Source: an uncultured SAR86 cluster bacterium (GTDB lineage: Bacteria; Pseudomonadota; Gammaproteobacteria; Magnimaribacterales; AG-339-G14). Taken from it: a stretch of 64,000 nt of DNA. This document shows positions 1 through 64,000 of this stretch, one piece after another (the first letter of the stretch is position 1; each line of letters opens with the position of its first letter). The position numbers were made by a program, and so were the translations under genes. Location of the stretch: positions 1 through 64,000 of the forward strand of contig CACJRI010000008.1 of NCBI GenBank assembly GCA_902595715.1, given 5' to 3'. A model generated the notes under the pieces. It did no database searches and was not told the DNA's origin. It was given only the letters and a program-made list of their open reading frames with translations.

Positions 1-1771
1 CGAAGAGATTGAATTTATCCTTAACTGAATCAACTTGATCAGGTATTTCATTTTGGGAAATCCAATGAAACTTAAAATCATTCTTTCTAGTACCTCTACC
101 TTTCATCTGAATGAATTCACTGGGTGAATACACTGGTCGCATCAAACATAAATTTAATATATCAGTACAATCATATCCTGTAGTCATCATCCCTACAGTG
201 ACACACACTCTTGTTTTAGAAGTTCGATAATGTTCATTAACCTTAGACTGTCCATTCAGACCATTGTTTCTAAAATCTATAGTCATCCTTTGGGATTCAT
301 CAATGCTTGAAGTTACTTGAACGGCAAAGTCTGAACGATACTGATTTGGAAAAAGTTTATCTGCAAGAACATTTAATATCTGAGTTACTTTTGAGGCATG
401 GTTTTGAGATACACAAAAAATTAAAGTTTTCCCAATTTCACCAGTGTAAGGATCTCTTTTTGCCTCTTTGAGAAAGGTTTCACAAAAAATAGTGTTGGTG
501 GTATCTGAGAAAAACCTCTTTTCGAAATCCTTCTTCAAAAAAGTTTCTTCAACATCATTACCCTCATCATCAACACCTTCAAAAATATACCCTTCTTCAG
601 ATAACAACTCGGTTGTGATTTCAGTCCTTGCATCGAAAACTTTTGGATTAACCAGGTATCCGTCTTTTACACCATCTTCTAGTGAATACCTGAATGTCGG
701 TTCTCCACTTTCACAACCAAAAGTGGTGTAAGTATCCAACATGAATCTTTTCTCCAGTCCTCTTGGATCTTTCTCACCAAGTTTATCGACATCAACTGAT
801 CTCAAGAAATTTCTTGGTGTTGCAGTCAGTCCAAGTTTAAATCCATTAAAGTATTCAAAAACTCTTCTGCTTCTTGCACCTAGGGAACGATGTGCCTCGT
901 CTGAAATCACTAAATCAAAGTCATCATGATTAAAGATTTTCTTGTATTTGTTTTTGCTGATAAACGATTGCACTGTGGAGACCACAATCTCTGCTTTTTT
1001 CCAATCACTCTGATTTTCTTTCCAAATTACAGTTCTAAAGTCATTTTTTAAAACTTCATCAAATTCTTTTTGTGCCTGAGTCTCAAGTTCAAGTCTATCC
1101 ACAAGAAATAAGACTCTATTAACTTTATAAAGTCTTAAGAACATTTTGATGATTGCACAAGAAACTAGAGTCTTACCTGTGCCTGTTGCCATTTCTAGTA
1201 GAAATCTGTCTTTTCCACCCCGCACACTCTTCTGCACAGAATGAACTGCTGCTAACTGGTAATCTCTTAATACCCTGATTTTATTTCTTGTTAAGAAGTC
1301 ACTTCTTTTTGATTCATCAAGGTAATTAGGGTCTTTTTCAAAATTCGGGTGCTGAGTTACTCCAATGTAGTTATTGGAGATTTTCTCATCTTCTTTAACA
1401 GGTGGATTAAATTTCTCTCTTCTTAGTTCAATTTGCTGTTGAGTGGGAAATTGGTCTATAACGAATGGACTGCCTTGCTCTAAATCCCATTGATAGTGCT
1501 GAATTCCATTAGAGAGAATCACAAATCTGCAACCTAGTGAGTCTGCGTAACCCCGTGCCTGTTCTTTACCATCTAGGGGTGACTTGAGTTCTCTTTTTGC
1601 TTCAATGATGCACAGGTATGATCCTTTAGAATCAAGCAAGGTGTAATCAGCAAAACCTGAATCATTTCGAGTTTCCGTTTCGACATTGACTTTTCCTTCG
1701 TCACCGGGCAAAACCCATCCGGACTCTCTCAAGAGTTTGTCAATTATGATTCTTGCACTTGCCTCCTGCAT
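1..1771 (-). CDS. hsdR: Type I restriction enzyme R subunit (HsdR), 3' end outside window
   Basis: The minus-strand frame stays open from an ATG at 1771 to the window edge, giving 590 residues of an incomplete protein. It should be the motor/nuclease subunit of a type I restriction-modification complex. Visible are an N-terminal PD-(D/E)xK nuclease signature (D42, then E57-A-K59), Walker A ATGTGKT at residues 195-201, a DEAH box at 291-294, a TATP motif shortly after it, and the motif VI-like QMKGRGTR from about residue 555. The in-frame stop just upstream is the glmS stop itself, so the ATG is the first likely start; a purine-rich AGAGGGGG lies about 14 nt upstream. hsdS and hsdM are not in view and would have to lie beyond the left edge. 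A solitary DEAD/DEAH restriction-like helicase is the alternative. Confidence 0.88.
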   Translation of the reverse strand, partial: MQEASARIIIDKLLRESGWVLPGDEGKVNVETETRNDSGFADYTLLDSKGSYLCIIEAKRELKSPLDGKEQARGYADSLGCRFVILSNGIQHYQWDLEQGSPFVIDQFPTQQQIELRREKFNPPVKEDEKISNNYIGVTQHPNFEKDPNYLDESKRSDFLTRNKIRVLRDYQLAAVHSVQKSVRGGKDRFLLEMATGTGKTLVSCAIIKMFLRLYKVNRVLFLVDRLELETQAQKEFDEVLKNDFRTVIWKENQSDWKKAEIVVSTVQSFISKNKYKKIFNHDDFDLVISDEAHRSLGARSRRVFEYFNGFKLGLTATPRNFLRSVDVDKLGEKDPRGLEKRFMLDTYTTFGCESGEPTFRYSLEDGVKDGYLVNPKVFDARTEITTELLSEEGYIFEGVDDEGNDVEETFLKKDFEKRFFSDTTNTIFCETFLKEAKRDPYTGEIGKTLIFCVSQNHASKVTQILNVLADKLFPNQYRSDFAVQVTSSIDESQRMTIDFRNNGLNGQSKVNEHYRTSKTRVCVTVGMMTTGYDCTDILNLCLMRPVYSPSEFIQMKGRGTRKNDFKFHWISQNEIPDQVDSVKDKFNLF

Positions 1772-1801
1772 GTTTTTAATTATAAACCCCCTCTGTAGAC
1801 T

Positions 1802-3628
1802 CTATTCAACCGTGACAGACTTAGCTAAATTTCTTGGCTGGTCGATGTCAGTACCTCTAAGCAGAGCTACTTCGTAAGAAAGAATCTGCAGGGGTACAGT
1901 GTACAAAATCGGCGTCAGTAAGAAATCGCATTCTGGCAGATTGATCAGATTTTTTGCTTTCAATTTCATATTGCCTGCTGCGTTGCCTACAACAAAAAGC
2001 TTTCCTCCCCTTGCTTTAACTTCCTCTAGGTTGGAAATCAACTTTTCGGCCAATTCATTTTCGGGTGCTAAGGCAATAACGGGCATATTTTTATCAATGA
2101 GAGCAAGCGGTCCGTGTTTCAACTCTCCTGCAGGATAGGCTTCGGCATGAATATAAGAAATTTCTTTGAGTTTTAAAGAGCCTTCTTGAGCTATTGGATA
2201 AAAGATACCCCTTCCCAAAAATAAAGCGTTGTCTTTTTTCGCTATTTCTTTGGCGATTTTTATGATCTTTGGTTTCAACTCCAACGACTCAGTTATTTTT
2301 TCTGGTAGGGCTCGTAAAGCACCAACAACTCTCCCTCTAAGCCTTGGGTTTAGTTTTCTTGCTTTTGCCAATGACAAGGTTAACAGCATCAAGGCAGTTA
2401 GTTGCGTCGTAAAGGCTTTAGTGGAGGCAACGCCTATTTCAGGACCTGCATTGGTCAACAAAACAAAATCGGATTCTCTGGCCAGAGAGCTTGTGGGCAC
2501 ATTGCAAATGGTAAGAGAGCCTAAATAGTCTCTTTCTTTGGCATATCTTAGAGCGCCTAAAGTGTCCGCGGTCTCTCCTGATTGAGAAATGGTTAATAAC
2601 AAGGTGTTTTTATCGACGTATGGGTTTTTGTAACGGTATTCACTTGCATAATCTATTTGCGTGGGAAGATTCGCTATTGCTGAAAACCAATTTGCTGCAA
2701 CTCTACCAGCATGCAGACTTGTGCCTGCAGCTACGATTTGAATTCTTTCTACTTTGGAGAGCAATTTGTTAGAGCCTTCCCCAAAAATATTTTCGAGTAC
2801 ATCTTCTCCTCCAATTCTCCCGTCTAAGGTGTTTAAGATCGCAGTTGGCTGCTCATAAATTTCTTTTTCCATGAAATGGCGATAGCCGTTTTTGCCCATC
2901 GCCTCACTAGAAACATCGATAGTGGTAATTTTTCTAATGGCCCTTTTCTGGTTCTTATCTAAAATCTTGTACTCTTTTGCAGATACCTCTGCGACATCGC
3001 CATCTTCCAAGAAGACAAATTCGTTAGTGAGATCGGCAAGCGCCAAAGGGTCAGATGCGGCAAACATGCCTGAATCTGATTGGCCCAAAAGCAGTGGTGA
3101 TTTATTTCGCATGAGATAAAAATGCGATTCATTTTTCAAATCAATGGCAGCAACAGCGTAAGCGCCCTCAAGTTTTTCTTTCAACAGAGAAATAGCTTCC
3201 AGCATCTCACTTCCTTGGTTTAAGAAAAAATCAAGTTGGTGGGCTATTAGCTCTGAGTCGGTTTGGGAATTAAATTTATAGCCCTTTTTTAGGAGTTGTT
3301 CTTTCAAGGCAACATAATTTTCAATGATGCCGTTATGCACGATGAACACTCTATTATTAGAAACGTGTGGATGGGCGTTCTCTTCTGAAGGCTTGCCATG
3401 GGTAGCCCATCTTGTATGAGCAATGCCAATTTTGCCTTTAGGCTTTTCTTTAACCATTTTGGATTCAAGCTTTTTGACTTTGCCCAAAGACCTAAGGTGT
3501 GCAATATCGTCTATTTGATGCAAAGCCACGCCCGCAGAGTCATAACCCCGATATTCCATCTTGTACAAGCCCTGCACTAAAAGCTTACCAACGCTTTTTT
3601 CAGTAGCTGCTGCAATTATTCCGCACAT
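1802..3628 (-). CDS. glmS: Glutamine--fructose-6-phosphate aminotransferase (isomerizing)
   Basis: This enzyme makes glucosamine-6-phosphate from fructose-6-phosphate and glutamine, the entry step to UDP-GlcNAc for peptidoglycan and lipid A. The 608-aa protein begins MCGIIAA, leaving Cys2 as the N-terminal nucleophile of the class II glutamine amidotransferase domain. Two SIS sugar-isomerase domains follow, with SQSGETADT and ASTKAFTTQ motifs, and the C-terminus DIDQPRNLAKSVTVE is the classic GlmS tail. Length is normal for the family (about 610 aa). The start codon overlaps the glmU stop by one base (TAATG), suggesting translational coupling. The conserved 3' end of glmS is the Tn7 target in other bacteria, and hsdR starts 31 nt downstream of the stop. 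Confidence 0.98.
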   Translation of the reverse strand: MCGIIAAATEKSVGKLLVQGLYKMEYRGYDSAGVALHQIDDIAHLRSLGKVKKLESKMVKEKPKGKIGIAHTRWATHGKPSEENAHPHVSNNRVFIVHNGIIENYVALKEQLLKKGYKFNSQTDSELIAHQLDFFLNQGSEMLEAISLLKEKLEGAYAVAAIDLKNESHFYLMRNKSPLLLGQSDSGMFAASDPLALADLTNEFVFLEDGDVAEVSAKEYKILDKNQKRAIRKITTIDVSSEAMGKNGYRHFMEKEIYEQPTAILNTLDGRIGGEDVLENIFGEGSNKLLSKVERIQIVAAGTSLHAGRVAANWFSAIANLPTQIDYASEYRYKNPYVDKNTLLLTISQSGETADTLGALRYAKERDYLGSLTICNVPTSSLARESDFVLLTNAGPEIGVASTKAFTTQLTALMLLTLSLAKARKLNPRLRGRVVGALRALPEKITESLELKPKIIKIAKEIAKKDNALFLGRGIFYPIAQEGSLKLKEISYIHAEAYPAGELKHGPLALIDKNMPVIALAPENELAEKLISNLEEVKARGGKLFVVGNAAGNMKLKAKNLINLPECDFLLTPILYTVPLQILSYEVALLRGTDIDQPRNLAKSVTVE

Positions 3629-4974
3629 TATTTTTTCTTTATATTCCTTTGTCTTGATCTGCCCAAGGCCAGTCTTTCAGCCGGTACGTCGCTCGTAACA
3701 ACGGATCCAGCACCAATCATACTATTTTGTCCAATTTTTATAGGGGCAATCAGGGAGCTGTTGGAGCCAATAAAAGCGCCCTTGGCCACTTTGGTTTTGT
3801 TTTTATTTTTACCGTCGTAATTTACAAAAATAGTCCCCGCTCCAACATTTACTTTTTCTGAAACTTGACCATCGCCAATATAGGCCAAGTGCTTGGCTTT
3901 TGTGCCTTTGCCAATTTTGCTGCGTTTAACTTCAACAAAATTTCCTATCTCAGAATTTTCTTCAAGGTGGGCATCGGGTCCGATATGCGCATAAGGGCCG
4001 GCAGAGACATTTTTTTCTAATATTGCATTTTCAATGAGGGTGTAGGGCTCAATTCTTGAGCCGTCGCCTATCTTGGAGTTTCTTATGATCGCGCCTGGAC
4101 CAATGATGACGTTTTTTCCAATTTCGACCTTTCCTTCAAAGACGCAGTTGATGTCTATACTGCTGCCTTTTTGAATTTTGACTTCGCCTCTAAAATCCAC
4201 CCTGGCGGGGTCAGAAATAATCACGCCTTTTTTTAAAAACTCCTTGGCTTTCAACAGTTGATAGTTTCGCTCAAGTTGATTGAGTTCTTCTCGATTGTTT
4301 GCTCCCAAAACTTCCTCCTTGCTATCAAGTTTGACAGCTTTTACTGGTATTTTGTTCTCATTTGCCAAGCTTACAATATCGGTTAAATAATATTCTTTTG
4401 CAGTATTTTTATTTTTCAAGCCATTAAGAAGCTCTTCAAGCTTATTAGAAGCAACTGCCATAATTCCAGAATTTACTTCGGTGATTTTCTTTTGCTCTGT
4501 TGTTGCGTCTTTCTCTTCAACAATTCCTAGTACCTTGCCTCCGGGACTTCTAATGATTCTGCCATAGCCTTTTGGTGTTTGTTGCTCAAATGAAAGCAGG
4601 GCGAGACTGCTTTTTCCAGCTGCCTTAACTAAGTTGTTCATCGTAGAGCTTTTCACTAAAGGCACATCGCCATAAAGAATAAGGGCTATCGACCCAGCTC
4701 TTAGGCCTTTTAAAGATTGTTTTGCCGCGTGTCCTGTGCCCAATTGTTTTGCTTGTTTGGACCATTTGCTATTTTTAGGAGCAGATACAGAAGCTTTTAC
4801 CAAAGAGGCTTGGTCACCAACAACAATATGAGGCTGACAACTTTTTAATTCGAGAGAAGTATCTAAAACATGCTGCAGCAAAGACTTTCCGGCAACTTGT
4901 TGCAATACTTTTGGCGAAGCAGATTGCATTCTCTTGCCTTTACCAGCAGCTAAAATAATTGCATCGATTTTCAT
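3628..4974 (-). CDS. glmU: Bifunctional N-acetylglucosamine-1-phosphate uridyltransferase / glucosamine-1-phosphate acetyltransferase
   Basis: GlmU acetylates glucosamine-1-phosphate and then uridylates it to UDP-GlcNAc in the cytoplasm. The 448-aa protein starts with the nucleotidyltransferase signature LAAGKGKRMQS. It keeps QLGTGHA and YGDVPL motifs in the N-terminal pyrophosphorylase domain, and from about residue 250 becomes a left-handed beta-helix of hexapeptide repeats (IGKNVIIGPGA, IGDGSRI, and similar). The tail contains NYDGKNK and the GSNSSLIAPI stretch of the acetyltransferase site. Length matches the family (about 455 aa). The atp-glmU-glmS order is common in gammaproteobacteria. 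A 47-bp gap separates it from atpC, and no convincing terminator is visible there, so it may be read from the atp operon. Confidence 0.97.
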   Translation of the reverse strand: MKIDAIILAAGKGKRMQSASPKVLQQVAGKSLLQHVLDTSLELKSCQPHIVVGDQASLVKASVSAPKNSKWSKQAKQLGTGHAAKQSLKGLRAGSIALILYGDVPLVKSSTMNNLVKAAGKSSLALLSFEQQTPKGYGRIIRSPGGKVLGIVEEKDATTEQKKITEVNSGIMAVASNKLEELLNGLKNKNTAKEYYLTDIVSLANENKIPVKAVKLDSKEEVLGANNREELNQLERNYQLLKAKEFLKKGVIISDPARVDFRGEVKIQKGSSIDINCVFEGKVEIGKNVIIGPGAIIRNSKIGDGSRIEPYTLIENAILEKNVSAGPYAHIGPDAHLEENSEIGNFVEVKRSKIGKGTKAKHLAYIGDGQVSEKVNVGAGTIFVNYDGKNKNKTKVAKGAFIGSNSSLIAPIKIGQNSMIGAGSVVTSDVPAERLALGRSRQRNIKKK

Positions 4975-5021
4975 GAACAGCCCAGATTAGAGCGTATTCT
5001 AGATTTTTAAGGGGCTTTTGA

Positions 5022-5435
5022 CTATTTCTTTCGCATTTTGCGAAGCGTTTGCAATCTCGCAGCAACTTCAGCAAGTTCAGCTTTAGCTTTGGAGAAATCT
5101 ACATCCGAACTGGCATTATCTCTTGCCCTTTCCGCTAACTCTCTGGCTCTCTCAGCCTCTGCCTCATCAATATCTTCCGCTCTTTCAGCAACATCGGAAA
5201 GCAAGGTTACTGCATCCGGCTGAACTTCGATGAATCCACCGGACAGAAAAAACACCTTTTCTTCGCCGCCCTCTAAAATTACTTTCACCGGACCTGCTTT
5301 GATGCCTGTGAGAAGTTGTGAGTGTCCTGGTGTGATGCCTAGTTCTCCTAAAGTTCCTGTAGCTACCACCATTTCGACTTGGCCAGAAAAAATTTCCGAC
5401 TCAGCACTTACAATGTTGCAAAGAATTGTCGACAT
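5022..5435 (-). CDS. atpC: F1F0 ATP synthase epsilon subunit
   Basis: This subunit belongs to the central stalk of F1 and regulates ATP hydrolysis. The 137-aa protein has the N-terminal beta-sandwich (VSAESEIFSGQVEMVVATG, GELGITPGH) and a C-terminal helical hairpin rich in Glu, Ala and Arg (about residues 88-137), as expected. It is the last gene of atpBEFHAGDC and starts 2 nt after the atpD stop. The start is a plain ATG at 5435 with the usual short N-terminus. Confidence 0.96.
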   Translation of the reverse strand: MSTILCNIVSAESEIFSGQVEMVVATGTLGELGITPGHSQLLTGIKAGPVKVILEGGEEKVFFLSGGFIEVQPDAVTLLSDVAERAEDIDEAEAERARELAERARDNASSDVDFSKAKAELAEVAARLQTLRKMRKK

Positions 5436-5437
5436 GC

Positions 5438-6823
<1,386 letters not shown>

Positions 6824-6833
6824 TCAATAATTT

Positions 6834-7694
6834 TTATAATGCTGCAGCTCCACCGACAATTTCAGAAAGTTCCTGAGTAATTGCCGCTTGTCTGGCATTG
6901 TTGTAAATAAGTTGTAATTCGTCGATGAGGGTGCCGGCATTTTCTGTAGCATTTTTCATCGCAATCATTTTTGCCGCTTGCTCGCAGGCTATGTTTTCAA
7001 TCACGGCTTGGTAGACTAAAGATTCGATATAACGCTGCATCAAACCATCTAACAATTCCTTCGCGTCTGGCTCATAGATGTAGTCCCATCTGTGTTTCAA
7101 CTCGGGTGTATCTTCTGCTAAGAGCGGCAGAAGTTGTTTGATTTCTGGCTGCTGCGTCATGGTATTGACAAATCTGTTGCTAGCTAAATAAACCTTATCG
7201 ATTTCTCCTGCTTCAAATTTTTCCAACAAAATTTTTATAGAGCCAATCAAATCCTCTAAAGCCGGAACGTCTCCAAGTTTTTCAGCAGCTGCAACAACGT
7301 TGCCCCCATAAGAGTTAAAGAATACCTTTGCCTTGGTGCCAACCGAACAAAACTGTTGGCCAATTCCTTGATCAGCCTGTTCCTTTAAAAAGCCAACCAA
7401 GTTTCTAAATAAGTTTATGTTTAAACCCCCACACAAGCCTTTGTCAGAACTTACGACAATGATGCCAATGTTCTTGGTTTCTCTTTCGGTCATGTATAAG
7501 GGCTTGTATTCTGGATTTGAATTAGCCAAGTGACCAATAACGGAAAGCATACGATCTGCATAGGGTCTGCCCATTTCCATTCTGTCTTGGGTTTTACGCA
7601 TCTTACTTGAAGCGACCATTTCCATGGCGCTCGTAATTTTTTGCGTATTTGAAATACTCGAAATTTGTTTTCTTATTTCTTTTGTATTTGCCAT
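6834..7694 (-). CDS. atpG: F1F0 ATP synthase gamma subunit
   Basis: Gamma is the rotary shaft inside the alpha3beta3 head. The 286-aa protein begins with the conserved helix [20 protein letters not shown], has the DKGLCGGLN segment, and ends with the long C-terminal helix including [24 protein letters not shown] and VGGAAAL. Length is normal. One base separates it from the atpA stop, consistent with tight operon coupling. Confidence 0.97.
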
Positions 7695-7695
7695 G

Positions 7696-9240
7696 CTACC
7701 AAGTTTGGGTTGATTTGAATTTTTCTAGAGCTTCTTTGAAACTAGCGAGTACGTCATCGGAATATTCTCCTGTTTCGTCTAGGTTAGACATTAGTTCCTT
7801 ATATTCAGAAGCCATGAAAGAAAGCAGAGCAGATTCAAAATCAGCTACTTTGTTAAGCTCTACATCTTTCATATAGCCTTCGTTAACGGCAAAAAGCATT
7901 ACAGACATTTCTCCAACTGACATTGGTGAGTACTGTTTCTGCTTCATAACCTCAGTTACTTTTTGTCCTTGTTCCAATTGTTCTCGAGACGCGTCATCTA
8001 AGTCAGATGCAAATTGCGCAAACGCTTCAAGCTCTCTGAATTGGGCCAAAGCTATTCTCACTCCCCCGCCAAGCTTTCTAATCGATGGCAATTGAGCTGC
8101 CCCACCTACCCTAGATACTGAAATTCCTGGGTCCATAGCCGGCAAAATACCTTTGTTGAAATAAGAAGTGTCCAAGAAAATTTGTCCATCAGTAATTGAA
8201 ATCACATTCGTAGGCACGAAAGCCGATACATCTCCTGCTTGAGTTTCAATAATAGGAAGCGCAGTCAACGAACCGGTTTTGCCTTTTACTTTTCCGCTGG
8301 TTTCTTGTTCAACATATTCTTCGTTGACTCGCGAAGCTCTTTCGAGAAGCCTTGAGTGTAGGTAGAAAATATCGCCCGGGTATGCCTCTCTTCCTGGCGG
8401 TCTTTTTAGCAGCAATGAAATTTGTCTATAAGCAACAGCTTGTTTAGATAAGTCATCGTAAATGATCAAAGCATCTTCGCCTTTGTCTCTAAAATACTCT
8501 CCCATAGAACAAGCAGAATATGGAGCCAGGAATTGCATGGGCGCTGGGTCTGCTGATGCTGCGGCTACAACTATGGTGTGATCCATTGCGCCAAATTCTT
8601 CCAGCTTTCTTACTGTGGCAGCAATTGAAGATTGTTTTTGACCAATTGCAACGTAAATACAAGTCATGTTCTTGCCTTTTTGGTTAATGATCGCATCAAT
8701 GGCGATGGCCGTTTTTCCTGTTTGCCTGTCTCCAATGATCAATTCCCTTTGACCACGCCCAATTGGCACCATGCTGTCTACCGCTTTAAGGCCGATTTGA
8801 ACCGGCTGATCAACTGGTTTTCTGAACATTACTCCGGGAGCAACTTTCTCAACAGGTGAAGTTAACTTGGAACCAATATCGCCTTTGCCGTCTATTGGAT
8901 TTCCAAGCGCATCGACTACTCTACCAACAAGCTCATCTCCGACCGGAACCTCTAGAATTCTGCCTGTACATTTTGCGGTATCCCCCTCAGAAAGTAATTT
9001 GTAATCACCAAAAATTACCACTCCCACGGAATCGCGTTCCAAATTCAATGCCATCCCAAATACGCCGCCGGTGAATTCAATTAGTTCTCCATACATGGCT
9101 TCGCTGAGACCATGAACTCTGGCAATACCGTCAGCAAGAAATACGATCGTACCTTCATTCGACTCTTCGGCAGACACATCCAATTTATTAATACGGTCTT
9201 TTATAATCTTGCTAATTTCTGATGGGTTTAAATCTTCCAT
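7696..9240 (-). CDS. atpA: F1F0 ATP synthase alpha subunit
   Basis: Alpha is the non-catalytic nucleotide-binding subunit of F1. The 514-aa protein shows the P-loop [41 protein letters not shown], and the [17 protein letters not shown] segment carrying the conserved SVSRVG of the alpha signature. It lies between atpH and atpG as in other proteobacterial operons. Length matches the E. coli protein (513 aa). Confidence 0.98.
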
Positions 9241-9250
9241 TTGTAACCTC

Positions 9251-9787
9251 TTAAGTTCTAAGCTGAGTTTTCAACTTTTCTAGTTTGTTTTTTATCGACA
9301 AATCAATTACTTGATCGTCATAAGAAATTTTTAGGCCGCCAATAAGGCTTTTGTCTATTTCCGTAACAATGCTTACTTCGGCTTTCATTCTTTTCTTTAA
9401 AGCTGCTTCGATTTGCTTTAATTGTTCTTTGTCAATTCTGTATGAAGAAGCAACTGTTATGTTTTTTAGATTTTTTTCCTTGGCGACTAATTCCTTGAAG
9501 TTTTTACTTATGTCAGTCAAAAGCCTCAGCCTGTTTGCGCTACCTGCGACAGAAAGAAAATTTACAAACTTATCTTGAACTTCACCCTTAAATAAATCAC
9601 AAAAAATATTTGTTTTTTCACTTTGTGAGATGCTTGGCGTCTCTACCAGTTGAAATATCTTTTGGTCTTCAAGAGCGAGCTCTATCAAAGAAAAATCTGC
9701 TGTCCAGGCATCTAGAGCATCATCGGCTAAAGCGACTTCAAAGGCTGCTTCAGCATAAGGTCTAGATTGTGTTCTTATTTCTGACAT
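9251..9787 (-). CDS. atpH: F1F0 ATP synthase delta subunit
   Basis: Delta caps the F1 head and binds the peripheral stalk b subunits. The 178-aa protein begins with the expected [13 protein letters not shown] segment and ends with the conserved region [20 protein letters not shown] (the DxxIDxS-type signature). Its start codon shares its first base with the atpF stop, so the two are probably translationally coupled. Sequence outside the ends is poorly conserved, as is usual for delta. Confidence 0.95.
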
Positions 9788-10257
9788 TAGATCTTTTTGA
9801 TAAGTGAGTCGATAATGTCTTTGTTGGCCTTAGCGTTTATCTCTTTATCTAAGATTTTTTGAGCGCCGGCAATTACGAGCGCAGCGACTTCATCCCTTAA
9901 GCCGTCTTTGGCCTTATTAGCGCTTTGCTCAATATCTGCTTCTGCTGAGAGCTTAATTTTCTTTGCTTCCTCGACAGCTTGTTCTTTCGCTTCATCGACA
10001 ATTTGATCTGCTCTGGAGTTTGCTTGATTGATAAGGGAGGAGGCTTCTGCCTTAGCTCCATCTAATATGGTAGCCGACTCCTTATTCGCTTCTTCAAGTT
10101 TTCTTTGAGACTGACTGGCGGCCTCAAGACCATCAGAAATTTCTTTTCTTCTGTCTTCAAGAAGATTTTCCATGCTAGGCCAAATGTATCTATAAGTGAT
10201 GAACACAAAAATACAAAAAGCTAAAAGCTCTGCAAAAAAGGTTGCATTTATATTCAT
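9787..10257 (-). CDS. atpF: F1F0 ATP synthase b subunit
   Basis: Subunit b forms the peripheral stalk. The 156-aa protein has a single N-terminal membrane helix (about residues 4-26, starting NINATFFAELLAFCIFVFI), a short turn with WPSMENLLEDRRKEI, then a long charged Ala/Lys/Glu-rich coiled coil to the end. The length equals the E. coli b subunit. A single b gene (no b') implies a homodimeric stalk. It sits 4 nt after atpE. Confidence 0.95.
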   Translation of the reverse strand: MNINATFFAELLAFCIFVFITYRYIWPSMENLLEDRRKEISDGLEAASQSQRKLEEANKESATILDGAKAEASSLINQANSRADQIVDEAKEQAVEEAKKIKLSAEADIEQSANKAKDGLRDEVAALVIAGAQKILDKEINAKANKDIIDSLIKKI

Positions 10258-10261
10258 GTTT

Positions 10262-10489
10262 TTACGTGAACAAGAACAGTAGTCCTACAGCCAAAGAAAT
10301 AATTGGCAATGCATCTGTAAGTCCAAGAGCGATCAGCACCTGTGCGAACAATTGTCCTTGAAGCTCAGGCTGTCTTGCCACAGCTTCAATATATTTTGAA
10401 GTTAGACTTCCGATACCTATCCCAGCACCTAAAGCGCCAAGACCGGTAAGCAGTGCTCCTGCTATTAATCTACCTACTTCTACTTCCAT
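10262..10489 (-). CDS. atpE: F1F0 ATP synthase c subunit (proteolipid)
   Basis: This is the rotor-ring subunit. The 75-aa protein consists of two membrane helices joined by the polar loop ARQPELQ. Helix 1 contains the glycine-rich GLGALGAGIGIG packing motif. Helix 2 contains the proton-carrying acid as Asp in ALGLTDALPII. The Gln/Glu/Ser set typical of sodium-binding c rings is not evident, so proton coupling is the reasonable reading. A Shine-Dalgarno-like AGGAGA precedes the ATG. Confidence 0.95.
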   Translation of the reverse strand: MEVEVGRLIAGALLTGLGALGAGIGIGSLTSKYIEAVARQPELQGQLFAQVLIALGLTDALPIISLAVGLLFLFT

Positions 10490-10511
10490 ATTAGTCTCCT
10501 AATTTTTTTAG

Positions 10512-11411
<900 letters not shown>

Positions 11412-11464
11412 TTATAGTGATTACCCCGCCTAATTCTCAAGGCTTAGATGCAATTTATTTGCCA

Positions 11465-12385
11465 TTATTCCTTTTTAAAGGGCTTGATGATTTGTTCAAG
11501 TTGGTCAAGGTCCTTATAGGAGAAGGAAATTTTTCCACTGCCGTTTTTTTTATGAGAAATGATGACTTGTGAATTAACCGCATCGCTAAGAGAATTTTCT
11601 AGTGCCACAATATTTGGGTCTTTCGAAGAGCTTCGTGCTCTGCCTGTTTTTTTGTTTAAATATGAGCTTGCTAACTTTTCGGCTTGCCTGACAGACAGAC
11701 CTGAAGAAATTATCTTTTTACCTATTTGCTCCTGGTGGCCCGGAGGCAGGGATAACAAGGCTCTGGCATGGCCCATTGTTAGCCTGCCATCAAAAAGCAT
11801 TTTTTGGATTGGTTTAGAAAGCTGCAAAAGTCTCAATGAGTTTGCAATAGCCGATCTTGATTTTCCCAATGCCTCTCCCATGGATTGCTGAGTAAGCCCA
11901 AATTCTTGTTGCAGCCTCAACATTCCTTCTGCCTCTTCTAGCGGGTTCAGGTCTTCTCTTTGTAAGTTCTCTATGAGGCCCACGGTCAAGGCCGATTCTT
12001 CAGAGTCATCTCTTATTAGAACGGGAACAGTATTTAAGCCGGCTAATTTTGATGCTCTGAGCCTTCTTTCTCCGGCAACCAATTCATAGCCCTTAGCAAG
12101 CTTTCTAACAATTAAAGGCTGAATTACGCCTTGAGTTTTAATTGAGTCAGACAGCTCTTTAATACTTTCTGGCGGGATGTTTTTTCTTGCCTGAAACCTG
12201 CTTGGTTTAATGCTGCTTATTTCGGCTTGAGTGACCCCAAGACTGGGTTTATTTGTTGCCTCTTCTTTTTTGGCGGGTAAGGGATCTTCAGAACCAACGA
12301 AGGCGCCCATACCTCTGTTTTTTTTCTTTTCTTGCTCAGGCGACAAAAAGGCTGATAGTCCTCTTTTCTTTTTTTCAGGCGACAT
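11465..12385 (-). CDS. parB: Chromosome partitioning protein ParB
   Basis: ParB is a CTP-dependent clamp that loads at parS and organises the origin region for segregation. The frame opens at a TTG (12397), but ATG 12385, preceded by GAGGATAAAA, gives a natural start (MSPEKKKRGLSAFL) and 306 aa. An N-terminal ParA-stimulating basic segment is followed by the ParB/Srx fold with ELVAGERRLRASKLAG and ENLQREDLNPLEEA (the GERR and ENLQR boxes), a helix-turn-helix around LTQQSMGEALGKSRS, and a C-terminal dimerisation region. It overlaps the parA stop by 11 nt. A parS-like site is found in recF about 10 kb away. Confidence 0.96.
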   Translation of the reverse strand: MSPEKKKRGLSAFLSPEQEKKKNRGMGAFVGSEDPLPAKKEEATNKPSLGVTQAEISSIKPSRFQARKNIPPESIKELSDSIKTQGVIQPLIVRKLAKGYELVAGERRLRASKLAGLNTVPVLIRDDSEESALTVGLIENLQREDLNPLEEAEGMLRLQQEFGLTQQSMGEALGKSRSAIANSLRLLQLSKPIQKMLFDGRLTMGHARALLSLPPGHQEQIGKKIISSGLSVRQAEKLASSYLNKKTGRARSSSKDPNIVALENSLSDAVNSQVIISHKKNGSGKISFSYKDLDQLEQIIKPFKKE

Positions 12386-13151
12386 TTTTATCCTCAAACT
12401 TCATTATTATTTCGCCAGCAAGCGCAAAATAAGCCAAGGTGCCTTTGGCATCTGGATCAATGTACATGATTGGCTTTCCCTCCGATGGAGCCTCTGCAAG
12501 CAAGTCGCATCTCGGGATAATGGTGCTGAATACCTGCTGAGAAAGAGACTGCTCGAGCTTTTCAGATATTTCTCTGGCCCTTTCTTTTTCTTGATCAAAC
12601 ATGGTTCTTAAGATTCCATCAATTTTTAAGTTGCTGCCCGTAGCTTCATTTATCTCAATTATCGTCTTCTGCATTGCAGCCAAGCCCTCAATTGAAAAGT
12701 GCTCGCATTGCAGCGGGATGATTATTTTATCCGCCGCTCTCAAAGCGCTAACAGACAACATGCCTAGTGAAGGCGGGCTGTCAATTAAGCAATAATCATA
12801 TTTATGGGCCAATAGGTTGAGCTTTCCTTTCAAAATTGAAGTAGGGTCGGGAACCCTTGCCATCTCTAGCTCTGCAGAAATCAGATCAGGGCTGCCTGGA
12901 ATTACGTCAAAGTTAAAGTCAGCTTTTCTTTGAATTAAGCTTTCCAATGAAGCGTCGTCAAGCAGCACGTCGGTAATGGTGGTTTCTTCGTATGTCTTCT
13001 TTCCGCCTAGCCCAGTAGTTAGGTTGGCCTGCGAGTCTATGTCCAATAAAAGAATTTTTCTTCCTGCGGCTGCCAAGCTTGCAGCCAGATTTAAAGTTGT
13101 AGTGGTTTTTCCTACGCCCCCCTTTTGGTTTGCTACAACAAGAGTTTTCAC
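12375..13151 (-). CDS. parA: Chromosome partitioning ATPase ParA (Soj)
   Basis: ParA is a Walker-type ATPase that drives ParB-parS complexes along the nucleoid. The 258-aa protein begins with the deviant Walker A KGGVGKTTT (about residues 9-17), has LLLDIDSQANLT as the Walker A' region and YCLIDSPPSLG as Walker B. Its size is typical of chromosomal (small) ParA without an N-terminal HTH, which argues against a plasmid origin. It lies 18 nt downstream of rsmG, in the common rsmG-parA-parB order. Confidence 0.97.
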   Translation of the reverse strand: MKTLVVANQKGGVGKTTTTLNLAASLAAAGRKILLLDIDSQANLTTGLGGKKTYEETTITDVLLDDASLESLIQRKADFNFDVIPGSPDLISAELEMARVPDPTSILKGKLNLLAHKYDYCLIDSPPSLGMLSVSALRAADKIIIPLQCEHFSIEGLAAMQKTIIEINEATGSNLKIDGILRTMFDQEKERAREISEKLEQSLSQQVFSTIIPRCDLLAEAPSEGKPIMYIDPDAKGTLAYFALAGEIIMKFEDKNVA

Positions 13152-13169
13152 AAGCTTACTATAGCAGTT

Positions 13170-13766
13170 TTAGGACATTTGAATTTCCAAGAAGCCTCTT
13201 TTTTTTCCAAGAATTTTAGATGCTTCTGACTCTTTATAGACAATATCAAAATCAGGAACAGAAAGGGCTTCCGCCTCAGAAACCATTAAAATTATCTTGT
13301 TCTCCTTCGAAATTTTGTTTTTCAAGCTTTTTAATAACGCAGCTGGTTCTTTGAATGCCCTGCAGACAACGTTTGTTTCGTTTATTTGTTTAATTTCCTC
13401 CACCCTTGCGTTCTTTATCGAGATTGAATTCAGCCCAAGCTCATTTTTTATATGTATTAAAAAAGACGTTTTTTTTCTATTTGAGTCTACCAAGGTTAGC
13501 TCTCTGTTGGGGTCTATAATCCCCAAGCAAATCCCCGGAAAACCCGATCCCGTACCCAGATCAATTACCGATCCGGGCATAAGATGCTTTTGCAAAACAG
13601 CACAGTCCAAAAAATGCTCTGCTAAATCATTCTTTCTCAAGTTTCTGGATACTAGGTTTCGCGTTTTGTTCCATTTCAAAATTTGGTTTAAATACTTATC
13701 GGCCTGGCTGACCTGGGCGTCAGTTAGATTGAGGCTTGATGCTGCAACCAGCTCTTTAAGGTCCAA
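13170..13766 (-). CDS. rsmG: 16S rRNA (guanine-527-N7)-methyltransferase
   Basis: RsmG (GidB) methylates G527 of 16S rRNA; its loss confers low-level streptomycin resistance in other bacteria. The 198-aa protein contains the SAM-binding motif [13 protein letters not shown] (about residues 67-79), the acidic strand [10 protein letters not shown], and [10 protein letters not shown] matching the family's conserved RA region. Length is slightly below E. coli (207 aa). It overlaps the end of mnmG by 11 nt, in the classical gidA-gidB arrangement. Confidence 0.95.
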
Positions 13767-15609
13767 TTTTTTCTTTAAGCAGGCTTTGTTCTTTTTTGAT
13801 ATGAACTAATAAAAGAGAAATGGCAGCGGGCGTTATCCCCGGGATTCTCTGAGCATGGGCTATAGTTTTTGGCAAAACCTTTTTCAACTTTTGCTTTACC
13901 TCATTGGATAGTCCTGTGATTTCAGAAAAAATGATTTCTCTTGGAATTTTTGCGTTTTCGTATTTCTTTATTTTTTTTATTTCTTTGTTTTGTCTTTCTA
14001 TGTAACCAGCATATTTTTTTGTTGTCTCTATGTCCAAAAGTACGCCTTTTTCTGGAAGCGGTCTTTTAATTAAGTTGTAAATATCCTCTAACTTTGCTTC
14101 CGGCCTTTTCAAAACAGAAAGAACGGGTTGTTTTGATTTGTTTTTTCCTCCAAATGAAGAAGGGTCAATTTTTATTTTTTCAAGCTCCTGTGTTTCTGAG
14201 TCTATTTTAGACATTTTCTTTTGAAAGGTATCCCACCTGTCGTTGCTTATAATTCCCAAAGAATGTGCATAAGGCGTCATTCTTTGGTCGGCGTTATCTT
14301 CCCTGAGAAGAAGCCTGTGCTCTGCTCTGCTTGTAAACATCCTGTAAGGCTCTTTCGTACCTAGGGTTATTAGGTCGTCTACCAAAACTCCTATGTAACT
14401 ATTCCCTCTTGACTCTATCCAAGGATCTTTGTCATCTAAACTTAGCGCGGCATTTATTCCAGCCACCAAACCTTGCGCTGCTGCCTCTTCATAACCGGTA
14501 GTGCCGTTTATTTGCCCAGCAAAGTAAAGGTTTTCGATTCTTTTTGTCTCTAGGGTTTGAGAAAGGTTTCTCGGATCGAAAAAATCATATTCAACCGCAT
14601 ATCCAAATTGACTGATCTTAGCCCTTTCAAATCCCAAAATGCTTTTAACCATTTTTTCTTGAATATCTTTTGGCATGCTTGTTGATATGCCGTTTGGATA
14701 AACTTCATCAGATGTAAGCCCTTCGGGCTCTATGAATATTTGATGAGATTCTTTGTCGGCAAATCTATGAATCTTGTCTTCAATTGAAGGGCAGTATCGT
14801 GGTCCAACCCCGTCTATTCTTCCTGAAAACATCGGAGACCTATCAAGCCCGGATCTAATAAAGTCATGGGTTTTTTTGTTCGTTCTTGTGATAAAACAAT
14901 TCATTTGTTCGGGGTGCATATCAGGCGAGCCAATGAAAGACATACATGGTCTTGGCGAATCTCCTGGTTGGGCTTCTAATGCTGAAAAATCTATTGATGA
15001 TGTGAGTATTCTAGGAGGGGTCCCTGTTTTTAATCTAGCATCTCCTAGGTCTAAAGACCTCAAACAGTTTGCAAGTATCTTTGATGATTTTGATCTCTTT
15101 CTTCCTCCTTCTTCTTCCTCTTCTCCAGTGAATAATTTTCCATTTAAAAAAGTTCCTGCGGTTAAAATTATCTTTTTTGCGCTTATTATTTCTCCGTTTT
15201 TTAGCTTTACCCCAGTGGCCCTGCCTTTTTTTACTTCTATATCAACCACCTCTTCAGATACAGATGTTAGTAAGTCCTCACTATCAATTAAAGACTTGAC
15301 TGCCTTGCTATACAAAATCCTATCTGACTGGGATCTAGTGGCCCTGACAGCTGGTCCTTTAGAAGCATTCAAGACCTTGAAGTGAATACCTGCTTTGTCA
15401 GCACAAACCCCCATCAGTCCTCCCATGGCATCTATTTCTCGAACAAGGTGGCTTTTGCCCAAGCCCCCAATGGCAGGATTACAAGACATCTGTCCTATTG
15501 TTGAAACATCATGAGTAACAAGCAAAACTTTCTTTTTAAATCTAGAGGCAGCATAGGCAGCTTCACAACCGGCGTGTCCTCCTCCTATTACAATGATATC
15601 CACACTCAT
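13756..15609 (-). CDS. mnmG: tRNA uridine-5-carboxymethylaminomethyl modification enzyme, FAD subunit
   Basis: MnmG (GidA) works with MnmE to modify the wobble uridine of several tRNAs. The protein begins [21 protein letters not shown] with the FAD-binding GxGxxG, contains [30 protein letters not shown] and [18 protein letters not shown], and ends with the PAAISLLL segment typical of the C-terminal helical domain. The frame extends upstream to a TTG at 15615, but ATG 15609 gives the family start and 617 aa. The run around [11 protein letters not shown] (13756-frame middle, near 15100-15127 in DNA) is a local Glu/Arg-rich linker. The start borders the origin candidate. Confidence 0.97.
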
Positions 15610-15845
15610 AAACAAATATTATATGAATTATTTATATTAATTGGTTTATATTGTTATTGTTATAGGGTAGCGCATATTCTGTTGATAACTTATCCAGGCT
15701 AATAGCTGAAAGCACTGGAGCTAATAATATCCCCTTAAATAGTCTGTATATATTTTGAGAACAAAGCTGTATTACTTGTGAGTAAAGACAATCTTCAAAA
15801 TCGGCTTCAAAACCTTTAACAATTTATACACTCTTATCAACAGCA
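15610..15845. other. Candidate replication origin (oriC) in the mnmG-mnmE interval
   Basis: This 236-bp interval has no ORF. Positions 15611-15665 next to mnmG are extremely AT-rich (about 48 of 55 bases), as for a DNA-unwinding element. DnaA-box-like 9-mers follow: TGTTGATAA at 15680-15688 (complement of TTATCAACA), TTATCCAGG at 15690-15698, TTATACACT at 15824-15832 and TTATCAACA at 15834-15842. Each differs from TTATNCACA by one or two bases. In E. coli the unwinding element also lies on the gidA side of oriC. The rpmH-dnaA interval is a competing candidate, with better boxes but a shorter AT-rich block. Confidence 0.5.
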
Positions 15846-17147
15846 TTATTTACCAATGCAAAATTTATTAAATATCTTTCCTAGCAAATCGTCAGAAGAG
15901 ATAGGATCATATATTTCTCCCAAAAGCTCATCGCAGCTTTTTAAATTTTCAGCCACTAGTTCTAAATTAGAACTAACCAAGACAGGGGAAATTAAAGCTA
16001 TGTTCTTGTATGCTTTTTTTATTAAATCTAAATGTCTAATATTTACTGACAAGAGTTCTGCTTGATTTAATTTCAAAAAATTATGAGCAAGGGCTTTTTT
16101 AAGTAACTTAAGGTTTTTTTTCGTTTTTGCAGAAACCGCAAGCCCTCCAACAGGAGCCTTCTTTTTAGTAAGATCAATCTTGTTCAATACAAAAATATTT
16201 TTTTTATTCTTTGCAATTGGCAATTTATCAAAATCACTTTCTTTATCAGCTAAGTAAATAACAATGTCAGCCCTTTTAAGTGCTTTTTTGGACAATTCTA
16301 TGCCTTCTTTTTCGATTTTGTCTAAAGTTTTTCTAATTCCAGCAGTATCGCTAAATACAAACCTGATTCCATCAATTAAGCAAGAAGAAGTAACAACATC
16401 TCTAGTCGTTCCTTGTTTTTCATTAACAATAGATACTTTTTTGCCGATTATAGCGTTAATTAGGGTTGATTTCCCTGAATTTGGAGGACCAATAACAACA
16501 ACTTTTACATCGTTAGAAATTGAACTATATGCCTTCATGTCCTCATTAAATGAATCGAAAAATAGTTTAAATTCATCAATTTTGCTTATAACCTCTTCGA
16601 TATAAACATTTACATCTTCATCCACAAAATCAATTAATGTTTCTACCAGAACCCTTGTCTCTCTCAATTTATCTTGAATAGCTGATATTTTAAATTTTAG
16701 TCCTCCTTCAAGGCTGTTCTGTGCGGCTTTCAAAGAAGCCTTTGAATTGGCGTTTATAATATCTATTACAGCCTCAGACTGATCCAGAGAAAGCTTATTA
16801 TTCAAAAAAGCTCTTAGAGTAAATTCACCTGGCTTAGCTATTTTTGCCCCTGAATTCAGGCATTTCTTTATTACTTCTTCAACAATATAAGGATTACCAT
16901 GAGTTGAAATTTCTACAACATCTTCCCCTGTATAAGAATTCGGTGATTTAAAAATAGTAAGTACACACTTCTCAATTAAACCATCACTTAAAGGAAACTT
17001 AATTAAAGATATCTGTTTTTTAAGCTTATTTTTTGTGATTTTTTGAATAATAGAAAAGGCTTTGTTACCAGACAGCCTTATTATAGAAATAGCCCCTCTT
17101 CCTGGCGGAGATGAACAAGCTACTATAGTATCTTTTTCACTAAGCAC
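15846..17147 (-). CDS. mnmE: tRNA modification GTPase MnmE
   Basis: MnmE is the GTPase partner of MnmG in wobble-uridine modification. The open frame extends to 17234, but family alignment from memory (SEKDTIVACSSPPGRGAIS) places the start at GTG 17147, giving 433 aa and an 8-nt overlap with the yidC stop. Visible are the THF-binding N-domain, the G domain with GPPNSGKSTL, GTTRD, DTAG and NKID, and the C-terminal FCIGK, which matches the conserved CxGK end with its catalytic Cys. Length is a little under E. coli (454 aa). Confidence 0.95.
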   Translation of the reverse strand: MLSEKDTIVACSSPPGRGAISIIRLSGNKAFSIIQKITKNKLKKQISLIKFPLSDGLIEKCVLTIFKSPNSYTGEDVVEISTHGNPYIVEEVIKKCLNSGAKIAKPGEFTLRAFLNNKLSLDQSEAVIDIINANSKASLKAAQNSLEGGLKFKISAIQDKLRETRVLVETLIDFVDEDVNVYIEEVISKIDEFKLFFDSFNEDMKAYSSISNDVKVVVIGPPNSGKSTLINAIIGKKVSIVNEKQGTTRDVVTSSCLIDGIRFVFSDTAGIRKTLDKIEKEGIELSKKALKRADIVIYLADKESDFDKLPIAKNKKNIFVLNKIDLTKKKAPVGGLAVSAKTKKNLKLLKKALAHNFLKLNQAELLSVNIRHLDLIKKAYKNIALISPVLVSSNLELVAENLKSCDELLGEIYDPISSDDLLGKIFNKFCIGK

Positions 17148-18780
17148 TTCTAGGAGAATGCATAAGCATTTGTATTGCAGACACCAGAGAGTTAATGAGC
17201 CAATACAAAACCAGGCCGGCAGGGAAGAAAGCAAACATTACACCAAAAATTAAGGGCATAAACTTAAATATCCTCGCTTGCATTGGGTCTATCCCAGCAG
17301 GCTGCGGTTGAAGCATTTGCATAGCCCACATGGCCCCAATGTTTAGAATAGGCAATATGAAAAGGGGGTCTCTTGATGATAAATCGGTGATCCAAATCAA
17401 AAAAGGAGCATATCTTAGCTCAACGGTTTCAATCAAAACCCAATAAAAGGCAAGAAAAAAGGGCATTTGGAGCAACATCGGCAGACATCCAAGCGCCGGA
17501 TTAACTTTCTCGTCCTTATAAAGCTTCATCATTGCTTGTGACATCGCCTGACGGTCCCCAGAATGTCTTTCTTGAATATCTTTAAGTTGAGGCTGAATTT
17601 GCCTCATTTTGCCCATTGATTTATATGAAACGTAAGATAACGGCCATAAAATTACTTTTATTAACAAAGTAACCAAAACAATAGCCCATCCCCAATTTCC
17701 GACCATATCAAAGAAGAATTGCATAGCCAGAAACATTGGCTGCCCTATCCAATATAAAAACCCATAATCTACCGCCAAAGGAAGGTCTTGGTTTGCCTTG
17801 GATAACTCTGACTGAACTTTTGGACCAAAATACAGTGAATAACTAAAAGATATCTCTTCATATGGCTGAATTTTTATTGGCCTGCCAACAAACCCAACCG
17901 AAAACCTCTCGTTTGTTTTGTTTTTTTTCCCAACGAAAACATTAATGTTTTCTTGGTCAGGAACAATCGCAGTAAGGAAATAGTGTTCTAAAAAAGCAGC
18001 CCAACCTTTTATAGAATTTTCTTTGAAATCGTTTTCCTCTAGCTCTCCTAGATTAACTTTTTGATAATTATCAGACTCGGTAGAAAAAACTGGGCCAAGG
18101 TAAGCAAAGTTTGCAGGATCTCCGAAAAAGGCTCCTTCAGCCCCAGGAGGCTTAAGAGAGTTTCTTTCTATTTTTGAATAAGAAGAAGAATTTATAATCT
18201 CTGAAGATAAGTTTTTAATGGTGTGTTTAACTTCTACAAAATAATCTTCAGGCTGGAAAGATATAGTCTTCGATTCTTTAAGAGAAGCAGACTCTCTTAC
18301 AAACTTGTAGCTATTTGTATCTGAACTTCTATTTATATCTTCAATCTTGAATGAAGAAAAATCTTGGTTAGCATTATCTCCAAATACAAATCCAGATAAT
18401 TGCGAGTATTCGTTTCTCCCGCAAGCATCAAACATTAGCTTGTTGTTATCTGAGCCTATTTCGTCTGGATAATTTTTTAATTCAGCTTTTTTAAAAGAAC
18501 CGTCCACTAGATCAACAGAAATTTTCCAATTTTTGGAATCTATCTCGTAATCGTCACCTGAAGCACAAGTTGTTGATACGGCATTTGTAATTAATTCTTC
18601 AGGCTCATTTTTAATACTCTCGTCAATGAAACCAAAGTCTTCTTTTGGTGAGTTAGTACTTACTTCGCTTTTAACATCTTGAAATGCTGGCGCGCTAGAT
18701 GGAGGATCCCACCTAATAATTAAGAAATAGCTCATAATGAACACACAAGCTATCAGAAAGTATCTTTGAAAATTTTCCAT
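17140..18780 (-). CDS. yidC: Membrane protein insertase YidC
   Basis: YidC inserts and folds inner-membrane proteins such as F0 subunits. The 546-aa gram-negative form has an N-terminal membrane anchor (residues about 7-24), a large periplasmic beta domain (about 60-330), and a C-terminal five-helix core with NWGWAIVLVTLLIKV, PLSYVSYKSMGKMRQIQP, LGCLPMLLQMPFFLAFYWVL and FFPAGLVLYWLINSL. The conserved positively charged groove residue is the Arg/Lys-rich start of the coiled-coil region. It abuts yidD (stop/start share position 18780). Confidence 0.96.
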   Translation of the reverse strand: MENFQRYFLIACVFIMSYFLIIRWDPPSSAPAFQDVKSEVSTNSPKEDFGFIDESIKNEPEELITNAVSTTCASGDDYEIDSKNWKISVDLVDGSFKKAELKNYPDEIGSDNNKLMFDACGRNEYSQLSGFVFGDNANQDFSSFKIEDINRSSDTNSYKFVRESASLKESKTISFQPEDYFVEVKHTIKNLSSEIINSSSYSKIERNSLKPPGAEGAFFGDPANFAYLGPVFSTESDNYQKVNLGELEENDFKENSIKGWAAFLEHYFLTAIVPDQENINVFVGKKNKTNERFSVGFVGRPIKIQPYEEISFSYSLYFGPKVQSELSKANQDLPLAVDYGFLYWIGQPMFLAMQFFFDMVGNWGWAIVLVTLLIKVILWPLSYVSYKSMGKMRQIQPQLKDIQERHSGDRQAMSQAMMKLYKDEKVNPALGCLPMLLQMPFFLAFYWVLIETVELRYAPFLIWITDLSSRDPLFILPILNIGAMWAMQMLQPQPAGIDPMQARIFKFMPLIFGVMFAFFPAGLVLYWLINSLVSAIQMLMHSPRSA

Positions 18781-19001
18781 TATTCTTTGTTTTCAGGAAC
18801 AGGGTCATACCCTTTAGGGCCCCAGGGATGACATTTAGAAATCCTTTTTATTCCGAGATTTAAACCTTTAAGAACGCCATGATGTTTAATAGCTTCTATG
18901 GTGTATTGGCTACATGTCGGCTGAAATCTGCAATTTGAACCTAACAATGGGCTTAATGTAATTTGATAAAATTTAATTAAATATATAATTATTTTCTTCA
19001 T
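18780..19001 (-). CDS. yidD: Membrane protein insertion efficiency factor YidD
   Basis: This small membrane-associated protein of the Oxa1/YidC pathway has 73 aa. It shows the family signature: an amphipathic N-terminus [18 protein letters not shown], then [44 protein letters not shown]. The three cysteines (NCRF, PTCS, KCHP) are all in place. It overlaps the 3' end of rnpA by 29 nt, the normal arrangement in this cluster. Confidence 0.95.
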
Positions 19002-19329
19002 TCAATTTCTTTGTTAAATTCAAAAACAGAGTTTTTATTTCTCTTCTTAATTTATCTTTTTTAAAATCTAATATCCTTTTTTTTGAAACCACAACCAATG
19101 ATACTTTAGATGCCGCAAAGACTTCGATAGATAAATTCCTAATAATTCTTTTTAAATAGTTTCTGTGAACTGCAAGTTTAATATTTTTTTTGGGAAGAAT
19201 CATGCCCAGCCTAAAATTGTCGTTAGTTATTAAAATTAAAGCTTTAAAATTTTCTGAATTTATATTTTGAATGCAATTATTAAAGACTTCGTCGAAGTCA
19301 TTCTTTCCTATTAAAGGTTTATATGACAA
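18973..19329 (-). CDS. rnpA: Ribonuclease P protein component
   Basis: RnpA is the protein subunit of RNase P, which removes 5' leaders from pre-tRNAs. The 118-aa basic protein has the diagnostic [16 protein letters not shown] segment (family RNR-like motif N-R-x-x-x-K/R-R) and the [23 protein letters not shown]-terminal part. The start appears to be TTG at 19329, one base after the rpmH stop; no ATG is suitably placed, so coupling to rpmH translation is likely. The sequence is divergent, as usual for this family. Confidence 0.9.
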
Positions 19330-19330
19330 T

Positions 19331-19465
19331 TTAAACTGTAAGAGACTTTCTTCCTTTGCTTCTTCTGCTTTTTAAAACTTGTTTTCCTGAAACGCTAGAG
19401 TTTCTAGTTCTGAAGCCATGAGTTCTTTTTCTTTTTATCTTGCTGGGTTGATAAGTTCTTTTCAT
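19331..19465 (-). CDS. rpmH: 50S ribosomal protein L34
   Basis: L34 is a 44-aa basic ribosomal protein. From ATG 19465 it reads [20 protein letters not shown] and continues with R[22 protein letters not shown], matching the family end to end. The frame stays open 54 nt further upstream, but those extra hydrophobic residues are not part of L34. It is the first gene of the rpmH-rnpA-yidD-yidC-mnmE transcript, diverging from dnaA. Confidence 0.97.
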
Positions 19466-19636
19466 TTTTAATGATTTATTTGAGCAGAAGAATAATATAG
19501 ATAGAAAAGATAAAAGCAAGAAAAAAAAAATAGAAAAAAATAGAAAAATCTAATAACTAACAGTTTATCCACAGAAAATTAATAACATATCCTGTGGATA
19601 ACTTTGTGTATAAGGTATATTATCTTTTTATCTCTC
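19466..19636. promoter_or_regulatory. Divergent rpmH/dnaA regulatory region with three DnaA boxes
   Basis: This is an AT-rich intergenic stretch of 171 bp. Three exact matches to TTATNCACA lie close together on the dnaA side: TTATCCACA at 19565-19573 (plus), TGTGGATAA at 19593-19601 (minus orientation) and TGTGTATAA at 19605-19613 (minus orientation). Such a cluster fits dnaA autoregulation and could also serve as an origin, as in Pseudomonas, where oriC sits next to dnaA. A long A-rich run at about 19518-19550 could assist unwinding. Exact promoters cannot be fixed by eye. Confidence 0.75.
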
Positions 19637-20968
19637 ATGATGATCAAATCTTGGAAAAAATGTAAAAAAGCTCTTCAAAAGGAAATGTCCCAAGAAGAAT
19701 TTAATGCCTGGATAAATCCTTTACAGTTTTCTGTAAACAAGTCTCCATCAGGAAGGAAGGATCTTTTTATACTCGCTCCCAATGCCTTCATAAAAGAACA
19801 TGTAAGAGAGAATTACGATGAAATCATTAGAAAACACTTATTAAAAGGAGAATTTTCTGATATGCCGCTTGTTTATGAGCTTATTTCTGTACGTAAACCA
19901 TTGATTAGTAAAGAAAAAAATAAAAATTTGGGTCTTTTTCTTAACAAAGAAAAAACATTAAATGATGATTATACTTTTGATACTTTTGTAGAAGGCAAAT
20001 CTAACAACATAGCTCTTGCAGCAGCTAAGCAAGTTTCCGAGTCCAAAAATGCAGCCTATAATCCTCTATTTATATACGGTGGCGTAGGCCTGGGGAAGAC
20101 TCACCTTATGCATGCTGTTGGAAATAAGCTTAAAGAACAGGACAAATCAAAAAATATTGTTTATGTTCATTCAGAAAGGTTTGTAAGCGACATGGTAAAA
20201 TGCTTGCAATTAGGATCAATAAACGATTTTAAAAATTTTTATAGATCTGTTGACGCGCTTCTTATTGATGATATTCAATTTTTTGCTGGCAAAGAACAAT
20301 CTCAGGAAGAACTTTTTCATACTTTCAATACTTTGCTAGAAGGCGGCCAACAAATGATCCTAACTTGTGATAAATATCCCAAAGAAATAGATGGCTTAGA
20401 AGAGAGGCTTAAATCCAGACTTGGATGGGGCCTGCCTGTAAGTATTGAGCCCCCTGAACTAGAAACAAGAGTTGCAATTCTTTTAACAAAAGCCTCAGAG
20501 ATGGAATTAAAGCTATCAGAAGAGTCAGCTTTTTATATTGCTGAAAAAATTAGATCAAATGTAAGAGAACTTGAGGGCGCCTTAAGGAGAGTAGGTGCTA
20601 ACGCTAAATTTACAAATAGAGAAATTGATATAAATTTAATTAAAGAATCTTTAAAGGATTTACTTGCTATACAACAAAGACAAATAAGCATTGAAAACAT
20701 ACAAAAAATTGTCTCTGACTACTACAACATAAGAGTTTCCGACCTTTTATCCAGCAAAAGAACACGTTCTTTAGCAAGGCCCAGACAAGTTTCCATGTGT
20801 TTATCAAAAGAATTAACTAATCATAGTCTGCCAGAAATTGGTGATTCTTTTGGAGGAAGAGATCATACGACTGTTTTACACGCATGTAGACGAATTACAG
20901 CGCTTAGAGCAGAAGATGCTGATATAGCGGAAGATTACACTAAATTAGTAAGGACGTTGACAGCATGA
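19637..20968 (+). CDS. dnaA: Chromosomal replication initiator protein DnaA
   Basis: DnaA binds DnaA boxes, opens oriC and recruits the helicase. The open frame begins with a TTG at 19604, inside a DnaA box, but ATG 19637 (MMIKSWKKCKKALQKEMSQ) matches the family N-terminus and gives 443 aa. Domain I is followed by a short linker, then the AAA+ domain with Walker A GGVGLGKTHLMHAVGN, Walker B ALLIDDIQFFAGKE and VRELEGALRR (sensor 2 region). The C-terminal helix-turn-helix ends with the GGRDHTTVLHACRRI signature. No clear Shine-Dalgarno sequence is seen. The stop overlaps dnaN. Confidence 0.97.
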   Translation: MMIKSWKKCKKALQKEMSQEEFNAWINPLQFSVNKSPSGRKDLFILAPNAFIKEHVRENYDEIIRKHLLKGEFSDMPLVYELISVRKPLISKEKNKNLGLFLNKEKTLNDDYTFDTFVEGKSNNIALAAAKQVSESKNAAYNPLFIYGGVGLGKTHLMHAVGNKLKEQDKSKNIVYVHSERFVSDMVKCLQLGSINDFKNFYRSVDALLIDDIQFFAGKEQSQEELFHTFNTLLEGGQQMILTCDKYPKEIDGLEERLKSRLGWGLPVSIEPPELETRVAILLTKASEMELKLSEESAFYIAEKIRSNVRELEGALRRVGANAKFTNREIDINLIKESLKDLLAIQQRQISIENIQKIVSDYYNIRVSDLLSSKRTRSLARPRQVSMCLSKELTNHSLPEIGDSFGGRDHTTVLHACRRITALRAEDADIAEDYTKLVRTLTA

Positions 20969-22065
20969 AATTTTCAGCTAAAAAAGAGGCTTTGGCGGAT
21001 AAACTTTCATTATGTTCGTCAATTGCTGAAAAAAGACAAACCATTCCTATACTTTCTAACGTTTTATTGAAGGCAATTAATGGAAATTTAACGATTGTTG
21101 CTACTGATTTAGAAAGACAATTATCGCTTATTGTTTCAGATTGCTCGATAGCTGATGAAGGGGAAACAACCGTATCAGCAAGAAAACTATTTGAGCTTAT
21201 AAGGTCTGTTCCTGATAATACAGAGTTAAATTTTGAAGTTATAGAGAACCAACTCGAAATATCAGCATTAAGTTTTCAGGCAGACTTAGCAGTTTTACCT
21301 GTTCAAGATTTTCCATTCGTGGACTTAGAGGATCATAATTTTAATATTGCTTTGGATGGAAATAAGTTTAGCCAGGTTTTAGAAAGCACAAGTTTTGCTA
21401 TGGCATCAGCAGACGTTAGATATTATCTAAACGGATTATTATTTGAGACTGCTCAAAAGAAAATTAATATGGTTGCTACAGATGGACACAGACTTGCCTG
21501 GGGGTCTTATTTACACTCTGAAGATTTGGATGATAAAAAATTAATCATTCCAAGGTCTACGGCTCTAGAGTTACAAAGAATTTTGAATTTATTTCCTGAG
21601 GAAATTTCTTTCTCTTCAAATAACTCTCAATTAAAAATAGAATCTGATAATTTTACTTTTGTAAGCAAATTAATAGAAGGAGCTTATCCAGATTATAAGA
21701 AGGTCTTTCCTTCTGGGGAGGAACAATCTCTTGCAACTTCAAAGTCACCAATTCTTACTGCGCTTTCGAGGTCAGCTGTTCTTTCTAACGAAAAATTTAG
21801 GGGAGTTAAATTTGAACTTAGCAAAGACAAATTAAAAATTCTTGCTAATAATCCAAACAAAGAAAGTGCAGAAGAAGAACTCGATGTTGATTATTCCGGT
21901 GAAGATTTAGAAATAGGTTTCAACATAAATTATGTCCAAGAATCTTTAAATTATCTTCCAGGTGATGATATTGAATTTGTTTTTTTTGGTTCGGAAAATT
22001 CTTGTCTAGTTAAGAATTCTTCTAGTGATGATTTAGTTCATGTAATCATGCCGATGAGGTTATGA
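20965..22065 (+). CDS. dnaN: DNA polymerase III beta sliding clamp
   Basis: DnaN is the ring-shaped processivity clamp. The 366-aa protein has three repeated clamp domains of about 120 residues. The N-terminus contains KRQTIPILSNVLLKA and ATDLERQLSL, the middle MVATDGHRLAW, and the C-terminus ends VHVIMPMRL, as in most clamps. Its ATG overlaps the dnaA stop (ATGA), and recF follows after 4 nt, so dnaA-dnaN-recF-gyrB is probably one transcript. Confidence 0.97.
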   Translation: MKFSAKKEALADKLSLCSSIAEKRQTIPILSNVLLKAINGNLTIVATDLERQLSLIVSDCSIADEGETTVSARKLFELIRSVPDNTELNFEVIENQLEISALSFQADLAVLPVQDFPFVDLEDHNFNIALDGNKFSQVLESTSFAMASADVRYYLNGLLFETAQKKINMVATDGHRLAWGSYLHSEDLDDKKLIIPRSTALELQRILNLFPEEISFSSNNSQLKIESDNFTFVSKLIEGAYPDYKKVFPSGEEQSLATSKSPILTALSRSAVLSNEKFRGVKFELSKDKLKILANNPNKESAEEELDVDYSGEDLEIGFNINYVQESLNYLPGDDIEFVFFGSENSCLVKNSSSDDLVHVIMPMRL

Positions 22066-22069
22066 TGAA

Positions 22070-23083
22070 ATGCTGCTATCAAAAATAAATTTAAACAATT
22101 TCAGATCTTTTAAAAATTCCTCTTTTGATCTTGCGAAAAAGAATTTAATTCTTGGAAAAAATGGGGCAGGGAAGTCTTCTTTTTTAGAGGCAATTTTTTT
22201 CATTCTTTCTAAAAAGTCATTCAGAACATCTTCTTCAAATGCGATGATTAATTTTGGATCAAATTTTTTTAAAGTAGATGCGATTTTAAACGGAGAAAAA
22301 TTTTCTTTAACAAAGGATTTATCATCCTCTATAAAATCTAAAACAGGTAATATTCAAAACCACTTTTTGCCTCTGGTGCTAAATAATTTTTCTTTGAGTC
22401 TTTTGGAAGCGCCAAAAGAGAATAGAAGGTCATTTATAGATTACTTAATGTTTCACGTGGAACACGATTACAAAATAGATCACTTGCAGTTTAAAAAAGC
22501 CCTCGCCCAAAGAAACAGATCGCTGAAAAAAAGCTCTTCCTCTGAGCTTAAATCTTGGACAAAAGTCTTCATTGATTTGTCTCAGAAGTTAACTAAAACG
22601 AAGCTTCAGTTTATAGATTCTTTCTTAAAAAGCTTCCCGTCTTTTATAGACTCCTTGTCTATACCTGAAAACCTAAAAAATAAGTTTAAGGAGATCTCAA
22701 TTACATACGATAAAGGCTGGAAAGATAACTTATTAGAGGAGTTAAGGGAGTCTTTTATTAAGGATCAGGCAAGGGGATTTACTTCTTTAGGGCCGCAAAC
22801 CTCTGATTTAAGTGTAAAAATAAATAAGCAAGATTCAGGAAATATTTTATCAAGAGGTGAACAGAAACTATTGATTTTATTGATTTATTTGTTTTTTATT
22901 GAAGCCTATAACGATCTCAGGCCAAACAAAACAATTTTCTTGCTAGACGATCTACCTTCTGAACTTGATGAAAAAAATTTGGAATTAGCATTAAATCTTC
23001 TTCAAGATGTTGATTGTCAATTATTTATAACTTCTTTGGAAAAGTTAGAAAAATATGAGTTTGATTTTGTAATTGATTTATAA
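22070..23083 (+). CDS. recF: DNA replication and repair protein RecF
   Basis: RecF is an SMC-like ABC ATPase that helps RecOR load RecA at gaps. The 337-aa protein starts LLSKINLNNFRSFKNS, has Walker A GKNGAGKSSFLEAI, the ABC signature LSRGEQKLLILLIYL and Walker B IFLLDDLPSELDEKN. It is slightly shorter than E. coli RecF (357 aa). Codons for MFHVEH (about residues 127-132) encode a parS-like palindrome, listed separately. The gene lies 4 nt after dnaN and 6 nt before gyrB. Confidence 0.96.
   Translation: MLLSKINLNNFRSFKNSSFDLAKKNLILGKNGAGKSSFLEAIFFILSKKSFRTSSSNAMINFGSNFFKVDAILNGEKFSLTKDLSSSIKSKTGNIQNHFLPLVLNNFSLSLLEAPKENRRSFIDYLMFHVEHDYKIDHLQFKKALAQRNRSLKKSSSSELKSWTKVFIDLSQKLTKTKLQFIDSFLKSFPSFIDSLSIPENLKNKFKEISITYDKGWKDNLLEELRESFIKDQARGFTSLGPQTSDLSVKINKQDSGNILSRGEQKLLILLIYLFFIEAYNDLRPNKTIFLLDDLPSELDEKNLELALNLLQDVDCQLFITSLEKLEKYEFDFVIDL
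22449..22464. promoter_or_regulatory. parS-like ParB binding site inside recF
   Basis: TGTTTCACGTGGAACA is a near-perfect 16-bp palindrome. Its complement, TGTTCCACGTGAAACA, fits the chromosomal parS consensus TGTTNCACGTGAAACA exactly. It lies in codons for M-F-H-V-E-H of recF, about 10 kb from parAB and 3-7 kb from the two origin candidates, where functional parS sites are expected. No second copy was seen elsewhere in the window. Confidence 0.85.
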
Positions 23084-25504
<2,421 letters not shown>

Positions 25505-25505
25505 C

Positions 25506-26216
25506 TCAAAAAAGTTCTGAATATTTATTTTCCGTCCAGTCTCTAACTATTTTTGTTGTTTCAGAGGAGTTTTCTGTTGGCTGTATAGGGTCTCCAATAA
25601 AAAACACCACATCACCAGAATTTATAACAAAATCCCCGCCATACCAAGATTCCCCGGCATTATGGACGATAGGGATAATTTCACTATCTGTTTGCAAAGC
25701 TAATTCAGCACCCGTTTTTTTGTAGAAACCAAGGTCTCCTGGTTTTCTTCTAGTGCCTTCTGGGTAATAGATTAAAGAAAAACCAGAATCTAATAACTCT
25801 TCACCCATAGAAAAAATCTTTTTTACAGCTTCTGAGCCTTTGCCTCTATCAATTGGAATTGAACTAAGCAGTCTCAAAGCCCAGCCAATAATTGGCCATG
25901 ATAATAAAACATCTTTCAGGATGGTTGCTGTAGGAACAAATCTTTCATACAAAACCAAAGTTTCAATAAAACCTTGGTGGTTAGAGAAATAGATTTTTTT
26001 TCTTTGAGAATTTATGACCTCAGCATTTCCCTTAAAAACAATCTTTACTCCACAACAAATTCTTATCCACCAACGAAAGAAAGCAACCCAGGAAAGAATA
26101 ATTTTCTGTCTGAACTTTCTATCAATAAAAATACAAGCAGGAAAGGTTAAAGAAATTATGATTAAAGAAATTCCTAAAATTACATAAAAAAGAAAAGATC
26201 TTGCGTATAAAATCAT
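25506..26216 (-). CDS. plsC: 1-acyl-sn-glycerol-3-phosphate acyltransferase family protein (PlsC-like)
   Basis: This membrane acyltransferase probably makes phosphatidic acid or remodels lysophospholipids. The 236-aa protein has an N-terminal hydrophobic segment (residues 3-27), the acyltransferase motif I variant FSNHQGFIET (NHxG...E, where most family members have NHxxxxD), and motif III YYPEGTRRKPGDL. Its ATG overlaps the gmhB stop (ATGA). The gyrB-plsC-gmhB neighbourhood is conserved in pseudomonads, where the PlsC-like protein is often called lptA/olsA-like. Exact substrate is not deducible. Confidence 0.87.
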   Translation of the reverse strand: MILYARSFLFYVILGISLIIISLTFPACIFIDRKFRQKIILSWVAFFRWWIRICCGVKIVFKGNAEVINSQRKKIYFSNHQGFIETLVLYERFVPTATILKDVLLSWPIIGWALRLLSSIPIDRGKGSEAVKKIFSMGEELLDSGFSLIYYPEGTRRKPGDLGFYKKTGAELALQTDSEIIPIVHNAGESWYGGDFVINSGDVVFFIGDPIQPTENSSETTKIVRDWTENKYSELF

Positions 26217-26752
26217 TGGCAGATAAATTTTGTTGCTGAAAATAGATTTTCAAAAATTTGAGCTTGAGAAGTATCATGATTTTTCAACGTGATCTCTCCA
26301 TAACCAGTTTTAACCAATAAAGGTTTACATTCATGAGCGAGAGCACACTGAACATCAGAAAATTTATCTCCAACAAAATAACTACCTTTAAGATTAATAC
26401 CAAGAGCTTTTTCTGCTTGTAGTAAAAGACCAGTTCTAGGTTTTCTGCATTCGCAGTCATCTTCAGGTCTATGGGGACAAACCTCTACATGAAAAATATC
26501 CGATCCGTGTTCTCTAACTTTTTGTTTCATGTGAGAATTTACGTTATCTATTTGATCTTTAGAAGCTATGCCAAGGCTTATGCAGGCCTGATTTGTGGCA
26601 ACAATAATTTTAAAATTATTGTCGGATAAAATAGATAATGCATCTAGGCTTCCATTCTCGAATTTAAAATCTACTGGCTTTGTAACATAATCAAAGAGAT
26701 CAACGTTAATAACGCCATCTCTATCAAGAATAATGTACTTCTGGTCTGACAT
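26213..26752 (-). CDS. gmhB: D-glycero-beta-D-manno-heptose 1,7-bisphosphate 7-phosphatase
   Basis: This HAD phosphatase of the ADP-heptose pathway serves lipopolysaccharide inner core synthesis. The 179-aa protein has the HAD nucleophile motif ILDRDGVINVD, motif II ATNQACISLG, and the GmhB-specific zinc loop CPHRPEDDCECRKP, followed by FVGDKFSDVQCA as motif IV. The size matches the family. It lies 3 nt after the glycyl-tRNA synthetase gene and overlaps plsC. Other heptose genes are not in view, so a related HAD phosphatase role remains possible but less likely. Confidence 0.9.
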   Translation of the reverse strand: MSDQKYIILDRDGVINVDLFDYVTKPVDFKFENGSLDALSILSDNNFKIIVATNQACISLGIASKDQIDNVNSHMKQKVREHGSDIFHVEVCPHRPEDDCECRKPRTGLLLQAEKALGINLKGSYFVGDKFSDVQCALAHECKPLLVKTGYGEITLKNHDTSQAQIFENLFSATKFICQ

Positions 26753-26754
26753 GC

Positions 26755-28116
26755 TTAGCCCTTAAATAGCTTCAGAATGCTCGTTTCAATTTCGTTTAAG
26801 TCGATTACTTCTTGTTCCATAGAATCTCTATCTCTAAAAGTGACTTTGTTCTTTTCTATGGTGTCATAGTCAACTGTGATACAAATTGGGGTGCCAATTT
26901 CATCATGTTTGCGATAACTCTTTCCTATATTTCCAGTATTTTCAACTGCAACTCTTCCAATATTCAGTTTTAAAAGCCTGTTTTTTATTTCTACAGAAGC
27001 GTTTACTATTGCTTCTACGTTCTTTTTAAGAGGAATAACAGCTATTTTTATAGGAGATAGGTGATTTTTCAAAGATAATACCACCCTTTTTGTATCATTT
27101 CCAAGATTTTCTTCCTTATATGCATCATTTAGAATAGCTAAAAATGCCCTTTCTACCCCAGCACTTGGCTCAATAACATAGGGCACAAGCCATTTATTAG
27201 ATATTTTGTCCTGGAAAGCAAGCTTCGCTTTTGAAGTCTTATTTTCCTTAGTTTGCGCCTGTATGTTAAATTCTTCTTGAGACTTAGTATGAGAGCCTAA
27301 ATCAAAATCCGTTCTATTCGCAATCCCTTCCAGTTCTTCTGTTCCATGAGGAAATTTATACATAATGTCTGTAGTTGCTTTTGAGTAATGGGATAATTCC
27401 TTTTTGGGTACATTGAATATCTCTAAATTTTCTTCACTTAAGCCCTGATCTTTCCACCATTTCATTCTTTCTTTAATCCAATATTCATGAAATTTCTCAT
27501 CATCTTTTGGCTCTACAAAATACTCCATTTCCATTTGCTCAAATTCTCTTTTCCTAAAGATAAAATTTCTGGCTGTTATCTCGTTTCTAAATGCTTTACC
27601 AATTTGGGCAATTCCAAAAGGTAGCGTTCTAGAAGTGCTATCTAAAACATTCTTAAAATTAATAAAAATATGCTGAGCTGTTTCTGGACGAAGATAGGCA
27701 ATGGCAGAGCCATCATCTACTGGCCCAATATTAGTTTTAAACATCAGATTAAAGTCCCTAGGTTCGGTTAAATTTGTTGACCCACAATTTGGACACTTCA
27801 TTTCGTTTAAAGTATCGGCTCGCATTCTGAATTTACAATCTTTGCAATCAATTAAAGGATCAGTGAAAGTGTCTTCATGACCTGACTGCGCAAATATGTT
27901 TTGGCTGCCCAAAATTGAAGAATCCAAACCTTCTATATCATCTCTTTGGTAAATCATAGATTCCCACCAAGCTCGTTTAATGTTGTTGGCAAGTTCAACG
28001 CCTAGCGGTCCATAATCATAGACGCCCTGCATGCCCCCGTATATCTCTGCGGTTTGAAAAATAAAACCCCTCCTCTTGCAAAGAGAAACAATTTTATCCA
28101 TTTTATTTTCTGCCAT
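26755..28116 (-). CDS. glyQS: Glycyl-tRNA synthetase, homodimeric (alpha2) type
   Basis: This enzyme charges tRNA-Gly. The 453-aa protein is the single-chain class IIa form: [33 protein letters not shown]-type N-terminus, a four-cysteine zinc ribbon (CKDCKFRMR then KCPNCGST), [15 protein letters not shown], class II motif 2 [21 protein letters not shown], and [12 protein letters not shown] motif 3. A C-terminal anticodon-binding domain starts around residue 355. Most gammaproteobacteria instead encode the unrelated alpha2beta2 enzyme as glyQ-glyS at this very place beside gmhB, so this looks like replacement in place. It may be annotated glyS or glyQS by different pipelines. Confidence 0.95.
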
Positions 28117-28145
28117 GTCTGTATCTTATAAGAAGTAAGTACTTA

Positions 28146-29597
28146 CTATTCCTTCCAGAAGAATGCTGTAAATAATACTAACAAAGTATAGATTTCTAAT
28201 CTTCCAAGTATCATTACAAAAGCCAAAAGGACCTTCGTAAACGCATCCATTCCTGCGTAATTATAAGCTACTTCACCAAGTCCCGGACCTAAATTATTAA
28301 GACATGCTGCTATCGCAGAAAAAGCAGTTTCTGTATCTATCCCCTGCCCCATTAAGACAAAAGATCCAGCTAAAAAAGTAAGCAGGTAAACTGTTAAAAA
28401 TCCCCAGACGGAATCAGCAACTTCACTGTTGATTTTCTTTTTGCCAATTTTTAAGGGCAACACTAGATTTGGGTGTATAAGTTTTTTAAGCTCTCTTCTC
28501 GCATGATTCAAAAGCACCAAACCTCTTATCGCTTTAAAACCTCCAGCAGTTGATCCTGCACAAGCACCTATCATGCCAATAAAAATTAACAGTTGAGGAA
28601 GGTATGTCGGAAATGAAGAATGATCCAAAACCGTAAAACCTGTAGTCGTCGCAAAAGAAGTAACAGTAAACAAGGAAGATATAATTAGACCCGAAGAAAT
28701 CTCAGAACCACTAAACCAGATAGTTATCAAGAAAATAACAAAAGCAAGAAAAAGCATTTTCCAATAAAACCCGAATTCAGGATCTTTAACATAGTTTAAT
28801 AATTTAAAATTTGAAAAAGAAAGGTAATGCAGAGAAAAGCTTATGCCTGAAATGAACATAAAAATAACTGCCAAAATATAAATTGTGTTGTTATTGAATA
28901 TGGCAAAACTCTCGTTGTAATTAGAAAAACCACCAATTGCAATCGTAGTAAAAGAGTGAACTACTGCATCGAAATATTCCATGCCAGCTACGAAGTAGGA
29001 CAGGAAACAAAGCAGAGTAAGAATGAGATATATGTATACCAAAACCATAGCAGTTTCAGCAATTTTTGGCCTTAATTTGCTTTGATTTATAGGGCCTTGA
29101 GTCTCACCTCTATACAGCTGCATTCCACCAACTCCCAAAAGAGGCATCAGAGCAATGGCTAAGACGATAATACCGAGGCCTCCTATCCATTGGAGCAAAC
29201 CTCTATAAAACAGAATAGAGTAATATTCTCCAGAAAGATCAGAAAATATCGTTGCCCCTGTAGTAGTTAAGCCTGAAGTCGCTTCAAAGTAAGCACTTAC
29301 TATTGATAAATCACTATTAGTTCCGAGTATAAGCGGCAAAGTTGCAAAAATAGTAAAGAATAACCAAAGCAGAACAGTTAACAAAAAACCCTCTTTAACT
29401 CTTATCCCTTCATATTTCTTTTCGAAATTAACCAAATATAGAAAAGAACCAAATGCCAGGGTAATTAGAAAGGAATAGGCAAAAGCCGAAATATTATCTT
29501 CGTTATAGATAATTGAAACTATAATAGGTGTTAGCTGTAAAAAAGAAAAGGCGATCAAACCTATTCCCAAAACTCTAGAAATTAATCTAAATTTCAT
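28146..29597 (-). CDS. trkH: Trk potassium uptake system membrane protein TrkH
   Basis: TrkH is the pore-forming subunit of a K+ uptake system. The 483-aa protein has 10-12 hydrophobic segments with four selectivity-filter loops of the MPM type: EATSGLTTTGATIF, FTTIAIGGFSNY, TSFATTTGFTV and AACLNNLGPGLGE. Length equals E. coli TrkH (483 aa). The trkA gene for its gating subunit lies directly upstream, so K+ uptake here is probably NAD(H)/nucleotide gated. Confidence 0.96.
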   Translation of the reverse strand: MKFRLISRVLGIGLIAFSFLQLTPIIVSIIYNEDNISAFAYSFLITLAFGSFLYLVNFEKKYEGIRVKEGFLLTVLLWLFFTIFATLPLILGTNSDLSIVSAYFEATSGLTTTGATIFSDLSGEYYSILFYRGLLQWIGGLGIIVLAIALMPLLGVGGMQLYRGETQGPINQSKLRPKIAETAMVLVYIYLILTLLCFLSYFVAGMEYFDAVVHSFTTIAIGGFSNYNESFAIFNNNTIYILAVIFMFISGISFSLHYLSFSNFKLLNYVKDPEFGFYWKMLFLAFVIFLITIWFSGSEISSGLIISSLFTVTSFATTTGFTVLDHSSFPTYLPQLLIFIGMIGACAGSTAGGFKAIRGLVLLNHARRELKKLIHPNLVLPLKIGKKKINSEVADSVWGFLTVYLLTFLAGSFVLMGQGIDTETAFSAIAACLNNLGPGLGEVAYNYAGMDAFTKVLLAFVMILGRLEIYTLLVLFTAFFWKE

Positions 29598-29628
29598 CTA
29601 AATTTATTTAAAAGCATTTAAAATCTTG

Positions 29629-30993
29629 TTAATTCATTAAACTTGTTTCTAGTGCAGGAAACAATTTTTTATCTGATAAGAAAATAATGATATGATCATT
29701 TTCATGTATTTTAACATCATGATGAGCGATTTTAACTTCTTTTCCACGTATTATAGCGCTTATTGTGCAGCCATTTGGTAGTTTTATATCATCTATCCCT
29801 TGACCAATGATTTTAGGAGTTGTTTCAGGGCTAGCTATCAGTTCTAAAGCCTCAGATTTACCTTTTTTGAAGGTATGAGCCCTTTCAATTTTTGCTTTCG
29901 TTATATTTTTTAACACAACACCAATGGTAATTTCATTTGGAATTACAGTGATGTCCACTTCGCCTTGATGTATCAGATCTAAAAAAGATTGTTTGTTCAT
30001 CAAAGAAAGCACTTTTTTTGCTCCAAGTTTTTTTGCTAACAAGGAGGACATCACATTTGCTTCATCACTATCAGTGACTGCACAAAACATATCAATTGAT
30101 GATATGCCTTCTTCAATCAATAAATCTTCATCTGTTGAATCGCCAATGAGGACCAATGCAGAATTTAAATTCTCAGATAGGTAATCTCCTCTTTTTCTAC
30201 TTTTTTCAATAATCTTTACGACGCTAAATTTATCTTCAAGTAGTTTTGCTAATCTTCTGCCAATCTTTCCGCCACCTGCAATCATAATATTCTTGTATTT
30301 AGAGTCTCTTGGTCTAATTTCGGACATTACTTTTTTGATATTTCCTTTAGCAGAGATAAAGAAAACTTCATCGCCATCTTTTATATAATCTTCCCCGCTT
30401 GGAATAATAATCTCTTCTTCTCTATAGATAGCCGCAACTCTAGTATCAGCATTAGGAATATGCTCTCTTAGTTCTGAAACTTTATGACCAGTAATTGGAG
30501 CTCCTTCAACAGCTTTTACGCTAACCATCGATGCTCTTCCATCGCCAAAATCCAAAACCTGAAGAGCTCCTGGAAGTTGTACCAATTTTGAAATATATTC
30601 AGTGATAAGAGTTTCTGGTGAAATTAAGACGTCAACTGAATACTCTCCATTTTCGAAAATCTGACTTCCTTTGCCTTTAAGATATTCTCTAGCTCGAATT
30701 CTAGCCATTGTTCTAGTTTTTTTGTTGAGATGTTTAATCATCTGACAGGCAACCAAATTAACTTCATCATATTCGGTCATGGCAATAGCCAACTCTGTAT
30801 CTTGAATATTTGCGTCTTCGAGAGTTTGTGGATAGCAACAATTTCCGCACACAATTTTTATATCGTGCTGTTCCGACTCTTTTTCGAGTTTTTCTTCGTT
30901 AAGATCTACGAGGGTTATGCTGTGACCATCTTCAGATAGAATTTCGGTTAATTCTGATCCAACTTGGCCGGCACCTAAAATTAAGATGTTCAA
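29629..30993 (-). CDS. trkA: Trk potassium uptake regulatory protein TrkA
   Basis: TrkA is the cytoplasmic gating ring of the Trk system. The 454-aa protein has two RCK/KTN repeats, each with a Rossmann fold (ILGAGQVGSELTEIL at the start, IAGGGKIGRRLAKLL from about residue 234) and a TrkA-C domain. The size is the E. coli type (458 aa). In pseudomonads rsmB lies between fmt and trkA; here only 59 bp separate trkA from fmt and rsmB is missing. Confidence 0.96.
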   Translation of the reverse strand: MNILILGAGQVGSELTEILSEDGHSITLVDLNEEKLEKESEQHDIKIVCGNCCYPQTLEDANIQDTELAIAMTEYDEVNLVACQMIKHLNKKTRTMARIRAREYLKGKGSQIFENGEYSVDVLISPETLITEYISKLVQLPGALQVLDFGDGRASMVSVKAVEGAPITGHKVSELREHIPNADTRVAAIYREEEIIIPSGEDYIKDGDEVFFISAKGNIKKVMSEIRPRDSKYKNIMIAGGGKIGRRLAKLLEDKFSVVKIIEKSRKRGDYLSENLNSALVLIGDSTDEDLLIEEGISSIDMFCAVTDSDEANVMSSLLAKKLGAKKVLSLMNKQSFLDLIHQGEVDITVIPNEITIGVVLKNITKAKIERAHTFKKGKSEALELIASPETTPKIIGQGIDDIKLPNGCTISAIIRGKEVKIAHHDVKIHENDHIIIFLSDKKLFPALETSLMN

Positions 30994-31052
30994 TTATTAC
31001 TCCAATAAAAAATTATACTCTCAGAAAAATAATATTGTGAATTTGATTATCA

Positions 31053-31985
31053 CTATTTAAAACTTTCATCGGAGTTAAAAAAATCTTTTGATCCATTGTA
31101 GAAACTTTTGTATTCCATTCTTTTTTTATTCTGTCTTGCAAGTTCTTTAATCTCGACACACTGATCTATTCCAGAGACTAAAAATTCGTTTTTATCAGCC
31201 TTAATAACTTTTCCGGGATCTGAAGCGGGCAGGGCATTTATTTTTGCACGGTAAATAATAATTCTTTCATTTTTATATTCTGAAAATGCACAAGGATTAG
31301 GACAAAGACCGTTAATTTTGCCAACTATTTCTTCTGCTGATTTTGTCCAATCTATTCTAGCTTCGTCTTTAGTTACTTTGGGAGCATAAGAAGATTCGTT
31401 TTCATTTTGTTCTGTTAGAGTAAAACTATTATCTACAATAGAATCAATAGTTTGCAAGATATTTCTAGATGAAATATCGCTCATGATTTCCTCTAAATCT
31501 TCGGTATTCATCCCTTCCTCAATAGGAAATTTTATGTTGTTTACAATTGGGCCCGTATCTAGACCGGCATCCATTTTCATGAATGTAATTCCTGTTTCCC
31601 TGTCGCAGTTAATTATGCTTCTTTGAATTGGAGCTGCACCTCTGTACTTAGGTAATAAAGATGTGTGAATGTTAAAGCTTCCATGTTTTGCTACGTTCAA
31701 AAGATCTTCACTAATGATATGTCCAAAAGCAAAGACAAGAAGAAGATCAATATTGAGTTTTTCCAAGGTAGGTCTGAACTTTCTATCTTTGATTTCATCG
31801 TATGAAAAAATTTTAATTTTTTTCTCTTCCGCAAAAACCCTGATCGGACTTTTAACAAATTTTAAACCTCTACCCGAACGCTTTTCTTCTGCACAAATAA
31901 CCCCAACCAGATTGTGTTTGGATTCATAGATCGTTTCTAGAGTTTTAAGAGCAATCTTCGGCGTAGCAGCAAATAAGATATTCAT
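31053..31985 (-). CDS. fmt: Methionyl-tRNA formyltransferase
   Basis: Fmt formylates initiator Met-tRNA using 10-formyl-THF. The 310-aa protein shows FAFGHIISEDLL, FNIHTSLLPKYRGAAPIQRSI (the N-H-D type active-site region, SLLPKYRGAAPI signature), and TGITFMKMDAGLDTGPI. The C-terminal OB-like domain starts near residue 205 with INGLCPNPCAF. It starts exactly where def ends, sharing one base, as is usual for the def-fmt pair. Confidence 0.96.
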   Translation of the reverse strand: MNILFAATPKIALKTLETIYESKHNLVGVICAEEKRSGRGLKFVKSPIRVFAEEKKIKIFSYDEIKDRKFRPTLEKLNIDLLLVFAFGHIISEDLLNVAKHGSFNIHTSLLPKYRGAAPIQRSIINCDRETGITFMKMDAGLDTGPIVNNIKFPIEEGMNTEDLEEIMSDISSRNILQTIDSIVDNSFTLTEQNENESSYAPKVTKDEARIDWTKSAEEIVGKINGLCPNPCAFSEYKNERIIIYRAKINALPASDPGKVIKADKNEFLVSGIDQCVEIKELARQNKKRMEYKSFYNGSKDFFNSDESFK

Positions 31986-32482
31986 TATTTCTGTTTGACA
32001 ATTTTATTTCGGATTCTTCTTCTTTTCAGTTCAGAAATATGATCAACGAATAATCGACCGTTGAGGTGATCAAGTTCATGCTGGACAACTTTAGTCAATA
32101 GTCCTTCAGGTTTAATTTCTTGTTTTTGTCCATTTAGATCTTGATAAGAGAGTTGTATATCTGACGGCCTAGAAATAGTCTCAAAAAAACCTGGAACACT
32201 TAAGCAGCCTTCATCGTAGTCTTCTGTCTTGGAAGGATCCAAAATTTTGATTGTAGGATTGACGATTACTAAAGGTTCATTTTTCTCTGGACTGATGTCG
32301 ATAACAGCTACTTGTTTAGCAACGCCAATTTGAGTAGCTGCCAGACCTATGCCATTTACAGAGTGCATGGTTTCGAACATATCGTCCGTTAAAGTTTTCA
32401 ACTCCTCATCAAAAGTTTCAACAGGGTTTGCTTTAATACGCAAATCTTGATCAGGAAATTTTAAAATTTTTCTAATTGCCAC
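31985..32482 (-). CDS. def: Peptide deformylase
   Basis: Def removes the N-formyl group from nascent proteins. The 165-aa protein has all three signature motifs: GIGLAATQIG (motif 1), EGCLSVPG with the metal-binding Cys (motif 2) and VVQHELDHLNG with two metal-binding His (motif 3). It heads the minus-strand def-fmt-trkA-trkH run and diverges from purE across a 61-bp promoter interval. Confidence 0.97.
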   Translation of the reverse strand: MAIRKILKFPDQDLRIKANPVETFDEELKTLTDDMFETMHSVNGIGLAATQIGVAKQVAVIDISPEKNEPLVIVNPTIKILDPSKTEDYDEGCLSVPGFFETISRPSDIQLSYQDLNGQKQEIKPEGLLTKVVQHELDHLNGRLFVDHISELKRRRIRNKIVKQK

Positions 32483-32543
32483 GATTGTTATTCAATTTAT
32501 TTTTATCATCTGTAAAATAACATTTTAGTTAAGGAGATCAAAA

Positions 32544-33029
32544 ATGAAAGTTTCAATTGTCATGGGTTCAAAATCAGATTTAGATTTAGCAAAAGCTGCT
32601 GGAGAAATTCTCGATACGCTCGATGTTCCATACACAATAAATATTTTAAGTGCGCATAGAACGCCAGAGCTATTGCATGCTCATATAGATGAAGCAATAG
32701 CAAATGGAGTGAGAGTTTTTATCGGCATTGCAGGTTTGGCTGCTCACTTGGCAGGAAACGTAGCCTCCAAAACCACTTTGCCAGTCATTGGCGTTCCAGG
32801 AGATGGCGGACCTTTGAATGGATTTGATGCTCTTTTATCCACTGTCCAAATGCCTAAAGGCGTTCCAGTAGCAACGGTCGCCATAGGTAAGGCAGGAGCT
32901 ATAAACGCAGGATATTTAGCTGCTCAAATGTTATCCACAGGCAACGAGGAACTCGCTGAAAAAGTAAAAAACCTCAGAGAAGAGCAAAAAGAGGCTTTAA
33001 AAAAGGAAAACGAGGAGCTTCAAAGCTAA
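32544..33029 (+). CDS. purE: N5-carboxyaminoimidazole ribonucleotide mutase PurE
   Basis: PurE performs a step of de novo purine synthesis (N5-CAIR to CAIR). The 161-aa class I protein has VSIVMGSKSDLD, SAHRTPELL, FIGIAGLAAHLAGNVAS, PGDGGPLNGFDALLSTVQMP and GAINAGYLAAQML. A good Shine-Dalgarno sequence (AAGGAG) lies 8 nt before the ATG. The usual partner purK is not adjacent; instead tsaC and aroE follow. The last 30 residues form a charged helix rich in Glu and Lys. Confidence 0.96.
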   Translation: MKVSIVMGSKSDLDLAKAAGEILDTLDVPYTINILSAHRTPELLHAHIDEAIANGVRVFIGIAGLAAHLAGNVASKTTLPVIGVPGDGGPLNGFDALLSTVQMPKGVPVATVAIGKAGAINAGYLAAQMLSTGNEELAEKVKNLREEQKEALKKENEELQS

Positions 33030-33042
33030 ATTATCAAGGAAA

Positions 33043-33546
33043 ATGATTTACGCATACCCAACTGAGGGAGTTTGGGGTTTAGGCTGTCTGCCTGATTCAG
33101 AAGATGATGTAAAAAAAATTTGTTTTCTTAAACAAAGAAAATTAAATAAAGGCTTAATTTTAGTTTCTGGCCATTTCTCCCATTTTGATGCTTACCTATC
33201 ACACTTGTCTGAAGATTTGATAATCAAAACAAAAAGTAAATGGCCTGGAGCTCATACTTGGTTGGTCCCAGCAAACGATAACGTTCCCTCATGGATAAAA
33301 GGCGATAGCGACTTTGTGGCTTTGAGGCAAAGCGTGCATCCTTCAATTATTAAGCTCTCTGAAAAGTTAAACAGTGTTATTACATCTACTTCAGCGAATA
33401 TTTCATCAGAACCTCCGGCAAAAAATGCTGAAGAAGTTAGAAACTTATTTGGAGATGAGGTATCTATATTGGAAGGAGAGCTTGGCGGGGCAGATAAACC
33501 TACCCCAATACAAAATTTAATAACTGATGAATGGATAAGAAATTGA
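33043..33546 (+). CDS. tsaC: Threonylcarbamoyl-AMP synthase (Sua5/YrdC/YciO family)
   Basis: TsaC makes the threonylcarbamoyl-adenylate for t6A37 modification of tRNA. The 167-aa protein matches the family with AYPTEGVWGLGC, KGLILVSGHF, WPGAHTWLVPA, ALRQSVHP and VITSTSANISSEP. E. coli TsaC has about 20 more N-terminal residues. Here the ATG falls almost at the first beta strand, and the purine-rich AAGGA is only 2-3 nt away, so a non-standard upstream start inside the purE end is conceivable (the frame stays open upstream). It overlaps aroE by 16 nt. Confidence 0.92.
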   Translation: MIYAYPTEGVWGLGCLPDSEDDVKKICFLKQRKLNKGLILVSGHFSHFDAYLSHLSEDLIIKTKSKWPGAHTWLVPANDNVPSWIKGDSDFVALRQSVHPSIIKLSEKLNSVITSTSANISSEPPAKNAEEVRNLFGDEVSILEGELGGADKPTPIQNLITDEWIRN

Positions 33547-34379
33547 AACTCGCTGTAATTGGTCATCCGATAAGCCACTCAAGGTCTCCGGAAATTCACC
33601 AAGACTTTGCAAATCAATTTAATGCAAAAATTGAATTTAGAAAACATGACGTTACATCAGATACCTTAGGAACATGGCTTACTGACTTTTTTAAGGATGG
33701 CGGCAAAGGTGTTTCAATAACACTTCCAATTAAAGAAGTAGCTTTAAGTTTTGCAGATGAAATTTCTGATCGTGCCAGACTTGCCTCGGCATGTAATGTC
33801 ATTTATGCGAAAGATGAAAAATTATTTGCAGACTGCACAGATGGATTTGGCTTAACTCAAGATCTAGAAGGAAACTTAAAAACCTCTTTAAAAAATAAGA
33901 AAATATTAATTTTGGGTGCTGGAGGAGCTGCGCGTGGAATTATTCCCTCCATTATCGAAAAATATCCAGCGAAGCTGAAAATAGCTAATAGAACTGGAAG
34001 CAAAGCTCTTCTTTTAAAAAAAGACTTAGAAGGAAAGGTTAATCTCAAAGAAAAAAACATAATTTTTGAAGCCGGAGGTCTTTCAGATGATTTTTTATTG
34101 TCAGATTCCTACGACATAGTTATCAATTCAACTTCAGTTTCTACGCAAGTCGGAAAATCCATAGGGCTGCCAAAAGCCTTATTTTCAGGCACTAGGCTTG
34201 CTTATGATCTCTTTTATTCTGCTGAAAAAACAGTCTTCATGCAGGAAGCATTCGAGAATGGAGCTGAAAAAGTATCGGATGGCTGGGGCATGCTGGTTGA
34301 GCAGGGCGCGGAGTCTTTTAGATTATGGACTAATCTTATTCCAGATACTTCTAGATTGCTTGAAAAGCCTATTGATTAG
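33531..34379 (+). CDS. aroE: Shikimate dehydrogenase (NADP+)
   Basis: AroE reduces 3-dehydroshikimate in the chorismate pathway. The 282-aa protein starts with AVIGHPISHSRSPEIHQDF (substrate-binding Ser-Arg-Ser), contains GVSITLPIKEVAL with the catalytic Lys, a Rossmann motif LGAGGAARGI, and ANRTGSKALLL as the NADP-binding region. The middle GLSDDFLLSDSYDIVINSTS matches the family. It closes the purE-tsaC-aroE run; coxB starts 53 bp downstream. Confidence 0.95.
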   Translation: MDKKLKLAVIGHPISHSRSPEIHQDFANQFNAKIEFRKHDVTSDTLGTWLTDFFKDGGKGVSITLPIKEVALSFADEISDRARLASACNVIYAKDEKLFADCTDGFGLTQDLEGNLKTSLKNKKILILGAGGAARGIIPSIIEKYPAKLKIANRTGSKALLLKKDLEGKVNLKEKNIIFEAGGLSDDFLLSDSYDIVINSTSVSTQVGKSIGLPKALFSGTRLAYDLFYSAEKTVFMQEAFENGAEKVSDGWGMLVEQGAESFRLWTNLIPDTSRLLEKPID

Positions 34380-34432
34380 GGCTTATTCATATATAATTCT
34401 TGCACGTAACGCCCACAAAAAAACTTTTTGAA

Positions 34433-35566
34433 ATGTATTTGAAAAAACTTATTCTGTGCCTCTCGGCATTGTTCTTAGCGCCTCTATCTTTTTCGGCCTG
34501 GGACGACATCAATATGACCCCTGGCGTTAACGCCATTGCTCAAGAAATTTTTGGCTTGCACATGACCATTTTTTGGATTTGTGTCGTCATTGGCGCATTG
34601 GTTTTGGGCTTCATGGTTTTTCTTATTATCAAGTATCGTAAGAAAGAGGGTGTTGAACCTGCTGATTTTGATGACAATCCAAAACTAGAACTGACCTGGA
34701 CAATATTGTTTGCGGTCATTTTGGTTGGTATGGCAATTCCTGCTACTACAACCATGATCAAGGCTTACGATGACGAAGAAGGTGACATCAACATTCTGAT
34801 CACCGGTCATCAGTGGAAGTGGCAGTATGAGTATATGGAAGATGAGGTGAGCTTTTTCAGTAACCTCCTGACTTCTCTGGACGCAAGAAACAACATTGCT
34901 CCAAAAACTGAAAACTATCTTTTGGAGGTCGATGAGCCTTTGGTTATTCCGGTCAACAAAAGAGTACGATTTTTAATAACTGCTAACGACGTGATCCACT
35001 CTTGGTGGGTTCCAGATTTTGCCGTGAAGCAAGATGCCATTCCGGGATTTATTAATACCGCTTGGACTTACGTTGATGAGCCTGGCGTATATCGTGGACA
35101 ATGTACCGAGCTATGCGGGGTTTACCATGGGTATATGCCGATTGTAGTGAAAGCAGTGTCGGATTCTGAATACAAAGATTTCATTCAAGGAAAAAGAGAC
35201 TTGAAAGCCCAACAAGCTCTTCTTACAGAAAAACTCTGGGAAACAGATGAGCTATTTGCGATTGGTGAAGAAGTCTATTTAAAAAATTGCGTGGCTTGTC
35301 ACCAAGTTAATGGTGCGGGTATTCCGCCAGTTTTCCCAGCCCTAGCTGGTAGTGAAATTGTCATGAACGACAAAGGCAGACAAGTTGAGATTTTAATGGA
35401 AGGGGTTCAAGGAGCAGCGATGCAATCTTATGCAGAACAACTTACCGAAGTAGAAATTGCAGCAGTGATTACCTACACCCGAAAGGCATGGGGTAATGAT
35501 GCTGGAGGTGACGGCGAAATTGTCGTGCCTAAAGAAATTTTAGATTATAAAAACAACAAACTTTAA
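34433..35566 (+). CDS. coxB: Cytochrome c oxidase subunit II with fused cytochrome c domain
   Basis: This subunit takes electrons into an aa3-type terminal oxidase. ATG 34433 gives a clean signal peptide (MYLKKLILCLSALFLAPLSF) and 377 aa; an earlier TTG at 34400 is unlikely. Two membrane helices are at about 45-68 and 85-107. The CuA site shows His189 (VIHSWW) and C224-T-E-L-C228...H232...M235. A C-terminal class I cytochrome c domain carries the haem motif C286-V-A-C289-H290. That fusion defines the caa3-like subtype. It is first of the cox cluster. Confidence 0.95.
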   Translation: MYLKKLILCLSALFLAPLSFSAWDDINMTPGVNAIAQEIFGLHMTIFWICVVIGALVLGFMVFLIIKYRKKEGVEPADFDDNPKLELTWTILFAVILVGMAIPATTTMIKAYDDEEGDINILITGHQWKWQYEYMEDEVSFFSNLLTSLDARNNIAPKTENYLLEVDEPLVIPVNKRVRFLITANDVIHSWWVPDFAVKQDAIPGFINTAWTYVDEPGVYRGQCTELCGVYHGYMPIVVKAVSDSEYKDFIQGKRDLKAQQALLTEKLWETDELFAIGEEVYLKNCVACHQVNGAGIPPVFPALAGSEIVMNDKGRQVEILMEGVQGAAMQSYAEQLTEVEIAAVITYTRKAWGNDAGGDGEIVVPKEILDYKNNKL

Positions 35567-35582
35567 AAAGGAGCTTTAAAAA

Positions 35583-37184
35583 ATGAGCGCAGTAATAGAA
35601 GGACATCACGACGATCATCACCATGGTCCGGCCAAAGGCATAACCCGTTGGCTTTACACCACCAACCATAAGGATATTGGTTCGCTGTACTTATGGTTCA
35701 GTTTCATCATGCTTTTCATTGGAGGAGCAATGGCTATGGTCATTAGGGCTGAGCTTTTTGAGCCTGGAAGTCAGATTGTTTCCCCAGAATTTTACAACCA
35801 AATGGTTACTAATCATGGATTGATCATGGTATTTGGTGTAATCATGCCTGCTTTTGTTGGTCTGGCTAATTGGTTAATTCCAATGCAAATTGGTGCGCCG
35901 GACATGGCCCTGCCAAGATTGAATAACTTAAGCTTTTGGATTTTACCTGCTGCTTTTGGAGTTTTACTTGCTACTTTCTTTATGGAAGGGGGAGCACCAA
36001 ACTTTGGTTGGACTTTTTATGCGCCTTTATCAACTGAATACGCACCACCTACAGTAACTTATTTTATTTTTGCAGTGCACATTATGGGAGCTTCTTCCAT
36101 CATGGGCTCAATCAATGTCATAACCACAATTTTGAACATGAGAGCACCAGGCATGACTCTTATGAAAATGCCTCTATTTGTATGGTCTTGGTTAATTACT
36201 GCCTACTTGTTAATAGCAGTGATGCCGGTTCTTGCTGGGGCGGTGACAATGATGTTAATGGACATCCATTTTGGTACCAGTTTCTTTAAAGCCGGTGGTG
36301 GAGGCGATCCAGTTTTATTTCAACACATATTCTGGTTCTTCGGTCATCCCGAGGTCTACATCATGATCTTGCCAGCCTTTGGAATTGTTTCTCATATTAT
36401 TGAAACCTTTTCCAGAAAGCCTATTTTTGGATATGACTCCATGGTCTATGCGATAGCCTCAATTGCATTGCTATCTTTTGTAGTTTGGGCTCACCACATG
36501 TTTACTGTCGGAATGCCGATAGCTGGGGAACTATTCTTTATGTATTCCACCATGCTAATTGCAATTCCAACTGGAGTTAAAGTTTTCAATTGGCTTTCTA
36601 CCATGTTCAAAGGCTCACTAACCTTTGAAACGCCAATGCTTTTTGCGATCGCATTTGTAGCATTATTCACCATTGGCGGTTTATCAGGTTTGATGTTGGC
36701 AATTGCTCCAGCTGATTTTCAATATCACGATACTTATTTTGTTGTTGCTCACTTCCACTATGTATTGGTACCAGGAGCTTTATTCTCAATTATTGCAGCA
36801 GTATATTATTGGCTGCCAAAATGGACTGGCTACATGTACGACGAATTTATGGGCAAAACTCATTTCTGGTTATCTTTTGTTTCAGTAAATTTAACCTTTT
36901 TCCCAATGCATTTCGTAGGCCTAGCCGGTATGCCAAGAAGAATTCCAGACTATGCTATGCAGTTTGCTGACTACAACATGATTGTCAGTGTTGGAGCCTT
37001 TTTGTTTGGATTGTCTCAGCTACTCTTTTTATACGTAGTTCTAAAAGCAATCTTTTATGGCAAAAAAGCCACCGGCCAAGTTTGGGAAGGCGCACAAGGT
37101 CTTGAGTGGACTCTAGATTCTCCGCCCGCATACCATACCTTTGAAACCCCCCCTAATTTAGAGGCTGGAGAAGCTAAAGGTTAA
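35583..37184 (+). CDS. coxA: Cytochrome c oxidase subunit I
   Basis: This is the haem-copper catalytic subunit (haem a, haem a3-CuB). The 533-aa protein begins with a His-rich cytosolic tail (HHDDHHHGP) and has 12 predicted helices. Family A motifs are present: FFGHPEVYIMILPAFG with the CuB His and cross-linked Tyr, HDTYFVVAHFHYVLV with the haem and CuB histidines, and VWAHHMFTVG. A Shine-Dalgarno sequence AAGGAG lies 10 nt before the ATG. coxB precedes and ctaG follows by one base. Confidence 0.98.
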   Translation: MSAVIEGHHDDHHHGPAKGITRWLYTTNHKDIGSLYLWFSFIMLFIGGAMAMVIRAELFEPGSQIVSPEFYNQMVTNHGLIMVFGVIMPAFVGLANWLIPMQIGAPDMALPRLNNLSFWILPAAFGVLLATFFMEGGAPNFGWTFYAPLSTEYAPPTVTYFIFAVHIMGASSIMGSINVITTILNMRAPGMTLMKMPLFVWSWLITAYLLIAVMPVLAGAVTMMLMDIHFGTSFFKAGGGGDPVLFQHIFWFFGHPEVYIMILPAFGIVSHIIETFSRKPIFGYDSMVYAIASIALLSFVVWAHHMFTVGMPIAGELFFMYSTMLIAIPTGVKVFNWLSTMFKGSLTFETPMLFAIAFVALFTIGGLSGLMLAIAPADFQYHDTYFVVAHFHYVLVPGALFSIIAAVYYWLPKWTGYMYDEFMGKTHFWLSFVSVNLTFFPMHFVGLAGMPRRIPDYAMQFADYNMIVSVGAFLFGLSQLLFLYVVLKAIFYGKKATGQVWEGAQGLEWTLDSPPAYHTFETPPNLEAGEAKG

Positions 37185-37185
37185 A

Positions 37186-37722
37186 ATGAGCAGTATTAAA
37201 AAAAGCGTTTCGAAACTTTTTTTAGCAACAATCGGAATGTTTTTGTTTGGTTTTGCCTTAGTGCCAATTTATGACGTATTCTGTGAAATCACAGGACTGA
37301 ATGGAAAAGTCACTGGGCCTACTTTTTCCGAGTATGAGGACATTGGTAACCGTGAAATAAAAATTACTTTTACCACTACCAACAACAATGGCATGCCATG
37401 GTTTTTCGATTCGGACAGATCTCAAATGAAAGTTAAGACTGGCGAGCAAAATTTAATGTCTTACGTCTTTACCAATACCACTGAAAAGCCAATGATTGCT
37501 CAGGCAATTCCCAGCGTTTCCCCTGGCAAAGGTGCACAATATTTTCATAAAACTGAGTGTTTCTGTTTTGAGCAACAATACCTTGAGCCTGGTGAAAGCA
37601 TCTCGATTCCTTTGAAATTTGTCATCGATCCTGACTTGCCAGCAGATATTTCTTCTTTGGCTTTAGGCTATACTTTGTTCGACATTACAAAAGATCAAAT
37701 GACTAAACAAGCGAGTAACTAA
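37186..37722 (+). CDS. ctaG: Cytochrome c oxidase assembly protein CtaG/Cox11
   Basis: Cox11 delivers copper to the CuB site of subunit I. The 178-aa protein has one N-terminal membrane helix (residues 10-28) and an immunoglobulin-like periplasmic domain. The copper-binding Cys pair is in the conserved HKTECFCFEQQYLEPGE stretch, and PMIAQAIPSVSPG precedes it. Spacing to coxA is one base and to coxC one base. Confidence 0.95.
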   Translation: MSSIKKSVSKLFLATIGMFLFGFALVPIYDVFCEITGLNGKVTGPTFSEYEDIGNREIKITFTTTNNNGMPWFFDSDRSQMKVKTGEQNLMSYVFTNTTEKPMIAQAIPSVSPGKGAQYFHKTECFCFEQQYLEPGESISIPLKFVIDPDLPADISSLALGYTLFDITKDQMTKQASN

Positions 37723-37723
37723 T

Positions 37724-38626
37724 ATGAGTTCTGATTCTTCTTATTACGTACCTGAAAGCAGCAAGCTGCCAATATTCATGGCCTTTGGGTTGCTTCTTTT
37801 TGTCTTAGGTGCGGGCAGTACGATTAATGATTTGGGTAAAGAAAGTTCAAATTCATATATCCTTCTAATGACTTCGTTTGCTGTCATTTGGGGAGTAATG
37901 TTTGTTTGGTTCAGCAATGTAATCAATGAAAACAACAAAGGAATGTATAGCGATCAGCTCAACCAATCTTTTGTTTGGGGCATGGCATGGTTTATTTTTT
38001 CTGAAGTCATGTTTTTCTTTGCATTTTTCCTAGCTCTTGGCTATGTCAGAATGTTTTCTGTGCCATGGCTTGGTGGGGAAGGCGAAAAAGCTATAACGAA
38101 TATTTTGTGGCCAGCTTTTGAGGCAACCTGGCCGGTCATGGTTACACCTGATAACGAAACTTTTCCTGGAGCTGAAAAAAACATGAACATGCCAGGGATA
38201 ACCAAACTGCATACTTGGCTGCCTTTCTGGAATACTTTATGTTTGGTGACTTCAAGTGGAACCATTGCCTTAGCAGAGGCAGCTCTTAAAAAAGGCAAAC
38301 GAGCAGCTTTTAAAAGCTGGATGGTGGTAACTATTTCTCTAGGTTTTATTTTCGTCTTTTTGCAAGGCTTGGAGTATTACGAAGCCTATGCGCACATGGG
38401 TTTAACGTTAGGCGCAGGTATTTATGGCACGACATTCTTTTTGCTTACTGGATTTCATGGTTTTCATGTTTGCTTAGGAGCAATCATTCTAACAATCATG
38501 ACCATACGAGGCTTTGGCGGTGCTTTTTCTGAACATGATCACTTTGGCTTAGCCGCCGGATCATGGTATTGGCATTTTGTGGATGTTGTTTGGATCTTAT
38601 TGGTGCTGGTAGTTTATGTGTTTTAA
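37724..38626 (+). CDS. coxC: Cytochrome c oxidase subunit III
   Basis: This is the structural core subunit of the aa3/caa3 oxidase. The 300-aa protein has about seven membrane helices; conserved pieces include WGMAWFIFSEVMFFFAFF, the GLEYYEAY segment, FFLLTGFHGFHVCLGAI and AGSWYWHFVDVVWILLVLVVY at the end. Between helices there is a gammaproteobacterial-type insert around residues 110-150. Its last four bases overlap the end of the oppositely oriented DUF2909 gene. Confidence 0.96.
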   Translation: MSSDSSYYVPESSKLPIFMAFGLLLFVLGAGSTINDLGKESSNSYILLMTSFAVIWGVMFVWFSNVINENNKGMYSDQLNQSFVWGMAWFIFSEVMFFFAFFLALGYVRMFSVPWLGGEGEKAITNILWPAFEATWPVMVTPDNETFPGAEKNMNMPGITKLHTWLPFWNTLCLVTSSGTIALAEAALKKGKRAAFKSWMVVTISLGFIFVFLQGLEYYEAYAHMGLTLGAGIYGTTFFLLTGFHGFHVCLGAIILTIMTIRGFGGAFSEHDHFGLAAGSWYWHFVDVVWILLVLVVYVF

Positions 38627-38829
38627 CCCCAAGGGGAGTTAAGACCAAGTTGACCTGTGTATAGACCGTATCCAATAGTCAATAAAAGTAGCATCGCTAT
38701 AGTAACTCTCACTCGTAAAGTATAAATCGCCCTAGAGGTATTGCCTTTGTCTTTCAAAAGAAAAAATGCGCTTGAGAAAAGGCTGACTAGCATAGCAAGG
38801 GCAAGGACTGCGATTATGAATTTAAGCAT
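38623..38829 (-). CDS. Twin-transmembrane protein, DUF2909-like
   Basis: This 68-aa protein has two hydrophobic helices (about 3-25 and 43-63) joined by a basic loop (KDKGNTSRAIYTLRVRVT). A gene of this kind sits between coxC and surf1 in pseudomonad cox clusters, where it is annotated DUF2909; its function is not known. Here it is the only minus-strand gene of the cluster. It overlaps the coxC end by 4 nt, and its ATG is only 5 nt from the SURF1 ATG, so any promoter for it must lie inside surf1. Confidence 0.8.
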   Translation of the reverse strand: MLKFIIAVLALAMLVSLFSSAFFLLKDKGNTSRAIYTLRVRVTIAMLLLLTIGYGLYTGQLGLNSPWG

Positions 38830-38834
38830 TGGTT

Positions 38835-39521
38835 ATGAAAGTTTCTGAGTATCTGATTTTATTGATTTTCATTATTGTCTTTATTGGATCATTATCTCTT
38901 GGTATTTGGCAAATAGACAGAGGCTATGACAAAAAGGCATTAGAAAATACTTTTTCTCAAAGACAATCCTTGCCAGTCGAAACAAATCCAGGTGAGCTCA
39001 ATCAAAATTTATATTATAGGAATATACAAATTTCTGGGATTTTCGGTAAAAAAAATTTTTTTGTGGATAATAAAACATTTAACGGCAAAGCTGGATATGT
39101 GGTTTTTTCTCCATTTACTTTAGCTGACAGTAAAAAAATACTCGTCTCTATAGGTTGGATAGAATCTGATCAAAGAGATTCTTTACCAGAGCTTTCTTTG
39201 CCTCAAACAAATTTAAAACTTGATGGAATGATAAGACCTTTTTCAAAAGACTTTGTATTAGAAGATCAGGCAAAACAAATTGCAAACAACTTTATTATTC
39301 AAGGATTGGACAAAGAATTAATGGAAGATTTAAGTGGCTATAAGTTTTTGCCTTATGTATTTGAGCTATCTGCCTTATCGAATTTAAGTTTGGAGCCTAT
39401 TTGGCGACCAACCTCACTAAAATCAACTAGGCATTTTGGTTATGCCATTCAGTGGTTTGCTCTAGCTTTGGTAGTTTTGTTTGGCGGTTATTATTTATTT
39501 AGGAAAAAACAATCGACATGA
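38835..39521 (+). CDS. SURF1-family cytochrome oxidase biogenesis protein
   Basis: SURF1 proteins assist haem a insertion into subunit I. ATG 38835 gives 228 aa (a TTG at 38829 would add two residues). Two membrane helices flank a periplasmic domain: residues about 5-24 ending LSLGIWQIDRGYDKK, and about 204-222. Conserved pieces include YYRNIQISGIF, VGWIES-like SIGWIESDQRD, and RHFGYAIQWFALALVVL at the C-terminus. The stop overlaps the next gene (ATGA). Confidence 0.92.
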   Translation: MKVSEYLILLIFIIVFIGSLSLGIWQIDRGYDKKALENTFSQRQSLPVETNPGELNQNLYYRNIQISGIFGKKNFFVDNKTFNGKAGYVVFSPFTLADSKKILVSIGWIESDQRDSLPELSLPQTNLKLDGMIRPFSKDFVLEDQAKQIANNFIIQGLDKELMEDLSGYKFLPYVFELSALSNLSLEPIWRPTSLKSTRHFGYAIQWFALALVVLFGGYYLFRKKQST

Positions 39522-40099
39522 AAAACAAAGGCTTTCTTATAGCAATGATAATCTTCGGGACCCCGTTTTTAGTTATCTCTTTATCTACTTTTTGGTATTA
39601 CGCAGGTCTTGGGCCCAAAGCAACGGTGAATTATGGAACCATGATAAATCCACCAGTTGACCTTGGTAGCTTGGAACTTGAATTAGATTTTCAACCGCTT
39701 AACATAGATTCGATGGAAAGAAAGTGGATGATCATCCATTTCATAGACGATCGATGTAATGAAGCTTGCTTGCAAGCTTTTTATTTTTCTAGACAAATAA
39801 ATACTGCAATCGGCAGAGAAAAAGACAGAGTGAAGCGCTTTTATGTTGCCTCAACAAAGACAAATGAAAAGATAAAAAAACTTTTTCAAGACGAAACTAA
39901 TTTAACTCCTATTTCTGCAAAGAATTTAGATTTATTAAAACAAAAAATGGTTGAAGCTGGCATCAACCCATTCGTTCAACCTGGTTTTTTCTTAGCAGAC
40001 CCTCTGGGAAATATTATTTTGTCTTATCAAGGAGACATCGATCCAAAAAAAATCTTATCCGACATTAAAAAATTATTGAGAGCATCAAAAATTGGCTAA
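39518..40099 (+). CDS. Membrane-anchored thioredoxin-fold-like protein of the cox cluster
   Basis: This protein of 193 aa has one N-terminal membrane helix (residues 7-29) and a soluble domain that is likely periplasmic. Residues 69-90 read WMIIHFIDDRCNEACLQAF, with C80-N-E-A-C84, the same CxxxC spacing as Sco proteins, followed by a Sco-like helix and FFLADPLGNIILSYQGDIDP near the end. A downstream copper-ligand His like that of Sco is not obvious, so thiol-disulfide rather than copper-donor function may apply. The gene sits between SURF1 and ctaA, as does a hypothetical gene in pseudomonads. Confidence 0.75.
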   Translation: MKNKGFLIAMIIFGTPFLVISLSTFWYYAGLGPKATVNYGTMINPPVDLGSLELELDFQPLNIDSMERKWMIIHFIDDRCNEACLQAFYFSRQINTAIGREKDRVKRFYVASTKTNEKIKKLFQDETNLTPISAKNLDLLKQKMVEAGINPFVQPGFFLADPLGNIILSYQGDIDPKKILSDIKKLLRASKIG

Positions 40100-41090
40100 T
40101 TTAAAAAGAATACAATTAATCGCTTTGCTTGGAATGTTTCTGGCTTTTACTGTAGTAGGGCTTGGGGCTTGGACTAGATTAGTCGACGCAGGATTGGGTT
40201 GCCCAGACTGGCCGGGTTGTTATGGTTTTGCTATTTGGCCTATGTCAGAAACGGAAATATCTATAGCCAATGAACTTTATCCAGAAAGAAAATTTGAAAT
40301 TGAAAAAGCAGTTCCTGAAGTAGTGCATAGATACTTTGCTGGTTCTTTAGGTCTTTTGATTATTGGCCTTTTTCTCTATGCAGTTTTTTCCAAACCGAGA
40401 AACTCTTTCATTGTAAAAATAACCTCAACCATGACGGCACTAGTTTTGTTTCAATCGTTGCTTGGTTATTTCACAGTAAGTTTAAAATTATGGCCTCAGG
40501 TCGTTACTGCACATTTGCTTGGAGGCTTTGCGACTACCACCTTGCTCTTTTTAACTTATTTGAAACTAAAAGAAATTAATTTATCAGGCGCTATAAATTA
40601 TTTTGCTGTCTCCAAGAATACCCTAAGGATCTTAAATATAGCTTTCCCAATTTTGATTATTCAAATAATCCTAGGGGTTTGGCTCAGTTCAAATTATGCA
40701 GCTTTAGCTTGTTCAGATTTTCCTCTTTGCAAAGGGCAAATCTTGCCGGATGCAGACTATGTTAAGGGTCTAAATTTTGCTCAAAGAATAGGCCCTGATT
40801 ATTTAGGCGGGCAGTTGGATCATCAATCGAGAGTTGCAATTCATCTGGTACATAGATTTGGTGCTTTAATTGTGACCTTGTATTTTTTATTTTTGGCATA
40901 CATATTCGCTAAAGAAAAACACTATTTTGTTTCTGGTCTAATTGGCGGTTTGCTTTTTCTGCAACTTGCCTTAGGTATCTCAAACATTATTTACAGACTT
41001 CCGCTTTACGTTGCGATTGCACATAACCTCGGAGCTCTTTTCCTATTGTTGGGATTATCGTATGCTAGGTTAAGGTCTCGTGAATACTGA
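40092..41090 (+). CDS. ctaA: Haem A synthase (COX15/CtaA)
   Basis: CtaA oxidises haem O to haem A for the oxidase. The 332-aa protein has eight hydrophobic helices in two four-helix halves. Conserved parts are VGLGAWTRLVDAGLGCPDWPGCYG, VVHRYFAGSLG, VVTAHLLGG, the pair CSDFPLCKG and VHRFGALIVTLYF. The start appears to be TTG 40092, overlapping the upstream stop by 8 nt; no better ATG is nearby. The end overlaps ctaB by 11 nt. Confidence 0.94.
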   Translation: MANLKRIQLIALLGMFLAFTVVGLGAWTRLVDAGLGCPDWPGCYGFAIWPMSETEISIANELYPERKFEIEKAVPEVVHRYFAGSLGLLIIGLFLYAVFSKPRNSFIVKITSTMTALVLFQSLLGYFTVSLKLWPQVVTAHLLGGFATTTLLFLTYLKLKEINLSGAINYFAVSKNTLRILNIAFPILIIQIILGVWLSSNYAALACSDFPLCKGQILPDADYVKGLNFAQRIGPDYLGGQLDHQSRVAIHLVHRFGALIVTLYFLFLAYIFAKEKHYFVSGLIGGLLFLQLALGISNIIYRLPLYVAIAHNLGALFLLLGLSYARLRSREY

Positions 41091-41979
41091 AGCAATTTCT
41101 CAATCTCAAAAGTTTCCAATATCTGGATACTTAAAGCTTACAAAACCTTCCATAATTTACTTGTTGGTTTTAACTGCAGCTACTGCAATGTTCTTAGCCG
41201 ATGGTTTCGCCGGAGACTTATCTAAAGTTATCTTCGGTCTAATTGGTATAGCCTTAATTGCCTCATCTAGTGCAGTTATTAACCAAATTTTAGATGTTGA
41301 AATTGATAGCAAAATGGCAAGAACCAAAAATAGACCCTTAGTTAAAGGAGAAATTTCAGCTACCAACGCAAAAGTATTTTCTGGAATTTTGTTAGTCTCT
41401 GGAACGATACTCCTATTAATATTCAACAATGTTTTGACGCTTACGCTGACCTTGCTTACTTGGGCTTTTTATTCTTTCTTTTATACGAAACTTCTTAAGT
41501 TCGCTGGTACGCAAAATATAGTTATTGGCGGTATTGCTGGCGCAATGCCTCCACTTCTTGGGTGGACGGCAATAACCAATTCTATAGATGCCCTTCCTTT
41601 ATTAATGGTCTTAATTATTTTTATTTGGACGCCACCTCACTTTTGGGCTTTGTCTATTAACAGAAAAGAAGACTACATTGCGGCAAAGATCCCGATGATG
41701 CCAGTCATCAAAGGAACCGAGTATACAAAATTGCAAATCGCACTCTACTCAGTTTTACTAGCAGTGACTTCAATTTTCCCTTTCGCAACCGGTTATCTTG
41801 GAGGCTTCTATTTCATAAGCGCATTAGTTTTAAATGCCGCTTTCATCGGCATGGCAGTCGCTCTGATTTTTGATAAAAGCAATAAATTAGCTTTGCCTTT
41901 ATTTCTTTACTCTATTGTTTTTTTAACAATATTGTTTATTTGCATGGCCCTTGATAAATTAATTCCTATCCAACTATGA
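41080..41979 (+). CDS. ctaB: Protohaem IX farnesyltransferase (haem O synthase)
   Basis: CtaB (CyoE) adds the farnesyl chain to haem b, feeding CtaA. The 299-aa UbiA-family protein has eight or nine membrane helices and both Asp-rich motifs: NQILDVEIDSKMARTKNRPLV and, later, NRKEDYIAAKIPMMPV. The start is GTG 41080, inside the ctaA end; family proteins begin similarly with LTKPSIIYLLVLTA. Its stop overlaps the Sco ATG (ATGA). Confidence 0.95.
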   Translation: MNTEAISQSQKFPISGYLKLTKPSIIYLLVLTAATAMFLADGFAGDLSKVIFGLIGIALIASSSAVINQILDVEIDSKMARTKNRPLVKGEISATNAKVFSGILLVSGTILLLIFNNVLTLTLTLLTWAFYSFFYTKLLKFAGTQNIVIGGIAGAMPPLLGWTAITNSIDALPLLMVLIIFIWTPPHFWALSINRKEDYIAAKIPMMPVIKGTEYTKLQIALYSVLLAVTSIFPFATGYLGGFYFISALVLNAAFIGMAVALIFDKSNKLALPLFLYSIVFLTILFICMALDKLIPIQL

Positions 41980-42614
41980 GCAATAATAAATCCATCAGAA
42001 TAACCGTAGCGTCTTGCCTCCTCATCGTTTCGATGGTTGCCGGTCTTTTCGTTTACTCGACTATTGCGCCTAAAGAACTCACTGCCGAAGAGTATAAACA
42101 AATAGGATTTTATAAATTAGTAAGAACCAGACAAATCAATAATTTCGAACTAATTGAAGGAGATAGTAAGTTTTCAAACAATGATTTGGTTGGTGCATGG
42201 GATGTATTATTTCTAGGGTTTGCCTCATGCCCCGATATGTGTCCTATGACGATGAAGAAAATGGCTATGGCCAATAGCAATTTGTCAGAAGAAGCATCCT
42301 CAAAAGTAAACTTCAGAATGATTTCTGTTGATCCAGATCGTGATACACCAAAAAAAATGCAAGAATACGCAGAAGCCTTCAATCCATCCTTTACTGGAAT
42401 TACGGGCGACATTGAAGTTATTTACAAGCTAGCTACAGATTTAACACTACCTTTTGTCCCAGTGGTAGGTTCTGATACTTCAAATTATGATATGGACCAC
42501 AGCATGAATCTTGCAGTTATAGATCCAAATGGTAATTATTTTGGGTTTTTTAAGTCGCCCCACACTCCAGAAAAGATGGCAGAAGTTCTTGAAAGCATTG
42601 TAGCTTTCAACTAA
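41976..42614 (+). CDS. SCO1/SenC-family copper chaperone
   Basis: Sco proteins metallate CuA of subunit II or reduce its cysteines. The 212-aa protein has an N-terminal membrane anchor (residues 8-27) and a thioredoxin-like fold with the copper motif C85-P-D-M-C89-P and the distal His175 in DMDHSMN. ISVDPDRDTPKKM is also typical. It is the last gene of the cox cluster; 84 bp follow before the tandem membrane protein genes. Confidence 0.94.
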   Translation: MSNNKSIRITVASCLLIVSMVAGLFVYSTIAPKELTAEEYKQIGFYKLVRTRQINNFELIEGDSKFSNNDLVGAWDVLFLGFASCPDMCPMTMKKMAMANSNLSEEASSKVNFRMISVDPDRDTPKKMQEYAEAFNPSFTGITGDIEVIYKLATDLTLPFVPVVGSDTSNYDMDHSMNLAVIDPNGNYFGFFKSPHTPEKMAEVLESIVAFN

Positions 42615-42659
42615 GGCCTTTCTGTCGTTCTCAAAATAAAAAAAATAGGATATATTAAA

Positions 42660-42674
42660 TGAGAATTATTCTTA
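42660..42674. promoter_or_regulatory. Imperfect inverted repeat upstream of the tandem membrane genes (possible Fur-like operator)
   Basis: TGAGAATTATTCTTA is an imperfect 7-1-7 inverted repeat, matching 11 of 14 fixed positions of the Fur box TGATAATNATTATCA by eye. It lies about 25 nt before the ATG at 42699 and overlaps a region where TATATT (42650-42655) could act as a -10 element. In AT-rich DNA such matches can occur by chance. Confidence 0.3.
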
Positions 42675-42698
42675 TTAATTTTTTTTGGGAGAAAAAAT

Positions 42699-43115
42699 AT
42701 GGAAATGGCACAAATAAGCCAAACTTACATTTCGATCATTCAAATGAACGGACTGTTTTTTATTGGAAATGTCGTCCTTTTGTGGATGATGTTTAGAGGC
42801 GTAACTAATGCAAATCTTTACGGTGCAAATACCTTTGGCAAGGTTATGCATTCAGTAATTTCAATTTGCGTAGTCGCATTTAATACAAATACTTATGGGA
42901 ATGTAACTTCTGCTGTTAACAATTGGGCATATGCAGCTTCTCAATCTAGCGAAGAGCTTACGGGAGGTATGCAGCAGTTTGTTGACAACATGGGAGCTAC
43001 AGGCTATTCAAGTGGATCTTTAATTCCATCTGACCCTTTAGGAATTGTCTTTTTTGCGGCAATTCTTATCGCTTTAATAGGTGGAATGTGGACGGCACCC
43101 GGTCCTAAGGAATAA
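42699..43115 (+). CDS. Tandem membrane protein 1, function unknown
   Basis: I do not recognise this 138-aa protein. It has a hydrophobic segment at about residues 17-36 (GLFFIGNVVLLWMMFRGV), a weaker one at about 48-62, a polar Ser/Asn/Gly-rich middle (about 65-108), and a C-terminal helix (about 112-130) ending GMWTAPGPKE. It is paralogous to the next gene: equal length, matching GNxxxxWxxFR and a W-x-GPK tail. A strong Shine-Dalgarno sequence GGGAG lies 8-12 nt before the ATG, and a perfect terminator follows, pointing to an independent, well-expressed unit. The N-terminus lacks a cleavable signal peptide. Confidence 0.8.
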   Translation: MEMAQISQTYISIIQMNGLFFIGNVVLLWMMFRGVTNANLYGANTFGKVMHSVISICVVAFNTNTYGNVTSAVNNWAYAASQSSEELTGGMQQFVDNMGATGYSSGSLIPSDPLGIVFFAAILIALIGGMWTAPGPKE

Positions 43116-43124
43116 AAAAATATC

Positions 43125-43150
43125 AAGGGAGGCTTCAGCCTCCCTTTTTT
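43125..43150 (+). terminator. Rho-independent terminator after tandem membrane gene 1
   Basis: The stem AAGGGAGGC pairs with GCCTCCCTT around a TTCA loop, followed by a T-run (43145-43150). It lies 10 nt after the stop and only 30 nt before the ATG of the second copy. Partial read-through would allow graded expression of the two genes. Confidence 0.92.
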
Positions 43151-43179
43151 CATTTCATTAAATCTAAAAGGAGGAAAAA

Positions 43180-43596
43180 ATGGAAGAAATGCAAATATGG
43201 CAATTATTGGCAACGCAAATAATTGGATTTTCAATTTTTTTAGCTGGAAATGCTTTTCTAATATGGGTTGCATTTAGAGTATCTAAATCTGTAAATGAAA
43301 CTGGCGGGAATATTATATTCAAATTAGTTGGAACGGTTTTTGGTTTAGGCATAGTTTGGAATGGGCTCATCATTCAAGGCTTTGTTGGAAATGTAGTTCA
43401 AAGTGCTTCTTACTCACTTGGACAACTTAAAGAAAGTGGAGGAGAAGTATCAGCTTTAGCTGAAAGCTTCATGTCCCTTAACGGAACAAATTTACCTGAA
43501 TTTAGCATTATGCCGGACATAATTGGCGGTATCTGGTGGTTATCTGTTTTGGCAATTATTTTATTGCCTATATGGGGACCTAAAGCTTCTGACTAA
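43180..43596 (+). CDS. Tandem membrane protein 2, function unknown
   Basis: This second 138-aa copy is not recognised by family. It has hydrophobic segments at about residues 14-33 (IIGFSIFLAGNAFLIWVAFR), 46-70 (LVGTVFGLGIVWNGLIIQG) and 113-132 (IIGGIWWLSVLAIILLPIW), with a polar stretch of Ser/Glu/Gly between. It shares with the first copy the GNAFLIWVAFR/GNVVLLWMMFR core, helix order and the WGPK tail, but is strongly diverged, so the duplication is old. AAAGGAGG sits 6-8 nt before the ATG, one of the best ribosome-binding sites in the window. Its own terminator follows. Confidence 0.8.
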   Translation: MEEMQIWQLLATQIIGFSIFLAGNAFLIWVAFRVSKSVNETGGNIIFKLVGTVFGLGIVWNGLIIQGFVGNVVQSASYSLGQLKESGGEVSALAESFMSLNGTNLPEFSIMPDIIGGIWWLSVLAIILLPIWGPKASD

Positions 43597-43611
43597 AAAA
43601 CTAAACTAAAG

Positions 43612-43640
43612 AAAAGAGGAGGTTATGCCTCCTCTTTTTT
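43612..43640. terminator. Bidirectional terminator between tandem gene 2 and the quinone oxidoreductase
   Basis: AAGAGGAGG pairs with CCTCCTCTT around a five-base loop, flanked by A-runs on the left and a T-run on the right, so it can act in both directions. It overlaps the last two bases of the convergent gene at 43639. Confidence 0.9.
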
Positions 43641-44610
43641 ATATTTCGATTACGACTTTCCCAGTAGCAGTCCTATCTTCTAAAGATTTTATTGCCTCAA
43701 CAGCCTGATCCAAAGAATAGCTTTTGGTGATTTCTGGCTTTAGCTTGCCTTCGCTGTGCAAAGCAAATAATTCCTCAAAATTTTTAGCATTCTCTTCTGG
43801 CTCTCTGCCCGTAAAACTTCCCCAGAAGACACCGACTATTGAGCAACCTTTTAAAAGAGCTAAGTTTGTTGGAACTTTAGGAATCCCTGCTGGGAAACCA
43901 ATTACCAATACTCTTCCTTTCCAATTAACACATCTCATGCATTGCAAGAAGATATCGCCACCGACAGCATCATAAATTACGTCAGCACCCAAACCATCGG
44001 TTAACTCTTTTACTTTCTCTTTGAGCTCACCATCTCCATAGTTCACCACTTCATCAGCACCCAATCTCTTAGCGATGTCCAGTTTCTCTTGATTACTAGC
44101 TGCAGCAATTACTCTGGCACCCATCGCTTTACCAATTTCTATAGCGGTTGTACCCACTCCGCCTCCAGCTCCAGTTACTAGAAGAGTCTCACCTTTCTTT
44201 AATTCTCCTCTTTGCTTTAAGGCATAGTAAGTCGTTCCATAGTTAAGAGGAAAAGCAGCTCCGTCTTTGAAATCCATTGACTCAGGTAGAGGCATTAAAG
44301 TTGATGCAAAAGCAGATGTCTTTTCTGCTATCCCGCCGTTACCTACCATTGCAATTACTCGATCTCCTTCTTTCCAATCGGCAACACCTTCGCCTACTTC
44401 AGAAATTACTCCAGCAATTTCACCACCTGGAGAGAAAGGAAAGGGCGGTTGAAACTGATATTTCCCTTGCACAATTAAGACATCTGGAAAACTTACTCCA
44501 GCAGCTTTGACATCAACCACAACCATTCCTGGCTCTGCTCTGGGATCTTCTATTTCTTCCACTTTATGTGAATCAACGGGACCAAATTCTCTACAGACGT
44601 ATGCTTTCAT
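43639..44610 (-). CDS. NADPH:quinone oxidoreductase, zinc-free MDR family
   Basis: This 323-aa medium-chain reductase probably reduces quinones or enones with NADPH. The N-terminal GroES-like domain contains VKAAGVSFPDVLIVQGKYQ and FSPGGEIAGVISEVGEGV. The Rossmann domain has LLVTGAGGGVGTTAIEIGKAMGA, with the GxGxxG variant. The zinc-ligand Cys cluster of true alcohol dehydrogenases is absent. The C-terminus ATGKVVIEI is typical. Neighbours give no clear pathway; Qor-like enzymes often serve detoxification. A 45-bp gap separates it from gshA. Confidence 0.9.
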   Translation of the reverse strand: MKAYVCREFGPVDSHKVEEIEDPRAEPGMVVVDVKAAGVSFPDVLIVQGKYQFQPPFPFSPGGEIAGVISEVGEGVADWKEGDRVIAMVGNGGIAEKTSAFASTLMPLPESMDFKDGAAFPLNYGTTYYALKQRGELKKGETLLVTGAGGGVGTTAIEIGKAMGARVIAAASNQEKLDIAKRLGADEVVNYGDGELKEKVKELTDGLGADVIYDAVGGDIFLQCMRCVNWKGRVLVIGFPAGIPKVPTNLALLKGCSIVGVFWGSFTGREPEENAKNFEELFALHSEGKLKPEITKSYSLDQAVEAIKSLEDRTATGKVVIEI

Positions 44611-44655
44611 ATTTCTCCTAATACCAATTTAATTATTTTTAAATAGAAACAAACC

Positions 44656-46206
44656 TTATATATCGTTTACAAATTTATCAAGATAAACCTCAAACTCTTC
44701 TTCTTGATGATTTTCTAATTGTTTGAATTTTTCCAATGAACTTTTAGCTTCTTCAGAAAGATAATTTAAGTCTGTTTTTAGGCTGTTAAGAGATTTTAAA
44801 TGTTTCTTTGCCAGCTCTAAATTTAATTCTTCCCAAGTTTTATTGCTATTTTTTAATTGATCAACGATCAGCCCAGAAGGAGTAAGTGAGGCATCATTTA
44901 ATTTACCTTCTTGCTTATCCAAAGATTTCATAACCTTTTCTACATAGCCACTCATTTCAGGAGGCATCTGTTCAAAAATGCTTCTTAATGAATCAACTAC
45001 TTTCATTCCCGAATCTTTGACAGTAATTTTTTCATTGTTTTTTAAAAGTTTCAGCTCTGGGTTTCTTCCTTCTTTTACGACATTTCCCCAATTGACCAAG
45101 AGTTCTTTAATTTCATCCTGAGTAGACTTTTTATCTTCACCAAAAAAACAACCAATAAGATAGGCTTCTAAAAAATAACTAGTATCTTCATCAATGCCAG
45201 TCGGCAAAAAAGAATTGTTATCCAATGCTCGAATCTCGACATAATCTATACCTTCATCTCTTAAAACATTAATAGGTCTTTCGCCTGGTGGGGTAACTCT
45301 TTTAGGTCGAATAGAGCTGTAATATTCATTTTCAATTTGAATAATAGAAGTATTTATTTGTATTCTTTTGCCGTCTTTAATGACGCCAACTTCACCATAT
45401 CTTTTGTGTTCTTTGGTTAAAGCATTTTTTAAATCTTTTAGATATTCATCTATATCGTTGTATGCAATGTAAAGATTATCTTGTGCTTTAGACATATAGC
45501 CCAATTCACTCATTCTTAGGCAAGTAGCATATTCCAAAAACAAATCTTCTTTATTTAATTCTTCAAGGAAATTTTTTCTATCAGTGATAAAAGTTTTAGG
45601 CACCACTGGACTCGACCCAAAAAGATAAAGAATCATCCAAGCATTACGTCTAAAATTTCTTATTAAACTTAAATAAGATTTATTCTTGAAGGTCTGGAGA
45701 TCTTCTTCACCCCTTAAGCTTTCAAAGAATGCATCACTAAAAGAAAAATTATAATGAATGCCAGAGACTGTTTGCATCATCGAGCCGTACCGGTAGCTCA
45801 ATCCTGATCTGTATAAAGTTTTCAAAAGCCCAGAATTTGAAGTTCCATAATCAGCGAGTCTGATGGAATCTTCGTTCTCTATCTTGCAAGGAATGCTGCT
45901 TGGCCAAATAATTTCAGGAGTTTCTTCTACAACAAATTTACAGATTTCATCTAAATTTTTAAGAACATCTTCAACTGAGGAATGAGTAGGGGTTATCAGT
46001 TCTAATAGAGCTTCAGAAAAATCAGTTGTGATGTATTTATTTGTAAGCGCCGAACCTAATGAAGAAGGGTGGTCACTACTAGAAATGGTGTTATGTTTAG
46101 ATACTCTAAGAGATTCTTTTTCAATTCCGCGAGAAATTGAATTTTCTAGGTTTATATCACCCTTATCTGCTAGAAGAGATAAGGCCTCTCCCAAAGACCT
46201 TGTCAT
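44656..46206 (-). CDS. gshA: Glutamate--cysteine ligase (proteobacterial type)
   Basis: GshA makes gamma-glutamylcysteine, the first step of glutathione synthesis. The 516-aa protein has the E. coli-type layout: SRGIEKESLRV with the ATP/Glu-binding acidic residues, TDFSEALLELITPTH, SGIHYNFSFSD, and VEIRALDNNSFLPTGID. Length is equal to the E. coli enzyme (518 aa). gshB is not nearby. A GST-family gene lies at 51664, so glutathione is likely used. It starts 8 nt after the pckA stop. Confidence 0.95.
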   Translation of the reverse strand: MTRSLGEALSLLADKGDINLENSISRGIEKESLRVSKHNTISSSDHPSSLGSALTNKYITTDFSEALLELITPTHSSVEDVLKNLDEICKFVVEETPEIIWPSSIPCKIENEDSIRLADYGTSNSGLLKTLYRSGLSYRYGSMMQTVSGIHYNFSFSDAFFESLRGEEDLQTFKNKSYLSLIRNFRRNAWMILYLFGSSPVVPKTFITDRKNFLEELNKEDLFLEYATCLRMSELGYMSKAQDNLYIAYNDIDEYLKDLKNALTKEHKRYGEVGVIKDGKRIQINTSIIQIENEYYSSIRPKRVTPPGERPINVLRDEGIDYVEIRALDNNSFLPTGIDEDTSYFLEAYLIGCFFGEDKKSTQDEIKELLVNWGNVVKEGRNPELKLLKNNEKITVKDSGMKVVDSLRSIFEQMPPEMSGYVEKVMKSLDKQEGKLNDASLTPSGLIVDQLKNSNKTWEELNLELAKKHLKSLNSLKTDLNYLSEEAKSSLEKFKQLENHQEEEFEVYLDKFVNDI

Positions 46207-46214
46207 AAATTTTT

Positions 46215-47768
46215 TTAGATAATTGGCCCAGCCTGTCTTATTTCGTCTGAGATATCAAACTTATCTATGTTTTCCTTAAATTTAGCTGCCAATTCTTTGG
46301 CAGCAGCATCATAATCATCCTTGCTGGACCATGTTTCAGATGGATTTAATAGTTTTGTATCAACATCATTGAGCTTTGTAGGCACTTCTACATTCATGAT
46401 GTCCAGTTTTTCGGTTTCGGCATCATTTATTGAGCCATCTTGGATGGCTTTGATAACTGCTCTAGTAACTGGTATGTCAAAACGCTTACCAACCCCATAA
46501 GGACCGCCTGTCCAACCGGAATTGACAATGAAAATCTTGCTACCGAATTCTTCTATTCTCTTCATAAGCAGTTCTGCATATACTTTTGCAGGCCTAGGAA
46601 AAAAAGGTGCGCCATAACAATTTGAAAATGTAGAATCTATTTCAGAGGAAGAGCCCAACTCTGTAGAGCCTACCTTTGCTGTATAACCGCTTAGAAAATG
46701 ATAAGCCGCTGCCTCTTTAGATAAAATTGAAACTGGCGGCATAACACCTGTTAAGTCACAGGTAAGAAATATTATATTTTGTGGTTCACCACCATAATTT
46801 TTTTCCAGATGTTGTTCAACGTGACTCAGCGGATAAACAGCACGAGTATTTTCGGTAAGGGTTTGATCGGTGTAATCGATTTCTAAAGTAGATGGGTTAA
46901 AAATTACATTTTCAACTACTGCACCATGTTTTATGGCATTCCAAATGACAGGCTCATTTTTTTGCGACAAATCTACAGTCTTGGCATAACAGCCACCTTC
47001 AATATTGAAAACGATACCATTACCCCAGCCGTGTTCATCATCTCCAATGAGCCATCTTTCTGGGTCTGCTGAAAGAGTGGTTTTTCCTGTACCCGATAAT
47101 CCAAAAAATAAAGAAACATCACCGTCTTCCCCAGCATTTGCAGCACAATGCATTGGCAAAACATCAGCATCTGGCAAAATAAAATTCATCACGCCAAACA
47201 TCGATTTTTTCATCTCTCCTGCATAAGAAATTCCTAAAATTAGAACTTTCTTTTCACTGAAATTAACCATGATGGCGCCATCCGAATTTGTTCCATGAAC
47301 TTCAGGTTTGCATTTAAAGTTAGGCAAAGATCTTAAAGTCCAAACATCTTTATTAGCTGGATTGAACGAGTTAGGTTTTATAAATAAGCTTTGGCAGAAA
47401 ACATTATGCCAAGCTAATTCGTTTTCAACGTGAACCGGTTGGTAGTGTTCTTCACTTGCGCCGACATGCATGTCAGCGGTAAAAATATTTTTTCCTTTTG
47501 AATAATCTTCAGATTCTTGCCAAAGCTTAGCAAATTTTTCAGGCTCTATGGGTTGACTGTCTTTGTTCCAATTGACAGCATCGTGAGTAATTGCATCATC
47601 TACAATGAACTTATCTGCAGGGCTTCTACCAGTTCGTTTACCAGTAGTTACAACAAGAGCACCATTGCTTGCTATTACACCTTCTTTATTGTCGACTGCA
47701 ATCCTAATAAGTTCGTCAATGGGTAAATTAGAGCTCAAAATCTTTCCAGGTTGTAATATTATTAACAA
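46215..47768 (-). CDS. pckA: Phosphoenolpyruvate carboxykinase (ATP)
   Basis: PckA converts oxaloacetate to PEP, the gluconeogenic entry for cells living on acids and amino acids. The protein carries [15 protein letters not shown], the kinase motif [16 protein letters not shown] (P-loop) with the metal site IGDDEHGW, and [19 protein letters not shown]. Its 517 aa are somewhat short at the N-terminus compared with E. coli (540 aa). The frame opens at TTG 47768, with no ATG near; TTG 47738 is another option. The start is therefore uncertain by about 10 residues. Confidence 0.95.
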
Positions 47769-47836
47769 AAGGTAGATTATTATGCCAAACTTCTTTCATA
47801 CTTCTCAAGGAAGTTGAGAATTGTTCTTATTTTATA

Positions 47837-48775
47837 ATGAATGAAACTATAGAGCTAAAAAGCGGCCAGCAAGGATATATCGAATATAAATCTTCTAATC
47901 CTTTTGAGTTTTACCATATTTTAAACGAGTTAGATAAAGCTCCAGAAATAGACGCACAAGGCTGGTTAATTTTCCCTGAAAAGGGCACAGGTCCTTTTCC
48001 CGTTATATTTTGTGTGCACGGAAGCGATAATTGGGCGGGACATCATCATGAGCACATATTGAACTTTTTAGAAGCAGGATTTGCTATTTTTAGAGTTCAT
48101 AGCTTTGATTCTCGTGGCGTTGCTTCGACTGTAGAGGATCAAATGTCTGTCACAGCTGCAATGATGATGGTTGATACATTTGAAGCCTTGAAAATTGTAT
48201 CAAGACATCCGGATATAGATTCTTCAAGAATTGGTATCACCGGTTGGAGCTTAGGTGGAACAGTAAGCTTTTACTCTTTTTGGGAGCCCCTAGCTGAAAA
48301 ATTAGCTCCTAATGGAGAAAGATTCAAATGTTGTTTACCATTTTATCCTGCAACCTATATCAAACCAGAAGAAAATAGGTGGAATTCAGGACCAATTTTA
48401 AATCTTGTTGGCGAGAGTGATAATTACACCCCTGCAGCTTTAGTGCACCAAATGTCTGATGTTGTTAATGCTTCTGGCGGCAATAGCTCAGTCATTTCTT
48501 ATCCTGGAGGAGAGCATAGTTTTGATTCCATAAATCCAGTTACTCATTGGCCAGATGCTATAGCTGTCTCAGAAAAATTTTGTACTGTTGCTGCAGATGG
48601 GAATATGACTTATGAGACAGAGTCTGGAGAAAAACTAGAAATGAACCAGCCAGAAGACAGATTAAAAATTTTTGAATCAGGTGAAATAAATTTTGGGGCT
48701 AAAACAGGAGGAGATTGGTCTATTAGGCGCCAATGCAAGAAAGACGCCCTTAATTTCTTTAAAAAAAATCTTTAA
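47837..48775 (+). CDS. Dienelactone hydrolase-like alpha/beta hydrolase
   Basis: This cytoplasmic alpha/beta-hydrolase has 312 aa. The oxyanion-loop segment VIFCVHGSDNWAGHHHEH is followed by the nucleophile elbow GITGWSLGGTVSF (GxSxG), then LNLVGESDNYTP (likely Asp region) and YPGGEHSFD (catalytic His). No signal peptide is seen. The domain resembles the dienelactone hydrolase group, but the substrate is unknown. It stands alone, divergent from pckA with 68 bp between, and converges on the carboxylesterase gene with no space between stops. Confidence 0.85.
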   Translation: MNETIELKSGQQGYIEYKSSNPFEFYHILNELDKAPEIDAQGWLIFPEKGTGPFPVIFCVHGSDNWAGHHHEHILNFLEAGFAIFRVHSFDSRGVASTVEDQMSVTAAMMMVDTFEALKIVSRHPDIDSSRIGITGWSLGGTVSFYSFWEPLAEKLAPNGERFKCCLPFYPATYIKPEENRWNSGPILNLVGESDNYTPAALVHQMSDVVNASGGNSSVISYPGGEHSFDSINPVTHWPDAIAVSEKFCTVAADGNMTYETESGEKLEMNQPEDRLKIFESGEINFGAKTGGDWSIRRQCKKDALNFFKKNL

Positions 48776-50440
48776 TCAAAGGTTTAAGTCAATATCTTTT
48801 GCTAGAGCTTTAAATAACTTATCGTTATCTAGCTTGCTTTCAAAAACCTTGTCGCCATAAATTTTAAAAACAGGGCTGGTTGATGAAAATTTTGGCCAAT
48901 TTCCTTTTGGCTTCCCATTTTTAGCAAAATAAGTCCAATCAGAAACCATTATTTCGCTAAGTTCTTCATCCCAAGCATCCTTTGCGACAAAAGGAAAAAA
49001 ACTTCCAAATAGGTATGCAAGTTCTAAGGCATGAGTAGCGCCAAGAGTTTGTTTCTCAGAGGGCACGGCTCGATCAAATAAATACATGTACGTTGTTAAG
49101 TCATCTTCACTTCTTTTCTGCGCAGCATAATATGCAGGCCCTCCAAAAAATAAATCACCCCAAATTTGAGTCGCTGATTCATAAGGATTTAGTCCTAGAG
49201 ATTTTTCATATTCTCTTAACTCATCTGGCACATCTGAATCAGCTTTACCTGTAAAATCATTCTGGCTTTGCCAAAACTCATTCAGCCAATCGTTAGAAGA
49301 AATTGTTTGATTAAAAACTTCTTTTGGCGTGACCAAAGGAAATAATGAGGTCCCTTCATTGGCATTGAAACCGGTAATATACGGAACATTGTGTGTTGTT
49401 CCATTTCGGTAGGCGTCATGAAACCTTTCAGGAAAGAAAAAGCCATCAACTACTTGCGCCATGCTTCCAATAAGCTCTTGATCTTTAACAGGATCTGAAA
49501 GTTGAACAATCTTGCTAGCAGGAATATTTCGTAAACCTTCCAGAGCGCTATCATTATTTTCTATTCCAAAATGATCAGCAAGAGCCATACCAATTTTTTC
49601 GGCAGAGATTAATTTAGAATCGTTCCTTAAATTTCTTATGGGAAAAATTCCAGATCCGCTTTGGGATATAGCTTTATGGAAAAGACCTTTAGAATATGGG
49701 GAGGCTAATAAAGTGCCAACGGCTTGACCGCCAGCTGATTCTCCAAAAATAGTTACATTGCTTGGATCTCCTCCAAAAGCTTCGATATTTTTCTTAACCC
49801 ATTTTAAAGCGGCGATCATGTCTAAAGAACCATAATTTCCTGAAACATTATTTTCTGATTCTGCGGATAATTTTGGATGAGCAAACCAACCAAGAGAGCC
49901 AAGGCGATAGTTTGTTGTCACGAGTATTACGTCTTTTTCAGCAAATTTTGAAGTCAAGTAAATGCTTTCTCCTCCAGAACCAAATCTACTTGCTCCACCA
50001 TGAATCCAAAACATTACTGGTAAATTTTTCTTCTCTTTAGGCGCAATCACATTTAGAAATAAGCAGTCTTCCGAGTACTCTGTAGATTGACCTAAATTGA
50101 GAAAAGCTAATATATTAATTATTAATTTTTCATGCCAAGCGAGCCCAAAACCATCAAGCATTAGTTCTAAGAATAAAGAATTGCCAATATTGGTAGGCTG
50201 CATGCATGCAGCTCCAAATTCTGTTGCTTCTCTAACTCCCGCCCATTTTTTTGTTGGTGCAGGAGGCTTCCATCTCAGGTCTCCAACTGGAGCTTCAGCG
50301 AAGGGAATTCCCAGAAAATAATTCACGTTTTCTTTCTCATAACCCTTTAAATCGCCATCTATAGTTCTAACTATTTCTGTAGATGGTGAAGAGCAACCTA
50401 TGAAAAAACCAACAATCAATAAGGAGAATACTGTTTTCAT
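48776..50440 (-). CDS. Type B carboxylesterase lipoprotein
   Basis: This esterase of the COesterase (cholinesterase-like) family is probably lipid-anchored in the envelope. Starting at ATG 50440 it has 554 aa, with signal MKTVFSLLIVGFFIGCSSPS containing a lipobox-like FIGC. Typical motifs are NYFLGIPFAEAPVGDLRWKPP, EDCLFLNVIAP, FWIHGGASRFGSG (oxyanion hole), FGESAGGQAVG with the catalytic Ser, and GATHALELAYLFG with the probable catalytic His. The start is fixed by TGATG overlap with the upstream gene's stop; the frame extends 33 nt beyond it. Substrate unknown. Confidence 0.92.
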   Translation of the reverse strand: MKTVFSLLIVGFFIGCSSPSTEIVRTIDGDLKGYEKENVNYFLGIPFAEAPVGDLRWKPPAPTKKWAGVREATEFGAACMQPTNIGNSLFLELMLDGFGLAWHEKLIINILAFLNLGQSTEYSEDCLFLNVIAPKEKKNLPVMFWIHGGASRFGSGGESIYLTSKFAEKDVILVTTNYRLGSLGWFAHPKLSAESENNVSGNYGSLDMIAALKWVKKNIEAFGGDPSNVTIFGESAGGQAVGTLLASPYSKGLFHKAISQSGSGIFPIRNLRNDSKLISAEKIGMALADHFGIENNDSALEGLRNIPASKIVQLSDPVKDQELIGSMAQVVDGFFFPERFHDAYRNGTTHNVPYITGFNANEGTSLFPLVTPKEVFNQTISSNDWLNEFWQSQNDFTGKADSDVPDELREYEKSLGLNPYESATQIWGDLFFGGPAYYAAQKRSEDDLTTYMYLFDRAVPSEKQTLGATHALELAYLFGSFFPFVAKDAWDEELSEIMVSDWTYFAKNGKPKGNWPKFSSTSPVFKIYGDKVFESKLDNDKLFKALAKDIDLNL

Positions 50441-50820
50441 CAAAATATAAAGTCCCTTTTGGTATAACGCCAATAAGCAATAACAAAAACAATAAATTCA
50501 TTAGCGAAAGCAATTGCAGTACCTGTACCAAAACTATTGTCCAGAAAAAAACTTAATGTTCTGCCAATTAAAAAACTCCCCATCAAAATACCAAAGGTTA
50601 AATAAACCTTTTTTCTAAGCCGAATTCGGTAGACACTTATTAAAGACATCAATCCCAGAACAGTAAAAAAAGAATACCAAGCTCTAGTTTCGCTTAAAAA
50701 GAAATCAGAAGTTTCATTGATACCAATCATATTGGAAATGATTTCTGGAAAGAAAAGTCCTAAAACTCCAAAACCAAACCATTCGATTCCAAATATAAAA
50801 AGAAAAACTTTATCTAACAT
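50440..50820 (-). CDS. Four-helix membrane protein, DUF4345-like
   Basis: This protein of 126 aa has four hydrophobic helices (about 5-25, 48-66, 72-92, 100-118). ETRAWYSFFTVLGL and the layout recall small DUF4345-type membrane proteins, but I cannot be sure of the family. Its stop overlaps the ATG of the esterase lipoprotein by one base, so the pair is probably co-translated. It diverges from the SGNH hydrolase gene across 55 bp. Confidence 0.7.
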   Translation of the reverse strand: MLDKVFLFIFGIEWFGFGVLGLFFPEIISNMIGINETSDFFLSETRAWYSFFTVLGLMSLISVYRIRLRKKVYLTFGILMGSFLIGRTLSFFLDNSFGTGTAIAFANEFIVFVIAYWRYTKRDFIF

Positions 50821-50875
50821 CGATTTTTAATTTTTTTGATAGCATAAGCATTTATTTAAGCATATAAATAGCAGC

Positions 50876-51667
50876 ATGACTAAAAGAGCTTCTTTTTACT
50901 TAATTGGCATTTTATTTATCCTTATTTTTGGAGGATGGTTTGCATATGAAAAATATTGGGAATACCGAGTAAAAGAAGGAGCTAAAGCTCTTGGTTATGA
51001 ACTTAATGATGAAGAAGTTAAATATTGGGTTAAAAGAATACGAAGTTACAACAAGTTAGATGGCTTCGACGAAGATATTGAGCAATTTGTTGCTCAAGAT
51101 AAGATTGTTATGCCTCCAACTAATGGATTTTTATTTATCGGAAGCTCCTCAATTAGACTTTGGCAGTCTTTGGAAGAAGATATGAAGCCGCTTAAGGTCA
51201 TTAACCGTGGTTTTGGCGGCGCACATACCAAACATATAAATCGCCACAAAGATAAAATCGTTTTTCCTTATAAACCAAAAGCAATTGTATTTTTCTGCGG
51301 CACCAACGACATCAATGGCTGGAATGCTCCACAAGAAGTTTTTGCTGAATTTGAAAACTTCTACAATTCTGTAAAAGAAAAACTTCCAAAAACTATGGTT
51401 TTTGCTATAAGCATTCAACCATCTCCAAGTAGATTTGACCAAAGACCTAGACAGCAAAAATGGAACGAATCGGTCAGAAATTTAGCTAAGACGGAAGATA
51501 ATTTAGTTTTTGTTGATGTTTCTCCACCAATGTTATCTGAAGACAAAAAACCAAGACCCGAACTTTATACAGATGACTTGCTTCACATGAATGAAAAAGG
51601 TTATAAAATTTGGGCTAAACTAATTAAGTTCAATTTAAAAAAATATTTTCCAGAAGATTTTCTATGA
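50876..51667 (+). CDS. SGNH/GDSL-family hydrolase, membrane-anchored
   Basis: This 263-aa protein has an N-terminal hydrophobic segment (residues 5-23) acting as anchor or uncleaved signal, then an SGNH esterase fold. Block I is FLFIGSSSIRLW with the nucleophile Ser, the Gly block is NRGFGGAHT, block III FFCGTNDINGW has the oxyanion Asn, and block V DDLLHMNEKGY has the catalytic Asp and His. This variant (GSSSIRLW) is typical of acetyl-hydrolase-like SGNH proteins. It overlaps the GST gene (ATGA). Substrate unknown. Confidence 0.88.
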   Translation: MTKRASFYLIGILFILIFGGWFAYEKYWEYRVKEGAKALGYELNDEEVKYWVKRIRSYNKLDGFDEDIEQFVAQDKIVMPPTNGFLFIGSSSIRLWQSLEEDMKPLKVINRGFGGAHTKHINRHKDKIVFPYKPKAIVFFCGTNDINGWNAPQEVFAEFENFYNSVKEKLPKTMVFAISIQPSPSRFDQRPRQQKWNESVRNLAKTEDNLVFVDVSPPMLSEDKKPRPELYTDDLLHMNEKGYKIWAKLIKFNLKKYFPEDFL

Positions 51668-52521
51668 AATTAAAGCTCTATCACGCTAAATGGTCTTTAT
51701 GCAGTCAAATGGTTCGTGTTGCCATGGAAGAAAAAGGACTTTGCTATGAAAGCAATTTGATAAAACTTTGCGATCATTATCCTAAAGGAGAAAACCTTTC
51801 TCCGGAATATCTCGCGATAAATCCAAAAGGCGTCGTTCCTTCCATTGACTTAGATGGCGAGATTGTCACAGAAAGCACGGACATTATCAAAAGACTGAAT
51901 ACACTGACTGGTAAAAAAGATATTGACTTGTGGCCAGCAGATGTAGATCAAGAGAAACTTAATGCCTGGGTAGAAGATACGACTCTTACAGATGGCGTGC
52001 CTTTTGGTAAAACTCTTGGAACGGCAATACCTCCTTTTTCATTAATTTTAATTAACTTTATGGTTAAAAAATATTTATCTTTTTTTCAGGCCATAAAAGT
52101 ATTTTGGAAACACCCTTTAAGAGATAGAGGGAGGGGGTTTCTAGCTATGAAATTCTTCAATATTCATAAACCTGTAGCAGCTAGCAGCTACAAAGTTTTA
52201 GTAAGGAGTTTAATGGATATTGAAAAAAATTTAGAATCTTCCGGGCCATATTTTTTAGGTAAATTTTCTCATATAGATATTAATTTGATGTGTTGTTTTC
52301 ATAGACTGTCAGACGTCAGGCTAGAAAAAATTTTAGAGATTGAGGAGTTGCCGAATATAAAAAAATATTGGGAGCTTTTAAAGAGCAGAGAAAGTTATAA
52401 AAAAGGAATTTTAGATTTTTATGGAGAAAAGGAAAACGGAGATATTGAGGAGGTATTCGGGTCAAATGATTCCATGCACCTAGAACCTCTGAAGAGCATG
52501 ATCAAAAAATATAAAACTTAA
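51664..52521 (+). CDS. Glutathione S-transferase family protein
   Basis: This 285-aa protein has an N-terminal thioredoxin-like GST domain (residues 1-75): LYHAKWSLCSQMVRVAMEEKG with a Ser/Cys active-site region, then NPKGVVPSIDLDGEIVTES, the conserved cis-Pro and glutathione-binding E-S. A helical C-terminal domain of about 200 residues, longer than in most GSTs (about 120), includes SSGPYFLGKFSHIDINL. The length suggests a ganglioside-induced/TDAP-like branch. It is co-transcribed with the SGNH hydrolase. gshA in the same window supplies the cofactor path. Confidence 0.85.
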   Translation: MKLKLYHAKWSLCSQMVRVAMEEKGLCYESNLIKLCDHYPKGENLSPEYLAINPKGVVPSIDLDGEIVTESTDIIKRLNTLTGKKDIDLWPADVDQEKLNAWVEDTTLTDGVPFGKTLGTAIPPFSLILINFMVKKYLSFFQAIKVFWKHPLRDRGRGFLAMKFFNIHKPVAASSYKVLVRSLMDIEKNLESSGPYFLGKFSHIDINLMCCFHRLSDVRLEKILEIEELPNIKKYWELLKSRESYKKGILDFYGEKENGDIEEVFGSNDSMHLEPLKSMIKKYKT

Positions 52522-52534
52522 GCCTTTAGCTTCT

Positions 52535-52714
52535 CTAATGAACTAAAGGATGTCTTATATGGAATTTTCTTTTTTTATGTCTCAACCTGTCAAGATGGGC
52601 ATATAAATTATCGCTTCTTTGCGAGAGCGTTTTTTTCAAACGAGCCCTTCTTTGTCTTGCATGGATTGATCGGCCTAAGCGTTCATTTCTATCCATGTAT
52701 TCAAGATTAGCCAT
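52535..52714 (-). CDS. Possible small basic protein, 59 aa
   Basis: In the 249-bp gap 52522-52770, the minus strand reads ATG at 52714 to TAG at 52535-52537. The product is very basic: MDRNERLGRSIHARQRRARL, then KKTLSQRSD and RLRHKKRKFHIRHPLVH at the end. No close family is recognised. The high Arg/Lys/His content fits an RNA- or DNA-binding peptide. No clear Shine-Dalgarno sequence is visible, so this could be chance. The remaining sequence of the gap holds nothing else I can name. Confidence 0.35.
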   Translation of the reverse strand: MANLEYMDRNERLGRSIHARQRRARLKKTLSQRSDNLYAHLDRLRHKKRKFHIRHPLVH

Positions 52715-52770
52715 TCTTGACTGATATTTCTACTAATTTAAAATTATTAAAAAAAAAATAGTGAGAATAA

Positions 52771-53082
52771 ATGTTTATTAAAAAAATATTCATATTAATG
52801 TTTTTTTTGTTTGGTTTTCATGTGATTGCAGCTGAAGAAAAAAAGATTATTCCTGCGCCTGCAGAGACAATAAAATTTAAAGACCTTACAGAGTTTGATG
52901 CTTGCTTCCTTGTTTATAGGTCGCCCATAAGCTTTAATCTTAAAGACATGTTAAAAGATTATATGAAATTCAGAGATTTTGACTGCAAAAAATATAGCGA
53001 AATATTAAAGCGTGGATCCATAATCAAAGGCTCTACATTGCCAAAAAATTCTAAGGCATATGAAGTCAACAAAAAGAAATAA
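52771..53082 (+). CDS. Small secreted protein of unknown function
   Basis: This 103-aa protein has a clear signal peptide (MFIKKIFILMFFLFGFHVIA, likely cleavage after AA near residue 21). The mature part is short and charged, with two cysteines: FDACFLVYRSP and FRDFDCKKYSEIL. They could form one disulfide in the periplasm. I do not recognise a family. It lies directly upstream of the copper amine oxidase (33-bp gap) and could be co-transcribed with it, but no motif ties it to amines or copper. Confidence 0.7.
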   Translation: MFIKKIFILMFFLFGFHVIAAEEKKIIPAPAETIKFKDLTEFDACFLVYRSPISFNLKDMLKDYMKFRDFDCKKYSEILKRGSIIKGSTLPKNSKAYEVNKKK

Positions 53083-53115
53083 TTTTTAGAGCTCTATTCT
53101 TATATACTTTTTCTT

Positions 53116-55011
53116 ATGACGGAATATATCCACCCTTTAAATATGCTCAGCGCGTCTGAGATAAGTGATGCAGTTTCAATTCTAAAAAAGTCTAAAGCAG
53201 AACATGAAAATTCTTCCTTTAGTTATATTTCGTTAGAGGAACCAGACAAAAAGTTACTGAAAAAAAATACCAACTTAGAAAGGATTGTAAAAGTTGTAGG
53301 CGTTGACCAAAAATCTAATGGTTTTGAAGCTGAAATAAATCTGTCTGCTAAAAAACTTTTAAAAGAAAAAGAAATTTCTAATTCAGCAGGACCCACTTAC
53401 ACATTGGCTGAAATCTTTAATGCTATTGAGTTAACAATGTCAGACAAAAATTACCAAGCAGCTTTGGAGAAAAGAGGCATTAAAGATTTAAGTCTTATTC
53501 AAATAGATCCATGGCCAGGCGGGGGCTTTATTAACAAAAATATAAAAAAAGGAAACAGAGCACTCAGGGCCATATCCTTTTTAAAAGATAGTGAAAAGGA
53601 TAATGCCTATGCTCGTCCCATCCAAGGTTTGATTGCACATGTAGACCTAACAGAGAAGAAAGTTGTAGAGATTGAAGATCATGGTGTTGTAAGGGTACCT
53701 GAAGCTCATGCAAGATATGATAAAGACGGCCAAGAATCTCTGAGAGAAACTCCCAAAGAAATTGCTATCACCCAACCTGATGGTGTTGGATTTTCAGTTG
53801 AAGCTAACTTAATTTCATGGGAGGGCTGGAAACTAAGGGCTTCTATTGATCCCATAGAAGGCTTGGCATTGCAGGAGGTCTCTTTGAATGATAGACCAAT
53901 TTTTTATAGAGCGGGTCTATCAGATATGGTGGTGCCCTATGGATCTTCTGACCCCATGCATTGGTGGAAAGCAGTTCATGATGGAACTGAATATGGATTC
54001 GGTACTATGACAAACTCTTTAACTTTAGGGTGCGATTGTCTTGGAGAAATTTATTATTTAGACGCTTATAAGTTAGCATTCGATGGTTCTGTTGAAACTA
54101 TTGAGAATGCAATATGTATTCATGAAGAAGATTATGGCGTGCAATGGAAACATAATGATTCCACTCAAATGGGATACAACGAAGTAAGGCGATCACGTCG
54201 TCTTGTAGTCAGTTCCTTTGCAACCATTGGTAACTATGATTACGGGATATTTTGGTACTTATACTTAGACGGTACGATCCAATTGGAGATAAAACTCACA
54301 GGCGTGGTTGGTATTAGTGCCTATCATGAAGATATTCATAAATCCGGACAAGATTTTAAAATTTCTCCTGAATTAGCTTCTCCAATACACCAACATCTTT
54401 TCAATGTAAGAATTGATTGGGATTTGGATGACGGTGACAATCAATTATTTGAAACAAACGTAGAGCCCTTACCAATCGATGAAATAAATCCAAATGGAAC
54501 TCAATTTCAGGCCGTCTCTTCGCATTTAACAAAGGAGAGTGAAGCGCAGAGGAATATTGCTCCAGAAAAAAGTCGTACTTGGAAAATTGTTAATCCCAAC
54601 AAGCTAAACAAAGTTGGTTTGCCGACAGCCTACAAGATACTATATGGAAACACACCAACTCTGCTTTCCAATCCTGACTCTCCGCCAGGGAAAAGAGCTG
54701 CATTTGCGAAACATAATATTTGGGCAACACCGTTCCAGAACGAAGAAAGATCAGGGGGCGGCAGACACACGGTTATGCATTCTGGAGAGGGCGGCTTAGA
54801 AGAGATTACGGCACAAGACAGAAATATAAGCGAATGCGACTTGGTTACATGGCTTACTTTTGGAGTAACTCATTTACCACGTCCGGAAGACTGGCCTGTA
54901 ATGCCCGTAGAGTATTGCGGAGTCCACTTAATTCCGGTTGGCTTCTTTGATCAAAACCCAACAATTAATCTTCCTCCCAGTTGTTCTTCTAAGTCAAAAA
55001 GCAATAAGTAG
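53116..55011 (+). CDS. Copper-containing primary-amine oxidase
   Basis: This enzyme oxidises primary amines to aldehydes with release of NH3 and H2O2. The 631-aa protein contains the TPQ precursor motif N373-Y374-D375, the likely catalytic-base Asp289 in AVHDGTEYG, and copper ligands H425-x-H427 (IHQHLFN) with H586 (VTHLPRP) at the spacing known for E. coli TynA. No signal peptide is present, so it should be cytoplasmic, as in many aerobic bacteria. Length is typical for the core enzyme. An MBL-fold protein and a PhyH dioxygenase follow on the same strand. Confidence 0.93.
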   Translation: MTEYIHPLNMLSASEISDAVSILKKSKAEHENSSFSYISLEEPDKKLLKKNTNLERIVKVVGVDQKSNGFEAEINLSAKKLLKEKEISNSAGPTYTLAEIFNAIELTMSDKNYQAALEKRGIKDLSLIQIDPWPGGGFINKNIKKGNRALRAISFLKDSEKDNAYARPIQGLIAHVDLTEKKVVEIEDHGVVRVPEAHARYDKDGQESLRETPKEIAITQPDGVGFSVEANLISWEGWKLRASIDPIEGLALQEVSLNDRPIFYRAGLSDMVVPYGSSDPMHWWKAVHDGTEYGFGTMTNSLTLGCDCLGEIYYLDAYKLAFDGSVETIENAICIHEEDYGVQWKHNDSTQMGYNEVRRSRRLVVSSFATIGNYDYGIFWYLYLDGTIQLEIKLTGVVGISAYHEDIHKSGQDFKISPELASPIHQHLFNVRIDWDLDDGDNQLFETNVEPLPIDEINPNGTQFQAVSSHLTKESEAQRNIAPEKSRTWKIVNPNKLNKVGLPTAYKILYGNTPTLLSNPDSPPGKRAAFAKHNIWATPFQNEERSGGGRHTVMHSGEGGLEEITAQDRNISECDLVTWLTFGVTHLPRPEDWPVMPVEYCGVHLIPVGFFDQNPTINLPPSCSSKSKSNK

Positions 55012-55023
55012 TAAGGACTTGTT

Positions 55024-56742
55024 ATGAGCGTAAAAGATTCTTTCAACCCAGGAGTTACAAAAACAGGTCCCAAGGGGCAATTGGCTCATCCTACAACTTT
55101 GGAACACAGCAAGCGTTTAGAAAAAAAGCTTTATAAAGTCGGTGATAATGCTTGGTCTTTAATTGGCAATGGCCTTTCCAACCAATCATTTGTTGAGGGG
55201 CCTGAAGGTTTGATTTGTATTGATACTGGAGAAAGCAATCAGGAGATGGCAGCAGCCCTGCAGGAAGTGAGAAAAGAAACTCAAGCTCCAGTTGTTGCAT
55301 GTATTTATACCCATTTTCACTATGTTGGCGGCACCCAAACACTTGTCGATGAAAATAAAAATCTAGCAATTTGGGGGCATGATGGTATTCAAGCTAACTT
55401 AGATAGATTTGGTGGAGAGGTTGCACCAAGAGTAACAAGAGGTTTGGCTCATCAATTTGCGACATCCATGCCCCAAGAAGGGCCTGATGGTATTGTTAAT
55501 TTAGGACTGGGAAATTTCTTTCGAAACCCAGATCATGCTCCTTTCACTAATGGTTATATTCCACCAAAACACACTTTTGTTGAGCCGACAAAAGCAAAAA
55601 TAGCTGGCTTAAAAGTGGAGTTTTTTCCAGCCCCATCCGATGCAACCGATTCCATCACAATTTGGTTTCCTGATTTAAAGCTCGCTATAAATAATCTTTT
55701 GTGGCCAGTTTTGTTCAATGTTTTTGCTATTAGAGGGGAAGAATATCGAGACCCCCGAATTATGATGAAAGGTTTAGATCAACTAGCTGAGCTTGAAGCA
55801 GAAAATTTGATTGGTGCTCATGGTCCACCATTTTCAGGGCAAAAAGAAATAAAAAAAATAATTGTAAATTATCGAGATACTTTGCAATTTTTGTGGGATC
55901 AAACTGTAAGATGCGCTAACAAGGGTTTAACTTTAAATGAAGCCATAAGCACGATTAAACTTCCGAATCATTTTCAAGAACATTACACTACGCAACAGTT
56001 ATATGGTGTAGTAGAGCATCATGTTAGACAAATCTATTCTGGTCTTTTTGGATGGTTTGATGAGGACGAGGCAAACCTTTTTCCAGTTCCTTCTCCAGAA
56101 AGATCTATCCGTCTAATAGAAGGCTTTGGTGGAATTGAAAAGGTGAGGACAATCATTGATTCCTCCTTGAAAGCAGAGGATTTTCGTTGGGCCATAGAGC
56201 TTTCTTCATGGCTGGTCCGCTCAAATTTGAATGCTCAGGGTATTGCAGATGCTGGAGAGCCTGAAGACCGCAAGCGTTTAGCTGCTGCGCTCAGAGGAGT
56301 AGCTTATACAACTTCTGCTGCAAATATAAGGAACTGGTGTATAACCAGAGCTCTTGAGCTGGACGAATCTTTGAATTTAAGTCGTTTCAGGAAGCACCGT
56401 TTCAATAAAAGAGAGCTAGCGAGACGTACTCCCATTGATTCATTGAAGTTATTACGGGTACTTTTGATTCCAGAAAAGGCAGATTCTTATGCTCAAACAT
56501 TAGAATTTAATTTTCTTGATGATGAAAATATTTCTTACTCAATTAGAAACTCCGTAGCAGTAATTGATAAAAAGTCTGAAGGAAGTATTTCTTTAAGTTT
56601 ATCTTCAGATACTTGGTACGATCTTTTGAGTATGAGAAAAACTTTTTCAGAAACTCAAGAAGAAGCTTTAGTACAAATGAGTAACTCTGAAGAGGTAAAA
56701 AAATTCTTTTCTTGTTTTGACCTTGAATCTTTAAATAGCTGA
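55024..56742 (+). CDS. MBL-fold alkyl-sulfatase-like protein with altered metal motif
   Basis: This 572-aa protein resembles the alkyl sulfatase (SdsA1/BDS1) group: an MBL domain (about 30-290), then an alkylsulfatase dimerisation domain (LFGWFDEDEANLFPVPSPER) and a C-terminal SCP2-like lipid-binding domain (about 450-570). Canonical members have THxHxDH; here residues 96-103 are T-H97-F-H99-Y-V-G-G, so the Asp and third His are missing. The downstream H-G-P-P (LIGAHGPPFSG) is kept. The protein may bind metal differently or have another substrate. It follows the amine oxidase by 12 nt. Confidence 0.85.
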   Translation: MSVKDSFNPGVTKTGPKGQLAHPTTLEHSKRLEKKLYKVGDNAWSLIGNGLSNQSFVEGPEGLICIDTGESNQEMAAALQEVRKETQAPVVACIYTHFHYVGGTQTLVDENKNLAIWGHDGIQANLDRFGGEVAPRVTRGLAHQFATSMPQEGPDGIVNLGLGNFFRNPDHAPFTNGYIPPKHTFVEPTKAKIAGLKVEFFPAPSDATDSITIWFPDLKLAINNLLWPVLFNVFAIRGEEYRDPRIMMKGLDQLAELEAENLIGAHGPPFSGQKEIKKIIVNYRDTLQFLWDQTVRCANKGLTLNEAISTIKLPNHFQEHYTTQQLYGVVEHHVRQIYSGLFGWFDEDEANLFPVPSPERSIRLIEGFGGIEKVRTIIDSSLKAEDFRWAIELSSWLVRSNLNAQGIADAGEPEDRKRLAAALRGVAYTTSAANIRNWCITRALELDESLNLSRFRKHRFNKRELARRTPIDSLKLLRVLLIPEKADSYAQTLEFNFLDDENISYSIRNSVAVIDKKSEGSISLSLSSDTWYDLLSMRKTFSETQEEALVQMSNSEEVKKFFSCFDLESLNS

Positions 56743-56752
56743 TAATACTTTT

Positions 56753-56929
56753 GTGAAGAGATTAAATCCTGACACAGGCAAGCCTTTTGAAATTGGTGAC
56801 CCAAGGCCTAAGTCTGATATTCAGGATGGGAAAGTTTTTGGCGGATATTACACATCTCTTTATAAAGAACGTCCTCAATCAGGAGAGTATTTTGAAGAGT
56901 TTTGGGTCTTAGAAAATTCATTAAACTAA
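56753..56929 (+). CDS. Small 58-aa protein, function unknown
   Basis: A GTG at 56753 opens a 58-codon frame ending TAA at 56927-56929, filling nearly the whole gap between the sulfatase-like gene and the PhyH gene. The product is balanced and gene-like: LNPDTGKPFEIGDPRPKSD, then QDGKVFGGYYTSLYKERPQ and SGEYFEEFWVLENSLN. It shows no membrane helix or Cys. I do not recognise the family. Spacing of 10 nt before and 4 nt after fits an operon member. Alternative starts upstream are ended by an in-frame TAA. Confidence 0.65.
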   Translation: MKRLNPDTGKPFEIGDPRPKSDIQDGKVFGGYYTSLYKERPQSGEYFEEFWVLENSLN

Positions 56930-56933
56930 AGAT

Positions 56934-57731
56934 ATGAAGTTGGAATTACACGAAAAAAATAAATCTTTTACATGGAAACAAAAAACCCCTCCATTTAGCT
57001 TTCTTTCTAAAGCACAAGTTCAACAATATGACGAACAAGGGTTCTTTCTTCTAAAAGGAGCGTTTTCAAAAGAAGAAATCGATCAAGTCTTAAATGAAAT
57101 AGACCCTTTTGAGAAAAAAATAACAGAAGATCTTCGTCTACATAAGGATGGAAAGTTTTTAATTTCTAGAGCAGACGACATTACATTTACAACTCATTTA
57201 GTTATGTATTCAAATTTCTTAAAATCATTTGCAAGTCATGAAGTTTTTAAAGGTTTGTGCCAGGATTTAATCGGTGGAGACGTAAGATTGTATTGGGATC
57301 AAGCCGTATATAAGAAAGCAGATACATTAGAAGATTTTCCCTGGCACCAAGACAATGGCTATACCTTTGTTAATCCTCAAGCCTATTTAACTTGTTGGAT
57401 ACCCTTAACCGACACTGATGAATCAAATGGCTGTCCTTGGGTTATTCCAAAATTACACAAAATGGGAACGCTTAAGCATGATATCACTGAACTAGGCTAT
57501 AAAATAAAACTTGATGATTCGGATGCTGTTGCAGTTCCAGCAAAAGCAGGAGATATTGTGGTCTTTTCTTCTTTAACCCCTCATTGCACAGGACCAAACA
57601 AAACAGACTTAACTAGAAAATCTTACATTCTTCAGTATGCCCCTAATGGTGCGGTTCGTTATCCGCCTTTTTCTGATAAAGAAGAGGCAAATAATCCCGA
57701 TAGACAGTTTTTTGTAAACAGAGAGTCTTAG
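56934..57731 (+). CDS. Phytanoyl-CoA dioxygenase (PhyH) family protein
   Basis: This Fe(II)/2-oxoglutarate-dependent dioxygenase has 265 aa. The metal triad is visible as H138-Q-D140 (PWHQDNG) and H217 (TPHCTGPN), with a following Arg (DLTRKSYIL) likely binding 2-oxoglutarate. AYLTCWIPLTDTDESNGC is also characteristic of PhyH. It has no signal peptide. Family members hydroxylate fatty acyl-CoAs, small acids or phosphonates, so the substrate cannot be named. It converges with the SDR gene, overlapping by 4 bases. Confidence 0.88.
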   Translation: MKLELHEKNKSFTWKQKTPPFSFLSKAQVQQYDEQGFFLLKGAFSKEEIDQVLNEIDPFEKKITEDLRLHKDGKFLISRADDITFTTHLVMYSNFLKSFASHEVFKGLCQDLIGGDVRLYWDQAVYKKADTLEDFPWHQDNGYTFVNPQAYLTCWIPLTDTDESNGCPWVIPKLHKMGTLKHDITELGYKIKLDDSDAVAVPAKAGDIVVFSSLTPHCTGPNKTDLTRKSYILQYAPNGAVRYPPFSDKEEANNPDRQFFVNRES

Positions 57732-58771
57732 TCTTCTATTAAGCCAAATTCTTTGGCGCTCTCAGCGGCAGATTTTACGGCCTCTTTAGCGGATCTTGGA
57801 TTCCAGCCTAACAAATTTCTTGCTTGTGAAGAATCCATGCTTCTTTCTTTGCCTAAGCCTTCAGCAATCATTTTCAAAGCGGGCAGGAAAAGTGCCAGAA
57901 ACTTAATTAGCCAGTTTGGCGCTACTCTCTTTGGAATTTTAGAAGCAGATTCTGGAAAAAGTTCCGAGAGATACTCATTTTGATCTTTCATGAACATATT
58001 TTCTGCTGAGCAAACAAATCGTTTACCTGCGGCTTCAGGTTTAGTCATCGCTAATATTTCAAGTGAGGCTACATCTCTTACGTCAACAACACCCATATCC
58101 CAATTTGGAACAATTGGATATTTACCATTCATCATATCTAGAATTGCACCTACGCTAACGCCAAAATCTTCCTCTAAAATTGGGCCGAAAACCATTGCCG
58201 GCAAAACTGTAGAAAGTTCCATGCCGGAAGTATCCTGTTTCATGAAATCCCAAGCAGCTTGTTCAGCTAAAGTTTTTGATTTCGCATACACGTTGGTTGT
58301 TTTGCTTTTCGGATCGGTCCAATCTTCTTCATTAAAAACACCTTGTTTGTCGGTGCCGTACATAATTGCGGCTACAGAGGAAGTAATGACTACTCTTTTA
58401 ACCCCAGCTTTTGAAGCAGCTCTTAAAACTCTCAGCGTTCCTTCTACAGCAGGCTTAACCATTTCATCTTCATCCTTTGGCAATTGCATGGCAATTGGTG
58501 ATGCTACGTGCAAAACATAATCACATCCTGCCATGGCTTCATCCCAACCTTCATCGGAAGATAAATTCGTTACCTGCCAATCAACGGAAAGATCTGATTT
58601 TCCTTCATATTTTTCTAAGCCATATAAAAGCGTTTGGTTGAGTTTATTGGTTCTGGATAAGTCTCTTACCGTTGCTTTGACTTGAAAACCTGCTGCAGCA
58701 AGCTGAATAATACAATGCGAAGCAATAAATCCTGATCCACCTGTTACTAATACTGTTTCTTTATTTTCCAT
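57728..58771 (-). CDS. NAD(P)-dependent extended SDR (dihydroflavonol-reductase-like)
   Basis: This 347-aa reductase has the N-terminal Rossmann motif VLVTGGSGFIASHCIIQL (TGGSGFIA), the region HVASPIAMQLP, and the catalytic Y-x-x-x-K in TNVYAKSKTLAEQAAW. It resembles the aldehyde/dihydroflavonol-4-reductase branch of extended SDRs. It probably reduces an aldehyde or ketone with NADPH. Divergence from the DUF4212/SSS genes leaves a 64-bp promoter interval. Confidence 0.88.
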   Translation of the reverse strand: MENKETVLVTGGSGFIASHCIIQLAAAGFQVKATVRDLSRTNKLNQTLLYGLEKYEGKSDLSVDWQVTNLSSDEGWDEAMAGCDYVLHVASPIAMQLPKDEDEMVKPAVEGTLRVLRAASKAGVKRVVITSSVAAIMYGTDKQGVFNEEDWTDPKSKTTNVYAKSKTLAEQAAWDFMKQDTSGMELSTVLPAMVFGPILEEDFGVSVGAILDMMNGKYPIVPNWDMGVVDVRDVASLEILAMTKPEAAGKRFVCSAENMFMKDQNEYLSELFPESASKIPKRVAPNWLIKFLALFLPALKMIAEGLGKERSMDSSQARNLLGWNPRSAKEAVKSAAESAKEFGLIED

Positions 58772-58835
58772 AATTCATCCTTGGTAATGTTTATCAAATT
58801 CATCTTATAATAATTTTTTTAAAATTATTAAAATA

Positions 58836-59093
58836 ATGTCACCACAAGATTATTGGAAGGCAAATTTAAAACTTCTTGCAGTTCTCCTGTCTATCTGGTT
58901 TGTTATCTCATTTGGTTTCGGCATTGTACTTTCTGATTTTTTAGACCAATTTTCTCTGGGCGGCTTTAAGTTAGGATTTTGGTTCGCTCAACAAGGGAGT
59001 ATTTATGGTTTCGTTGTTCTCATCTTCATTTATGTTTTTGCTATGCGTCGCCTAGAAAAGAAAATCAACAAAAAAGAAGAGGAAAATGAGTAG
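58836..59093 (+). CDS. DUF4212 small subunit of sodium/solute symporter
   Basis: This 85-aa protein has two membrane helices (about 13-33 and 48-70) and a charged C-terminal tail (RRLEKKINKKEEENE). The N-terminus SPQDYWKANLKLLAVLLSIWF is characteristic of DUF4212 proteins, which accompany an SSS transporter gene directly downstream. It overlaps that gene by 8 nt. The likely role is an accessory subunit of the transporter; its precise contribution is not known. Confidence 0.9.
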   Translation: MSPQDYWKANLKLLAVLLSIWFVISFGFGIVLSDFLDQFSLGGFKLGFWFAQQGSIYGFVVLIFIYVFAMRRLEKKINKKEEENE

Positions 59094-60834
59094 CCAACTT
59101 CTGACTTATATATTTGTTGGCCTATCTTTTGCTTTGTACATTGGTATTGCAATTTGGTCACGAGCTAGTTCTACAAATGAATTTTATGTAGCTGGCAAAG
59201 GAGTAAACCCAGTTGCCAATGGCATGGCAACTGCAGCAGATTGGATGTCTGCAGCATCTTTCATTTCTATGGCAGGACTTATTTCCTTCTTAGGAAAGGA
59301 TGGAGCTGTTTATCTCATGGGCTGGACTGGTGGATACGTTCTGCTTGCCTTGCTTTTAGCTCCATATTTAAGAAAATTTGGTCAGTACACTGTGCCAGAT
59401 TTTATTGGCACTAGATATTATTCAAAAACCGCTCGGTTGGTAGCTGTTTTATGTCTGATTTTTATTTCTTTTACCTATGTTGCAGGTCAAATGCGAGGAG
59501 TTGGTATAGTTTTTTCTAGATTTCTAGAAGTGGAAATAAATGTTGGCGTCATCATTGGGATGATAGTTGTCTTTTTTTACGCAGTTTTGGGCGGAATGAA
59601 AGGTATTACTTATACGCAAGTTGCTCAATATTGCGTAATGATATTTGCCTACCTTGTTCCTGCAATTTTTATTTCTATTTTAATTACTGGAAATCCAATT
59701 CCGCAGTTAGGATTTGGCGATACCTTGGTAAATAGCTCAACTTATCTTCTGAACAAGCTTGATCAGCTGTCTGTTGATTTAGGCTTTAACGCTTATACGG
59801 AAAATACCAAATCAAATATTGATATTTTTTGCATTACTGCAGCTTTGATGTTTGGTACAGCCGGTCTACCGCATGTAATAGTAAGATTTTTTACTGTGCC
59901 TAAAGTAAGCGATGCCAGAAAATCAGCTGGCTATGCCTTAATCTTCATAGCTTTGCTTTATACAACGGCTCCAGCAGTTGCAGCCTTTTCAAGGGTAAAT
60001 TTCATAGAGTCAATCCAAGAGAAAAGTTATTTAGACTTACCTGATTGGTTTAAAAATTGGGAGAATATTGGGCTTATTGCCTGGCAAGACAAAAATAATG
60101 ACGGCTTAATTAATTATTCAGCCGGCAAACCTTTCGAAGGAAGTAGGCCAATTTTTTCAAATGGTTCTGGTTCTCAAGGCGAACGTGAAATAAAAAATAC
60201 TCCCATTAAAGATAATTCAAATGAAGTATATATCGATCGAGATATTATGGTTTTGGCCAATCCAGAAATAGCTAAGCTACCGGCATGGGTAATGGCTTTG
60301 GTTGCTGCAGGTGGATTAGCTGCAGCACTGTCTACAGCAGCAGGACTTCTTTTGGTTATTTCCTCTTCCATATCTCATGATTTACTTAAAAAAACTTTCA
60401 TGCCAAAAATAAATGAAAGACAAGAATTATTTTATGCAAGATGCTCGGCTGCGATTGCAATTCTTATTGCAGGACTTTTCGGTATCTATCCCCCGGCTTT
60501 TGTAGCACAAGTTGTTGCTTTTGCTTTTGGTTTAGCTGCCTCAACAATTTTTCCAGCTCTTCTTTTAGGAATATTTTCTAAAAGATTGAATAAAGAAGGA
60601 GCAATAGCAGGCATGTTGGCAGGATTAATGTTTACTGCTAGCTATATTATTTATTTTAAATTTTTATTCAGCGAGCTTGATACCAACTCTAATTGGCTCT
60701 TGGGAATTTCCCCAGAAGGAATTGGGTTTTTAGGCATGATTATAAATTTTGTAGTTGCAATATCGGTTTCTTCATTTTCAACCAAACCTCCAATTGAAGT
60801 AGGGCAGATGGTTGATAAAATAAGACTGCCATGA
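59086..60834 (+). CDS. Sodium:solute symporter (SSS family, DUF4212-associated)
   Basis: This 582-aa protein is a Na+-coupled transporter with about 13 membrane helices. Features include NEFYVAGKGVNPVANGMATAADWMS, GGYVLLALLLAPYLRKFGQYTVPDF, FGTAGLPHVIVRFFTVP, and LAAALSTAAGLLLVISSS. A periplasmic or cytoplasmic loop of about 80 residues (about 310-390) contains DKNNDGLIN, which looks like an EF-hand-type calcium loop and occurs in this subfamily. Relatives transport acetate or other small organic acids; the downstream dipeptidase suggests amino acid or peptide cargo here, but this is inference. Confidence 0.9.
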   Translation: MSSQLLTYIFVGLSFALYIGIAIWSRASSTNEFYVAGKGVNPVANGMATAADWMSAASFISMAGLISFLGKDGAVYLMGWTGGYVLLALLLAPYLRKFGQYTVPDFIGTRYYSKTARLVAVLCLIFISFTYVAGQMRGVGIVFSRFLEVEINVGVIIGMIVVFFYAVLGGMKGITYTQVAQYCVMIFAYLVPAIFISILITGNPIPQLGFGDTLVNSSTYLLNKLDQLSVDLGFNAYTENTKSNIDIFCITAALMFGTAGLPHVIVRFFTVPKVSDARKSAGYALIFIALLYTTAPAVAAFSRVNFIESIQEKSYLDLPDWFKNWENIGLIAWQDKNNDGLINYSAGKPFEGSRPIFSNGSGSQGEREIKNTPIKDNSNEVYIDRDIMVLANPEIAKLPAWVMALVAAGGLAAALSTAAGLLLVISSSISHDLLKKTFMPKINERQELFYARCSAAIAILIAGLFGIYPPAFVAQVVAFAFGLAASTIFPALLLGIFSKRLNKEGAIAGMLAGLMFTASYIIYFKFLFSELDTNSNWLLGISPEGIGFLGMIINFVVAISVSSFSTKPPIEVGQMVDKIRLP

Positions 60835-62003
60835 CAATCATAAAATTTTTCACTCTAATTTCTTTTTTACTTATTTCTCCATTAACTTTTTCTGAAAGTC
60901 AGGATAAAAATTATCAAGCACGCCTTCAAGATGTTATGAAGGCAAGAAAGCTCATGGATAAAAAAAGAGAAAGAGATAAGTTTAAAGATCTTGCTCAAGA
61001 CTTGGCACAAGAAATTTTAATTATTGATACCCACTTAGACACTCCTATTCAATTGTATATGCAGCAGGATAAAAATGGATCATATGAAGATATCACCAAG
61101 GCCTCTTCCTTGCACTTTGATTATGATAGAGCTGTCAGTGGAGGTTTAAATGTACCTTTTTTTGTTATTTTTACACCGCCATCTGCCGAAGAAAAAGGTA
61201 CAGCCTTTGAAATGGCTGAAGAACTTATTCAGATTCTCGAAGATATTATGGATAAAAATCCCAATAAATTTAGATTAGTTAAATCCCCTGAAGAAATTAC
61301 AAACAATAAAGGTGTTATGCAGGTTGTTTATGGTATGGAAAATGGCGCTCCTATTGAAAGCAAGCTTTCAAATATAAAATTATTTTCTGATATGGGGATT
61401 AATTACATCACTTTAGCTCACTCAAAAAGCAATCATATTTCAGATTCCTCTTATGACGAAAATAAAAATTGGGGCGGCTTAAGTCCTTTCGGAAGAAAAG
61501 TCGTTGCTGAAATGAATAAGCAAGGCGTAATGATTGATATAAGCCATGTATCTGATGCTGCCTTTTATGAAGTTTTACGATTAACTAAAACTCCCGTTAT
61601 AGCTTCTCATAGCTCACTAAGACACTTTGTACCAGGTTTTGAGAGAAATGTTTCAGATGACATGTTACGAGAACTAGCTAAAAATGAAGGCGTTATTCAA
61701 ATTTGTTTCGGTTCTGAATTTATCGCCGAAAAGAAAAAATATCCAAAACTTATTGTTACTGTTCAGGATGTTGCTGATCATATAGACAGAGTAAAAAATC
61801 TAGTTGGTGTTGATCATGTTGGAATAGGTTCCGATTACGATGGCTGGCGGAATTTCCCCGTCGGCTTGGAAGATACTTCAACTTACCCGAATTTAATTGA
61901 AGAATTATTAAAGAGAAATTATACCCGCGAAGAAATTAAAAAAATTTTTGGAGGAAACTTATTAAGAGTTTGGAGGGCAGTAGAAAACTTTTCAAAGCCT
62001 TGA
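60831..62003 (+). CDS. Membrane dipeptidase (peptidase family M19)
   Basis: This 390-aa zinc dipeptidase resembles renal dipeptidase. The signal peptide MTIIKFFTLISFLLISPLTF (cut near SES) implies export. The metal motif H-x-D is in IDTHLDTPIQL, followed by YGMENGAPI (bridging Glu), ISHVSDAAFYE, PVIASHSSLR (His ligands) and VGIGSDYDG. Family members cleave dipeptides, including those with D-amino acids at the C-terminus. It overlaps the symporter stop by 4 nt, so uptake of the liberated amino acids by the symporter is a reasonable idea. Confidence 0.92.
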   Translation: MTIIKFFTLISFLLISPLTFSESQDKNYQARLQDVMKARKLMDKKRERDKFKDLAQDLAQEILIIDTHLDTPIQLYMQQDKNGSYEDITKASSLHFDYDRAVSGGLNVPFFVIFTPPSAEEKGTAFEMAEELIQILEDIMDKNPNKFRLVKSPEEITNNKGVMQVVYGMENGAPIESKLSNIKLFSDMGINYITLAHSKSNHISDSSYDENKNWGGLSPFGRKVVAEMNKQGVMIDISHVSDAAFYEVLRLTKTPVIASHSSLRHFVPGFERNVSDDMLRELAKNEGVIQICFGSEFIAEKKKYPKLIVTVQDVADHIDRVKNLVGVDHVGIGSDYDGWRNFPVGLEDTSTYPNLIEELLKRNYTREEIKKIFGGNLLRVWRAVENFSKP

Positions 62004-62035
62004 TATATTAAATGTCCAATTTTTTAGGAGAAAAA

Positions 62036-62722
62036 ATGAAAAAAATATTTTTAAGCGCTATTCTCGCCATCAGTGGCGTAGGATTTACAGCACCTGCAAT
62101 GTCAGTGTTTACAATTAATACATCTGATCCAGTTGCATACATGGAATGGGCTAGAGGAAGTGGAAAAGCCCTTGCAGAAATTAACAACGTAGTATCTTCA
62201 GGCGTTTGTCAGCCAGGCTATGGCGCAGAAGAATTTGGAGATATGTATTATTGGTCTCTATTCGAAAATCATGCTGACTCTATTGGTGGTAATACAGCAG
62301 ATCCTGTCTACATTAGAGAAATTTCAAAAATAGCCAGTAAAAGAACAATAAGAGAGGTAGACCATTATTCAGTTTTAACAGAAGCTTCGGGCTCATTTGA
62401 AACAGGACAAACTTTTGCGAACTATAATATAAACGTAAAAACTAAAAATCCTGCTGCATATTTAAACGCAATATCTGAGTACGAAGCATTAGCACAAGCC
62501 AATGGTTTTGAGGATATTACTCTGGAGGCTTATCAGATTAATACAGGAGATTACACTGGCCAGATGATGGTTGTTATTCAAGCACCCTCACCACAAAGAT
62601 TAGGAGCCTTTTTAGATAGCAGAAATGAAAATTGGGGACAAAGTCTTACCAATCAAATTCAAAAATTAAGATATCTGAAAAGAGGATTTATCATGAATTG
62701 CGAAGTCAATTACGCGAGATAG
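62036..62722 (+). CDS. Secreted protein with internal duplication, function unknown
   Basis: Start at ATG 62036, with AGGAG 5-9 nt upstream, gives 228 aa and a clear signal peptide (MKKIFLSAILAISGVGFTAP, cut near AMS). An earlier frame start at 62012 is less likely. The mature protein seems to be two copies of a 90-100-residue unit: first FTINTSDPVAYMEWARGSGKA, second YNINVKTKNPAAYLNAISEYEA, each starting with a beta strand and an amphipathic helix. The pattern recalls dimeric alpha+beta barrel (ABM-like) domains, but I do not recognise a family. Two cysteines, one at the end (NCEV). It follows the dipeptidase by 32 nt. Confidence 0.8.
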   Translation: MKKIFLSAILAISGVGFTAPAMSVFTINTSDPVAYMEWARGSGKALAEINNVVSSGVCQPGYGAEEFGDMYYWSLFENHADSIGGNTADPVYIREISKIASKRTIREVDHYSVLTEASGSFETGQTFANYNINVKTKNPAAYLNAISEYEALAQANGFEDITLEAYQINTGDYTGQMMVVIQAPSPQRLGAFLDSRNENWGQSLTNQIQKLRYLKRGFIMNCEVNYAR

Positions 62723-62736
62723 TAATTTTTATATAT

Positions 62737-62764
62737 AAAAAAGGCGGGATATCCCGCCTTTTTT
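62737..62764. terminator. Strong bidirectional terminator
   Basis: A perfect 10-bp self-complementary stem (AAGGCGGGAT / ATCCCGCCTT, 62741-62760) is flanked by A-run and T-run. It ends the DUF4212-SSS-dipeptidase-secreted protein unit and, on the minus strand, the glycoside hydrolase gene. Confidence 0.93.
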
Positions 62765-63809
62765 ATTCTTTTAGAATTTTAATTATAAATTCTATTTCTT
62801 TCTTGTCATAAGGAGAACCGTCCTTTCTGTAAATATCGTGAAACCACTCTTTTGGTTCTGGCAGCTTGTCTCCCTCATTTATAAATTCACCTCTTTTCTT
62901 TTTTTCTTGAAGCTCCAAAATTGTTGACCAGCCAAAGTGAGTTTGGCTCTTACCTGCAACAAAACCCCAGTTGTAACAACCGACGTTTTCTTTTTTAAAG
63001 ATGGGCATTGAGAATTCAAAAGTGGTGCCAAATTCTCTAGCCATATATTCAGTACACAACAAAGGCCTTCCAAATTCTTTAAGTCTTTTGATAGTGGGTT
63101 CTAGTTTTTCTGCTTCATAAGTATGAAAGGTTATGACATCTGAATTTGCACCATTGAGTTTTAAGATCTCGTCACCGATGGCGCCATCTAAACAAGCAGT
63201 TAGAGGTTGAGAAGGTCTTACTTCGAAAGCCCATTCCCAGGTAAGTTGAAGTAATTTTAGAGCTTTATCACCAATTCCAAATTGACCAGGTTCATTGTAA
63301 ATATCCCACATCAAAATTCTTTCGTCATTTGAATAGTCTTTGAGGACGCCTTGGACAAATTCTTTTAATCTGTTTAATTCTTTTTCATCAATTTTTTCCT
63401 CATCAACTTGATTGACCAGTTCCATACCGGGACTTTGCTTCCAACCTGAGTTGTGAACTCCCACAACTGGCAAGGGTTGTTTGCCTAATTTTGGATAGGG
63501 CCGATGACAATCATCAAAGAGGACAATAATTGGTTTGATATTTCTTGTTTCACAAAGATCTAAAAATTTATCAAAATTTTTTTTGAATTTCTCTTTCTCA
63601 GACCAAAGCAAATCATGCAGATAAACCCTTAAAGAATTGAAGCCAAGATCTTTTGCCCAATCTAATTCTCTTTCAATTGTTTCTTCGTCAAAGGTATCTT
63701 CTTGAAACATTTCTAGCTGATTGATTGCTGAACTTGGTAAAAAGTTACAACCAACAAGCCATGGTTGTTCTTCGTACCAACTATTTGCTTTTTCTTCTGA
63801 CCACTTCAT
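62763..63809 (-). CDS. Cellulase-family glycoside hydrolase (GH5-like), cytoplasmic
   Basis: This 348-aa (beta/alpha)8-barrel hydrolase contains FNSLRVYLHDLLW near the start, MWDIYNEPGQFG carrying the acid/base Glu (NEP), ITFHTYEAEKLEP, and LLCTEYMAREFG with the nucleophile Glu. The fold and motifs fit clan GH-A, close to GH5-type "cellulase" or GH2-like proteins, but the true substrate cannot be read. There is no signal peptide, so it may act on imported oligosaccharides. The tail 62763 lies inside the shared terminator. Confidence 0.85.
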   Translation of the reverse strand: MKWSEEKANSWYEEQPWLVGCNFLPSSAINQLEMFQEDTFDEETIERELDWAKDLGFNSLRVYLHDLLWSEKEKFKKNFDKFLDLCETRNIKPIIVLFDDCHRPYPKLGKQPLPVVGVHNSGWKQSPGMELVNQVDEEKIDEKELNRLKEFVQGVLKDYSNDERILMWDIYNEPGQFGIGDKALKLLQLTWEWAFEVRPSQPLTACLDGAIGDEILKLNGANSDVITFHTYEAEKLEPTIKRLKEFGRPLLCTEYMAREFGTTFEFSMPIFKKENVGCYNWGFVAGKSQTHFGWSTILELQEKKKRGEFINEGDKLPEPKEWFHDIYRKDGSPYDKKEIEFIIKILKE

Positions 63810-63819
63810 GTTTTTAAGT

Positions 63820-64000
63820 TTAATAAATCAGAATAACAATTGAAAACATATAACAGCCACAAACTCCTGAGGTGAGGTTTTTTCTGAGTTTCAAGTAGTT
63901 AGGATTTGTAAATTGAGGATTAATTTTGGACTCCAATAGATAGAAAAGAAAAAATAAGAAAAATAATAAAGTCATTGCATATATGAGATTTATCCAAGCC
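63820..64000 (-). CDS. C-terminal part of a membrane protein, 5' end outside window
   Basis: On the minus strand a frame enters from the right edge and ends with TAA at 63820-63822, 10 nt before the glycoside hydrolase ATG. The 59 visible residues begin with a hydrophobic stretch (AWINLIYAMTLLFFLFFLFY) and end YMFSIVILIY, suggesting two membrane helices. The family cannot be recognised from this piece. Its tight spacing to the hydrolase suggests an operon, for example a sugar transporter, but that is conjecture. Confidence 0.5.
   Translation of the reverse strand, partial: AWINLIYAMTLLFFLFFLFYLLESKINPQFTNPNYLKLRKNLTSGVCGCYMFSIVILIY

Follow-up and report, generated by a model that had tools for sequence, protein, structure and literature searches.

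We analysed a window of 64,000 nucleotides from an uncultured SAR86 cluster bacterium, whose genome is represented by a 1.2-Mb assembly estimated to be 83% complete. The gene under study, P0001 (55024-56742 including the stop codon, + strand), is an uninterrupted open reading frame whose coding part (55024-56739) specifies a protein of 572 residues, an alkylsulfatase-like MBL-fold protein with an altered metal site. Immediately upstream lies the gene of a copper amine oxidase (primary-amine oxidase) of 631 aa (53116-55011, + strand), identified by its Pfam match of 464 bits and by the NCBIfam model NF008559 at 717 bits, and after a gap of about 190 bp P0001 is followed by the gene of a PhyH-family dioxygenase (56934-57731, + strand; Pfam PhyH, 109.8 bits). 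Further downstream, an open reading frame of 176 aa (57990-58520, + strand) is wholly antisense to a dehydrogenase gene (57728-58771) and is probably spurious. Elsewhere in the same genome, a second MBL-fold protein, distantly related and some 430 aa long (L002, G000:C6:72018-73145), has an intact THHHVDH motif.

Regarding its architecture, P0001 has the three domains of type III alkylsulfatases, i.e., an alpha-beta-beta-alpha MBL domain, a dimerisation domain and an SCP2-like domain, as a sequence-only reading of the window had claimed. Indeed, Pfam reports Alkyl_sulf_dimr at 92.8 bits (cut-off 26) and Lactamase_B at 22.9, just above its cut-off of 22.7, while Alkyl_sulf_C, at 22.7, falls under its cut-off of 27. 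Against a profile of 16 canonical relatives from the same order, residues 24-566 were aligned with a probability of 100 and 28% identity. Moreover, an AlphaFold2 model built from 35 subfamily sequences (mean pLDDT 85.6, pTM 0.85; weak at about residues 131-170 and 231-240) found as its best PDB matches with Foldseek and VIA the alkylsulfatases SdsA1, SdsAP, Pisa1 and YjcS, and the MBL domain is recovered by these fold matches as well as by Pfam. In VIA, the model superposes on SdsA1 (2cg2) with a Z of 31.8 over 460 residues at an rmsd of 20.9, and on 2cfz with a Z of 31.6 over 381 residues at an rmsd of 8.6; the high full-length rmsd of the model may reflect domains oriented differently.

In place of the THxHxDH signature of type III alkylsulfatases, P0001 reads T96-H97-F98-H99-Y100-V101-G102-G103-T104 (55309-55335, + strand), exactly as noticed in the sequence-only reading. 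Of the 14 histidines of the protein, only H97 and H99 form an HxH pair and HxHxDH occurs nowhere, so that an intact ligand motif elsewhere in the protein was rejected. An orthologue is present in 14 of the 16 genomes of this SAR86 genus, and all 14 sequences, the window included, have THFHYVGG, the other 13 being 80-93% identical to P0001. One of these orthologues, in a SAR86 MAG (L015, G003:C2:42579-44292), is split into 494 aa in frame and a separate 82-residue C-terminal match, as from a frameshift or an assembly error. Scanning genome contigs more widely recovered 61 loci, a lower bound since the queries were two peptide patterns that miss distant members, and [TS]H[FS]HY[VI]xG was found in all 58 that are readable (the exceptions being the truncated L089 and L091, and L090 with its motif masked), a count in which the 13 loci of the SAR86 genus (L032-L044) are the same organisms as the 13 other orthologues, counted again. 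The sequence-only reading had proposed to examine the conservation of HxHYVGG by a subfamily alignment; in the wider form HxHY[VI]xG it is conserved, and with 14 of 14 SAR86 sequences and 58 of 58 readable loci the motif is neither chance nor a sequencing error.

The 61 loci belong to SAR86, K189A, HTCC2089-like and other Gammaproteobacteria or Pseudomonadales MAGs, together with one labelled just Proteobacteria, two Acidimicrobiaceae bins, one Flammeovirgaceae bin and one Dehalococcoidia bin, mis-binning being possible for the last two. Gammaproteobacteria do not generally carry the motif: among 369 sampled genomes of the class its DNA pattern was found in one, the window's own, and when a class sample of similar size was searched with a profile, matches at E 1e-60 came from 7 of 369 genomes, the other six with an intact HxHxDH. 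Six peptide patterns found no relatives in viral contigs, and among the titles and abstract openings of the literature searched no description of the subfamily was found.

In a tree of 62 rows, the 37 sampled subfamily rows (P0001 itself, 3 rows from other SAR86 and 33 from the remaining loci, with near-duplicates, fragments and masked loci omitted) fall on one side of a single branch with a support of 100/100 and a stem length of 2.71. This monophyly supports the suggestion of the earlier reading that P0001 represents a subfamily with other ligands or another reaction. The nearest rows are of the YjcS type, a placement that is less sure since these rows are themselves long-branched. Among the 37 subfamily rows, 106 of 572 positions are invariant overall and 66 of 258 in the MBL domain. 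The SAR86 copies of P0001 are under strong purifying selection: for 13 SAR86 genes (78 pairs), the median Nei-Gojobori dN/dS was 0.057 (67 pairs with finite dS), and by part it was 0.040 for the MBL domain (74 pairs) and 0.143 for the C-terminal part (46 pairs). The gene is therefore not decaying, and the argument against decay that had been drawn from its overall preservation holds.

The metal site was compared residue by residue in an alignment of the 37 subfamily rows with 26 canonical rows, which include L002, the distant paralogue from the same genome, and contain the L021 locus a second time as L102. According to an excerpt of its description, SdsAP binds one zinc ion (site A) through D196, H197, H367 and E322 and the other (site B) through H192, H194, E303 and E322 (PMC5426288); these numbers were transferred to alignment columns by motif order, and not by a residue-level structural alignment. 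H97 and H99 of P0001 correspond to H192 and H194, and neither is replaced in any of the 37 subfamily rows. The D196 column and the one preceding it are gaps in all 37, i.e., two residues are missing, the aspartate included, and the H197 column, histidine in 26/26 canonical rows, is Y100 in 37/37 subfamily rows. Placing this two-residue gap is an ambiguous alignment choice on which the assignment of the histidines to sites depends; wherever it is put, the motif is without the Asp and without one His.

Two further ligand positions have changed as well. The stretch A203-P-S-D206-A-T-D209-S210 (55630-55653, + strand) is the counterpart of APGETxDQ, and there D206 replaces the site-B glutamate, E303 in the SdsAP excerpt (PMC5426288): this column is Asp in 37/37 subfamily rows and Glu in 25/26 canonical ones. 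In N223-N224 (55690-55695, + strand), N224 replaces the bridging carboxylate, E322 of SdsAP, with Asn in all 37 subfamily rows and, in the canonical rows, Asp in 22 and Glu in 4 of 26. Of the two acidic ligands given for SdsAP, P0001 thus has neither, carrying D206 and N224 instead. The change to D206 is not disqualifying alone, since Pisa1, in the same excerpt (PMC5426288), has an Asp at the position of E303; N224 is. H266 (55819-55821, + strand), the counterpart of the site-A ligand H367, is kept in 37/37 subfamily and 26/26 canonical rows.

In the segment F231-N232-V-F-A-I-R237 (55714-55734, + strand), where model confidence is low (pLDDT 59 for block 231-240), the alignment shows the Asn/Arg pair N232 and R237 kept in all 37 subfamily rows. 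In SdsA1, this pair is the sulfate clamp. A histidine of Pisa1 acts as a proton donor, as stated in an excerpt of PMC3920027. At this column P0001 has F231, which says little alone since the canonical control rows are mostly without that histidine too (Pro in 24/26). Position 317 of the Pisa1 chain is the histidine aligned with F231, and it is presumably the proton donor in question. In the dimerisation domain, E331-H332-H333 (56014-56022, + strand) is invariant in the subfamily rows, while in the 26 canonical rows the columns of H332 and H333 are mostly Trp (19) and Ser (22), respectively.

Judged by the ligands published for SdsAP (PMC5426288), the dinuclear site is altered, as had been predicted from the motif, and the alteration extends beyond what that reading saw: two residues are missing, the site-B Glu has become Asp206, the bridging Asp/Glu has become Asn224 and a Phe stands at the proton-donor position. 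The subfamily keeps the fold of type III alkylsulfatases and lacks both their motif and their bridging carboxylate. As the HxH-carboxylate site is of ligand type and invariant, and the other site is reduced to H266, a single metal is predicted, and the likeliest reading of these residues is that P0001 would be a one-metal His2-Asp enzyme and not a dinuclear zinc alkylsulfatase. For the site only, a precedent within the MBL fold is the persulfide dioxygenase ETHE1, with one metal on a His2-Asp site; one-metal enzymes of this kind retain HxHxDH and are members of a different branch.

Several alternatives have to be weighed against a one-metal enzyme. The best of them, improbable in our view, is a pseudoenzyme or binding protein with a dead metal site, whose pocket (HxHY, D206, N224, N232/R237 and H266) would bind a sulfated ligand or deliver it to a neighbouring enzyme, or which would serve as a structural partner. 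It would account for the loss of the Asp, the third His and the bridging carboxylate and for the tight gene coupling described below, and the MBL fold does include proteins without a bound metal, namely the class-C type-2 flavodiiron proteins (PMC7785958). However, the three site-B positions and His266 are of ligand type and invariant in 37/37 rows, the change from Glu to D206 is conservative, and retention of HxH together with an Asp is not expected of a metal-free pocket. Slightly less probable again is a hydrolase that is still dinuclear, with a second metal held by new ligands, e.g., Tyr100, His266, Asn224 and perhaps His332/His333: no subfamily row deviates from Y100, H332 or H333, where canonical proteins have His, mostly Trp and mostly Ser, respectively, and H266 is kept, but the bridging-carboxylate column is an Asn. 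It is very improbable that P0001 is a standard alkylsulfatase with its real ligands elsewhere, or that the gene has decayed or was mis-sequenced, despite its overall homology to SdsA1, Pisa1 and YjcS and the split MAG orthologue (G003), given its one HxH pair, the missing HxHxDH, the motif in every readable locus and the dN/dS, the last two of which led us to reject decay or mis-sequencing.

As to cellular location, a simple hydropathy test, which starts each frame at its first Met and is not a signal-peptide predictor, found a hydrophobic N-terminal stretch in 22 of 22 scorable canonical rows (out of 25, with L002 left out and L102 and L021 both counted) versus 0 of 37 subfamily rows. This difference suggests a move from the envelope to the cytosol, and, on such a sequence criterion, the subfamily proteins are probably cytosolic. 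Applied to the partner sulfatases described next, the same test flagged 7 of 29, the first catalytic strand of these proteins falling inside the tested stretch.

Outside the SAR86 genus, 48 loci could be considered, and one cluster of formylglycine-type arylsulfatases is encoded beside the MBL gene at 29 of them and absent at 19, two of which (L059 and L082) end too soon to tell. With the exception of L083, where the two genes are convergent, and L090, where the sulfatase lies beside the masked member, the sulfatase gene is on the same strand and immediately downstream (27 of 29), with gaps of -11 to 22 bp in 20 of these 27 and a one-base overlap in four, the start being taken as the first ATG. 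C-x-P-x-R was found in all 29 linked sulfatases, and the one of L045 is a PF00884 protein whose closest PDB entry is the P. aeruginosa arylsulfatase PAS (1hdh, 4cxk; 191 bits). Distances between MBL proteins and between their sulfatases are strongly correlated (26 pairs, Mantel r 0.94, with 0 of 5000 permutations as high), a correlation that shared species descent alone could give. At 16 canonical control loci (14 of the same order and 2 from more distant class members, mostly in small streamlined genomes), no such sulfatase was found by tblastn at E 1e-5 in the 12-14 kb taken per locus.

Sulfatases of any kind are common in the searched genomes (3-23 matches each), so that the weight of this association rests on the recurrence of the same cluster and not on the presence of any sulfatase. 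In 17 of the 19 genomes without the neighbour, searched with three neighbour-bearing genomes as positives, no close copy was found elsewhere, the best full-length match having 39% identity. The genome of the window, at its 83% completeness, likewise yielded no orthologue of the linked sulfatase and a distant sulfatase only, and within the SAR86 genus the best match had 36% identity over part of the length. As SAR86 and several other lineages are without the linked arylsulfatase, the subfamily protein does not strictly depend on that partner.

In SAR86, the conserved neighbour is the copper amine oxidase, whose gene lies directly upstream of the P0001 orthologue in 14/14 loci with a gap of 6-15 bp. 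Of the 16 genus genomes, the 14 that have one of these genes also have the other; the remaining two, whose assemblies are 78% and 86% complete, have neither, and in each of them the loss of one contig could have removed both. The PhyH gene (cluster 16) is in just 6 of the 14 SAR86 loci. PhyH-type genes adjoin the MBL gene in SAR86 (56934-57731) as well as in a sulfatase-linked context (L069:4739-5890), the proteins being of different clusters.

Genes for nitrile hydratase, VOC, GST, Rieske, SDR, luciferase-like, TauD, PhyH, sulfotransferase (near the L057 member), PQQ-type and isocitrate-lyase proteins were also encountered, each type near some members only, and an attempt to assign a substrate from them led nowhere. 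In L045, L048, L049 and L051, the MBL-sulfatase pair directly follows genes for the beta and alpha subunits of nitrile hydratase (families tested on L045, whose clusters the others share). An isocitrate lyase gene is 101-194 bp away at 7 loci (family tested in L067), an adjacency that may be mere synteny. A TauD-family dioxygenase gene stands upstream of members without the linked arylsulfatase (L064:4315-5502, and L065; Pfam run on L064 only); the TauD family includes type II alkylsulfatases.

These observations show the subfamily, its residue changes, the constraint on it, its gene linkage and, by prediction, its fold; from them we infer a metal count, a catalytic activity, a kind of substrate and a cellular location. 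The best explanation as a whole, to which we give roughly even chances, is a distinct and maintained branch of the MBL fold made of cytosolic one-metal enzymes working beside an arylsulfatase or an amine oxidase. In such a scheme, an actively maintained branch of the type III alkylsulfatases, seen mostly in marine Gammaproteobacteria and at two loci of Acidimicrobiaceae bins, would have had its ancestral dinuclear zinc site cut to, most likely, one metal on His97, His99 and Asp206. With the bridging carboxylate and the Asp/His half of the second site lost, the space left empty would be lined by His266, Tyr100 and Asn224. To judge by the Asn232/Arg237 pair, the substrate would still be an anionic small molecule, probably sulfated or similar. 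The partner would probably be the formylglycine arylsulfatase in many lineages and the copper amine oxidase in SAR86, and the intermediate might be hydrolysed or otherwise transformed by one-metal chemistry. A bolder version, which we hold only tentatively, is that of a new one-metal class that arose from dinuclear type III sulfatases and shifted from the envelope to the cytosol, with a His2-Asp site possibly for a metal other than zinc, acting on a sulfated or desulfated metabolite with an arylsulfatase partner, and re-partnered in SAR86 with the copper amine oxidase.

Canonical relatives are annotated as alkyl sulfatase dimerization domain-containing protein, a label that invites a reading of sulfate release from detergents or lipids. 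Members of the present subfamily probably do not release sulfate by the known two-zinc mechanism. As a clade that naturally lacks two residues of the MBL signature and is still under strong constraint, they lend themselves to testing how a dinuclear hydrolase turns into a mononuclear or a non-catalytic protein, and the arylsulfatase that recurs beside them is a concrete handle on the substrate.

Among known systems, the P. aeruginosa arylsulfatase PAS is a relative of the linked partner and not of P0001. Canonical alkylsulfatase-like proteins from other families of the same order (THxHxDH, HAPGET, GDN and PSH motifs) share the architecture of P0001 at about 30% identity; unlike it, they have intact dinuclear motifs (16/16 fetched) and a hydrophobic N-terminus. 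None of the 16 control loci has a linked arylsulfatase. YjcS of E. coli (4pdx) and its plasmid-borne relatives from Caballeronia and Nitratireductor, the nearest canonical group in the tree, also differ from P0001 in keeping HxHxDH and the bridging carboxylate in the alignment. With SdsA1, SdsAP and Pisa1, finally, P0001 shares the fold, the domain order, a near full-length alignment, the HxH, the site-A histidine and the Asn/Arg pair, whereas it differs from them by THxHYV in place of THxHxDH, by D206, N224 and F231, and by an overall identity of 22-24% (VIA).
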